From assembly GCA_018675995.1 (NCBI GenBank), contig JABGWZ010000071.1:1-43062 (forward strand): a stretch of 43,062 nt of DNA, given 5' to 3'. This stretch comes from Opitutia bacterium. GTDB lineage: Bacteria; Verrucomicrobiota; Verrucomicrobiia; Opitutales; Seribacteraceae. A model generated the notes under the pieces. The model was not told where the DNA came from. It saw nothing but the letters and a program-made list of their open reading frames with translations, and made no database searches. Positions within the stretch are counted from its first letter, which is position 1. Every line of letters starts with the position of its first letter. This document shows positions 1-43,062 of the stretch, piece after piece. The translations under genes and the position numbers were made by a program.

Positions 1-48
1 ATAGAAAGGCTAAAAACCTTTTAAAAAAGTTAGGGGAATCCTATAGGG

Positions 49-843
49 CTAAGAATCAATAGCCTTCTTCGCAGCAATATGGGAAAATGGAATACTAACA
101 AAATAAATACACCCTAAAGAGAAGAGAAAAATCCATGTTTCTTTCATAAATATCGATACACCCAAACAAACTGCAAGCAAGACGATCAAAGCTTTATTCG
201 AAGCAACATTGAAACGGACATTCCTAAATGAAAAAGTTGATAAATTAGATACCATTAGGACTGAAACTACAAACACCCATGAAATAATGATTAATGGGTA
301 AGAAGAAATAGGAATATCCAAACCAAATCTTTCCAGAATGAATGCAAACCCAAGAGGCATCATAACCAAGCCAGCTGCGGCTGGTGCAGGAACTCCCGTA
401 AAATAACTTTTCCGATTAGTAGAATCTGACTTTTTTAAATGCATTACATTAAACCGTGCTAATCGAAATGCATTACATGCCGCATAGAATAAAAAGGGTA
501 TCCAATACCATTCAAGTAGATAGCGACTTTCAGAAGAAATCATTGGTTCCCTAATCCAAAGAAAAGTAATAATTGCAGGTGAAACCCCAAAGCTAATCGT
601 ATCAGCAAGGCTATCTAATTCAGCACCGAAAGGAGTAAATGCTTTTAATAACCTAGCAGAAAGCCCATCGATTAAATCAAAACAAGCTGCAACTAAAATA
701 CAAAGGACAGCATATTGCCAATTACCATCAAGAGCATAACGAATTCCAGTTAACCCAGAGCAAAGTCCAATAGTTGTAAAAATATTTGGAAGTAACTTTG
801 TTAGTGAAACTTTTTTAGTTTCATTCACAGACTCTACTGTCAT
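49..843 (-). CDS. pssA: CDP-diacylglycerol--serine O-phosphatidyltransferase
   Basis: This integral membrane enzyme should condense CDP-diacylglycerol with L-serine to make phosphatidylserine, the first step toward phosphatidylethanolamine. The CDP-alcohol phosphotransferase signature DGxxARxxxxxxxxGxxxDxxxD is intact at residues 59-81 (DGLSAR ... GAELDSLAD), with the metal-binding aspartates in place. Several hydrophobic segments flank it, and the 264-residue length suits the short bacterial class II enzyme. The ATG overlaps the stop of the upstream hypothetical gene as ATGA (4 nt), suggesting translational coupling. PssA and phosphatidylglycerophosphate synthase share the motif; the long C-terminal membrane part and the N-terminal LLPNIFT segment favour PssA. 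Confidence 0.85.
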   Translation of the reverse strand: MTVESVNETKKVSLTKLLPNIFTTIGLCSGLTGIRYALDGNWQYAVLCILVAACFDLIDGLSARLLKAFTPFGAELDSLADTISFGVSPAIITFLWIREPMISSESRYLLEWYWIPFLFYAACNAFRLARFNVMHLKKSDSTNRKSYFTGVPAPAAAGLVMMPLGFAFILERFGLDIPISSYPLIIISWVFVVSVLMVSNLSTFSFRNVRFNVASNKALIVLLAVCLGVSIFMKETWIFLFSLGCIYFVSIPFSHIAAKKAIDS

Positions 844-1394
844 GCTGAAAAACTACTGGTTAGCCGTCTTGAAAATCTCCGTGGAGGAATTAATTCTGTA
901 CCATAAGACCGATTTATAATTCGCTGCCATAATTCGTCAGTCTGGCGATGAAGATGAGTAGTAGTTGCAGTAACGCAATTAAACGAGTCAGTAAAAAAGA
1001 AATAAAATAAGTCTACATCATCAATAGATGAAAAACTACTTCTTAAATCGTATATTGATTCATTTTTACACTCAAGAATCAATGATTCATTACGAGAGCA
1101 CTCAGAGGAAGAAATTTCCATAGGAATTCTAAAATTCTCAGAAATTTTTCCGTTTATTAAATCTTTCACAGATTGTCTTAATGGTTCGATAAACCTTGAT
1201 GTTGTTACGAAATATCTGTGACCAACAGATTTAATATCAATAATAGTTTCTGGTCCATCAACAGGAAGTCTAATCAACCTCATACAAAATTTACCGGATT
1301 TTGGATCAGGTAAGTGCAAAGTAGCACCTAAAGATGATGCTAGAACTTCCAGTTGAGATTGAAATTCTGTAAGCTTGTTCACTAAGAATAACAA
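840..1394 (-). CDS. hypothetical protein upstream of pssA
   Basis: I do not recognise this 184-residue protein. It has no signal peptide or membrane segment and reads as a soluble alpha/beta protein with a basic C-terminal tail (RRFSRR). The ORF-track start is TTG; an in-frame GTG four codons later is an equally possible start. Its stop overlaps the pssA start (ATGA), so the two are very likely co-transcribed and coupled. About 90 nt separate it from the upstream DUF4177-like gene with no clear terminator, so it may be the tail of the exopolysaccharide operon or have its own promoter. A chorismate-lyase-like or regulatory role cannot be argued from the residues visible. Confidence 0.6.
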   Translation of the reverse strand: MLFLVNKLTEFQSQLEVLASSLGATLHLPDPKSGKFCMRLIRLPVDGPETIIDIKSVGHRYFVTTSRFIEPLRQSVKDLINGKISENFRIPMEISSSECSRNESLILECKNESIYDLRSSFSSIDDVDLFYFFFTDSFNCVTATTTHLHRQTDELWQRIINRSYGTELIPPRRFSRRLTSSFSA

Positions 1395-1484
1395 GCAACT
1401 TCAATGCCAATACATTCTTTTGTAAATAACGCCAATCATGAACATTGAGCAGTTAATTAATATTGTTTTAAAACGGGGTAAAAC

Positions 1485-1709
1485 TTATTTTATACTTCTT
1501 TGAAATGTGACTAAAAGCTTGGAGACGGATCCTTCGGAACTTACGGTTGGAACTAAAGATAATATTTGCCACCCATTCTTCGCTAATTTGTTGCTTTCTA
1601 CTTCAAGCTTTTGTGCAATTTTTTCCGTCAAATCATCCCCTTTGACCCTAATACCTTCGGGTGAAAAAATCCTAACTTTATATTCAAAATTCTGATATAA
1701 GCCATTCAT
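1485..1709 (-). CDS. small DUF4177-like protein
   Basis: This 74-residue protein has the DUF4177 layout: an N-terminal strand containing YKVR, a central helix rich in charged residues, then the hallmark segment NGWQILSLVP (family pattern GWELVSVxP) and a last strand LLVTFQR. DUF4177 proteins are small cytosolic proteins of unknown function. The gene starts only 10 nt after the stop of the tyrosine autokinase gene, so it is probably the last gene of the exopolysaccharide operon. An overlapping plus-strand ORF of 62 codons looks like its shadow. Family membership is a motif-level judgement. Confidence 0.6.
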   Translation of the reverse strand: MNGLYQNFEYKVRIFSPEGIRVKGDDLTEKIAQKLEVESNKLAKNGWQILSLVPTVSSEGSVSKLLVTFQRSIK

Positions 1710-1719
1710 TTCAGTTAAG

Positions 1720-3999
1720 TTAGCTGGATATATTTTTGCTTTCTTGAATCGAATCTACAAATTTTTCTTTACCGTAATACTTATTGTAATATTTATATCT
1801 AAAATATCCATAACCATAGTAACCTGAGTAATAATATCCGGGTGTTTTCTTATGAGGCAAATCGTTCAATACTACACCAAGAACATTTACCCCAGTCTCC
1901 TCAAGGTCCTCAACTAAACTCTTTGCAACTTTTCTAGAAACTTTTCCGAAACGGGTAACGAATAAAACTTCATCAACCTTTCGAGCAATTGCTAGAGAAT
2001 CAGGAAACAATCCAATTGGAGGACTATCAATAATTACCACATCGAATTCTCTGCGTAGTTCATCTTGTACTAAATCGTAAGCTCTTTGTTCTAGCATTTC
2101 AGTTGCTGCTCTGGTCTTCCCTCCAGATGGCAAAATAAAAAGATTAGGGTGAATTTCAACGACTGTTTTAATAACTTCAGCGTTTAGCGCACTAGGGTCA
2201 ACTGCCGCTTTATTTACAAGAGTAACTAACCCTTGGCGATTTTCTAAATCACAAATTTTGTGCAATCCAGGACGCCTCAAATCAAAGTCAACTAAAACAG
2301 TTTTTCTACCGTGATTTGCACAACAGTAAGCAAGATTTGCAGAAATAAGACTCTTTCCCTCGCTGGGTATAGCAGATGTAATTAAAATACACTTCGGGTG
2401 ATCAACGGTAGAATTCATCTGAATTTTGCTGTACATACTACGAAAAGATTCGGTTAATCCATCGTCCAAATCATTACCAACTATTAAAGGTCTTTGATTT
2501 TCAACTACATCTGATATTTTTGGAATGCCAGCTATTAAGTCTTTTCCTATAAAAACCTCTACATCGAAGGGAGATTTAACACGATTATCAACAAATTCTA
2601 AACAAATAGGTATAGCCAAAAAACAGGCAATAAATATAAGAAATCCAGTGTTTTTGATATTTTCTTTATTGGGAGTAAAAGGCCCACCCGGTAAGTATGC
2701 AAAACTTTCTTTACGTAGTGGTTCTTCTTGCTCCGAAGGAAGTGCTTGTTCTATTTTGACCTCGTTTAATCTACTCTGTATTTGGTCTGTACTTTTCCTA
2801 ACAACAGTTAACTCCCTTTGCTTGTTTGCCAACCACTCTTCCATATCACTAAGTAACATGCTTTCTGACTGAACCTTATTCATTGCGACCTGAAATTCGC
2901 GCTCTTGCGAGATATATTGCATTCTTTTGTCTTTCAAATCTTCAATTGCTGCTGCAACTTCCAAAATAAGCGATTTTTTTATATCAAGCACTTGTCTCGC
3001 ATTTTCTAACATTTTTGGATGCCTCTCAAGATATCCATTGCTACCCTCTTCATAAACCCTTCGGTTATTTTCTAATTCGTAAAGCGTTGAACGTAAATTC
3101 GGAATATTTCCAAAAGCTTCAATTGCATCTATCTCAAAAAAATCTTTTATCAATTCTATATCATTATCTATATCTTTTGATTTACTCGAACTTTCGCGTG
3201 ATCCAATTCTTGCCTGAATCGCAAGAACTTGTCGCAATAAAGAATCTATTTTAATTTGTTGAAGTTTTGCTGATGTTACCTCACTTGAATATTGACTCTT
3301 ACGAACGGCTGTATCCTTTTTCTCGTCGTCAAGGAAAGGAAGCTCATATTTCTTTTTATATTTAGACATTTCGTCTGCCAGTTTTGCCTCACTTTCCAAA
3401 CTTTGTTTGAGTAAATTCTCAAGCAAGTTTCTTACGGATTCAACGCGCAAGCTCTTAGTACTTTTATGTAACTTTTCGTATTCTATTTGAGCAACATCTG
3501 CAATTAACTTTGCACCTTGAGCACTCCTTGAAACACTATTTATTGTAAAACTGGGCCTTGTTGTTCCAGTTGGGGATACACCAATAGAGTAGTTAACAGC
3601 GGAACTTACAGAAACTGGGACACCATCTCTCATAAATGGGGCAAGAATAATTGCTTTTGATTTTGGATCATCATCAATATTTTGGATAACTCGATCTCTT
3701 AAATCTTGGCTATTAAGTCCCTCCAAGTGTTTCGATACAAGAGATTGCAATCGAGTGTCTCGATCAACTTTTTGAAGATTTAAAACAGCTGGTGGAGGTA
3801 CTAATCTGAATGATGAACTAGATTGAAAAAATTCAGTGTCTTGAAATTTTACATACACATAGCTCAAGGATATTGGTAATGATAAAGCTAATGATAGCAA
3901 CCACCTGTCGCGTATAATCAATAAAAAATCGAATATTCCCCTTGTTTTCGATTTTGATGAAGAAGTGCTTTGACCATTATTATCAAATTCCTCTTCCAT
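1720..3999 (-). CDS. polysaccharide co-polymerase / BY-type tyrosine autokinase (Wzc-like)
   Basis: The protein should control chain length and export of a surface polysaccharide through autophosphorylation cycles at the inner membrane. It has an N-terminal Wzz-type region with a membrane helix at about 33-51, a long periplasmic coiled-coil section (about 180-420), a second membrane helix at about 451-469 and a cytosolic BY-kinase domain. Kinase motifs are complete: Walker A SAIPSEGKS (about 542-550), Walker A' VLVDFDLRRP (568-577) and Walker B VVIIDSPP (654-661). The C-terminus has about a dozen tyrosines between 722 and 742 (GYYYSGYYGYGYF), the expected autophosphorylation cluster. It is a single-chain, proteobacterial-style fusion. 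The start overlaps the stop of the export gene as TAATG. Confidence 0.9.
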   Translation of the reverse strand: MEEEFDNNGQSTSSSKSKTRGIFDFLLIIRDRWLLSLALSLPISLSYVYVKFQDTEFFQSSSSFRLVPPPAVLNLQKVDRDTRLQSLVSKHLEGLNSQDLRDRVIQNIDDDPKSKAIILAPFMRDGVPVSVSSAVNYSIGVSPTGTTRPSFTINSVSRSAQGAKLIADVAQIEYEKLHKSTKSLRVESVRNLLENLLKQSLESEAKLADEMSKYKKKYELPFLDDEKKDTAVRKSQYSSEVTSAKLQQIKIDSLLRQVLAIQARIGSRESSSKSKDIDNDIELIKDFFEIDAIEAFGNIPNLRSTLYELENNRRVYEEGSNGYLERHPKMLENARQVLDIKKSLILEVAAAIEDLKDKRMQYISQEREFQVAMNKVQSESMLLSDMEEWLANKQRELTVVRKSTDQIQSRLNEVKIEQALPSEQEEPLRKESFAYLPGGPFTPNKENIKNTGFLIFIACFLAIPICLEFVDNRVKSPFDVEVFIGKDLIAGIPKISDVVENQRPLIVGNDLDDGLTESFRSMYSKIQMNSTVDHPKCILITSAIPSEGKSLISANLAYCCANHGRKTVLVDFDLRRPGLHKICDLENRQGLVTLVNKAAVDPSALNAEVIKTVVEIHPNLFILPSGGKTRAATEMLEQRAYDLVQDELRREFDVVIIDSPPIGLFPDSLAIARKVDEVLFVTRFGKVSRKVAKSLVEDLEETGVNVLGVVLNDLPHKKTPGYYYSGYYGYGYFRYKYYNKYYGKEKFVDSIQESKNISS

Positions 4000-4655
4000 T
4001 ATATAAGCCTTTCAGGAACATCTATTCTATCACCCGGATAAATCCAGAATTTTCTTGATGAAGTATTCTCAATAGAACCTTGGCTTAAAGCTTCAACATT
4101 TACTTCATATGTTTTGGTGTCTTTGGTTTGCCCTTCTGCATCATAAAAAGTGCGGGTAACATATACCTTACTTTTTTTAGCAATAACGCTGAAGCCCCCA
4201 GATCTAGAAATAACCTCGACTATATTCATAGCCTCTACTTCTGGAGGGAAGATATATGGACCTTTAGAATTTACGCTTCCAGTTAGATAAACCGCTCTTT
4301 CTGAGTAGTTTTTTATGTAAACTTTAACAATTGGTGTTTTAAATATTAATTGATTTTTGTATTCATTGGTAAGTAGGCTTTCAATCTCTTTAACACTTAA
4401 GCCAGAAACCCTTATTTCATTCAAATATACCGGTTTGATAAGTCCATCACCGTCAATTTTGGCATCTAGATTAGTTTCTGTTTGACCACGAACAAAAAGA
4501 GAAATTTGATCTCCAGATCGAACTTTGTATCCAGTTGGATCTCTTAATACCGATGGATCATTCGAATACTTGGATTGAGAGAAAGATGATTCCCAAGAAA
4601 ATGCTGTAAAAATAATTAACCAAAATATCTTTAAAAATAAATGCTCCTTCAGCAT
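3999..4655 (-). CDS. polysaccharide export protein (Wza-like, Poly_export/SLBB)
   Basis: This 218-residue exported protein has an N-terminal signal sequence, then a Poly_export domain starting at YKVRSGDQISLFV and one SLBB-type beta-grasp segment (VYLTGSVNSKGPYIFP). It should form the periplasmic/outer-membrane channel partner of the tyrosine autokinase encoded immediately downstream. I see no lipobox cysteine, unlike E. coli Wza, and only one SLBB repeat, so it is a short family version. The gene lies 4 nt after the barrel gene and overlaps the kinase gene by one base (TAATG). Co-transcription with the kinase is the usual arrangement for Wza/Wzc pairs. Confidence 0.85.
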   Translation of the reverse strand: MLKEHLFLKIFWLIIFTAFSWESSFSQSKYSNDPSVLRDPTGYKVRSGDQISLFVRGQTETNLDAKIDGDGLIKPVYLNEIRVSGLSVKEIESLLTNEYKNQLIFKTPIVKVYIKNYSERAVYLTGSVNSKGPYIFPPEVEAMNIVEVISRSGGFSVIAKKSKVYVTRTFYDAEGQTKDTKTYEVNVEALSQGSIENTSSRKFWIYPGDRIDVPERLI

Positions 4656-4659
4656 GTCA

Positions 4660-5898
4660 CTAAAATCTTCCTGTTACAGATGCATTTAATACATGACGGC
4701 CATAGGTTTCAAGTGCCCTGTCAATGTAAGAATAACTATAACCACTACTTGCCGAAAAAATATCCGAGAACTTTTTAGAAACAGTAAACCCAAGTCCGTA
4801 ATTATTGAGTGAGGAAGAATCACTTTTTACATTTGGGGCATATGTAAATTCAGAACTACTTGCACTGATATAACCGACACCTGATATGTCCTCCGTAAAG
4901 CGATGGTTTACACTAAACCGCCCCATCGTACTAAAGACGGAGTAGCCAGCTGCTGAAGGCGAAAATGATCTACTAGCATCAAACCCAAAATTAGTTTTTG
5001 AGTTAAGCTTCCAATTAAGACCAATACCAGTAATTAAATTATCTTGTGTGTCTGTAGAAACATTATCAAAATTTTGCACTGAATAACCAATGCTTGCATC
5101 ACCCGAAAGTTTTGAAGAATAAACACCTTGAGCACCAAATGAAATAGAGTGGGAACTACTATCATTAAGGCTATCAGTTGATCCGGCACGATCATCTTTG
5201 GTACGTTGAAATGTGTAATTTGAGTAGAAATCAAGTTTTTCAGAATATATGTAAAATGCCCGGGCACTTAATGGGAGAGTTTCAATATCATTGTATGCTT
5301 GGTCAGATGTTTGCGAACCAGATTGGTAATACTTTGCATTGTAAGATGTACCTGCACCAACGCCAAACTTCGGGCTGTGATTGTAGCGTACATTTATACC
5401 AGAAGTGAAATAAGTGTAAGAAGTAAGGTCTTGATCAATGACGCTAGCACCTACAGATTGACCAACATCGAAAGTAGCATCAAAACGAATTTTTGCATTA
5501 TTAGAAAGTCTTTTGTTTTTCGATAAAGTATCGTCAAAATCTATAGAAAATGTTGTTGTGGGGCGAGTGTAACTTTGGTCGTCATTTTTTACGAAATGAG
5601 CAATTTCAATGCCTGCAGATCCACTGAAAGAAAACCATTTTACTTTTTTTGAAAAATGCAATGCAGGAGAAAATTTAAGGATAAAATCATCTTCGCTCTT
5701 TAAGTTTTTGGAGGATGTCTGGTTAGCTGCCGTAAAAGTTGGAGATGATATTCCAAATATTCTGGAATCGTATGTGGTATCAATTGTTGCAGATGCGTCT
5801 ATTCTACCAATTGAGCCCTCATATAACGCAAATGAATATGTTGCAGTTAGGATATAAATCAGCGAAAGAGATGCGTGTAATGGTGCGAAAAATCTCAT
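4660..5898 (-). CDS. outer-membrane beta-barrel protein of the exopolysaccharide operon
   Basis: The 412-residue product begins with a signal peptide (MRFFAPLHASLSLIYILT...) and then consists almost entirely of alternating amphipathic strands with short polar turns, ending in a C-terminal phenylalanine (SVTGRF), the usual barrel assembly signal. It resembles the outer-membrane barrel proteins that accompany Wza/Wzc systems in bacteria with dedicated exopolysaccharide clusters. It is the first gene of the leftward operon, 4 nt ahead of the export gene. The family cannot be named confidently, since barrels diverge quickly, but barrel topology and operon position agree. A divergent promoter region separates it from the ligase gene. 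Confidence 0.75.
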   Translation of the reverse strand: MRFFAPLHASLSLIYILTATYSFALYEGSIGRIDASATIDTTYDSRIFGISSPTFTAANQTSSKNLKSEDDFILKFSPALHFSKKVKWFSFSGSAGIEIAHFVKNDDQSYTRPTTTFSIDFDDTLSKNKRLSNNAKIRFDATFDVGQSVGASVIDQDLTSYTYFTSGINVRYNHSPKFGVGAGTSYNAKYYQSGSQTSDQAYNDIETLPLSARAFYIYSEKLDFYSNYTFQRTKDDRAGSTDSLNDSSSHSISFGAQGVYSSKLSGDASIGYSVQNFDNVSTDTQDNLITGIGLNWKLNSKTNFGFDASRSFSPSAAGYSVFSTMGRFSVNHRFTEDISGVGYISASSSEFTYAPNVKSDSSSLNNYGLGFTVSKKFSDIFSASSGYSYSYIDRALETYGRHVLNASVTGRF

Positions 5899-5916
5899 TT
5901 TGAATTAGATGTCTTA

Positions 5917-5946
5917 AATCTATCTTATTAAGAAAGATGTTGTCAA
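5917..5946 (-). promoter_or_regulatory. candidate sigma70 promoter for the exopolysaccharide operon
   Basis: On the minus strand TTGACA (5941-5946) is followed after 18 nt by TAGATT (5917-5922), upstream of the barrel gene ATG at 5898. The -35 is a perfect consensus and the -10 matches four of six positions. Its -35 overlaps the -35 of the opposing promoter. Confidence 0.4.
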
Positions 5947-5969
5947 TAATTACCTCATTTGCAGATAAT
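5940..5969 (+). promoter_or_regulatory. candidate sigma70 promoter for the ligase gene
   Basis: TTGTCA (5940-5945), an 18-nt spacer and GATAAT (5964-5969) fit a sigma70 promoter. Transcription would begin near 5976, which places the TTG at 5959 outside the transcript and favours the ATG at 5986 as the ligase start. Confidence 0.4.
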
Positions 5970-5985
5970 TTATGATTTTAATAAA

Positions 5986-7590
5986 ATGCAAAGAATTTCA
6001 AAGTACATAATACCAACTCTTTTGATCGTAGTCACTTGGGCTAAAGCGGGTTTAGCCGGAGATTGGATTTTCTACACAATTAGTACTGTAACAATTTATA
6101 TTTTGTTCCGAACCCATAACTCACAAACCATTAAGAAATCAACTTTTATTCTGTATATTCCGATAATAATTATTTGCATTCTTTTTTCGGCATCATACTT
6201 TAACCCATCATTTAAAAAATTGACTAATAAAGAATGGGCTGAATTAGGTGTACAGGAATCTATTTCAAATGAAATAAATATTGCAAAGGCTCAAATGGCC
6301 TTAAAAGGATTTGATAAGATATATAAATATTCAGAATCAAATCCCAAACTTTCAATCGCTCTTTTCTACCATTTAAAAAATGAATATTATGATAAATTTA
6401 ATGTAAATAATTCTCCAGTTGATAATTTGATTATTAAATATCAAAAATTCATAGAATTAAAAATTATAGATTTCCTCCCTACTTTGCCATTGAAAAGTAA
6501 TAAATTCATTACTGAATTTGTACATTTTGTTTTTCAAATCTTATTTGGAGTTGCAGTTTTTTATCACATAAAAACATTAAAGCATATTCGAAATATTATT
6601 CTTATCATTTCATATAATGGTGGACTAATTGCACTTTTGGGAATACTTCAAAAACTGAATTATACTCCTGGCGAAAACCTTAAAGAGATCTGGGGTATTT
6701 GGGATACTCCTGAACCACGGTATTTTTTTGCGAGCTTCACTTACAAAAATCATTGGGCTTGTTATGCAATTATAACAATTTATATGGCTATAGCATTACT
6801 ATTTCATGAATACAGGAAAGATTCATATAGCTACTTCAGAAAACCTAGAGTAATATTTCTTTTTTTAACGGTAATTAACTTACTTATTTCCATCCCATTA
6901 TCTGGCTCAAGATCTGGCACTTTTATAATTTTTTCTTCATTGATACTTTTTGTCTTATATTTCTCTTTTAAAAAATACCGTGGAAATTATAAGATGTTAA
7001 CTATTCCTGCCTTAAGTATAATATTTTCTTTAATCTGTACTATTTGGGTTGTATCAAAATTTCACAAAAAAACCACTGATGAGATGGTTAACAATACCAA
7101 AATCCAAATCGACTCAACACTATTGGGTAAATATCCCCTTAGGCTAATGCTATGGGATGACATTTTAGATCAGATATTAGAAAAACCAATTCTTGGATAT
7201 GGTTTCAATTCATACCAAGCAATAAACCCTAAATATCAGTCAAAAGAGGTTCGTGACCAAAGAAATATTGTGCTTAACAACGCTCATCACGAATTCACAC
7301 CATTAATTGGTTATGCGCACAATGATTGGCTGGAAAAACTTTCGGAATTTGGTCTTATTGGATTTGGACCCTTTATCATTTATTTATACATGATCATTTC
7401 AGTTCTTACGAAGGGTAAATCAGAAACTTCTAGAATTCTGATCATCGGTTCAATTTGTTATCTCGTTTATTCCTTTATTGATTTTCCATCAAGAACACCT
7501 TGTAACTTACTAATATTTTCTTTAAATGTGGGGGTCGCATTAAAATACAATTATTTGGTTTTAAATAATTATAGTTCTTTAAAGTTGTAA
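5986..7590 (+). CDS. O-antigen ligase / polymerase family membrane protein (Wzy_C)
   Basis: This is a polytopic membrane protein with about ten hydrophobic helices and one large extracytoplasmic loop. That loop leads into the Wzy_C signature AHNDWLEKLSEFGLIG at about residue 445, as found in WaaL ligases, Wzy polymerases and related enzymes that transfer or polymerise lipid-linked glycans. I use the ATG at 5986 (534 residues) rather than the TTG at 5959 of the ORF track, because a good -10 lies between them. It is divergent from the export operon, so it probably supplies the polymerisation or ligation step for that polysaccharide. The sequence does not distinguish Wzy from WaaL. Confidence 0.8.
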   Translation: MQRISKYIIPTLLIVVTWAKAGLAGDWIFYTISTVTIYILFRTHNSQTIKKSTFILYIPIIIICILFSASYFNPSFKKLTNKEWAELGVQESISNEINIAKAQMALKGFDKIYKYSESNPKLSIALFYHLKNEYYDKFNVNNSPVDNLIIKYQKFIELKIIDFLPTLPLKSNKFITEFVHFVFQILFGVAVFYHIKTLKHIRNIILIISYNGGLIALLGILQKLNYTPGENLKEIWGIWDTPEPRYFFASFTYKNHWACYAIITIYMAIALLFHEYRKDSYSYFRKPRVIFLFLTVINLLISIPLSGSRSGTFIIFSSLILFVLYFSFKKYRGNYKMLTIPALSIIFSLICTIWVVSKFHKKTTDEMVNNTKIQIDSTLLGKYPLRLMLWDDILDQILEKPILGYGFNSYQAINPKYQSKEVRDQRNIVLNNAHHEFTPLIGYAHNDWLEKLSEFGLIGFGPFIIYLYMIISVLTKGKSETSRILIIGSICYLVYSFIDFPSRTPCNLLIFSLNVGVALKYNYLVLNNYSSLKL

Positions 7591-7622
7591 TGCCACAAAA
7601 CAAAATGTAGATTTTAATATTC

Positions 7623-9722
7623 ATGTGTCGTGAGCATTTACACTATCTGAAACAATCATTTTGTTGGCTATTTTCGTTAGCTAGCTCTTTTTTTGCCTTT
7701 TATTCCTATGGTAGTGTAAACAAAACACTAATAGAGTCGTCGATTTTAATTAATAGCAAGGAATTATCAGAAGCAGAATTTCATAGTTTCGCGACTAATA
7801 GAGAAAGGAGGTTAAGTACTGATGATCAGATATTTATAGAGACTGAAATTGAAAAAGTAAGTCCTAATATTCTCCCTATATCTAATTTAACACAATCATT
7901 GACTAGTACATTTTCAAGCTTTCCTGATCAAGATTTATACGATTCAACAATTTACGCGATAAATTATATTTTACAGAGCGAACAAGCATTCGGTAGTTCA
8001 GAAGTTGATATTCTTGAGGGTATAAAATCTGTTTTGATTTCATTTTTAATTGTTAGTGAAGATAAAAATCTAAACCTTAATGATACATATCCAACCCTTG
8101 TTAATGGAATTTATGAAGATCTTATACCCGAAAAAGTTTCTACCAAAGGTTTCAGCATTCCAAATTGGGCTAAAAATCTCTCAAAGATCTTTATCGAATC
8201 AATTTCTGAATCTGGTATCGAGGGTGATCATAATTCTATTTATACCTCAGTCAGCAGAACAATTACCCAAAGCACCCTTGATATATTAAATAACTCAACT
8301 TATTCTGCTCCAAATTTCATCCCTTCAATATCCTCAGTTGAAACTTCTAGAAAACTTGAAAACGATGAAATGAAATTTGGAGGCGTTAACAAGTTTATGA
8401 AATTTGACCCTTCCAAAACAGCTATTATACAATTCGCATCAAGAGGTTTAGCTGAAGGACTTTTTGGCAATTCCAAAAACCTAACCGTAAACGATGTTGA
8501 GTCATATTCTATTCTTCTTGGAAGTGAAGTTTCATCTTCGTTAATAAATTATTTCAATGGTTTAGGCGGAGAAAATAGTCTGTTTGCTTATGAAACAACT
8601 AAGGCGATCTCAACAGGTTTAACCCTTGGTTCGGTCTACAATACTTCAAGCAACAGTTTGTATCGCGAGCTCGAATTGCCTTACATCACTGCAGAATCAA
8701 TCTCAAAAGCAATTGCCTCACAAATTATCACCTCATCTATCAATCTCGAGACTGATTTTGAGTTACATCGATTATCCGAATCTGTCGCTTTTGGTACATC
8801 AATGGGTGCTCAACTGTCAACAGTTTTAGACAGGGCACTAGACTATGAAAATAGCAATAGTTTCGAACTATACTCAAGAACTTCACTAGCTGAAGCAACA
8901 TCTAAAGGAAGTGCAAATGGAGCGCTAAACGCTGCAAGTCAATTTATAGAAAATGATGCAAATATTGCGGATACATCAGGCAAAGTGTCTAGATTAGAAT
9001 TACTGCAGATAGCTAGTGGTTCAGCTCTTGGTTCCCTTTTAGGCAGTACTGGTCTTGCAATTTATTATCCAACTACAATGGAAATTATTTCGAGTGCAGC
9101 TCAGGGCTCTACTAATGGAGGTATAACAGCACAAAATCTCTCAATGGTTGATAAACCAAAGGGGGTAACCGAAGAGTTTGAGGTGGAAATTGCACGTGCC
9201 CTTGCTTTTGGGGCATCTGAAGGTGCATTATTTCAGATCGTTGCGTTACAAAATAAATCAAACCCTGAAAGTCCCACTTTTGAGAGCCAAACCGTAGCAG
9301 CAGCTGAATCAGTAAGTTACGGAGCTGCCTTTGGTGCTGTTTCCGGAGGGATTAATTCAGGTGAAGACCCCTTAATTGTAAAACAGGCGATCAATCAAGG
9401 TGTTACAGAAGGCTCAACCGTTGGTATTTCATTGGCTCTCGGTTATGATGCCACGGTTGCGAATTCTGTTGAAACAAAATCCTCAATTGCCATCAAGTCA
9501 GCCATTCAAAAAAAAGTTAATGAAGCTGCAAGTAAAGCTAACGACTCAATGGCGGTAAAATCTATTCAAACCAACTCACGAGACATGCTCTTACTTATGA
9601 GGAAATTTAATATAAACCCACTTTTCACCAACCCGACTAAAATTTTCTCAAATCCGGCTAAAAAAGAAGAGGAAGCACCTAAGCCTTTAAAAGATGAATT
9701 TCCAGTAGCATCCCCTATCTAG
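7623..9722 (+). CDS. exported repeat protein with Ala/Gly-rich helical repeats, function unknown
   Basis: I do not recognise a family. The 699-residue protein starts with a hydrophobic export signal (to about residue 30) and has a polar N-terminal half. From about residue 270 to 605 it carries at least nine degenerate repeats of the form A-x-(A/S)-x-x-x-G-(A/S)-x-x-G-(A/S), for example ASRGLAEGLFG, SESVAFGTSMGAQ, LAEATSKGSANGAL and RALAFGASEGALF, spaced roughly 25-60 residues. The small-residue face suggests packed helices or a glycine-zipper-like stack. The C-terminus is lysine/proline rich. It starts 32 nt after the ligase gene and is probably co-transcribed with it, which suggests a surface or periplasmic role in the same process. 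Confidence 0.7.
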   Translation: MCREHLHYLKQSFCWLFSLASSFFAFYSYGSVNKTLIESSILINSKELSEAEFHSFATNRERRLSTDDQIFIETEIEKVSPNILPISNLTQSLTSTFSSFPDQDLYDSTIYAINYILQSEQAFGSSEVDILEGIKSVLISFLIVSEDKNLNLNDTYPTLVNGIYEDLIPEKVSTKGFSIPNWAKNLSKIFIESISESGIEGDHNSIYTSVSRTITQSTLDILNNSTYSAPNFIPSISSVETSRKLENDEMKFGGVNKFMKFDPSKTAIIQFASRGLAEGLFGNSKNLTVNDVESYSILLGSEVSSSLINYFNGLGGENSLFAYETTKAISTGLTLGSVYNTSSNSLYRELELPYITAESISKAIASQIITSSINLETDFELHRLSESVAFGTSMGAQLSTVLDRALDYENSNSFELYSRTSLAEATSKGSANGALNAASQFIENDANIADTSGKVSRLELLQIASGSALGSLLGSTGLAIYYPTTMEIISSAAQGSTNGGITAQNLSMVDKPKGVTEEFEVEIARALAFGASEGALFQIVALQNKSNPESPTFESQTVAAAESVSYGAAFGAVSGGINSGEDPLIVKQAINQGVTEGSTVGISLALGYDATVANSVETKSSIAIKSAIQKKVNEAASKANDSMAVKSIQTNSRDMLLLMRKFNINPLFTNPTKIFSNPAKKEEEAPKPLKDEFPVASPI

Positions 9723-9819
9723 GAAATTTTAGAACCCAACTACTTTAATTTGGTGAATCAAGAGCATTGAATTAAGTTGTACTAGCAAACTTTTTAAAAA
9801 TCAAAATATATAATCATAC

Positions 9820-11325
9820 ATGATTGAAAACACTTCAGATATTGGACTTATAGGCTTAGCAGTAATGGGTCAGAATTTAGCACTCAACATTGCAGATCAT
9901 AACTTTGGAATTTCTGTATATAACAGAACATATTCTAAGACCACTGATTTTATTGATAGAAATCAGACTTCAACTCCTAATTTGCATGGATTTGAAACTC
10001 TTGAGTCTTTTATAGATTCACTTAAAAGCCCAAAAAAGGTCGTCATCATGGTCCAGGCAGGTAAACCCACTGATGCGGTAATAGATTCTTTGGTTCATTT
10101 GTTAGATCCGGGTGATATTATCATAGATGGAGGAAATGCAAAATGGACCGATACAATTGCACGTGAGAAAAACCTCAAAGATAATGGTTTACACTTTATT
10201 GGCTCTGGTGTGAGCGGAGGCGAGGAAGGAGCTAGGTTTGGTCCTTCCTTAATGCCTGGTGGGTCATTGGAAGCATGGCAAGCGGTAGAACCTATCTGGA
10301 ATTCGATTTCAGCAAAAGTTGACCCAAATACCGGAAAACCAATTGAAGGTGCCCTACCCGGAAAACCAATAATTGGAGGAATTCCGTGCTCTACCTATAT
10401 TGGCGAGAACGGATCCGGACATTATGTGAAAATGGTTCACAATGGAATCGAGTATGGTGACATGCAAATGATCTGTGAAGCTTATGATCTGATGCATTCT
10501 ATATTAAAGTTATCACCTCATGAAATGGGTGTTATATTTGATGACTGGAACACCGGAGAATTAGATTCCTTTCTAATAGAAATTACAGGAGATATTCTTA
10601 AGCAAACTGATCCTAGAACAAGAAAGCCATTTGTAGATATTGTCCTAGATACAGCAGGACAGAAAGGCACTGGCAAATGGACTTCTATAAATGCATTAGA
10701 TATGGGAGTCCCTGCCCCAACTGTTGCTGAGGCTGTATTTGCAAGGTGCCTCAGTGCAATTAAGGAGGAGCGAGAAGTAGCTTCAGGAATTTTAAAGGGA
10801 CCAAAAAAGTCTGAAACTGCCATAAACAAAACCGATTTAATCTCTGCGATCAGAGATGCTCTATATTGTTCTAAAATTTGTTCCTACGCTCAAGGGTTTC
10901 AGTTAATGAACGAGGCACAAAAAGAATACGGATGGAATCTTAAATTTGGAGAAATTGCCAAAATTTGGCGTGGTGGTTGTATTATCAGAGCAGCATTTCT
11001 TCAAAAAATCACCGAGGCTTATGAAAAAAACCCTGAGCTTTCGAACCTTCTCCTTGATGATTATTTTAAAAATTGTATCGATAAGTATCAGTCTAGCTGG
11101 AGAAGAGTAATTAGTATAGCAGTTGAATTTGGAATACCCGTTCCTACATTTGCTTCAGCTATTTCTTATTATGATAGTTATCGTGCTGACAGACTTCCGC
11201 AAAACCTACTCCAAGCACAGAGAGATTATTTCGGAGCCCATACCTATGAAAGGACTGATGAAACTAGGGGAAAGTCCTTTCACCTAGATTGGTTAAACCC
11301 ACGAAGGCCTGAAATAAAAATATAA
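9820..11325 (+). CDS. gnd: 6-phosphogluconate dehydrogenase, decarboxylating
   Basis: The enzyme oxidises 6-phosphogluconate to ribulose-5-phosphate and CO2, making NADPH in the oxidative pentose phosphate pathway. The N-terminal Rossmann motif [21 protein letters not shown], the substrate loop [16 protein letters not shown] and the catalytic helix [16 protein letters not shown] are all present. The C-terminal swap-domain segment [12 protein letters not shown] carries the substrate-binding arginine. The 501-residue length identifies the long (GndA-type) form rather than the short archaeal/plant-symbiont type. It stands alone, with about 100 nt of AT-rich leader, and converges on gmk with only 4 nt between stop codons. 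Confidence 0.95.
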
Positions 11326-11329
11326 ATAG

Positions 11330-11923
11330 CTAATTCTTAGCTAATTTGGAATGTTTTAAATAAAAATCATTAAGTTCTTTGTAATCCTCATCTTTAGTTT
11401 TAGATAAAATAATCCGATCAAAGGATTCACTGAACTTAATTTCCTTTTCTGCAGTTTTCATCCTATTTTCAATATTTTCAAAGGTATCTTGCCCCCTCTT
11501 GGTCAACCGCTGTTTCAGCTCGTTCAGCGAAGGTGGCATAATAAAGACACTGTGAAATTTACCACAAAGAAAAGATCCGTTTTTTTCCAAATCTTTGAGA
11601 GCAGATGCACCTTGAACATCAATATTCAAAAGTACATCAAAATTGTTTTGAAATTTATCTTGGACAGACTGCCTATAACTACCATACCAGTTTCCGTGAA
11701 TTTCGGCATATTCTAAAAATGCATTACACTTAATATTTTCTAAAAACTTCTTACGATTGACAAAAATATAGTCGCTTCCATCTCGCTCAGTATCTCTTGG
11801 CTTTCGAGTGGTAACAGTGATGACACGTGTTAGAGTTAGATTATGATTTAATAACAAACGATCACATAAAGTAGTTTTTCCCACACCGGCAGGTCCAGAA
11901 ATTACTAAAGCAATGCCTTTCAT
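11330..11923 (-). CDS. gmk: guanylate kinase
   Basis: The enzyme phosphorylates GMP to GDP with ATP. The P-loop GPAGVGKTT sits near the N-terminus, followed by the GMP-binding segment TVTTRKPRDTERDGSDYIFV, then YGSYRQSV and DVQGASALK, all characteristic. I start at the ATG at 11923 (197 residues, the normal length) rather than at 12076 in the ORF track: the extra 51 codons lie inside the upstream membrane-protein gene and have no family counterpart. The chosen start is 11 nt after that gene's stop, so gmk is probably the last gene of the leftward HAD-miaB-membrane protein-gmk group. Confidence 0.93.
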   Translation of the reverse strand: MKGIALVISGPAGVGKTTLCDRLLLNHNLTLTRVITVTTRKPRDTERDGSDYIFVNRKKFLENIKCNAFLEYAEIHGNWYGSYRQSVQDKFQNNFDVLLNIDVQGASALKDLEKNGSFLCGKFHSVFIMPPSLNELKQRLTKRGQDTFENIENRMKTAEKEIKFSESFDRIILSKTKDEDYKELNDFYLKHSKLAKN

Positions 11924-11934
11924 GATACTACAGG

Positions 11935-12474
11935 TCAGTATGTTATGGCAACCCCCACAAGTAACAGTCCATAAAAAAGAAAGGCATACCCTAAGACAAT
12001 TGATCTTATTCTTTCTCTGAACAGCCATGAAAGAAGTTCTCTCGTTCGGTATGGCCATGCGCCAAAGTATAGACATACAACAATTATAGCATAAATTGCT
12101 GAAACGAGAAAAAGTCTCGCAGTTGGTTCTTGAAGAAACGCAGAATCTAAAGCTTCTCTAGAGTAAAATAACATGATTATACAAAATGCTCGAACTGATA
12201 AAAAGTCATTGATGTAAAAATACGAAGCAACTGCTATGAAAATGCCTATCAGACCAATTATTAATTTGTATTCACCAAAATCAGCTTCTCCTAAATTTCT
12301 AACATGGTGATATTGAAACCAAAATAAGCCTATTGATAAAAGGATAATTGATGCTTTATTTGACCTTAAAAGCTCTTTTAATAAACATTTAACCTTGATT
12401 GAATTAATGATTAAAATACAGCCTGAAAAGCACGCAATAATTCCAGTTAAAACAGTGTATAATGTGAGATTCAC
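11935..12474 (-). CDS. hypothetical multi-pass membrane protein
   Basis: The 179-residue product has about five to six hydrophobic helices (for example near residues 5-25, 43-58, 70-88, 94-104, 122-139 and 160-178) separated by short basic loops, so it is an integral inner-membrane protein. No family motif is recognisable. The start codon is GTG, 3 nt after the miaB stop, and gmk follows 11 nt after its own stop, so it is embedded in an operon with miaB and gmk. Context suggests a conserved housekeeping neighbour but does not identify a function. Confidence 0.65.
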   Translation of the reverse strand: MNLTLYTVLTGIIACFSGCILIINSIKVKCLLKELLRSNKASIILLSIGLFWFQYHHVRNLGEADFGEYKLIIGLIGIFIAVASYFYINDFLSVRAFCIIMLFYSREALDSAFLQEPTARLFLVSAIYAIIVVCLYFGAWPYRTRELLSWLFRERIRSIVLGYAFLFYGLLLVGVAITY

Positions 12475-12477
12475 TTT

Positions 12478-13818
12478 TTAAACTGATACACCAGTTAAGG
12501 TAGTTGCTGAAGTTTCTTTTATTGTAACATATTTCAGAGTACCAATTTCTGTAATGTCTCCCTCAAATACAACCTTACGATTACAGCGAGTCCTTCCCAT
12601 AAACATGTTAATCCCTTTTTTTGCTTTTGCCTCCACAAGAATTTCAAACTTCCTGCCAAGACTTTTAGAATTTGATTCTTCAGACTGAGTTCTGAGCAAA
12701 GAAAGAAGCTCTTGATTTCTTCTTTCCTTAATTTCTGTTGGAACAATATTACTCAAACTAACAGCTTTAGTCCCAGATCTTTCACTGTACTTAAAAATAA
12801 ATGCCATTTCAAAAGCAGATTGTTGAAATGCACTTTTAGTCAATTCAAAATCTTTCTCTGTTTCACCAGGGAATCCAACAATTACATCTGTGCTAATTCT
12901 CATAGCCGGTTGAGTAGATCGTAATCTGTTTACAATTTCAAGGAACCGTGCACTAGAGTATGGCCGATTCATTGTTTTAAGAATTTTATCCGAGCCACTT
13001 TGCATCGGAAGATGTGCATGTTCACAAAGTTTGGGCAAATATTTATAACATTCAATTAAATCATCACCAAAACTGATTGGGTGAGGTGAAGTGAATCTAA
13101 TTCTCTCCAAGCCCTTTACATCATTTAGTTTTTCGAGTAATTGAACAAACGGCGTTTTGTTACTTATTTTTGAAAGCGAACCACGCCCATAAGCATTTAC
13201 TATCTGTCCGAGTAAAGTGACTTCTTTTGTTCCTCGCTCTACTAATTCGATCGTTTCGTCAATAATACTCTCTATACTCCTGTATCTTTCTTTACCGCGG
13301 GTCTTAGGTACAATGCAAAATGAACATTTCATGTTACACCCCTGCATTATAGAAACAAATGCGGATGCTTGAACTAGTTGTCCCGAATTATGATTGCGAA
13401 TTTGGTTTTGCGACCCCAATTCTTCGCCTAAATCTAAAATAATTGGATTCTCGGTGTTTTTTCCTTCCGAAATTTTATCTAAATAATCAGGTACATGATG
13501 AAATTTTTGTGTACCTACGATTAAATCCAAATCCGGTAGCGTATCAAGAATTTCAGAGCCTCTGTTTTGGGCCATACAACCCATAATTCCGACAAGAAAT
13601 TTGGGATTCTTTTTTTTGCGTTTAATTAAATGACCAGCTTTCCCCAAAGCTTTATTTTCAGCCTGCTCTCGCACACTACATGTATTTAATAATACAACAT
13701 CAGCTTTATCTTCATTATCAACGATTACATATCCCCTATTTTTTAATTTGTATGCCACATCATCTGAATCTCTTTCATTCATTTGGCATCCATAGGTCTT
13801 GATAAATACTCGGTTCAT
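12478..13818 (-). CDS. miaB: tRNA-2-methylthio-N6-dimethylallyladenosine synthase
   Basis: This radical-SAM methylthiotransferase adds the 2-methylthio group to i6A37 of tRNAs reading UNN codons. The N-terminal UPF0004 domain carries three cluster cysteines, C11 (TYGCQMN), C47 (NTCSVRE) and C81 (GCMAQ). The radical-SAM cluster motif CNMKCSFC spans residues 161-168, followed by the conserved RGKERYRS. The C-terminal TRAM domain is present (ILVEAKAKKG ... GRTRCNR). The TYGCQMN plus NTCSVREQAENK combination is typical of MiaB rather than RimO or MtaB. It heads the membrane protein-gmk group and lies 35 nt downstream of the HAD gene. Confidence 0.93.
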   Translation of the reverse strand: MNRVFIKTYGCQMNERDSDDVAYKLKNRGYVIVDNEDKADVVLLNTCSVREQAENKALGKAGHLIKRKKKNPKFLVGIMGCMAQNRGSEILDTLPDLDLIVGTQKFHHVPDYLDKISEGKNTENPIILDLGEELGSQNQIRNHNSGQLVQASAFVSIMQGCNMKCSFCIVPKTRGKERYRSIESIIDETIELVERGTKEVTLLGQIVNAYGRGSLSKISNKTPFVQLLEKLNDVKGLERIRFTSPHPISFGDDLIECYKYLPKLCEHAHLPMQSGSDKILKTMNRPYSSARFLEIVNRLRSTQPAMRISTDVIVGFPGETEKDFELTKSAFQQSAFEMAFIFKYSERSGTKAVSLSNIVPTEIKERRNQELLSLLRTQSEESNSKSLGRKFEILVEAKAKKGINMFMGRTRCNRKVVFEGDITEIGTLKYVTIKETSATTLTGVSV

Positions 13819-13853
13819 TCAGATCGTCTAAGATACCAATCCCAATTTTACGG

Positions 13854-14495
13854 TCAACTGCTAATAAAATCTGGAAGTTCAAAAGCTGAATCAAGGATAG
13901 AGGAAGTTACTTCGCTTAATAATTCGTTTGAATTATGCCCCGAATTTAAAAGGACTGAAGAAACTCCAAGCGAATCAGCAACCTCGTGATCGTGACATGT
14001 GTCACCTATTAAAAGAATATCGTCTTTAGCAATTCCAAGAAAATCAAAATGATTTCTTGCTATTAAATCCTTACCGTTTGCAAAAATGTTATCAACTCCA
14101 GAAGTTAGATCAAAATAGGATTCTAAACTAAAATGAGAAACAAATTTAGATAAATCAACCTGAGATGCTGCTGAAAGAACGGATTGAGAAATTCCTAAAT
14201 TACTGAACTGTTTTAATACCTCAAGAATACCCTTTTGTAACTCGCATTGATAAAATCGTTCTCTATAATTAGTAATGAAATAATCAGAAAGAAATCTATA
14301 ACTTTCACTTGTAATAGGAAGTCCAATTAACTTGTAGTATTCTTTAACAGGAAATTTAAAATTATTTTTATAATAATTAAGCGTAACCTCTTTCAAATGA
14401 TGTTGATGTAAAAGTTCATTAACAATTTCGACACAGAGTGCAGCATCATCAACGATTGTTCCATTCCAATCCCAAATTATGTGTGAATATTTCAA
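13854..14495 (-). CDS. HAD-superfamily hydrolase, phosphoglycolate phosphatase-like
   Basis: The 213-residue protein has the HAD order: motif I WDWNGTIVDD with nucleophile Asp9, a helical cap (about 20-80), motif II around VLSAASQ, the lysine motif NGKDLIARN and motif IV LLIGDTCHDHEVAD. The likely activity is removal of phosphate from a small metabolite. Position +2 after the nucleophile, normally Asp in phosphatases (DxD), is Asn here (DWN); I recall a WDWNGT subgroup of HAD proteins with the same residue. The start is TTG, with no better upstream codon. It is transcribed leftward, divergently from recA, and may be the first gene of the miaB group. Confidence 0.75.
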   Translation of the reverse strand: MKYSHIIWDWNGTIVDDAALCVEIVNELLHQHHLKEVTLNYYKNNFKFPVKEYYKLIGLPITSESYRFLSDYFITNYRERFYQCELQKGILEVLKQFSNLGISQSVLSAASQVDLSKFVSHFSLESYFDLTSGVDNIFANGKDLIARNHFDFLGIAKDDILLIGDTCHDHEVADSLGVSSVLLNSGHNSNELLSEVTSSILDSAFELPDFISS

Positions 14496-14592
14496 ACCTT
14501 TAAATTAAATAAAGATGAATTACTTGGACGAAATAATATAGCAGAGACATAAAAATTTCAGTATTTAACAATTTTAATTAAAAATACTTGAT

Positions 14593-14612
14593 TATACTAA
14601 ACATGAATTCAT
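14593..14612 (+). promoter_or_regulatory. candidate recA -10 box with overlapping palindrome
   Basis: TATACT (14593-14598) lies 42 nt before the recA ATG and could be a -10 box, though no good -35 is visible. A perfect 10-bp palindrome ATGAATTCAT (14603-14612) sits where transcription would begin, a position suited to a repressor. It does not match the LexA motifs I know, so its role is open. Confidence 0.25.
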
Positions 14613-14639
14613 TGTGAATCTTTAATCTAACTTTATATT

Positions 14640-15692
14640 ATGGCGAAGAATACAACAGAAAAAAAGAAACATAAAAACCCGGACCTGGAACTTGCATTCC
14701 AAGGTATTAATAAAAAATTTGGAGAGGGTGCGTTGATGAGACTAGGGGATGCGACCAAGATGAATGTTTCAGTAATTTCAACGGGATCCCTCGCTGTTGA
14801 TTTATCTTTAGGGGCAGGCGGGCTGCCGAGAGGACGAATTGTCGAGATTTATGGACCAGAGTCTTCGGGGAAAACAACATTTTGCTTAAGTGTAATAGCT
14901 GAAGCACAAAGGAATGGTGGGAATGCGGTCTTTGTAGATGTTGAGCATGCACTTGATCCCAAATATGCTAAGATAGTTGGAGTTGATTTAGATAATTTAA
15001 TGGTTTCACAACCTGAAAGTGGTGAAGATGCACTTAATATTACTGAAACTTTAATAAGATCAGGTGCGATTGATGTAATCGTGTTAGATTCAGTTGCTGC
15101 CCTCGTTTCGAGGCAAGAACTTGATGGTCAAATGGGGGATACAACAGTTGGACTTCAAGCGAGAATGATGAGCCAAGCAATGAGAAGATTAACGGCAGCA
15201 ATTTCAAAAACGAATTGTGTATGTATTTTTACAAATCAAATTCGCGAAAAAATAGGCGTAATGTTCGGAAGCCCTGAAACAACTCCAGGTGGAAGAGCGT
15301 TAAAATTCTTTTGTTCGATCCGAATGGACATCCGTAGAATTGGTCAAATTAAAGAATCAAATGGTACAGTAACAGGAAATAGAACTAGGCTTAAAATAGT
15401 TAAAAATAAAATAGCACCACCTTTTACAGCCTGTGAATTTGATATTATGTATGATGAAGGAATTTCGAGAACAGGTTCTGTATTAGATCTTGGTATCGAA
15501 CACGGAATACTAATTAAAAAAGGAGCGTGGATTTCGTACGATGGTAATTTAGTTGGACAAGGTCGCGAAGCAGCAAAGCAAGTACTCTCAGAAGATGTAG
15601 AACTAATGAATAAAATAACTGATGCAATTTTAGAGAAAGTTGAGGTTAGCGTAGGTTCTGTACTTGCTCAAAATAAGGATGATGAGTCCTAA
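14640..15692 (+). CDS. recA: recombinase RecA
   Basis: The DNA-strand-exchange ATPase of homologous recombination, and co-protease for LexA-type repressors. The 350-residue length is standard. Visible motifs are Walker [10 protein letters not shown] (72-80), the MAW segment around [13 protein letters not shown], Walker [11 protein letters not shown] and the L2/[26 protein letters not shown] region that contacts DNA. The C-terminus is acidic (NKDDES). There is no intein or frameshift. It lies between the divergent HAD gene (144 nt of AT-rich spacer) and mnmE (14 nt downstream), so recA, mnmE, mnmG and trmB may share transcripts. Confidence 0.97.
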
Positions 15693-15706
15693 AATTGTAA
15701 TTAATT

Positions 15707-17065
15707 GTGTATAATGCAGATACAATTATTTCACTTGCAACACCACCCGCGGAATCAGCACTTGGAATAATTAGAATTAGTGGACCATTATCAGCAGCAC
15801 TTTGTAATTCAATTTTTAGTCTAGAATCCCCTACCCCAAGGAAGTCTATACTTAAATATTATAAAGATACCGAAAACAATATTATTGACCATGTGATTTT
15901 CGTTTATTTTAAAAAAAATAATTCATTTACAGGAGAAGATATGATTGAAATTTCTTTTCATGGTAACATGATAATTGCTAATCAAATTCTAGATGATTTA
16001 ATTTTAAGGAAGTGTCGCTTAGCAGAGCCGGGTGAATATTCAAAACGTGCATTCTTAAATGGTAAATTTGATCTTACACAAGCTGAAGCAATTGCAGAAC
16101 TCATTTCATCAAAAAGCGAGGCTGAAATTCAAATTGCAAAACAAAAACTTCTTGGAAGATTCAAAAACGAATTGTTAAAACATAGAAGCAAAATCTTACA
16201 ATTACAAACTGCATTTGAAGCCGCAATAGACTTTCCTGAGGACGATATTAAGATAGAAAGTTATGATAATAAAATATTAGTTTTAAACGATGTAACAAAG
16301 GAGATAAAAAAATTAATTAATTCATCTCGAATTAAGACATCATTAAATAATGGAATTAAGATTGTTATAATTGGACCCCCAAATGCAGGGAAAAGTAGTT
16401 TATTTAACAAACTACTTCATGAAAAACGATCAATTGTTAACGATAAACCAGGCACGACAAGAGATTACATTTCAGAGTATATTAAAATTGGGAAATTCAA
16501 CATACAACTGTTTGATACTGCTGGAATTAGATCCGGTAAATCCTTAAACGAAGATCTGGGAGTAGAATTATCATTAGAAATGATCGAAGAAGCTACCATA
16601 CTGTTATTGGTTTTGGATTCTTCAACGCCCTACCCTTCTGATTTTAAATCTAAAACTAAAGAGGCATTATTAAATAAAAATATTATTATAATAGAAAATA
16701 AATCAGATCTAGAAAAAAAGATATGCCCCAATGAATATCCCCCAAGCAACTCTACACTTTCTGCATCCATACATCATGAAAGATGCTCTGAAATGATTTG
16801 TGATCAAATATTAGAAGAACTAGATAAACTATATCCCAATGATAACTTTAATGATATTATAGTAAATAAAAGACAAATGATACATTTGGTTGAAGCATCA
16901 AAATTTTTAGATGATTCTTTAGATCTAATTAAGTCTAATGAACCCGAGGAATTTATCCTACAAAAATTAAGATTAAGCATTGAAGCGATTAACTTAATAA
17001 TCGGGGAAAGTACAAATGAAGATATGCTAGATATGTTATTTAAGAATTTCTGCATAGGTAAATGA
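15707..17065 (+). CDS. mnmE: tRNA modification GTPase MnmE
   Basis: MnmE is the GTPase partner of MnmG in making cmnm5U34 or nm5U34 in tRNAs that read NNA/NNG codons. The N-terminal tetrahydrofolate-binding domain begins with the typical [21 protein letters not shown]-like stretch. The G domain has G1 GPPNAGKSS (223-231), G2 PGTTRDY, G3 DTAG (270-273) and G4 NKSD. The C-terminal CIGK (449-452), with its catalytic-pathway cysteine, is intact. The start is GTG at 15707; the length (452) is normal. The stop overlaps the mnmG start by 4 nt (ATGA), so the two subunits are translationally coupled. Confidence 0.95.
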
Positions 17066-18939
17066 TGGAAGGTTTAAGAACTAATAAGGATCATCCTTAT
17101 GATGTAATAATTTGTGGTGCAGGTCATGCTGGGTGCGAAGCTGCATTATCAGCCTCGAGGTTGGGAGCGGATGTCTTAATTCTGACAGGTAATTTAGATA
17201 CAATTGCACAAATGAGCTGTAATCCGGCTATAGGTGGGCAAGCAAAAGGACAAATGGTTAGAGAAATTGATGCCCTGGGGGGCGAAATGGGATTGAATGC
17301 AGATTTTAGTGCAATCCAATATAAATTACTAAATTCATCTAAAGGACCTGCCGTACAAGCACCAAGAGCTCAATGCGACAAGAAAGCATACCAGTTGAGA
17401 ATGAAATTTGTTCTAGAACAAAATGAAAAAATTACAATTTTTCAAGGTTTAGTCGATGGATTAATTTTAAAAAAAGATCAATGTATAGGTGTTAAAACAG
17501 CACTTGGGCAACAATTCTTTGCTAAATCTATTGTAGTCACAACTGGAACTTTTCTTAAGGCTCTAATGCATGTTGGCCAAAATCAAGCTGAGGGTGGCCG
17601 CCTAGGAGATCATGTCTCTAAAGGTTTATCTTCAGATTTCGAGAAAGTTGGAATTAAACTCAAAAGATTTAAAACAGGAACGCCACCTAGAATTTTAGGA
17701 AGGACAATTAATTTTGCAAAAACAACAATTCAAAAAGGAGACCTACTACCCACGAGATTTGCTTTCTATGACACAAGATCAGCAGATGAAACGTTCCATG
17801 TGGAACGTAAATCAAGATGGTTCCATGTGGAACATGACATTGACGCTGATCCAAACAAGGTTGATTGTTTTGTAACTCACACTACGGATCAAACCTCACA
17901 TATAGTAAATCAGAATTTGCACCTTTCTCCACTTTTTAAAGGGGATATTGAGGGTACTGGGCCTCGGTACTGTCCAAGTATTGAAGATAAGATTGTTCGT
18001 TTTTCTGAAAAGGATAATCATAGGATATACCTTGAGCCTGAAGGTACAAATACAGACGAATGGTACATAAATGGTTTTTCTACAAGTTTACCTTTTGATA
18101 TTCAAAACCAAATCATTAAAACAATTCCCGGGCTTGAGAAAGCTATCATAATTCGGCCAGCATACGCGGTGGAGTATGATTATGCTCTACCTACTCAATT
18201 ATATTCCACCTTAGAATCGAATAAAGTAAAATCGTTATTTTTTGCTGGCCAGATTAATGGAACTTCAGGGTATGAAGAGGCCGCATCCCAAGGACTTATT
18301 GCCGGAATTAATAGTGCTCTTAATGCTTTCGACATACCCCAAGTAACATTTGGTCGAGACGAAGGGTATTTAGGTGTTATGATTGATGATTTAGTTACTA
18401 AGGGTACAAACGAACCCTACAGAATGTTTACCAGTAGAGCTGAGTATCGACTTTTATTCAATCATGGAAGTTCGGAATTAAGATATTTAGATAAATTAGA
18501 AAGCCTAAACCTTGTCTCCAAGCATCGCTTAAATGCCATAAAGGAAAAGAAAAGTGTCATAATTAAATTAATTGAAAGATTTAACTCAGAAAGGACATCA
18601 ACAGGCTCAACTTTTTCCGATGAAATTAAGAAAAGTAACGAGTTTGAATTCTTACCTATGGAATTTCATTCATTACATAAAGAAGTAAAAAATGAAATAA
18701 TTTATCAGATAAAATACAAAGGTTACCTTGACCGGGAATTACGAAATATCAGTAAACTCAAAGAAATAGAATCTATTAAGATACCTAAAGGGTTTTCTTA
18801 CATTGACATACCTGGTCTCCGTAAAGAAAGTGCTGAAAAACTTTCTCAAGTTCGCCCTGAGAATTTAGCCCAAGCAGATCGTATCTCTGGCGTAAATCCC
18901 TCTGACATTAGTGTCCTTATGGTTATGCTCTCTAAGTAA
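17062..18939 (+). CDS. mnmG: tRNA uridine-5-carboxymethylaminomethyl modification enzyme MnmG (GidA)
   Basis: MnmG is the FAD-dependent subunit of the MnmEG complex. It has the dinucleotide motif [11 protein letters not shown] near residue 18, the GidA signatures [20 protein letters not shown] and [14 protein letters not shown], the KTGTPPR segment, [13 protein letters not shown] and a normal C-terminal helical domain ending in ISVLM. Between FAFYDT and the conserved VDCFVTHT there are about 20 more residues than I recall in the E. coli or B. subtilis proteins. This extra piece contains FHVE twice (245-248 and 254-257), encoded by two identical near-parS 14-mers. It overlaps mnmE by 4 nt; trmB follows, rather than the more common rsmG. 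Confidence 0.95.
17793..17806. promoter_or_regulatory. parS-like site 1 inside mnmG
   Basis: GTTCCATGTGGAAC differs at one base from the ParB-binding core GTTCCACGTGGAAC known from Pseudomonas-type parS. It lies in frame in mnmG and encodes FHVE. Confidence 0.45.
17820..17833. promoter_or_regulatory. parS-like site 2 inside mnmG
   Basis: A second identical copy of GTTCCATGTGGAAC starts 27 bp after the first, in the same reading frame. Two exact copies of a 14-mer that close to parS, inside an apparent insertion, are unlikely to be codon chance alone. Confidence 0.45.
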
Positions 18940-18943
18940 TTCT

Positions 18944-19543
18944 GTGGATATTTTTCTAAGGAAATTTCAAGATAAAGAAAATCGAAAGGGTAGGGTTGAA
19001 CAATTTTTCAAGTCGGACCTTTTTTCCAGTTTTAAAGATGAAACAGTTATATTTGATTTGGAAATTGGGTGTGGTCATGGTCATTGGTTAAACGCATATT
19101 CAGATTCTAACACCGATATAATTTGCGTAGGTATAGATCTAATTTCTAAAAGAATATTGAGATCAAATAATAAAAAATTAAATAATAAACGAAAAAATGT
19201 GTCATTCTTTAAGGCAGAAGCTAACGAGTTCCTTTTGTACAAACCTTCAAATTTCAAAATTAGAAACACTTTTATTCTTTTTCCAGATCCATGGCCAAAA
19301 AAAAAGCATCACAAGAGGAGACTCATACAAGAAAGTTTTCTCTCTTTACTTAGAGAAAACACATTACCGGATAGTTTGATATTTTTTCGCACTGACCATC
19401 TCGACTACCACGATTGGACCATACAAAAATTAGGAGATTCCAAATCATGGGGAATTATAGATACAATTTGGCCCTTTGAACATGAGTCGTATTTTCAGAA
19501 TTTATTACCAAATTACAAAAGCATTATCTCGCAGGCATTATAA
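18944..19543 (+). CDS. trmB: tRNA (guanine-N7-)-methyltransferase
   Basis: This SAM-dependent enzyme methylates G46 in the variable loop of many tRNAs. The SAM-binding motif LEIGCGHGHW and the TrmB signature FPDPWPKKKHHKRRL are unmistakable, and the C-terminal FRTDHLDYHDW segment supports them. I take the GTG at 18944, five nt after the mnmG stop, giving 199 residues; the ORF-track GTG at 18911 adds eleven residues inside mnmG and is the alternative. Its place behind mnmEG makes a compact tRNA-modification cluster. Confidence 0.92.
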   Translation: MDIFLRKFQDKENRKGRVEQFFKSDLFSSFKDETVIFDLEIGCGHGHWLNAYSDSNTDIICVGIDLISKRILRSNNKKLNNKRKNVSFFKAEANEFLLYKPSNFKIRNTFILFPDPWPKKKHHKRRLIQESFLSLLRENTLPDSLIFFRTDHLDYHDWTIQKLGDSKSWGIIDTIWPFEHESYFQNLLPNYKSIISQAL

Positions 19544-19625
19544 GATAACCTTATGATAAAAGTTCTGGGCCTACCTTAGTTTCAATGATTCAAATTTGGT
19601 AACTTCTAAAATATCAAGATCTTCA

Positions 19626-19653
19626 TTGACCTAAGTTAACCTATACTTATAGT
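19626..19653 (+). promoter_or_regulatory. atpBp: candidate promoter of the ATP synthase operon
   Basis: TTGACC (19626-19631), a 16-nt spacer and TATAGT (19648-19653) form a credible sigma70 promoter in the 118-nt gap before atpB. The predicted start point, near 19660, is almost at the TTG codon of atpB, so the message would be nearly leaderless. Confidence 0.4.
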
Positions 19654-19661
19654 GATAAGTT

Positions 19662-20549
19662 TTGAAAATTTTAGTCACATTCTTATTATACCTAGTATTT
19701 TCTTGCTGTGCTTTTGCAGCAGGTGATGGAGTCAGTCTCACTTCAGACGAATTATTTCGCTTAGGCCCACTTCCAGTCACTAATTCAATGGTTACAAGTT
19801 GGGTTGTTTCACTTTTTATAATTTTTTTAGTCAAACTTATGGTTGGAACCCCTCAGTTAATTCCAACTAAAGGACAACTCATTGTAGAATCTTCGATCAG
19901 TAGTCTCCGCTCAATTATTGAACCTATTGTTGGAAAAAAAGTTTTCTTTCCGTCCTTTTGGTTGTTATCCGGTCTTTTTCTTTTTATCCTGTTTCACAAC
20001 TGGAGCGGTCTTTTGCCAGGGGTTGGTACAATTGGACACGGATATTATGCAGACGGTCACTTTAATATTTTAAAACCATTAATACGCCCCGGTAATGCAG
20101 ACCTTAACATGACACTTGCACTCGCTCTTGTTGCAAATCTCTGTTGGGCTTATTTTATTGTCAAATATGCCGGAATTAAAATGATCGCAAAAGATCTGTT
20201 TGGTAATAAGGCAGATAGAACCCAAGTGAATTTTGGTGTTTTCGCATTTCTTGGAGTGCTTTTCATTGCCGTTGGTCTTATAGAAATTCTGTCCATAATT
20301 TTTCGCCCAATTTCACTCACTTTCAGGTTATTTGGAAATGTATTTGGCGGGGAAAGTCTCCTCCATAGTATGTTTAATCTAGGAAATAAATTGGGATTAC
20401 CTGAATTAGCTACCAAAATTTCTATGGTAATTGCTCCAATTCCATTTTATTTTATGGAAGTCCTCATAGGTTTTGTTCAGGCACTAGTTTTCATGCTTCT
20501 TATTTCTGTTTACATCGGTCTTATATGCAATCATGAAGAAGAACATTAA
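19662..20549 (+). CDS. atpB: F1Fo ATP synthase subunit a
   Basis: Subunit a forms the two proton half-channels of the membrane rotor-stator interface. A signal-like N-terminus (MKILVTFLLYLVFSCCAFA) precedes five to six membrane helices. The essential arginine lies in ISLTFRLFGNVFGGE, and RPGNADLNMTLALALV is the conserved helix before it. At 295 residues it is longer than E. coli subunit a because of the presequence. The start is TTG at 19662, preserving the hydrophobic N-terminus. It opens the atpBEFHAGDC operon. No atpI gene precedes it; trmB lies upstream. Confidence 0.93.
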   Translation: MKILVTFLLYLVFSCCAFAAGDGVSLTSDELFRLGPLPVTNSMVTSWVVSLFIIFLVKLMVGTPQLIPTKGQLIVESSISSLRSIIEPIVGKKVFFPSFWLLSGLFLFILFHNWSGLLPGVGTIGHGYYADGHFNILKPLIRPGNADLNMTLALALVANLCWAYFIVKYAGIKMIAKDLFGNKADRTQVNFGVFAFLGVLFIAVGLIEILSIIFRPISLTFRLFGNVFGGESLLHSMFNLGNKLGLPELATKISMVIAPIPFYFMEVLIGFVQALVFMLLISVYIGLICNHEEEH

Positions 20550-20614
20550 TTTCAAGGTCGGGACCATCCGTGAGCGTGGACGATCTAAACTAAAACATTA
20601 AAAAAATTATTATT

Positions 20615-20860
20615 ATGATAGAAGTATTAGCACAAGCAACGGAACAAGCAACGGATTTGAGTCAGCAAGCATCAGGAATAAGCGGTAGTATACAAGGTGG
20701 ACTCGGGTGCCTAGGGGCAGCAATTGGAGTTGGAATTGTCGGAATGAAAGGTGCTGAAGCAGTTGGTAGGAATCCAGACGCATCTGGTCCAATTTTAGTT
20801 CAGTCTATCATCGGAATGGCTTTGGCTGAAGCAGTCGCTTTCTATTCCCTTTTCCTCTAG
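20615..20860 (+). CDS. atpE: F1Fo ATP synthase subunit c
   Basis: The 81-residue proteolipid builds the rotor ring. It has a polar N-terminus, helix 1 (GGLGCLGAAIGVGIVG), the conserved polar loop GRNPDA and helix 2 with the ion-binding Glu72 in GMALAEAVAFYS. The residues after the glutamate are Ala-Val and there is no Gln in helix 1, which argues for H+ rather than Na+ coupling. It lies 65 nt after atpB; that spacer may tune the high translation this subunit needs, but I see no convincing hairpin in it. Confidence 0.94.
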   Translation: MIEVLAQATEQATDLSQQASGISGSIQGGLGCLGAAIGVGIVGMKGAEAVGRNPDASGPILVQSIIGMALAEAVAFYSLFL

Positions 20861-20890
20861 TCTGCAGAACTTTAAACCGGCACTTTAACT

Positions 20891-21427
20891 ATGATCATAC
20901 TTGCAAGCTTAACGGATATCCCAGCGGGCATCATTGAAAAGTTTGGTGTCGACTTACCCCTTCTTATTGCACAAGCGATAAACTTTTTGTTGGTTGCTTT
21001 TTTAATCTGGAAATTTGCGTTTAAGAAAATTCTTTCAACCATCAAAGAACGGGAAAAGAAAATTGCTGATTCTCTGAAGAATGCTGATCGAATTAAACTG
21101 GAACTCGATGAAACAGAAAAAAAGCAAAGAGAAACCCTAGAGCAAGCATCAATAAAAGCTAAAAACACTGTTACTGTTGCACAGGAACAGGCCAAATCCT
21201 ATATTGAGGCTCAAAAAGAGGAGGCTAGGAAGCAGTCCGAGGACATTATCAATAAAGCTCTTTCCAGCATGGAACTGGAAAGACAGAGAGTTTTAAAAGA
21301 TGCCAAAGATGAAATCGCTTCTCTTGTGGTTTTAGCAACTTCCAAAGTACTCGAAAGAGAACTCGAAGAAGAAGAAAAGTCCCGGTTCACTGAAACTGCA
21401 GTAAAAGAAATAAATCTTTTATCCTGA
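20891..21427 (+). CDS. atpF: F1Fo ATP synthase subunit b
   Basis: Subunit b is the peripheral stalk. One membrane helix (about residues 22-44, LLIAQAINFLLVAFLIWKF) is followed by a long charged helix rich in Lys, Glu and Ala (about 50-170), the expected dimeric coiled coil. The 178-residue length is normal. It lies 30 nt after atpE and 15 nt before atpH. There is only one b-type gene, so the stalk should be a b2 homodimer rather than the b/b' pair of phototrophs. Confidence 0.92.
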   Translation: MIILASLTDIPAGIIEKFGVDLPLLIAQAINFLLVAFLIWKFAFKKILSTIKEREKKIADSLKNADRIKLELDETEKKQRETLEQASIKAKNTVTVAQEQAKSYIEAQKEEARKQSEDIINKALSSMELERQRVLKDAKDEIASLVVLATSKVLERELEEEEKSRFTETAVKEINLLS

Positions 21428-21442
21428 TTTTTAAAATTCTTC

Positions 21443-21841
21443 ATGGCCAAGAATGCAAAGAGTTTAAAAGTAGCTAAATCACTTTTGCTTGCCTCAATTG
21501 ACGGCGAAGGGAGGGTTGATGAACAAAAAATCAAAGAGATATTAAATGAATTAAAGAACCAACCTCGTTCTAAAACTTTACCTGTTCTTAAAAATCTTCT
21601 TTCTCTCGTTCGACAAAAAATTAATAGTTACGAGGGTCAATTGGAAATAGCTTCATCTAACATTGAGAATATTTCAGATACTCTATCTATAAATCTGAGC
21701 GATACATTTAACAGAAAAATTGATCTCCTAGCATCAACTAACAACTCACTTCTCTCCGGGTTTCGCCTTCGTATTGGAGACAATGTTTACGAAGATTCTC
21801 TACGCCAGCGAATTAACAGCCTTCAAAAAGCACTTACTTAA
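21443..21841 (+). CDS. atpH: F1Fo ATP synthase subunit delta (short form)
   Basis: Delta links the b stalk to the top of the alpha3beta3 head. The C-terminal part is recognisable: LRIGDNVYEDSLRQRINSLQKAL matches the family ending (GD-x-V-D-x-S ... L). Position between atpF and atpA supports the call. At 132 residues it is about 45 shorter than the typical 175-185, with the deficit in the N-terminal helical bundle that binds alpha. No upstream in-frame extension is available because atpF ends 15 nt before. Confidence 0.85.
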   Translation: MAKNAKSLKVAKSLLLASIDGEGRVDEQKIKEILNELKNQPRSKTLPVLKNLLSLVRQKINSYEGQLEIASSNIENISDTLSINLSDTFNRKIDLLASTNNSLLSGFRLRIGDNVYEDSLRQRINSLQKALT

Positions 21842-21850
21842 TAACAATTT

Positions 21851-23383
21851 ATGAGCTCTATCACAGATCTAATCCGAAAGGAAATAGAAGACCTTTCTAT
21901 TGACGCAACCCGTACGAATGTAGGGACGATTATTACGCTCGCTGATGGCGTTGCCCGAGTAGAAGGCTTGTCCAATGTAATGTTTAACGAAATGGTTGAA
22001 TTTCCAAATAATGTATTGGGAATTGCCTTAAACCTTGAAGAAGACTCTGTTGGTTGCGTTATACTTGGAGAAACAAGTTCCCTCAAAGAAGGTGATGAAG
22101 TAAAAACCACTGGTAAACTTTTATCAGTCCCTGTAGGCAAAGCTTTACTTGGAAGAGTGGTTGATGCAGTTGGAAGACCAATAGATGAAAAAGGTGCTAT
22201 TGAGAGTGACATAACCTACCCAGTTGAACGAATTGCCCCTGGGATAATTCCGAGAAAATCTGTTTCTCAACCACTTCAGACTGGCATCATGGCGGTTGAT
22301 TCTATGATTCCCATTGGAAGAGGGCAGCGAGAACTAATTATCGGCGATCGATCTACTGGGAAAACTACAATCGCAATTGATACAATTATCAATCAAGCAA
22401 AGATTAATAAAAAGGGTATAGAATCTGGAGATAAAGATTTCAGGCCTGTTTACTGCATATATGTCGCAGTTGGTCAAAAAAACTCAAATATCGCTCGCAC
22501 CATAAAGGTGTTGGATAAAGTGGGGGCATTGGAATATGTCACGATTGTTTCAGCACCCGCGGCTGATAATCCGGCTAACCAATACCTCGCTCCTTATTCG
22601 GGTTGTGCCATGGGTGAATGGTTTATGGAGAATGGCATGGACGCACTTATTGTTTATGACGACTTATCCAAGCATGCGGTTGCTTACCGACAAATTTCAT
22701 TAATTCTTAAACGACCATCGGGTCGAGAAGCATACCCAGGTGATGTTTTTTATCTTCACTCGCGCCTGCTCGAACGTTCCGCTAGGTTAAATGAAAACAA
22801 TGGTAATGGTTCACTAACTGCTCTCCCCATTATTGAAACACAAATGGGTGATGTCTCTGGTTACATTCCCACGAATGTTATTTCCATCACAGATGGTCAA
22901 ATATTCCTAGAAACTGATCTTTTTAATAAAGGTATAAGACCAGCGGTTTCAGTTGGTCTTTCTGTTTCTCGAGTTGGTTCAGCAGCACAGATAAAAGCCT
23001 ACAAGAAAGTTGCTGGAAAAGTTAAATTAGAACTAGCACAATTTAGGGAACTAGCTGCATTTTCTCAATTTGAGTCAGATTTGGATGCAGCGACAAAAGC
23101 TCGCTTAGAAAGAGGTGCAAGAATTGTTGAAATGTTCAAACAGTCTGCTTACAACCCTATATTAGTCGAGGTTCAAACTGCTATTATGTGGGCTATGCAA
23201 AACGACTTTTTCGATTCAATTGAGGTATCTAAAATAACTGAATCTGTTGAGAGTCTTAAAGATTACCTTGCAACGCAAGCTGCTGAAATTTGCGACGAAA
23301 TTTACCTGAGCGGGAAACTTGAGAAAGAAAATGAAGATAAACTTCGCTCTGCAATGGAAGATTGGAAAAGAACTCTATCATAG
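21851..23383 (+). CDS. atpA: F1Fo ATP synthase subunit alpha
   Basis: The non-catalytic nucleotide-binding subunit of F1. The P-loop GDRSTGKTT, the [24 protein letters not shown] segment, [29 protein letters not shown] and the arginine-finger region [14 protein letters not shown] are present. The 510-residue length is standard. It starts 9 nt after atpH and is followed by atpG after 21 nt. Confidence 0.97.
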
Positions 23384-23404
23384 CATTATTCTTGCACATA
23401 TATT

Positions 23405-25736
<2,332 letters not shown>

Positions 25737-25743
25737 TTTTAAA

Positions 25744-26157
25744 ATGTCTCTTTTTCTTGAAATCGTAACACCGGATTCCATAGCTTTTGCTAAGGAGATC
25801 AAAAGTGTTGTGTTACCGACTGCCAATGGAAGAATTCACATCCTTCCACACCATATTCCTATAATCGATCGTGTTGTGCCTGGATATGTTAAAGTTTCAC
25901 TTCAAGGAGAAGATGATTACTTTTCTATTAACCGCGGCTTTGTTGAAGTGTATGGAGAAAAAGTGTCAATAATAACAGATGGGGCATCTAAGGCGAAAGA
26001 AGAAGATGAAGCAGCTATCGAAGAAGCAATAAGTAAAGCTCAGACAGCATTAGCTGAGGCAAAGAATAGTAACTTTGATCAAGCAAAAGTAGATCAACTC
26101 GAGGCGGCTGCCCGTTTCGAAATGGCTAAGAAAATTGCCCGAAATAAATCCCGTTAA
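25744..26157 (+). CDS. atpC: F1Fo ATP synthase subunit epsilon
   Basis: Epsilon couples gamma to the c-ring and can inhibit ATP hydrolysis. The N-terminal beta-sandwich begins LEIVTPDSIAFAKEIKSVVLPTANGRIHILPHHIPI, and a two-helix C-terminal domain follows. I start at the ATG at 25744 (137 residues); the ORF-track start at 25711 lies inside atpD and adds eleven non-homologous residues. It ends the operon. No strong terminator is visible in the 70 nt before the converging tRNA. Confidence 0.93.
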   Translation: MSLFLEIVTPDSIAFAKEIKSVVLPTANGRIHILPHHIPIIDRVVPGYVKVSLQGEDDYFSINRGFVEVYGEKVSIITDGASKAKEEDEAAIEEAISKAQTALAEAKNSNFDQAKVDQLEAAARFEMAKKIARNKSR

Positions 26158-26227
26158 ATCTATTTAACACACATTGTTTTGAAATATTAGGATACCCCGA
26201 TATTACATAACAATTTCATTTAATTAA

Positions 26228-26304
26228 TGGTGGGCCCTGTCGGGCTCGAACCGACGACCTGGCGATTATGAGTCGCATGCTCTAACCAACTGAGCTAAGG
26301 GCCC
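26228..26304 (-). tRNA. tRNA with CAU anticodon, probably tRNA-Ile2 (lysidine type)
   Basis: The minus strand folds into a full 77-nt cloverleaf starting GGGCCCT and ending with encoded CCA. The acceptor stem is 7 bp, the T stem GTCGG/CCGAC, the D arm GCTC/GAGC, and the anticodon loop CTCATAA gives CAU. The CTTAGCTCAG start and C4:G69 and C5:G68 pairs match the TilS-recognised isoleucine tRNA (read as AUA after lysidine modification) better than elongator Met, but the call is by resemblance. The top pair of the anticodon stem (27:43) is T-C, a mismatch. It converges on the atp operon. Confidence 0.93.
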
Positions 26305-26437
26305 GTGTTATTTTGTTTATCGCATGATTCATTAATTTATTCAAGCATGTATATAAAAATTAACAGATCCATTTTTTACCCTTTATTCTCAATAATTTGA
26401 TTTCGTTCTAAAAATGGTTATCAAAATTTAAAAATGT

Positions 26438-26450
26438 GGTAAATTTTACC
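26438..26450. promoter_or_regulatory. 13-bp perfect palindrome upstream of the putative PPi-PEPCK gene
   Basis: GGTAAATTTTACC is perfectly symmetric around one base and lies about 70 nt before the ATG at 26520, within a very AT-rich leader. It could be an operator; no promoter hexamers can be assigned with confidence beside it. Confidence 0.25.
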
Positions 26451-26519
26451 CCTTTTTGCTACTTTTTATCAATTAGGCATGGGTTTTTCTTTAATTTTAC
26501 TACTAACATAACCACTATT

Positions 26520-29500
26520 ATGAAAACTATATTTCCCGAAGAAAAATCTAAACAACTTGGCATTGGTGAAGGATATGATTTAGGTTCACCTCACTATCAA
26601 GAATTAGTCAATTACACTAACCTTAAACTCGCTACCCTGGGTCTTCCCACAGTAGGAGACCAATCTGACAACCCAACACTTCGACTTAGTGGCTCCTTAG
26701 TAAAGGAATACCGCGAAAAAGTTAGACTCTTGCGAGGTTACCTATGTCCTGCTGACAGACGAATCCAGGATTTCCTTTCTCGAATTCTTGGAACTGACCG
26801 GCCAAGCCTTCCGACAGAATCCTTTGTTTTAGACCGTCATGGGTTGGCAAGGATCACTTCATTGCCTCGGGATGGCTATAATTTTTCTTCTTCTATAATG
26901 GAATCTAGACGCATTGCTCAGGGCGTCCTACACAACCCCTCAAGCGATCGCCGAACTACCTCTGGGGTATTTCATGTTGCTGATGTAGGTTTACCAGCCG
27001 CAGATGACAAGAAGGTTGTTCCGCTAAATGCAGCAAAGGAATTACTACGTTTGGCCCTCAATCCTCCTCCCCAAGATATGGTTTTCCCTTTTTCATCGAA
27101 TGAAGATGATCCAGCAAAATGCTGGGTATCCCTTCTTTTAAGACCAGTTGTGTGTCCAGCCGTAGAGGGATTTATTCGCGAAAAATCTATGGAAGTTCGT
27201 TTTTTTGCTCCTGGAGGATGCGTTGCTAATCTTGATTTTGTGGAAAGTATTTTTGGTAATGGTGGAGATCCGTTCTTAGCTGAAAATGATGCTGGTTTAG
27301 ACATCGAGAACTGGACCGGGCACACAGGGTGCGTAATTGTGGCTCCACATCTAGCAGGAACGCCAAAACAAATTCTCAACCTTCCTACTAAAGCTGAGGC
27401 CACAGACAGAGAGATTCGGGATGGAATGTATTATGAAAATAACCCCGAAGAGCTTTACAACGATGGGAGAGCCTTCAAACTTACTTTTCGCGACACATCG
27501 GGTCTAGTAGTTACGGTTATAGCCGATAATTATTTTGGCTACTGTAAGAAGGAAGTAAAGACACAAGTCAGTTTTGCCGCTAATTTATCTGGTTTATCAG
27601 AAGAGGAACATGCGGGTGGAGCAGTCGTCTTCCCAAGTTATGATTTAGGAGAACAATTTGATCCGTTAGAGATTCTACCTAAGACACCTCATACCTTTAA
27701 AGACTCGATCAAATCACTTGGGATAACTGAAAATAGTGTGCCAGAAGGAGTCTACTGTGATCCATTATTCCCATCGATATTCTTTTTACCGGAAAATGCT
27801 AAATTTAGTCTTAGAGATCAAAAGATTTCATGGACGTTCCAAAAGGATGAGAAAACTTTAGCATTAATTCCCGGAAATTCCTATATCTTACCTTCAGGCT
27901 ACAAGGTAGAAATGAAAAGAACCGAAAATGATGGTCCTTGGAAATTAGTTGGTACCGTTGGGGAGGGTTTTCTTTGTCATAAGCCTTGCACTGTTTCAGG
28001 TGGTGGAAAGTCCGAAATATCGAAACCACTAACGGATGCTATTGTGTGCGGCCCAGTTTTTATAGCCGATTGGGAAAAAGATATGAACTTGGCAAAGGAA
28101 GTAATTGAGAAAGATTATTCCACAAGATTTCGAAATCCGGAAAAAAGCAATATTCGAAATAGAAAGGTTCTAGATTCTAACCGATCCTTGGGATCTGTGA
28201 TTAAACTCCTCACACCCTCTCAGTCTCTCTACACTGATGAATTTAACACCTGGTTAGAATCAATTCCGCAGCGAGTGAAAGACTTAGTTCTCATTATTAA
28301 GCGAAGGTACCTTGATGATTGGGGAGATGATTGGAGAAAATACTTCAGCGTAGATTCAGTAAACGGACAACCAGCTAATGAACTGCGGTTTAAGGGTGAA
28401 AAATTAATTACCAGACTTTTACGGGTTGGGTTTGCTGAAAATGGTTCCTGGAGACTTTTTGCCCTTCGAAAAGATTTTATACCAGCGGAGAAAATATTAG
28501 CTGAAGATGACATTACTGTTTCCACAGTAGCTCCTTTGAGCCTGCTTAAGGAAATTGGCCCTGGTACTTTTAAGGAATCTGCCAAATTCGTTCATAATTG
28601 TGAATACCGGCTATTTCAAAGACCAGATGACGCCATTCATCGTGGTTTCGATAAGCAAACAGAGAAAGATCTTTCGAGACCAGGTAATTTTATCAGTAAT
28701 TTTGAATGCTTAAATGGAGATGAAGCCCAACAACAAATGGCTCAAACACTGACTTTTGAAAATTATACGGAACCAATGCAGAAACTCATAGAGTATGCGG
28801 CTGAAAAATCTGGAGATGAAAGTCAATTTGTATCATCTGCTAATCCACGAATTGTTGATGGTAAGCCAACTAAAAACCCTCGGTATTTACAAACTCGTCC
28901 AGATTTATTTAATCCTAAATCAGTACACTTAGCAATCGAAGGCACCAGGCTGAGAAGAAAATTGAGTCACGATTCCTCGGTCCTTTATCCAGTAAGGTCT
29001 GTTTTGCCGGGCCGAAGAAACAATCCAGCCGAAGAAAACGGGAAAGTCCGACCTCTCTGTTGCTTTGCACCTATACATTATCTGGAATTACCAGAGTTAT
29101 TTATCGATTTTATTGTTTCGGTCACTGGAAAATCACCATCCACAACAGGGGCAGGTTCTGAAGGAGCCCTTACAAAAGGACCTTTCAATGCTCTCCTTCC
29201 CATCCATGACTTAAACGCAGCCCTAGTTTCCTACGCTTCTACTGGGCAAGGTGCTTTTGTTACATCTGCTGGTTTTATTGGTCCCAAATATAAAGTCTCG
29301 CATGATGTCAGCCTCTTGATTCCAGAAATATGGAGCAGGCTGAGGGATTACGAAAATGATCCACAGGAAATGATTGCTAAAGGTCTTCTTGAAAAAGTTC
29401 CTGCCTTCGAACTAAACGGAGATAAATTGCCCACCGAGTATCTTGGTTATCGAATTACGAGACGATTTGCTCATGAGTTTCTTGGACGAATCTTTACCGA

Positions 29501-29996
29501 TCCAGTATCTGTCTTTCCAGACGATATGCTCAGACCAGAATTACAAGACGGAAAAGAATATGCAGACAGTATTAAAAACCTTGTGGGAACAGGTCAAATT
29601 GTAGCAGAAAGATACTTTAACGATGGTTGTGCCGAAAAAGCATGCCCACCACTAAGAGCACTCTTAGAAATTATGGCGAAAGGTAATTGGGAAAACAAGG
29701 GCTTGCTCGATCAAGAATTTCGAGATCTTTTTAATTCTGAATCGATTCTTTCTAGTGATTGGTACAACGAACGTCTGGCAACAAGAATTGAGGTTACTAA
29801 GGACTACTGGTCCACAAGAATTAATTATTTGGAAGAATTCCTCAAAGATCATGTCAATCGGGAAGCTTCAGAAAGATTGGGCATTCAAAAAAGACTCGAT
29901 TTCTCAAAAGATGCTTTTTCAAAGCTAAATGACAAAAAAGATGCTATTAGCCGTATTCATGGGTGCCTAGGAACTGATCCCAGTATCTACCAATAA
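26520..29996 (+). CDS. putative PPi-type phosphoenolpyruvate carboxykinase
   Basis: This is a soluble protein of 1158 residues from the ATG at 26520; the ORF-track GTG at 26436 adds 28 residues from the leader. The size and several segments, such as DNYFGYCKKEVKTQ followed by EEEHAGGA (about 338-372) and TTGAGSEGALTKGPFNALLP (about 875-895), resemble my recollection of the pyrophosphate-dependent PEP carboxykinases of Propionibacterium and Entamoeba. Those interconvert oxaloacetate plus PPi with PEP, CO2 and Pi. It is not an ATP- or GTP-PEPCK: their P-loop signature is absent. It has its own leader and stands alone, converging on the phoD-like gene. The assignment rests on memory of family motifs; otherwise it is a large conserved protein of unknown function. 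Confidence 0.5.
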   Translation: MKTIFPEEKSKQLGIGEGYDLGSPHYQELVNYTNLKLATLGLPTVGDQSDNPTLRLSGSLVKEYREKVRLLRGYLCPADRRIQDFLSRILGTDRPSLPTESFVLDRHGLARITSLPRDGYNFSSSIMESRRIAQGVLHNPSSDRRTTSGVFHVADVGLPAADDKKVVPLNAAKELLRLALNPPPQDMVFPFSSNEDDPAKCWVSLLLRPVVCPAVEGFIREKSMEVRFFAPGGCVANLDFVESIFGNGGDPFLAENDAGLDIENWTGHTGCVIVAPHLAGTPKQILNLPTKAEATDREIRDGMYYENNPEELYNDGRAFKLTFRDTSGLVVTVIADNYFGYCKKEVKTQVSFAANLSGLSEEEHAGGAVVFPSYDLGEQFDPLEILPKTPHTFKDSIKSLGITENSVPEGVYCDPLFPSIFFLPENAKFSLRDQKISWTFQKDEKTLALIPGNSYILPSGYKVEMKRTENDGPWKLVGTVGEGFLCHKPCTVSGGGKSEISKPLTDAIVCGPVFIADWEKDMNLAKEVIEKDYSTRFRNPEKSNIRNRKVLDSNRSLGSVIKLLTPSQSLYTDEFNTWLESIPQRVKDLVLIIKRRYLDDWGDDWRKYFSVDSVNGQPANELRFKGEKLITRLLRVGFAENGSWRLFALRKDFIPAEKILAEDDITVSTVAPLSLLKEIGPGTFKESAKFVHNCEYRLFQRPDDAIHRGFDKQTEKDLSRPGNFISNFECLNGDEAQQQMAQTLTFENYTEPMQKLIEYAAEKSGDESQFVSSANPRIVDGKPTKNPRYLQTRPDLFNPKSVHLAIEGTRLRRKLSHDSSVLYPVRSVLPGRRNNPAEENGKVRPLCCFAPIHYLELPELFIDFIVSVTGKSPSTTGAGSEGALTKGPFNALLPIHDLNAALVSYASTGQGAFVTSAGFIGPKYKVSHDVSLLIPEIWSRLRDYENDPQEMIAKGLLEKVPAFELNGDKLPTEYLGYRITRRFAHEFLGRIFTDPVSVFPDDMLRPELQDGKEYADSIKNLVGTGQIVAERYFNDGCAEKACPPLRALLEIMAKGNWENKGLLDQEFRDLFNSESILSSDWYNERLATRIEVTKDYWSTRINYLEEFLKDHVNREASERLGIQKRLDFSKDAFSKLNDKKDAISRIHGCLGTDPSIYQ

Positions 29997-30012
29997 TCCT
30001 ATTGATCTGCTT

Positions 30013-31041
30013 TTAAAATATCTCTAGCTCGTATTCCATTACAGTATTCCCTGTAATATCTCTTATACTAGTGCTAACTTTAGGACCATTGGGTAGCCAT
30101 TCTATCTTCAAAAGTCCAAAGTTCTCTTCAAAATAACGATTTCCCAATCGGTGAATATTTTCTTCTAATTTAGGCCTTTGTCTTTGGTTCATCGGACTAG
30201 ATGTTATGTCATATAGGGGGTAGGGGAGAGCACCTTCAAGTCTTGAAATCTCAGCCGAATGCCTATCACCACTTAAAATGATCGTTCCTTTTGTCTTTTT
30301 TTCTTTGAGTAAGTTAATGAAACGTTTTCTTTCATTTGGAAAGTTTCCCCAGGTTTCCCAACCATGCGTTGTTGAAACTACTTGTATGCTGCTGGCAATA
30401 ATTCTAATCTCTGCCGGTTTACTAAGGACCTCCTCCAACCATGCCCACTGAATGTCTCCGAGGATTTTAGCTTCCTTAGATTCATTAGGCACATAGGGCC
30501 CTTTCCCGTTTTCTCTTTTATCGGGTCTTTTTAAGGGTGTTCGAAAATAGCGGGTATCAAGCAAAATGAATTGTATACGTTTATCTGGCGGACCGATGAT
30601 TACACTATCATAAGTACCTGGAGTTTTGCGTCTTTCAGAATCATTCGGATCGTGCAGGAAATCCAAGAAGATTTTTTGCGATTCTGCTTTTTTAGGAAAT
30701 TCGATCCCTGCATCATTTTCGCCGTAGTCATGATCATCCCAAACGGCAAGTAGGCGGCAATTTTGACGAAGTTTCTTGAAACCGGATATCGATGAAAAAT
30801 CATCCCATTTACCTTTGAGTTTTTTCATATCTTGGGTATCCCCATAAATGTTGTCACCGAGAAGAATGAAAACATCAGGCCTTTTTTCTAAAACACTTTC
30901 CCAAATTGGCTGCGGTCGAGTTTGCTTAAGACATGAGCCAAACCCTATCGTTTCAATGGGTTGCTGTACAGCTGGTATCGAAACCATTAAAAGAAAGTAA
31001 GTGAGCCAAGCAAAAATGGACTGTACGGAAAAAGAGATCAT
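30013..31041 (-). CDS. PhoD-like alkaline phosphatase / metallophosphatase, exported
   Basis: The 342-residue protein has a short N-terminal signal sequence and PhoD-family metal motifs: GFGSCLKQ, LLGDNIYGD, AVWDDHDYGENDAG and, further on, LSGDRHSAE. PhoD-type enzymes are Ca/Fe-dependent phosphodiesterases or monoesterases that release phosphate outside the cytoplasm. It lacks the large N-terminal domain of B. subtilis PhoD, so it belongs to the short subgroup. The ATG overlaps the stop of the CE15 gene by 4 nt, so the two are co-expressed. Substrate is unknown; the pairing may mean it removes phosphate from a polymer rather than serving phosphate starvation. Confidence 0.85.
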   Translation of the reverse strand: MISFSVQSIFAWLTYFLLMVSIPAVQQPIETIGFGSCLKQTRPQPIWESVLEKRPDVFILLGDNIYGDTQDMKKLKGKWDDFSSISGFKKLRQNCRLLAVWDDHDYGENDAGIEFPKKAESQKIFLDFLHDPNDSERRKTPGTYDSVIIGPPDKRIQFILLDTRYFRTPLKRPDKRENGKGPYVPNESKEAKILGDIQWAWLEEVLSKPAEIRIIASSIQVVSTTHGWETWGNFPNERKRFINLLKEKKTKGTIILSGDRHSAEISRLEGALPYPLYDITSSPMNQRQRPKLEENIHRLGNRYFEENFGLLKIEWLPNGPKVSTSIRDITGNTVMEYELEIF

Positions 31042-32303
31042 TTTAAATACTTATCAGCAAAATTAAGATATTGTTCCCAATCATAAGCAGTCACATCATG
31101 CTTACCCTTTCTTACATGGTAACCAATTCTTCCATGCACGGGTTGGTTAGCAGGTGGTTTCCTAGTTGCTCCGAAGGCATAACCAAATAATTTGTAGACG
31201 GGCTCTGCGTTCAAAGACGCAAGGAATTCTCCAGTAGGATCCGCCCAAAGATCTTCCTCCGCTGAAGCTATGTAAACTGGTCGGGGTGCGGAAAGTGCTA
31301 TAAGCATATGCTGGTCGACGGGACAATTTCCTTCATTGTCGTTATATTTCTTATAATTATCACAAAACCAATGAGGAAACGAAGTGTTGATTCTATTTAC
31401 GGTTTCACCAAAACGGCGTCGGCTAATTGCTGCCCCACCACATCCCGAGTTATTAGAAATTACCATAGCAAACCGTTCATCAGTTGCTCCTGCCCAAAGA
31501 GATGTTTTCCCAAGACGAGAATGCCCCATGACCGCAACTCGTTTTCCATCTATCAGAGAATCTTTTTCCAGGTAATCCAAGCAACGACTCAGCCCCCATG
31601 CCCATCCTGCAATCGAAGCCCAGTCAGATGGTTTCCTTCCACTCGGATCTTGTGGTGGAAATAGAGCGTGTGGCCCATTATTAAAACCATCATGAAAATC
31701 TGGATCAATATCTCCATAATAAACGGTCGCAAATGCATAGCCTCGATTTATGATTTCATCAATGTCCCATCGAGATGCAGCAGCCCCCCTATCTTTTTCT
31801 CTCGCCCGGTTATCTTTTATTCCATTGCGATTACGAACCCAACTAGTTGGCATAAGGATACCAGATTCTGAAAGAACCGTGTGATTTCCATGAAAGTTAA
31901 TCGTTAGAAATCCAGGTGCAGGCCCTTTCCCGTTTTGAGGTGAATATACAAGAAGATTGACCGCAAGTGCTTGCTCACCTTTTCCCAAGTGAATAATTAC
32001 TTGCTTGCGGATGGCTTTCCCACCCAAAGCTCCTTTTTCTTCTTCCACTACCTCGAACCTTATTGGTATGGTATTAGAAGGAGATTGACCATATACCTCT
32101 TGCTCGAAAAGGTTTATGATTTCAGGACGGCGTTTACTTAACCATAATTTTGAATTAACAACCTTTGTGCCATCAAGACAAATCAAAGGATCTGGCAATT
32201 TATAGTTATTAACCTTTAGCTCATCGTAAAGAAATCCTTTGGGTTGAGCATTCAAAATAATGAAAGACAAAAGAAAAGAACTACAAATCTGAGCAGGTTT
32301 CAT
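31038..32303 (-). CDS. CE15-type glucuronoyl esterase (alpha/beta hydrolase), exported
   Basis: The sequence has the bacterial CE15 serine motif GHSRLGKTSLWAGA (Ser262 in this numbering), the disulfide/oxyanion region NNSGCGGAAISRRRFGE, the downstream acidic segment EEDLWADP and the catalytic His in KGKHDVTAYDW (His402). CE15 enzymes cleave ester bonds between 4-O-methyl-glucuronic acid of xylan and lignin, or uronate methyl esters. I start at the second methionine (32303, 421 residues) because MKPAQICSSFLLSFIILNA is a cleaner signal peptide than the 7-residue longer version. It overlaps the phoD-like gene downstream. Marine relatives probably act on algal uronates, which is inference. Confidence 0.85.
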   Translation of the reverse strand: MKPAQICSSFLLSFIILNAQPKGFLYDELKVNNYKLPDPLICLDGTKVVNSKLWLSKRRPEIINLFEQEVYGQSPSNTIPIRFEVVEEEKGALGGKAIRKQVIIHLGKGEQALAVNLLVYSPQNGKGPAPGFLTINFHGNHTVLSESGILMPTSWVRNRNGIKDNRAREKDRGAAASRWDIDEIINRGYAFATVYYGDIDPDFHDGFNNGPHALFPPQDPSGRKPSDWASIAGWAWGLSRCLDYLEKDSLIDGKRVAVMGHSRLGKTSLWAGATDERFAMVISNNSGCGGAAISRRRFGETVNRINTSFPHWFCDNYKKYNDNEGNCPVDQHMLIALSAPRPVYIASAEEDLWADPTGEFLASLNAEPVYKLFGYAFGATRKPPANQPVHGRIGYHVRKGKHDVTAYDWEQYLNFADKYLK

Positions 32304-32363
32304 TATTTCAGTAACTAAACCCATCCATCAAGGACGCAAGTCACAAAGAAATATTTAAATAAA

Positions 32364-32606
32364 TCAAGCAGCCAACTTGGGTGTTGCATTAAGTAGCTTG
32401 TGAAAAAGATCATCCCTTCGTTTTCTGGCTTCCGATAAAATTCGTGTTTTCAAAGATTGCCTTTTTCGCTCAGCAGTTACCGGGGTTGGGTAGATGGTGT
32501 AATGTATCCACCAAGTCCCATTATTATTCCACAGGTGGTGATTCAGGTTATCCTTGTCTATTCGAAGAGCTAACTCTTCAAATTCATTGTATGTACTTAT
32601 TTTCAT
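32364..32606 (-). CDS. small protein resembling a stand-alone integrase arm-type DNA-binding domain
   Basis: The 80-residue product (NNNGTWWIHYTIYP ... AERKRQSLKTRILSEARKRRDDLF) follows the pattern of the N-terminal arm-binding domain of tyrosine recombinases: G-x-W-x-hydrophobic strands, basic K/R, a S-L-x-T turn, then a helix with EARxxRD. There is no catalytic domain in the neighbourhood. The ATG directly abuts a strongly folded upstream region. It may bind nucleic acid, perhaps its own leader; that is inference. A longer plus-strand ORF overlaps it but runs through the folded region and looks like a shadow. Confidence 0.55.
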   Translation of the reverse strand: MKISTYNEFEELALRIDKDNLNHHLWNNNGTWWIHYTIYPTPVTAERKRQSLKTRILSEARKRRDDLFHKLLNATPKLAA

Positions 32607-32771
32607 GGAGCGTTTTCCTTTCGGTTAACGCACTTTCCCTAGCATTGGTAGGGGAGTGCTTATTTTCGGTTGTGCCAAAACCGCGCATCCCGGTTAAATC
32701 GACCTTGTACCACCGTAGCAGCTCTCCTGCTCGGTTGGTAACCTACATTAGGTTGTCTTTGGATACGGTAA
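32607..32771 (-). ncRNA. candidate structured leader RNA upstream of the arm-like ORF
   Basis: Read on the minus strand, the leader folds into successive hairpins. (1) 32740-32754, AACCTA/TAGGTT. (2) 32708-32740, 13 bp with two single-base bulges around loop GAGAG (inner stem AGCAG/CTGCT). (3) 32679-32695, AACCG/CGGTT. (4) 32630-32659, GCACT/AGTGC with inner CCCTA/TAGGG. (5) 32610-32631, GCGTT/AACGC with an AA/AA internal loop and a CC-GAAA-GG cap, a GNRA tetraloop on this strand only. The last hairpin ends 4 nt from the ATG. AACCG at 32679-32683 (plus strand) can also pair with CGGTT at 32667-32671, so two folds compete. No known riboswitch consensus is recognised. Confidence 0.45.
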
Positions 32772-32778
32772 GTGGCTA

Positions 32779-32806
32779 AATATAAAAGAACAGAAATTTT
32801 ATTCAA
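32779..32806 (-). promoter_or_regulatory. candidate promoter for the structured leader
   Basis: On the minus strand TTGAAT (32801-32806), a 16-nt spacer and TATATT (32779-32784) fit sigma70. Transcription would begin near 32771, just before the first hairpin, consistent with a leader of about 165 nt. Confidence 0.4.
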
Positions 32807-32859
32807 AGGATTTTACATTATTTTGGCAAACTTTCTTTGTGTCATAAAATAGCGACCTT

Positions 32860-33855
32860 TTACCAAGTATTTTCCAGAGATATTTTTCCAATCACTCCTC
32901 CCTCTTCCCAACATTGATGAGCTTGTCCTACATCCTCGAAAGAAAATCTCTCTTCATGTAATAACGGCTTAATTTTCCCATCATCTACCAGACTACTAAT
33001 CTTACTCAGGATTTCTCCATGTTTTTCACGGAATTGATTTTTCAAAATAGGTAAAAGCATAAAAACAACATGTAAACTTAAACTCTTAACATGAACCTGA
33101 CTTAGGTCGTGGTTAGCTCGGGCCGCTATGGATACGACCGTTCCATATTCCTTGGCTGCTTCAAAGGATTGATCAAGGCAAATTCCTCCAACTGTATCAA
33201 ACACAAGGTCATACCCCATACCCTCGGTAAATTCCTTAACATATTGTTCAGGTGTAATCTGTGAGTAATTGATTGCACAGTCAGCCCCCATCTGCAAAGC
33301 CAAATCTTCTTTTACAGGACTAGAGATCGTGGTGTGGACTTCGGCACCCATTGCCTTTGCCAATTGCAGAGCAAAATGACCGACACCACCTGTTCCTGCA
33401 TGAACCAAAACTCTTTTCCCTTCTGATAATTGGCCACGATCTATTAACGCATTCCACGCAGTAATTCCAATTAGTGGTAAAACGGCCGCCTCCTTCATTG
33501 AGAGAGAAATAGGCTTTTTAGAGAGTAGCCTAGCATCAGCTAAAGCATATTCGCAAAGTACACCGGGCATTCCTTTAAATCCACCAATGCAGCCATACAC
33601 TTCGTCATCCACCTGAAAATCTTCAACGCCTTCCCCGACTTCCGAAATAACCCCGGCGACATCTCCATGAAGTACGCCAGGTAATTCAGGTCCGATGCCA
33701 GCAAGCATACCATTACGAATTTTACAATCTACTGGGTTAACGCTGGATGCACAGACTTTTAAAATTACATGTCCGGGAAGAACGATGGGGTTTGGAATTT
33801 CTGATAATTTAAATCCGTCAACAGTTCCGTGCTCATCTAATATGATTGTCTTCAT
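32860..33855 (-). CDS. zinc-independent MDR / quinone oxidoreductase-like dehydrogenase
   Basis: This medium-chain dehydrogenase/reductase has an N-terminal GroES-like domain (GHVILKVCASSVNPVDCKIRNG, GVLHGDVAGVISEVGEGV) and a Rossmann domain with the nucleotide motif VLVHAGTGGVGHFALQLAKAMGA. The structural and catalytic zinc cysteines of alcohol dehydrogenases are absent, placing it with NADPH:quinone reductases and related enoyl reductases. The 331-residue length is normal. It starts 6 nt after the DUF1501 gene, so it is the last gene of the DUF1553-DUF1501 operon. The substrate cannot be predicted. Confidence 0.85.
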   Translation of the reverse strand: MKTIILDEHGTVDGFKLSEIPNPIVLPGHVILKVCASSVNPVDCKIRNGMLAGIGPELPGVLHGDVAGVISEVGEGVEDFQVDDEVYGCIGGFKGMPGVLCEYALADARLLSKKPISLSMKEAAVLPLIGITAWNALIDRGQLSEGKRVLVHAGTGGVGHFALQLAKAMGAEVHTTISSPVKEDLALQMGADCAINYSQITPEQYVKEFTEGMGYDLVFDTVGGICLDQSFEAAKEYGTVVSIAARANHDLSQVHVKSLSLHVVFMLLPILKNQFREKHGEILSKISSLVDDGKIKPLLHEERFSFEDVGQAHQCWEEGGVIGKISLENTW

Positions 33856-33861
33856 AATGGT

Positions 33862-35274
33862 TTATGAAAATAGATCATAAACTACGCGACCTGCAACATC
33901 CGTTAACCGAAAATCCCGACCCGAATAACGATAGGTCAATTCTTTATGATCAAGACCCAGTGCATAAAGAATAGTGGCATGTAAATCATGCATATGTACC
34001 CTATTATCAACCGCAATTCCCCCAATTTCATCCGTTGCACCGTATGAAATTCCAGGCTTTATTCCACCACCTGCGAGAAATACTGTAAATCCTCTGGGGT
34101 TATGATCCCGACCATTCTTATTCTGAGAAAATGGTGTTCTTCCAAATTCTCCTCCCCACCATACAAGGGTATCTTCTAGTAGACCTCTCGCCTTTAAATC
34201 CTGAAGCAGACCTGCAACCGGTTTATCGGTTGCCCTTGCATGGTCTGCATGCTTAGGCATATTTCCATGTTGGTCCCATCTTGGGTTAGCTGATTCATCC
34301 GAATAATTAATACTAACAAACCTGACTCCACGCTCGACCATTCTTCTTGCAAGTAAACATTGTTTACCAAAATCATCGGTGTATTTTTCATCTATTCCAT
34401 AAATCGATTTGGTGGCAGCAGTCTCTTTGGAAAGATCAGTAAGCTCAGGAGCTTCCATTTGCATTCTCCATGCCAGCTCATAATTGGAAATAGTTGCCTC
34501 GAGGTTGTCATCCAAAGAAGATCCTGCCTGCACCCGATTCAAGCTTTGCAGCAGACCAAAGCGATTTTCTCTCTGGGCATCGCTCAACATTGCATTATCA
34601 ATGTTTTTAATTTTGGCACCGCTTACATTTCCTGAATGCCCAATTGCCGTGCCCTGATGAATGGATGGTAAAAATGCATTGCTATAATTTCGTGGGCCAC
34701 CCTTACTTGCAGATGGAGAAATGGTAACAAAAGCAGGGAGGTTTTGATTCTCAGTTCCAAGCCCGTAAGAAATCCAACTACCCATCGATGGCCGTACTAG
34801 GTTGGTGGCTCCGGTATGCATAAACAAGGTGGACGGGCCATGGGCTACTCCCTCTGTGTGCATGGAATGAATAAATGCCAAATCATCGACATGCTTGGCA
34901 ATATTCGGAAATAAGGAAGATACAAATTGTCCGCACTCGCCATACCTCTTGAACTCCCATAGAGGTTTCATCAATATCCGCTTGCTTGCTTTTCCAAATG
35001 TGTTTGTTCGTACACCTACGAAATCAATTTGCTTTCCATCTTTTGCAAACAATTCTGGTTTATAATCAAAGGTGTCGACATGGCTAGGGCCACCTGCCAT
35101 AAAAATAAAAATTACTCTTTTGGCACGCTGAGGAAACAGAGAGGTTTTAGGAACTAGAGAAGCGGGAGAAGCGGCTTCCCCAAAATGCATACCAGTTAAT
35201 GCAAGCCCTCCAAACCCACATGTTGCGGTCTTAAGCATCTCTCTGCGAGTAAGATTATGAAGAATTTGATCCAT
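33862..35274 (-). CDS. DUF1501 domain protein, Tat-exported
   Basis: DUF1501 proteins have an alkaline-phosphatase/sulfatase-like fold and are abundant in Planctomycetes and Verrucomicrobia. A twin-arginine signal (LTRREMLKTATCGFGGLAL) precedes the domain. Family landmarks are visible: FIFMAGGPSHVDTFDYKPEL, MHTGATNLVRPSMGSWISYGLG, WWGGEFGRTPFSQNKNGRDHNP and HMHDLHATILYALGLDH. The 470-residue length is normal. The start overlaps the stop of the PSCyt1-DUF1553 gene (TAATG), the usual gene pair in this phylum. Exact activity is unknown; the pair is thought to act on polysaccharides or sulfate/phosphate esters outside the cytoplasm. Confidence 0.92.
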   Translation of the reverse strand: MDQILHNLTRREMLKTATCGFGGLALTGMHFGEAASPASLVPKTSLFPQRAKRVIFIFMAGGPSHVDTFDYKPELFAKDGKQIDFVGVRTNTFGKASKRILMKPLWEFKRYGECGQFVSSLFPNIAKHVDDLAFIHSMHTEGVAHGPSTLFMHTGATNLVRPSMGSWISYGLGTENQNLPAFVTISPSASKGGPRNYSNAFLPSIHQGTAIGHSGNVSGAKIKNIDNAMLSDAQRENRFGLLQSLNRVQAGSSLDDNLEATISNYELAWRMQMEAPELTDLSKETAATKSIYGIDEKYTDDFGKQCLLARRMVERGVRFVSINYSDESANPRWDQHGNMPKHADHARATDKPVAGLLQDLKARGLLEDTLVWWGGEFGRTPFSQNKNGRDHNPRGFTVFLAGGGIKPGISYGATDEIGGIAVDNRVHMHDLHATILYALGLDHKELTYRYSGRDFRLTDVAGRVVYDLFS

Positions 35275-38120
35275 TAATTTAGGTACCTAAAATCTAAGCA
35301 CGCAAATAGAGAGTGTACAAGCCCTTCCAAGTTTACTTTTTGAGATTTTTTTTCAAGAAAAAGAAGAGACGCTTTCATTTCTGCTTCATTAGGGAGTCGA
35401 CCTAAACATTTTATAAATGCCAAAGTGATATTTTGGCTCAGATCATTAGCTTCCTGTTTTTCTATGTTTTTGGATACAAGGCGTGCCTGCTTGATTACGA
35501 AATCGTTGTTCATCATGTATAATGCCTGAGTTGGCACGGAACTGGTGTTTCGTTTACCAGAAACTAGGCCCGGGTTTGGGTAATCAAATACTTCGAAAAG
35601 TTCTGAGAGTTTATTGCGGTTTAGTTTTTGAAAGCTGAATCTTTTCTTTTCCAGAGAAGGATGTTTAGCTGAAATTTGCCCTCCCGCAAGAAGCATAGCA
35701 TCTCCTATCGCTTCAGCTTCCAACCGTTTACGGTTCTGCCTAGAGAATAGATTATTTTCGGGGTCAAGCTTGGCTGCGATGTCAGATATATCCGTGGACA
35801 TCTGATAAGTATTGGAAAGCACGATCTTGCGGATAAGGGATTTGGTCGACCAATTTTTCTCAATCAAATAATTGGCCAAATAATCCAGAAGTTCGGGATG
35901 GGTGGGGCGGTTCCCCATTTCACCAAAATTATCGGTACTTGCCACAATCCCTCTGCCAAAAAGATGATGCCACATACGATTTGCATAAACTCTTGCCGGT
36001 AATGGATTGTCGGGAGAAGCAATCCATTCAGCTAATTGAAGTCGGCCGCTTGCTCCATCCGGAATCTCAGCAACCGATGAAGCCCCATCAGGCATTGCTA
36101 CTTTTAAGAAACCTCTTTGTACAACGGGTCCTAGGTTGCGAATTTCGCCCCGCAGATGAATATGCCAGTCACCTGTCTGATCTTGTTCGCGAACTGACAT
36201 TACCTTGGCAACCTTGTTCGGTTGAGTCTTCTTGTGTGTTTCAATTTCACTTTTGATCTTCTCAACCCTTTTTCTGACCTCAACTAATTTCTTTTGGGTG
36301 ACTAAAACATGTTCAGGTGTTTTCGACTCGCCTGCAAAACTTGGAGGGCGATCTTTGCTTTCGATAGCAACCAATCTAATCGCATCGGCAATAACATGTC
36401 CTTCAGTCCCTTCAGTAGTAATCTGAACTACATCCCGTTCGATCTCCTCAAATCTAAAAACTCCCACTGAGGTAAAGATCCCAAGTATACTTGGAGGCTT
36501 TGTTTGATCTATGTAAATTTTCTGTTCACCATCGGCATGCATAACCGTGACAGGAGTTTTCTTCGAACGATTTGAACTATCCGTATATGATACCTGAACA
36601 TCATACTCTCCACCTTTTTTAATCTTGGCTTTGTAGGTAATAGATTTGTTTCCTTTGCCACTATTATCATCATGATGATATCCGCTCCCTACATAACCAG
36701 GAGTGTGAGTGGAAGAAAGCCATTTACCCTTTTTGGTGGTATCCAAATCATCCACAACAATTCCTTCCAAAGTTATAGGATCTAATGATATTAGGTTTTT
36801 CTTCTTTGATTCGTCACCCCCCAAAGATTTAACTAAATCTAATGCATCTTTCAGCCTTTTTTCAAGAGAAGCTAAAGTTTGTTCATACTGATTGCGTTGG
36901 CCGCCAAGTTCATCCCGCAAATCTCTCTCATGAAATCCTGCTACACTCCCGAGTACAAGACTATTGGTACTGCGAAAAATTCCCGCCATCGAATAATAAT
37001 CCTGTATCGGGATCGGATCAAATGGATGGTCATGACAACGAGCACAATCCATTGTTAACCCCATAAAGGCTTTTCCAACTGCAGTGAGTTGCTCATCTAC
37101 CACTTCCATCCGTAAAAGTTCTTTATCCTGAAGTTCGTAATTATGAGGTCCAAGAGCAAGGAAACCGATTCCCGTTAATTTTTCATTATATTCATCATCT
37201 GATGTAGAAGACATTAAATCACCGGCAATTTGTTCCATGATGAATTGATCGAAAGGCTTATCCTTATTGAAGCCATTAATCACATAATCTCTGTACCTAT
37301 GAGCATTTGGAAAAGGGTTATTTCTCCCTCCACCAGTCGTGTCTGCATACCGTGCCACATCCAGCCAGTGCCGCCCCCATCTTTCCCCAAAACGTGGAGA
37401 CTCAAGCAGATTATCCACTACATCTTCGAAGGAGTTCTCTGATGAACTCTCTTGAAAATCTTTAATATCTTCCGGACTAGGAGGCAGACCAGTTAGATCA
37501 AAAAAGATTCTGCGGAGTAATGTTAAGGGGTCAGTCTTAGTAGCAGGTTGTAATTTTTTGTTCTCTATCCCTCTCAAGATAAAGCGGTCAATTTCATCTT
37601 TGATCCATTCATCTTTTTGGACATCAGGCAACGGTGGCAGCTTAATTGGTTTGAATGCCCAGAATTTTTTCCCCTCTTCTAGGCTCTTTGCTCTCAGCCC
37701 GCCTACTGCGAAGACTTCCTCAAGAGGTGAATTTCTCGGATCTTGTGCCCCCATAGAGATCCACTTCTCAAAATCAGCTAAAACGGGTTCAGATAATTTA
37801 CCAGATGGAGGCATCTGTAGATCATGGTTACCATATCTCAATGCATTAATCAGAATACTTTTAGCTGGTTCACCCGGGATAATAACCGATCCATTCTTTC
37901 CGCCCCTTTCCCAACCAGCCTTACGATCAAGAAGAAGTCCTGCCTTCAATGATTTTGATTTAGCTGAATGGCATTCATAGCAATTCTTTGAGAGAACGGG
38001 GCGAATCTTTTTCTCAAAAAAATTGATGTTCTGATTGGCAGCTACAGTTAGTTGAACGGAAAGAAAAAAAAGAACACTTCTGTAAAGTAGTTTATTTCGA
38101 TGTGTTTTTCTAATGAACAT
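35274..38120 (-). CDS. PSCyt1-DUF1549-DUF1553 protein (planctomycete-type cytochrome c)
   Basis: The 948-residue exported protein has, in order, a signal peptide (about 1-29), a PSCyt1 c-type heme site CYECH (47-51) with a downstream Met in LQMPPSGKLS, a DUF1549 domain (about 170-380, with FFDLTGLPPSPEDI and RWGRHWLDVARYADT), an inserted beta-sandwich around 470-590 that resembles the golvesin/CBM-like module (GYVGSGYHHDD, GGEYDVQVSY) and a DUF1553 domain (about 680-930, ARVYANRMWHHLFGRGIV). These proteins are typical of Planctomycetes and Verrucomicrobia and usually pair with DUF1501, as here. A second CARCH motif (CARCHDHPFDPIP) adds a likely heme or metal site. The reaction is unknown. Confidence 0.92.
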   Translation of the reverse strand: MFIRKTHRNKLLYRSVLFFLSVQLTVAANQNINFFEKKIRPVLSKNCYECHSAKSKSLKAGLLLDRKAGWERGGKNGSVIIPGEPAKSILINALRYGNHDLQMPPSGKLSEPVLADFEKWISMGAQDPRNSPLEEVFAVGGLRAKSLEEGKKFWAFKPIKLPPLPDVQKDEWIKDEIDRFILRGIENKKLQPATKTDPLTLLRRIFFDLTGLPPSPEDIKDFQESSSENSFEDVVDNLLESPRFGERWGRHWLDVARYADTTGGGRNNPFPNAHRYRDYVINGFNKDKPFDQFIMEQIAGDLMSSTSDDEYNEKLTGIGFLALGPHNYELQDKELLRMEVVDEQLTAVGKAFMGLTMDCARCHDHPFDPIPIQDYYSMAGIFRSTNSLVLGSVAGFHERDLRDELGGQRNQYEQTLASLEKRLKDALDLVKSLGGDESKKKNLISLDPITLEGIVVDDLDTTKKGKWLSSTHTPGYVGSGYHHDDNSGKGNKSITYKAKIKKGGEYDVQVSYTDSSNRSKKTPVTVMHADGEQKIYIDQTKPPSILGIFTSVGVFRFEEIERDVVQITTEGTEGHVIADAIRLVAIESKDRPPSFAGESKTPEHVLVTQKKLVEVRKRVEKIKSEIETHKKTQPNKVAKVMSVREQDQTGDWHIHLRGEIRNLGPVVQRGFLKVAMPDGASSVAEIPDGASGRLQLAEWIASPDNPLPARVYANRMWHHLFGRGIVASTDNFGEMGNRPTHPELLDYLANYLIEKNWSTKSLIRKIVLSNTYQMSTDISDIAAKLDPENNLFSRQNRKRLEAEAIGDAMLLAGGQISAKHPSLEKKRFSFQKLNRNKLSELFEVFDYPNPGLVSGKRNTSSVPTQALYMMNNDFVIKQARLVSKNIEKQEANDLSQNITLAFIKCLGRLPNEAEMKASLLFLEKKSQKVNLEGLVHSLFACLDFRYLN

Positions 38121-38242
38121 AGAGTGGCGGGCTGTCTTAATAAATATATTAAAGAATTATTAAATATTCCTACAAAGAAAAAATTTTAAAAAGATATTCT
38201 TTAGATTTGATTTTTAAGGCTCATCTGTGAAAACATCACTAC

Positions 38243-39577
38243 ATGAGTCAAATTAATCTAAACCGCCGTCAATTCCTCAGCCAATCTGCATTAGGCACAA
38301 CTGCAGGAATTCTAGCATCCTCCACTTTCCCATTCATTACATCTGCAGAAGATAAATCGCCAAATGAACGCTTACGATTTGGTGCAATCGGAGTAGGTGG
38401 CAGAGGTGCAGGTATTGCCAACAGTGCACGAAGACTCTCTGATATCGTTGCCGTGTGCGACCTTGATACACAACGCATTGATCGGGTCAACAAATCCTTG
38501 GCACAAGGAAAAGCAACCGGCTATCAGGATTATCGAAAGATCCTTGACCGTAAGGACATTGATTTCGTCACGATTGGAACAACTGATCATTGGCACACCA
38601 GGATTGCCATTCATGCTATGCAGGCAGGTAAGGATGTTTACTGTGAAAAACCACTTACCCTCACCATTGAGGAAGGGAAGCAAATTTGTAAAGTTACCAA
38701 AGAAACGGGACGCGTATTTCAGGTTGGTACTCAACAACGCAGCGAAATGGGGCAGAAATTCCTTACCGCTATTGGAATTATCCGTGAAGGTAGAATCGGA
38801 AAAATCAAAAAAGTTACCTGTAATATTGGTGGGGGTCCAGAAGGTGGACCTTTCAAAAAATCAGACCCGCCCTCCAACATCGATTGGAACATGTGGCTAG
38901 GACAAGCTCCTCTTGTTGATTACATTAAAGAACGTTGTCATTACCAATTCCGCTGGTGGTATGAGTATTCTGGAGGAAAAATGACTGACTGGGGGGCTCA
39001 CCATGTCGATATTGCCCAATGGGCACTTGAACAAAATGGAGTAGGGCAGGGGGTTCTTTCCCTGGAACCCATTGTTGGAGACCATCCAATCCCTCTAAAA
39101 AATGGTATGCCTACTAAGGACAACCATTACAATACATCTCATAACTTTCACATCAAATGTATGTTCCCAAAGAAGGTGGAAATGAATATTGTGAGCAAGT
39201 CAAAAGAAGGAAATGGTATACTATTCGAAGGTTCAAAAGGGAATTTATTTGTGACACGATCCAAAATTGCCGGTCCGGCTTTTGACGAACTGAAGGAAAA
39301 GCCACTTTCCGCACAAACCGTTTTAGATATCTACAACGGAAAGAAGACAACTAATCATATGGAAAACTTCTTCGAGTGTATGAAAGATCGTTCTGATCCT
39401 ATTTCTGACGTTTACAGCCATCATAGTGCGATGACTACCTGCCACTTGGCAAACATTTCCATCCGACTTGGAAGAAAGCTCAAATGGAATCCCAAAAAGG
39501 AACAAATTATTGGGGACGATGACGCAAACCAATGGCAAGCTCGGGAGCAAAGAAAAGGTTTTGAGACAAATACATAA
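38243..39577 (+). CDS. Gfo/Idh/MocA family oxidoreductase, Tat-exported
   Basis: A NAD(P)-dependent sugar or inositol oxidoreductase family member of 444 residues. A twin-arginine signal (NRRQFLSQSALGTTAG) is followed by the Rossmann motif FGAIGVGGRGAGIA, the hinge motif DVYCEKPLTLTIEEGKQ and the C-terminal beta-sheet domain with YEYSGGKMTDWGAHHVDIAQWAL. Tat-exported members with tightly bound cofactor are common in Verrucomicrobia and Planctomycetes and act on glycans in the periplasm. It is divergent from the DUF1553 operon with a 122-nt AT-rich spacer, and may belong to the same catabolic locus. The substrate is not evident. Confidence 0.9.
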   Translation: MSQINLNRRQFLSQSALGTTAGILASSTFPFITSAEDKSPNERLRFGAIGVGGRGAGIANSARRLSDIVAVCDLDTQRIDRVNKSLAQGKATGYQDYRKILDRKDIDFVTIGTTDHWHTRIAIHAMQAGKDVYCEKPLTLTIEEGKQICKVTKETGRVFQVGTQQRSEMGQKFLTAIGIIREGRIGKIKKVTCNIGGGPEGGPFKKSDPPSNIDWNMWLGQAPLVDYIKERCHYQFRWWYEYSGGKMTDWGAHHVDIAQWALEQNGVGQGVLSLEPIVGDHPIPLKNGMPTKDNHYNTSHNFHIKCMFPKKVEMNIVSKSKEGNGILFEGSKGNLFVTRSKIAGPAFDELKEKPLSAQTVLDIYNGKKTTNHMENFFECMKDRSDPISDVYSHHSAMTTCHLANISIRLGRKLKWNPKKEQIIGDDDANQWQAREQRKGFETNT

Positions 39578-39604
39578 TTATTTATTTGAATTTAAATAAA
39601 ATTA

Positions 39605-39631
39605 AGAATTTTGGATTTAAACCAAAATTCT
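39605..39631. terminator. candidate bidirectional terminator hairpin
   Basis: AGAATTTTGG and CCAAAATTCT form a perfect 10-bp inverted repeat around a 7-nt loop, 28 nt after the Gfo/Idh/MocA stop. No U-run follows, so efficiency is uncertain, but the placement marks the end of the native gene before the cassette array. Confidence 0.4.
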
Positions 39632-39743
39632 AGATAATTCACATTAAGGATATCTTGCCAAATAGGCAGAAAAAATGCCTAAAGATTAAAGTTTATTGCA
39701 CATTTTGGGTTGCCAGTATTTTTTTGCCTAGCATCGCGCATTA

Positions 39744-39789
39744 GACTTTAATATAAATGCAAAAATAGCATGCATTCATCTTGTTGATC
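39744..39789 (-). other. degenerate attC-like site (array end)
   Basis: The arms ATATAAATGCA and TGCATTCATCT flank an AT-rich loop; GATCAAC on the minus strand just after the STN-like ORF serves as R''. It is weaker than the other three sites but is where the last cassette should end. Confidence 0.35.
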
Positions 39790-39800
39790 CGTTCTGAATG

Positions 39801-40256
39801 TCAATCGATGTCAATGACAACAACGCCGTTACGGATGTGCCACTTAAGACTGCCTATATTACAAACTATACCGAGGGCATCGTACAAAGTCGTGTTCCCA
39901 ACAGAGAAAGTAATGGGAGCGACTGCCGTGGCATGACGTGCCACAATGATGCTCACTTGGCCGTCCTTTACGGTACGACTAAGGAAAGATGCGATGTCCA
40001 TAACAGCAGCATCACGAAAGTTAATCGAAGGGATTTTTGTTTCTTTTAGTATAGCGACAAGCTTCTCGTGAGCTGGGTCGGTCTTAACTACAGTCAACTC
40101 GTTGCTTTCGATTTTAACTCTTGCTCCATCCTTGAACTGGAATGGGCCATACACCTTGCCCGTGGCGTTATCCTTAAGGCTGAAACCTTCTGCCAGAGCA
40201 GAGGTCACCATTATCAATGTGAATACAGCTATTGTAATTGAAATTTCTTTTTTCAT
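39801..40256 (-). CDS. cassette protein: exported, STN/secretin-N-like domain
   Basis: The 151-residue protein has a clear signal peptide (MKKEISITIAVFTLIMVTSALA). Its C-terminal half follows the STN pattern seen in secretin and TonB-receptor N-termini: INFRDAAVMDIASFLSR ... ITFSVGNTTLYDALGIVC ... WHIRNGVVVIDI. No pore domain is attached, so it is a free periplasmic module, perhaps a binding or adaptor protein. It is the last cassette of the array and is flanked by attC-like palindromes. The domain call is by pattern only. Confidence 0.6.
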   Translation of the reverse strand: MKKEISITIAVFTLIMVTSALAEGFSLKDNATGKVYGPFQFKDGARVKIESNELTVVKTDPAHEKLVAILKETKIPSINFRDAAVMDIASFLSRTVKDGQVSIIVARHATAVAPITFSVGNTTLYDALGIVCNIGSLKWHIRNGVVVIDID

Positions 40257-40277
40257 TTGGTTTCCCTTTATTTTTTG

Positions 40278-40404
40278 GTTTAATGTCCAGCATGAGGCAC
40301 GGCTGACCGCGAGCGAAAGCTTTATGCAAAACTAATGTTGGAACTTGGGTGGATCATTCCCACTCGGGGCGGGTCAGTCGTTGCTCTCCATGCGCTTGTT
40401 ATGC
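40278..40404 (-). other. attC site (long, VCR-sized)
   Basis: On the minus strand R'' GCATAAC is followed by GCGCATGGAG, whose imperfect complement CTCATGCTGG lies before the R' core ATTAAAC. Inner arms ACTGACCCGC and GCGGTCAGC also pair. Total length is 127 bp, as in Vibrio-type repeats, with unpaired bases on one arm. Confidence 0.55.
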
Positions 40405-40416
40405 GTGCTGTTCCAG

Positions 40417-40956
40417 CTAATCAGTTACTCCGGCTCCAAACGGAGAAAGGAGGGGTGGAGAACCAAAAAGAACACTCGCTTCATGGCAAGCATTGCAACT
40501 ATTGGTCATTGCCCGGAAGCTACGAGTTGCGGTGTCAAAATCCTTCTCTTTCGCTGCACGGTACAGATCAGCGCCGTGATTCCGGACTTTGCCACTGTTA
40601 GTCCTCCAATATTCTACCCCATCTCGAATTCCTCCATCGCTAGGGCGTCTAGCAGCGAGGTGGCCACCATTCTCCGCCAACAAGAGCGCCTCCGCGCGAA
40701 TTCCCTTCCAGCCTGCTACATCTCCTGGTTCCTCTTGCATCAAAGCCTTCAACCGCCGGTAGGACGGCTTGAAAATGTGTTCCATGTGGGCGCTAATACT
40801 CTCCTCGATCGGCTCTAACTGAACTGTAGTTAGTCGTGAGCTATCATCGTTCTCCTCTGCGGTTTGTTTGTTGGGCGCATCTGCCACGGCAATCTTCGCT
40901 AGGAACAGAAGAACGCCGGCGGCGCACACCACGGCGATGGTTGAAATCTGTGTCAT
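40417..40956 (-). CDS. cassette protein: exported cytochrome c'-like (class II)
   Basis: The protein has an N-terminal signal (TQISTIAVVCAAGVLLFLA), a mostly helical body and a single heme site CNACH close to the C-terminus (C158-H162 in ORF-track numbering). That is the arrangement of class II cytochromes c (four-helix bundle, C-terminal CxxCH). It would be a periplasmic heme protein for electron transfer or gas binding. I use the second methionine (40956, 179 residues), because the ORF-track ATG at 40968 lies inside the attC R' core and GAAGAA precedes the second ATG. The plus-strand ORFs here are shadows. Confidence 0.7.
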   Translation of the reverse strand: MTQISTIAVVCAAGVLLFLAKIAVADAPNKQTAEENDDSSRLTTVQLEPIEESISAHMEHIFKPSYRRLKALMQEEPGDVAGWKGIRAEALLLAENGGHLAARRPSDGGIRDGVEYWRTNSGKVRNHGADLYRAAKEKDFDTATRSFRAMTNSCNACHEASVLFGSPPLLSPFGAGVTD

Positions 40957-40964
40957 ATTTCTTC

Positions 40965-41020
40965 GCATAACGCTTGAGGTGTGCGACGCGGAACGCGTTC
41001 ACACCAGCGATTTGTTATAG
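40965..41020 (-). other. attC site (56 bp)
   Basis: Cores CTATAAC (R'') and GTTATGC (R') bound the arms GGTGTG..CGCG and CGCG..CACACC, which pair around a GAA/TTC loop. It separates the 213-residue-protein cassette from the cytochrome cassette. Confidence 0.65.
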
Positions 41021-41121
41021 TTAATTTTGTTTACTTTATTATTTTCGATTAAGTAGTCTGACTTTATCACTTATCTTTAGAAGTGTTACTCAAAAAAATC
41101 TTATGAAAAATGAAGCTATAT

Positions 41122-41142
41122 TTTATCATTTTATATGATAAA
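41122..41142. terminator. candidate hairpin after the 213-residue cassette protein
   Basis: TTTATCAT and ATGATAAA form a perfect 8-bp inverted repeat with a 5-nt loop about 40 nt downstream of the ORF stop on the minus strand. It is AT-only apart from two pairs, so it may be weak. The rest of 41021-41183 is AT-rich and shows no gene. Confidence 0.3.
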
Positions 41143-41183
41143 TCATCGCTACATTTTTTAAAGATAGCAACGTCCGCTGGCAA

Positions 41184-41825
41184 CTACTTACAATCTCCTG
41201 CATCAGGGTTGTTAGATGATGATTTATTCATTCTTGATACTAAATCATTCATAAAAGTTTCATCTACTACTATACCATTGATACAGTGATCGAAGGTTAG
41301 TCCTTTCTCAAATCCTAAACCGTCCGTGTAAAACCTTTTACCATAAACTCCTGAGACCTTGAAACGTAATTTGTCAGTTTTGTATATGCTAAGCTGGTTG
41401 GGCCTGAACTTGATCCCTGATTTTGGCTTAGTTGTATTTTCCTCAGAATGTTGTCCGAAGTTGCTGGATTGAAAGAGTAAATTGTTGCCCTCTAAAAGTG
41501 AGAGTTCAACCCTAGTACTTTCATTTAGTCCTCTTCCATATTCCTGCTTAGGAAAAACCATCTCTACCCTTATATTCTTGCCACCAAGCACGTACCTTTG
41601 GATAACCTTGTTTCCTTTCGGTTTTCGGTAGAATATTCCCTTCTTTGCAAGTGCGTCTCTCTTTTCTTCATCAAGATCATTTCGATTCCATTCAGTGGTT
41701 GATATTATATGCAACGAACCTATGTCCTTGTCATGTTGTAGAGATAAAACCAGTAGCGGCCTATCAGCATATACCATGGTCATTACACAAAAAATTAGAA
41801 TTACTAAGCCGAGACGTTTTTTCAT
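41184..41825 (-). CDS. cassette protein: exported hypothetical protein
   Basis: I do not recognise this 213-residue protein. It has a signal peptide (MKKRLGLVILIFCVMTMVYA), then a largely beta-strand pattern with many charged residues (for example KNIRVEMVFPKQEYGRG and LRFKVSGVYGKRFY) and two cysteines, one near residue 180 and one next to the C-terminus, which could form a disulfide. The 163-nt 3' region before the next attC is AT-rich and non-coding. Base composition is closer to the host than to the GC-rich neighbour cassette. Confidence 0.6.
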   Translation of the reverse strand: MKKRLGLVILIFCVMTMVYADRPLLVLSLQHDKDIGSLHIISTTEWNRNDLDEEKRDALAKKGIFYRKPKGNKVIQRYVLGGKNIRVEMVFPKQEYGRGLNESTRVELSLLEGNNLLFQSSNFGQHSEENTTKPKSGIKFRPNQLSIYKTDKLRFKVSGVYGKRFYTDGLGFEKGLTFDHCINGIVVDETFMNDLVSRMNKSSSNNPDAGDCK

Positions 41826-41849
41826 ATTTTATTCCTTTTTATTTATATT

Positions 41850-41908
41850 CTATAACGCTTCGGATCACGCGCGGCTGTAAGCCGTCGCGTGCATCTGACT
41901 TGTTGGGC
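41850..41908 (-). other. attC site (59 bp, canonical)
   Basis: On the minus strand it begins GCCCAACAAGTC, a textbook R'' (RYYYAAC) start, and ends AAGCGTTATAG. The arms ..CGCGACGGC and GCCGCGCG.. pair around TTACA. The exact 59-bp length equals the classical 59-base element. Confidence 0.75.
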
Positions 41909-41920
41909 ATGGTCGACATC

Positions 41921-42922
41921 CTATTTTGTCTGCCATCTATCATTTCTTTGGAGTATTGACTTCGGTTCGTCACCATTGAGCCACTGTCTCGCGGACGAAT
42001 TATGGAGGAGGAATGCGTCCCAAAAAGCGGTGCTGAGTGCCAGAATGGCGCGATGATGATTCGGGTTTCGCGGCTTGGTATCGCCCGGCAGGGCGCTGTC
42101 TGTGAATGCGGAGTGTTCGGCTTCGAAAAGCACCAACTCGTATTTTCCACCGGGCGGCAAGGCGGGAAATACAGCCAGACGCGACTCCGCATCCGCGCCG
42201 CCAAACGGAGCAGCCGTGTCTTTCGTTCCGGTCAACAACATCCAGGGCAGCGAGACCCCCCCAAATGCCACTTGAGGCGTATCGCGCCTCGGGCTACTGG
42301 GGCTCATAATGACCGCCGCCGCAATGCGCGCGTCGGTGAACAATGCCTTTCCGTGTTTGATCTTTTGTCCGCTCACGGCCTGTGTGGTCACGGCACCAAA
42401 CGAGTGACCCGACATACCAACCTTCCGCAGATCCAGCCTTCCCGCCAACGCATGCCCATTCGTCTTGTTCCATCGATCGAGCTGATCCAAGACGACGGGA
42501 ACATCCTTTACTCGCAGCAGAAAGTTCTGTGCGCTGGCTGCCTTGCGCATGGCCTGCATGCGACGTATCGGCGCTTCGTCCTTCCATACAGCGATGTCGC
42601 TCCCGGGATGCTGCAGAAACACCGTCACGTACCCTCGCGCAGCCCAGTGCTCGCCAAGGTAGCCGTTTCCTTCGCGAGATCCGCCAAGCCCATGACTGAA
42701 AAATACTACTGGTGCGGCTTGCTTAGTCTGCGGAAGATAAATCCGGATGGGGATGTCGCGCTGCCTTTCTAGATCCTTGACGGTCAGGTCAACAATGCTG
42801 GGCGTGACCTGCGCCGGAACGGCGAGGGGATCATAGTCTGCCCCATGGGCGATTGCAGATACGAGCAATAGCAGACAGCTGGTTGCTAGAAATCCTGCCT
42901 TACGTATCGAAGTCCTTGTCAT
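41921..42922 (-). CDS. cassette protein: exported alpha/beta hydrolase (acetylhydrolase/dienelactone hydrolase-like)
   Basis: The 333-residue protein has a signal peptide (to about residue 27), the oxyanion segment FFSHGLGGSREG (75-86), the nucleophile elbow GHSFGA with Ser174, a likely acid in GTKDTAAPFG and a His in FEAEHSAFTD. This layout matches platelet-activating-factor acetylhydrolase/cutinase-like esterases. The substrate is unknown; an exported esterase would act on lipids, polyesters or xenobiotics. The gene is clearly GC-rich compared with the chromosome, supporting recent transfer, and sits between integron cores. The long antisense ORFs here are shadows of high-GC coding DNA. Confidence 0.8.
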   Translation of the reverse strand: MTRTSIRKAGFLATSCLLLLVSAIAHGADYDPLAVPAQVTPSIVDLTVKDLERQRDIPIRIYLPQTKQAAPVVFFSHGLGGSREGNGYLGEHWAARGYVTVFLQHPGSDIAVWKDEAPIRRMQAMRKAASAQNFLLRVKDVPVVLDQLDRWNKTNGHALAGRLDLRKVGMSGHSFGAVTTQAVSGQKIKHGKALFTDARIAAAVIMSPSSPRRDTPQVAFGGVSLPWMLLTGTKDTAAPFGGADAESRLAVFPALPPGGKYELVLFEAEHSAFTDSALPGDTKPRNPNHHRAILALSTAFWDAFLLHNSSARQWLNGDEPKSILQRNDRWQTK

Positions 42923-42939
42923 GTTTCCATTCCTCTTGT

Positions 42940-42946
42940 GCCCAAC
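42940..42946 (-). other. integron R' core upstream of the hydrolase cassette
   Basis: GTTGGGC on the minus strand is an exact GTTRRRY core, 17 nt before the hydrolase ATG. It marks the left joint of this cassette with either another attC or the attI site. The AT-rich 116 nt beyond it, to the window end, show no complete attC and no gene. Confidence 0.5.
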
Positions 42947-43062
42947 TTAGATTATTCGTTACTTTTATCATGTATATTTTTTAATGAATCTTATATTTAA
43001 TCGTCAAGCAATCATTCTAAGCTCCCACAAATCAAAAACTGTAAAGCTTTTTTAGCTATTAA

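Follow-up and report, generated by a model that had tools for sequence, protein, structure and literature searches.

A minus-strand leader RNA that abuts an 80-residue open reading frame (ORF) in a 43,062-nucleotide stretch of Opitutia bacterium DNA (the window) is very probably a divergent SAM-I/IV riboswitch that switches a small arm-domain protein OFF. The assignment is built on homology, architecture, covariation, a conserved pocket and gene associations, and it largely explains a finding that is real. The RNA class itself is known; what is new, and surprising, is its conserved target, a stand-alone arm-type (predicted β3–α) protein. A first-pass annotation of the letters had recognised no known riboswitch and had suggested a new cis-regulatory RNA, an autoregulated leader or a piece of a small mobile element. 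The leader is indeed cis-regulatory, but its SAM-I/IV architecture, ligand-site nucleotides and Rfam similarity place it in an existing class.

Leader architecture and class assignment

The leader (32607-32771, minus strand) folds with a minimum free energy of −53.4 kcal/mol (z −2.69), and 0 of 200 dinucleotide shuffles were as good. Folded as the plus strand, this stretch scores almost equally (z −2.34); folding energy by itself therefore cannot tell the strands apart, and both the choice of strand and the case for the leader rest on conservation. A folded RNA that beats its shuffles on the conserved strand bears out the initial observation. The five hairpins drawn at that stage correspond to P2, P3 (the "long" bulged stem), P5, H6 (32659-32630) and H7 (32631-32610), whereas three elements had been missed: P1, the helix that closes the junction of stems; P4, which is short; and the pseudoknot that the P3 loop forms with H6. 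The last stem, placed 4 nt from the ATG, is H7, whose end lies 3 nt from the ATG at 32606. The GAAA-capped element CCGAAAGG (32624-32617) is not a conserved GNRA hairpin because its stem has 2 bp, it overlaps the Shine-Dalgarno (SD)-like AAAGGA and it is absent from the sister genus g2. For the suggested promoter before the first hairpin there are two candidates, the one listed in Table 1 and ATGACA-N17-AATAAT.

Table 1. Features of the leader and its target gene, with the palindromes at methionine-cycle genes of the same genome
Feature	Position	Strand	Basis
Leader RNA	about 32771-32606	-	upstream of the 80-aa ORF
SAM-I/IV-type aptamer P1-P5	32651..32771	-	RF01725, 30.7 bits; model R1, 113.5 bits; covariation
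P1 5' strand CGUAUC	32762..32767	-	A and U at SAM-I positions A6 and U7 (PMC3764141)
J1/2 CAAAGA	32756..32761	-	GA at SAM-I positions G11-A12; AGA invariant in alignment A3
P2 AACCUA/UAGGUU	32740..32754	-	undivided, no kink-turn; 6/6 pairs with double-sided changes
P3 with SAM pocket CCAACC...GGUGG	32709..32739	-	C44, A45, U57 and G58 equivalents
PK-2 P3-loop strand GGAGAGC	32721..32727	-	GGAG pairs with CUCC in 32653-32659; swap test on relatives
P4 hairpin GGU...ACC inside the junction	32692..32704	-	82% paired, partly misaligned between groups
P1 3' strand GAUGCG	32684..32689	-	A87 and U88 equivalents
P5 hairpin CGGUU...AACCG outside the P1 junction	32667..32683	-	97% paired
H6 hairpin	32630..32659	-	5' strand GCACUCC is the downstream PK-2 strand; PK-2 and H6 mutually exclusive
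H7 hairpin	32610..32631	-	encloses SD-like AAAGGA (32621-32616) and bases before AUG; 2 nt in common with H6
Stand-alone arm-type (predicted β3–α) protein, 80 aa	32364..32606	-	homologues; weak DUF6538/Arm-DNA-bind_3 matches; AF2 model
Candidate sigma-70 promoter TTGCCA-N17-TTGAAT	32801..32829	-	putative; similar spacing by eye in L173, L180 and L171
TTATGACAC box	32839..32847	-	upstream of the leader promoter, conserved in many relatives; candidate regulator site with a putative mechanism
Palindrome at metK	C7:2069-2088 (L249 1501-1520)		
Palindrome at metF	C238:4825-4844 (L195/L250)		
Palindrome at metH	C147:5860-5879 (L251)		

At the gathering threshold, an Rfam search of the whole window found only a tRNA. 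The permissive search matched the leader full-length to the SAM-I-IV model RF01725 (30.7 bits, E 0.0059), 10 bits short of the gathering cut-off of 41.1 bits. Arm-ORF leaders from other classes of the phylum do exceed this cut-off (41.6 bits at locus L172 and 43.7 bits at L173). By these scores the leader family qualifies as RF01725, and the window copy does so through its homology with that family. RF01725 matches at E ≤ 0.01 occur in 14/177 genomes of the order, and the canonical SAM-I model (RF00162) passes its cut-off in 0/223.

SAM-I/IV riboswitches are described as having an undivided P2, no PK-1, and P4, P5 and PK-2 present (PMC6890682); their P2 internal loop is absent and they are mostly metagenomic (PMC2864571). 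The layout in the window equals these descriptions, which supports the class. With RF01725, typically from marine metagenomes, the leader shares P1, the undivided P2, P3 with its CCAACC/GGUGG pocket, P4, P5 following P1 and a PK-2 joining the P3 loop to the 3' tail; it differs in the lower score of the window copy, a J1/2 longer by 2 nt, a short PK-2 (undetected in group f19) and an arm-domain protein rather than a methionine gene as target. It has in common with SAM-I (RF00162) the ligand-contact nucleotides, the P1/P3 core and, in relatives, the use of the P1 5' strand as antiterminator strand, but lacks the P2 internal loop, apparently also lacks PK-1, and carries an extra P5 and PK-2. SAM-IV (RF00634) also has P5 and PK-2 outside P1, whereas its P2a/P2b, its PK-1 and its lack of P4 (PMC6890682) set it apart from the undivided P2 and the P4 observed here.

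The first-pass annotation had proposed to collect homologues of the ORF, align their leaders and look for covariation, and this check succeeds. When the SAM-I/IV structure is imposed on 24 leaders, 93% of cells pair, double-sided changes occur in 13/28 pairs (6.5 in shuffles) and the covariation score is 0.230 as compared with 0.134 for shuffled alignments and at most 0.055 when partners are slid. The covariance model R1, built on these 24 leaders with the window sequence among them, matches in 28/223 genomes, usually as one copy per genome. RNAalifold recovered P3 alone from the mixed f13/f19 alignment A2, in which P2 and P4 are probably misaligned.

The SAM-I conserved or contact positions are A6, U7, G11, A12, C44, A45, C47, G56, U57, G58, A87 and U88 (PMC3764141), and the window letters are identical at all of them. 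The equivalents of G11, C44, A45, U57, G58, U7 and U88 are invariant or nearly so in alignments A3 and A2, whose sequences were picked partly with the motif; as the alignments were anchored on CCAACC...GGUGG, the invariance of those letters is partly due to selection. Every f1 locus with a full upstream stretch carries CCAACC...GGUGG or the close variant CCAGCC (e.g. L038). In genome G418 (f73), the leaders of three arm ORFs (L169, L170 and L179) carry CCGACC or CCAAACG where others have CCAACC, and their P1 (GCGUGA) looks unusual by eye; this may be a variant of the pocket.

Pseudoknot and expression platform

The P3 loop is complementary, in most groups, to a strand just 3' of P5, and the sequence of the pair differs by group (GAGAGC/GCUCUC, AGGAGU/ACUCCU, CGGGAGCG/CGCUCCCG, CUGGAAG/CUUCCAG and CGGGAU/AUCCCG). 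We compared own with swapped tails for 33 distinct loops: outside f19, 0/10,000 permutations reach the observed complementarity, and the f19 leaders gave no PK-2 signal in this swap test. The window PK-2, GGAG/CUCC, has only 4 continuous pairs. H6 covaries (0.340 versus 0.237 shuffled). The complementarity of H7 is conserved, and no covariation of H7 beyond shuffles was found. When the PK strand is blocked in a folding of the tail, the AACGC that precedes the AUG becomes inaccessible (from 0.6-0.8 unpaired to below 0.1).

In the classical antiterminator or anti-sequestor logic, the ligand closes P1, the complement is freed and expression is turned OFF. Most f13 leaders and those of several other classes possess CCUGAUGC(G), which is complementary to the P1 5' strand GCAUCAGG, either within an intrinsic terminator or within a second element ahead of the start. 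In most f19 leaders, a pre-start UCGUGAUGCG pairs with CGCAUCACGA, and locus L094 retains the pairing through a compensating change. Expression platforms thus look like OFF switches both in relatives, with terminators and pre-start pairings with the P1 strand, and in the window, with mutually exclusive hairpins at the start codon. At two loci of genus g3 (L029 and L033), an intrinsic terminator-like hairpin and a T run are inserted in the H6 loop.

The genus of the window appears to use a platform other than P1-strand pairing, for which we put forward a PK-2/H6/H7 OFF mechanism as a model rather than as a result, since H7 does not covary beyond shuffles. Transcription would start just upstream, and the nascent RNA would fold P1 to P5. 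At high concentrations, S-adenosylmethionine (SAM) would bind the P1/P3 pocket and stabilize P1 and PK-2, in which the P3-loop GGAG pairs with CUCC. PK-2 would then capture the H6 5' strand and block H6, allowing H7 to sequester the Shine-Dalgarno region together with the nucleotides that precede the AUG, so that translation would be OFF; at low SAM, H6 would form and weaken H7, and the protein would be made. The P1 5' strand may bring relatives to the same outcome in either of two ways: termination, in which it is set against the strand of a terminator, or base-pairing to an element before the start.

The arm-type protein and its association with the RNA

The 80-aa ORF is real and conserved, with a homologue in 82/273 genomes of the order, in 60/289 genomes taken from the phylum and on eight named contigs of Opitutia/Verrucomicrobia; some genomes have 2-5 homologues. 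Their consensus reads NHHLWNNNGTWW.HYT...T..R.R.SL.T..l..AR.RRD. The AF2 model comprises three strands and a C-terminal helix (E25-28, E31-39, E46-51 and H57-74) with a mean pLDDT of 78, rising to 87-94 in the core. Among 50 homologues, Pfam returned weak matches to DUF6538 in 46/50 and to Arm-DNA-bind_3 in 5/50; the best homologue reaches E 7.1e-6, and the window protein scores 12.2 bits against DUF6538, under the curated cut-off of 27. The earlier description of the ORF as arm-domain-like therefore holds weakly, by Pfam and by the β3–α model, and falls short of the Pfam curated cut-off. A PDB sequence search with the protein returned nothing, and a fold search against the PDB gave nothing significant, the best non-significant match being a dsRNA-binding Dicer complex. 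The protein shares with the arm-type/DUF6538 N-terminal domains of tyrosine recombinases the modeled β3–α fold, a basic C-terminal helix and the weak Pfam matches, but it stands alone at 80 aa, has no catalytic domain, occupies a single conserved locus and has no significant PDB match.

Upstream of the homologues, we observed a common element composed of P1 (G)CAUC, a short J1/2 with GA, P2, CCAACC, the P3 hairpin, GGUGG, usually P4, and GAUGYG closing P1; the pattern matched at 98/142 fetched loci (duplicates included). Most arm-ORF homologues, both throughout the order and in further classes of the phylum, have the RNA upstream. It is missing from most genomes of f29 (probably, we assume, Akkermansia and relatives), from f4, from one f10 copy and before extra paralogues. 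The f29 arm ORFs without riboswitch include those at L156, L157, L166, L167 and L187-L189, several of which lie downstream of a ribosomal protein L28-like gene.

This strong link between RNA and protein could also arise if the leader were the binding site through which the arm protein represses its own translation, and the protein is small and basic, with the Dicer complex as its closest fold match. We consider such autoregulation, as proposed in the first pass, very unlikely: copies of the RNA lie at loci lacking the protein gene (L117, L127, L128 and L130), copies of the protein gene lie at loci lacking the RNA (most of f29, and f4), and the conserved core is a SAM pocket rather than a protein site.

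Arm domains are typical of tyrosine recombinases. Together with the 2-5 ORF homologues of some genomes, this would fit a small mobile element, a repeat or an integrase remnant, with a structured end. We reject this further early suggestion as extremely improbable. The gene is present as a single copy in its own genome and its neighbors are conserved in the genus (a quinone-oxidoreductase-like gene upstream and a glucuronyl-esterase-like gene downstream). No match was detected in phage records by a distant DNA search or in plasmids by a protein search, two relatives being located in viral contigs, and the leader displays riboswitch covariation.

Under the riboswitch assignment, the likeliest role of the arm protein is that of a nucleic-acid-binding regulator, probably of SAM or methionine metabolism. 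In our literature search, no paper connected a riboswitch with an arm domain, none mentioned DUF6538 and none joined a SAM riboswitch, Verrucomicrobia and a transcription factor.

The TTATGACAC box lies ~9 nt upstream of a -35-like TTGNC and is conserved ahead of the promoters of arm ORFs from several families and classes. It is also found at the riboswitch-less L056 and before the second riboswitch copies L117 (as TATGACAC), L127 and L128. With the -35-like spacing, it occurs once in its own genome. We rejected the box as a regulon operator, as other genomes of the order have 0-4 occurrences each, a number comparable to that of the reversed control, and no regulon emerged.

Ligand and methionine-cycle genes

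Methionine and SAM genes are the usual targets of SAM riboswitches. Methionine genes are not adjacent to most homologues of the arm gene. Two genomes of high estimated completeness contain a riboswitch–arm ORF–metK operon in which the arm ORF overlaps the metK start (L096 and L079; TIGR01034 metK equivalogs at 460 and 474 bits, respectively), and a SAM-I/IV element above the Rfam cut-off precedes a homocysteine S-methyltransferase gene in G004, a genome of the same order (L130). From these gene associations and the pocket letters, we infer that SAM is the ligand.

Several further arrangements were observed. The operon at L079 (1759-3701) runs riboswitch–arm–metK–MoxR-like AAA ATPase. In genus g3, second riboswitch copies precede a MoxR-like ATPase in G218 (L127 1399-5) and, in G131 (L128 1600-644), a MetK-like frame that has no N-terminal domain and may be a fragment. 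Another second copy, on contig C84 of G037 (L117 708-1466, minus strand), precedes a 253-aa ORF for which Pfam gave no match. Some f29 genomes that lack the RNA have the arm ORF placed after a gene for a Cys/Met PLP enzyme.

A main target other than a methionine gene and a J1/2 longer by 2 nt than that of SAM-I could indicate a SAM-I/IV fold with a pocket re-tuned to S-adenosylhomocysteine, decarboxylated SAM or a polyamine. There is precedent in the spermidine riboswitches, which descend from SAM-I and have changed J1/2 and the P3 internal loop, both of which contact SAM (PMC10853860). Neither alteration is seen in the window leader, in which the GA of J1/2 and CCAACC/GGUGG are kept, and related copies adjoin metK and homocysteine S-methyltransferase; a re-tuned pocket is therefore unlikely, and SAM is the ligand we favor.

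In the genome of the window, a 20-bp palindrome CAACATATCATGATATGTTG lies upstream of metK, metF and metH, with 2 mismatches at metH and 0 occurrences of the reversed control. No riboswitch was found at these three genes (L249, L195 and L251). Of the genomes of this genus that were inspected, most have similar palindromes at metF or metK. Among the fetched loci, the palindrome is missing from metF and metK of G003 and metK of G002, where no arm gene was detected in either genome, and, although an arm gene is present, from metK of G004 and the arm–metK operons of G188 and G164. As it is missing both with and without an arm gene, these loci are uninformative on a link between the two.

The genes metK, metF and metH are among the core members of SahR regulons (PMC4239095), and a SahR-like factor or the arm protein could therefore bind the palindrome. 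The single palindrome common to these genes resembles SahR/SamR-type regulation of the SAM cycle, from which the leader departs in that it does not itself contain the palindrome. We tentatively suggest, as a possibility short of an even chance, that the arm protein is a previously unrecognised regulator in Verrucomicrobiota, controlled by the SAM riboswitch, and relays the SAM signal to methionine-cycle genes, for example through the metK/metF/metH palindrome. If so, the riboswitch would act in trans through a stand-alone recombinase-type DNA-binding domain.

Our data indicate that a SAM-I/IV lineage, much of which scores under the present Rfam thresholds, has remained coupled, across the phylum's classes, to a small protein with a modeled recombinase-type arm fold, and the leaders supply sequences to extend the Rfam model. 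The riboswitch link is the first functional lead for the arm-protein family. Combined with the finding that no canonical SAM-I was detected in the order, it points to an unrecognised step in SAM homeostasis.
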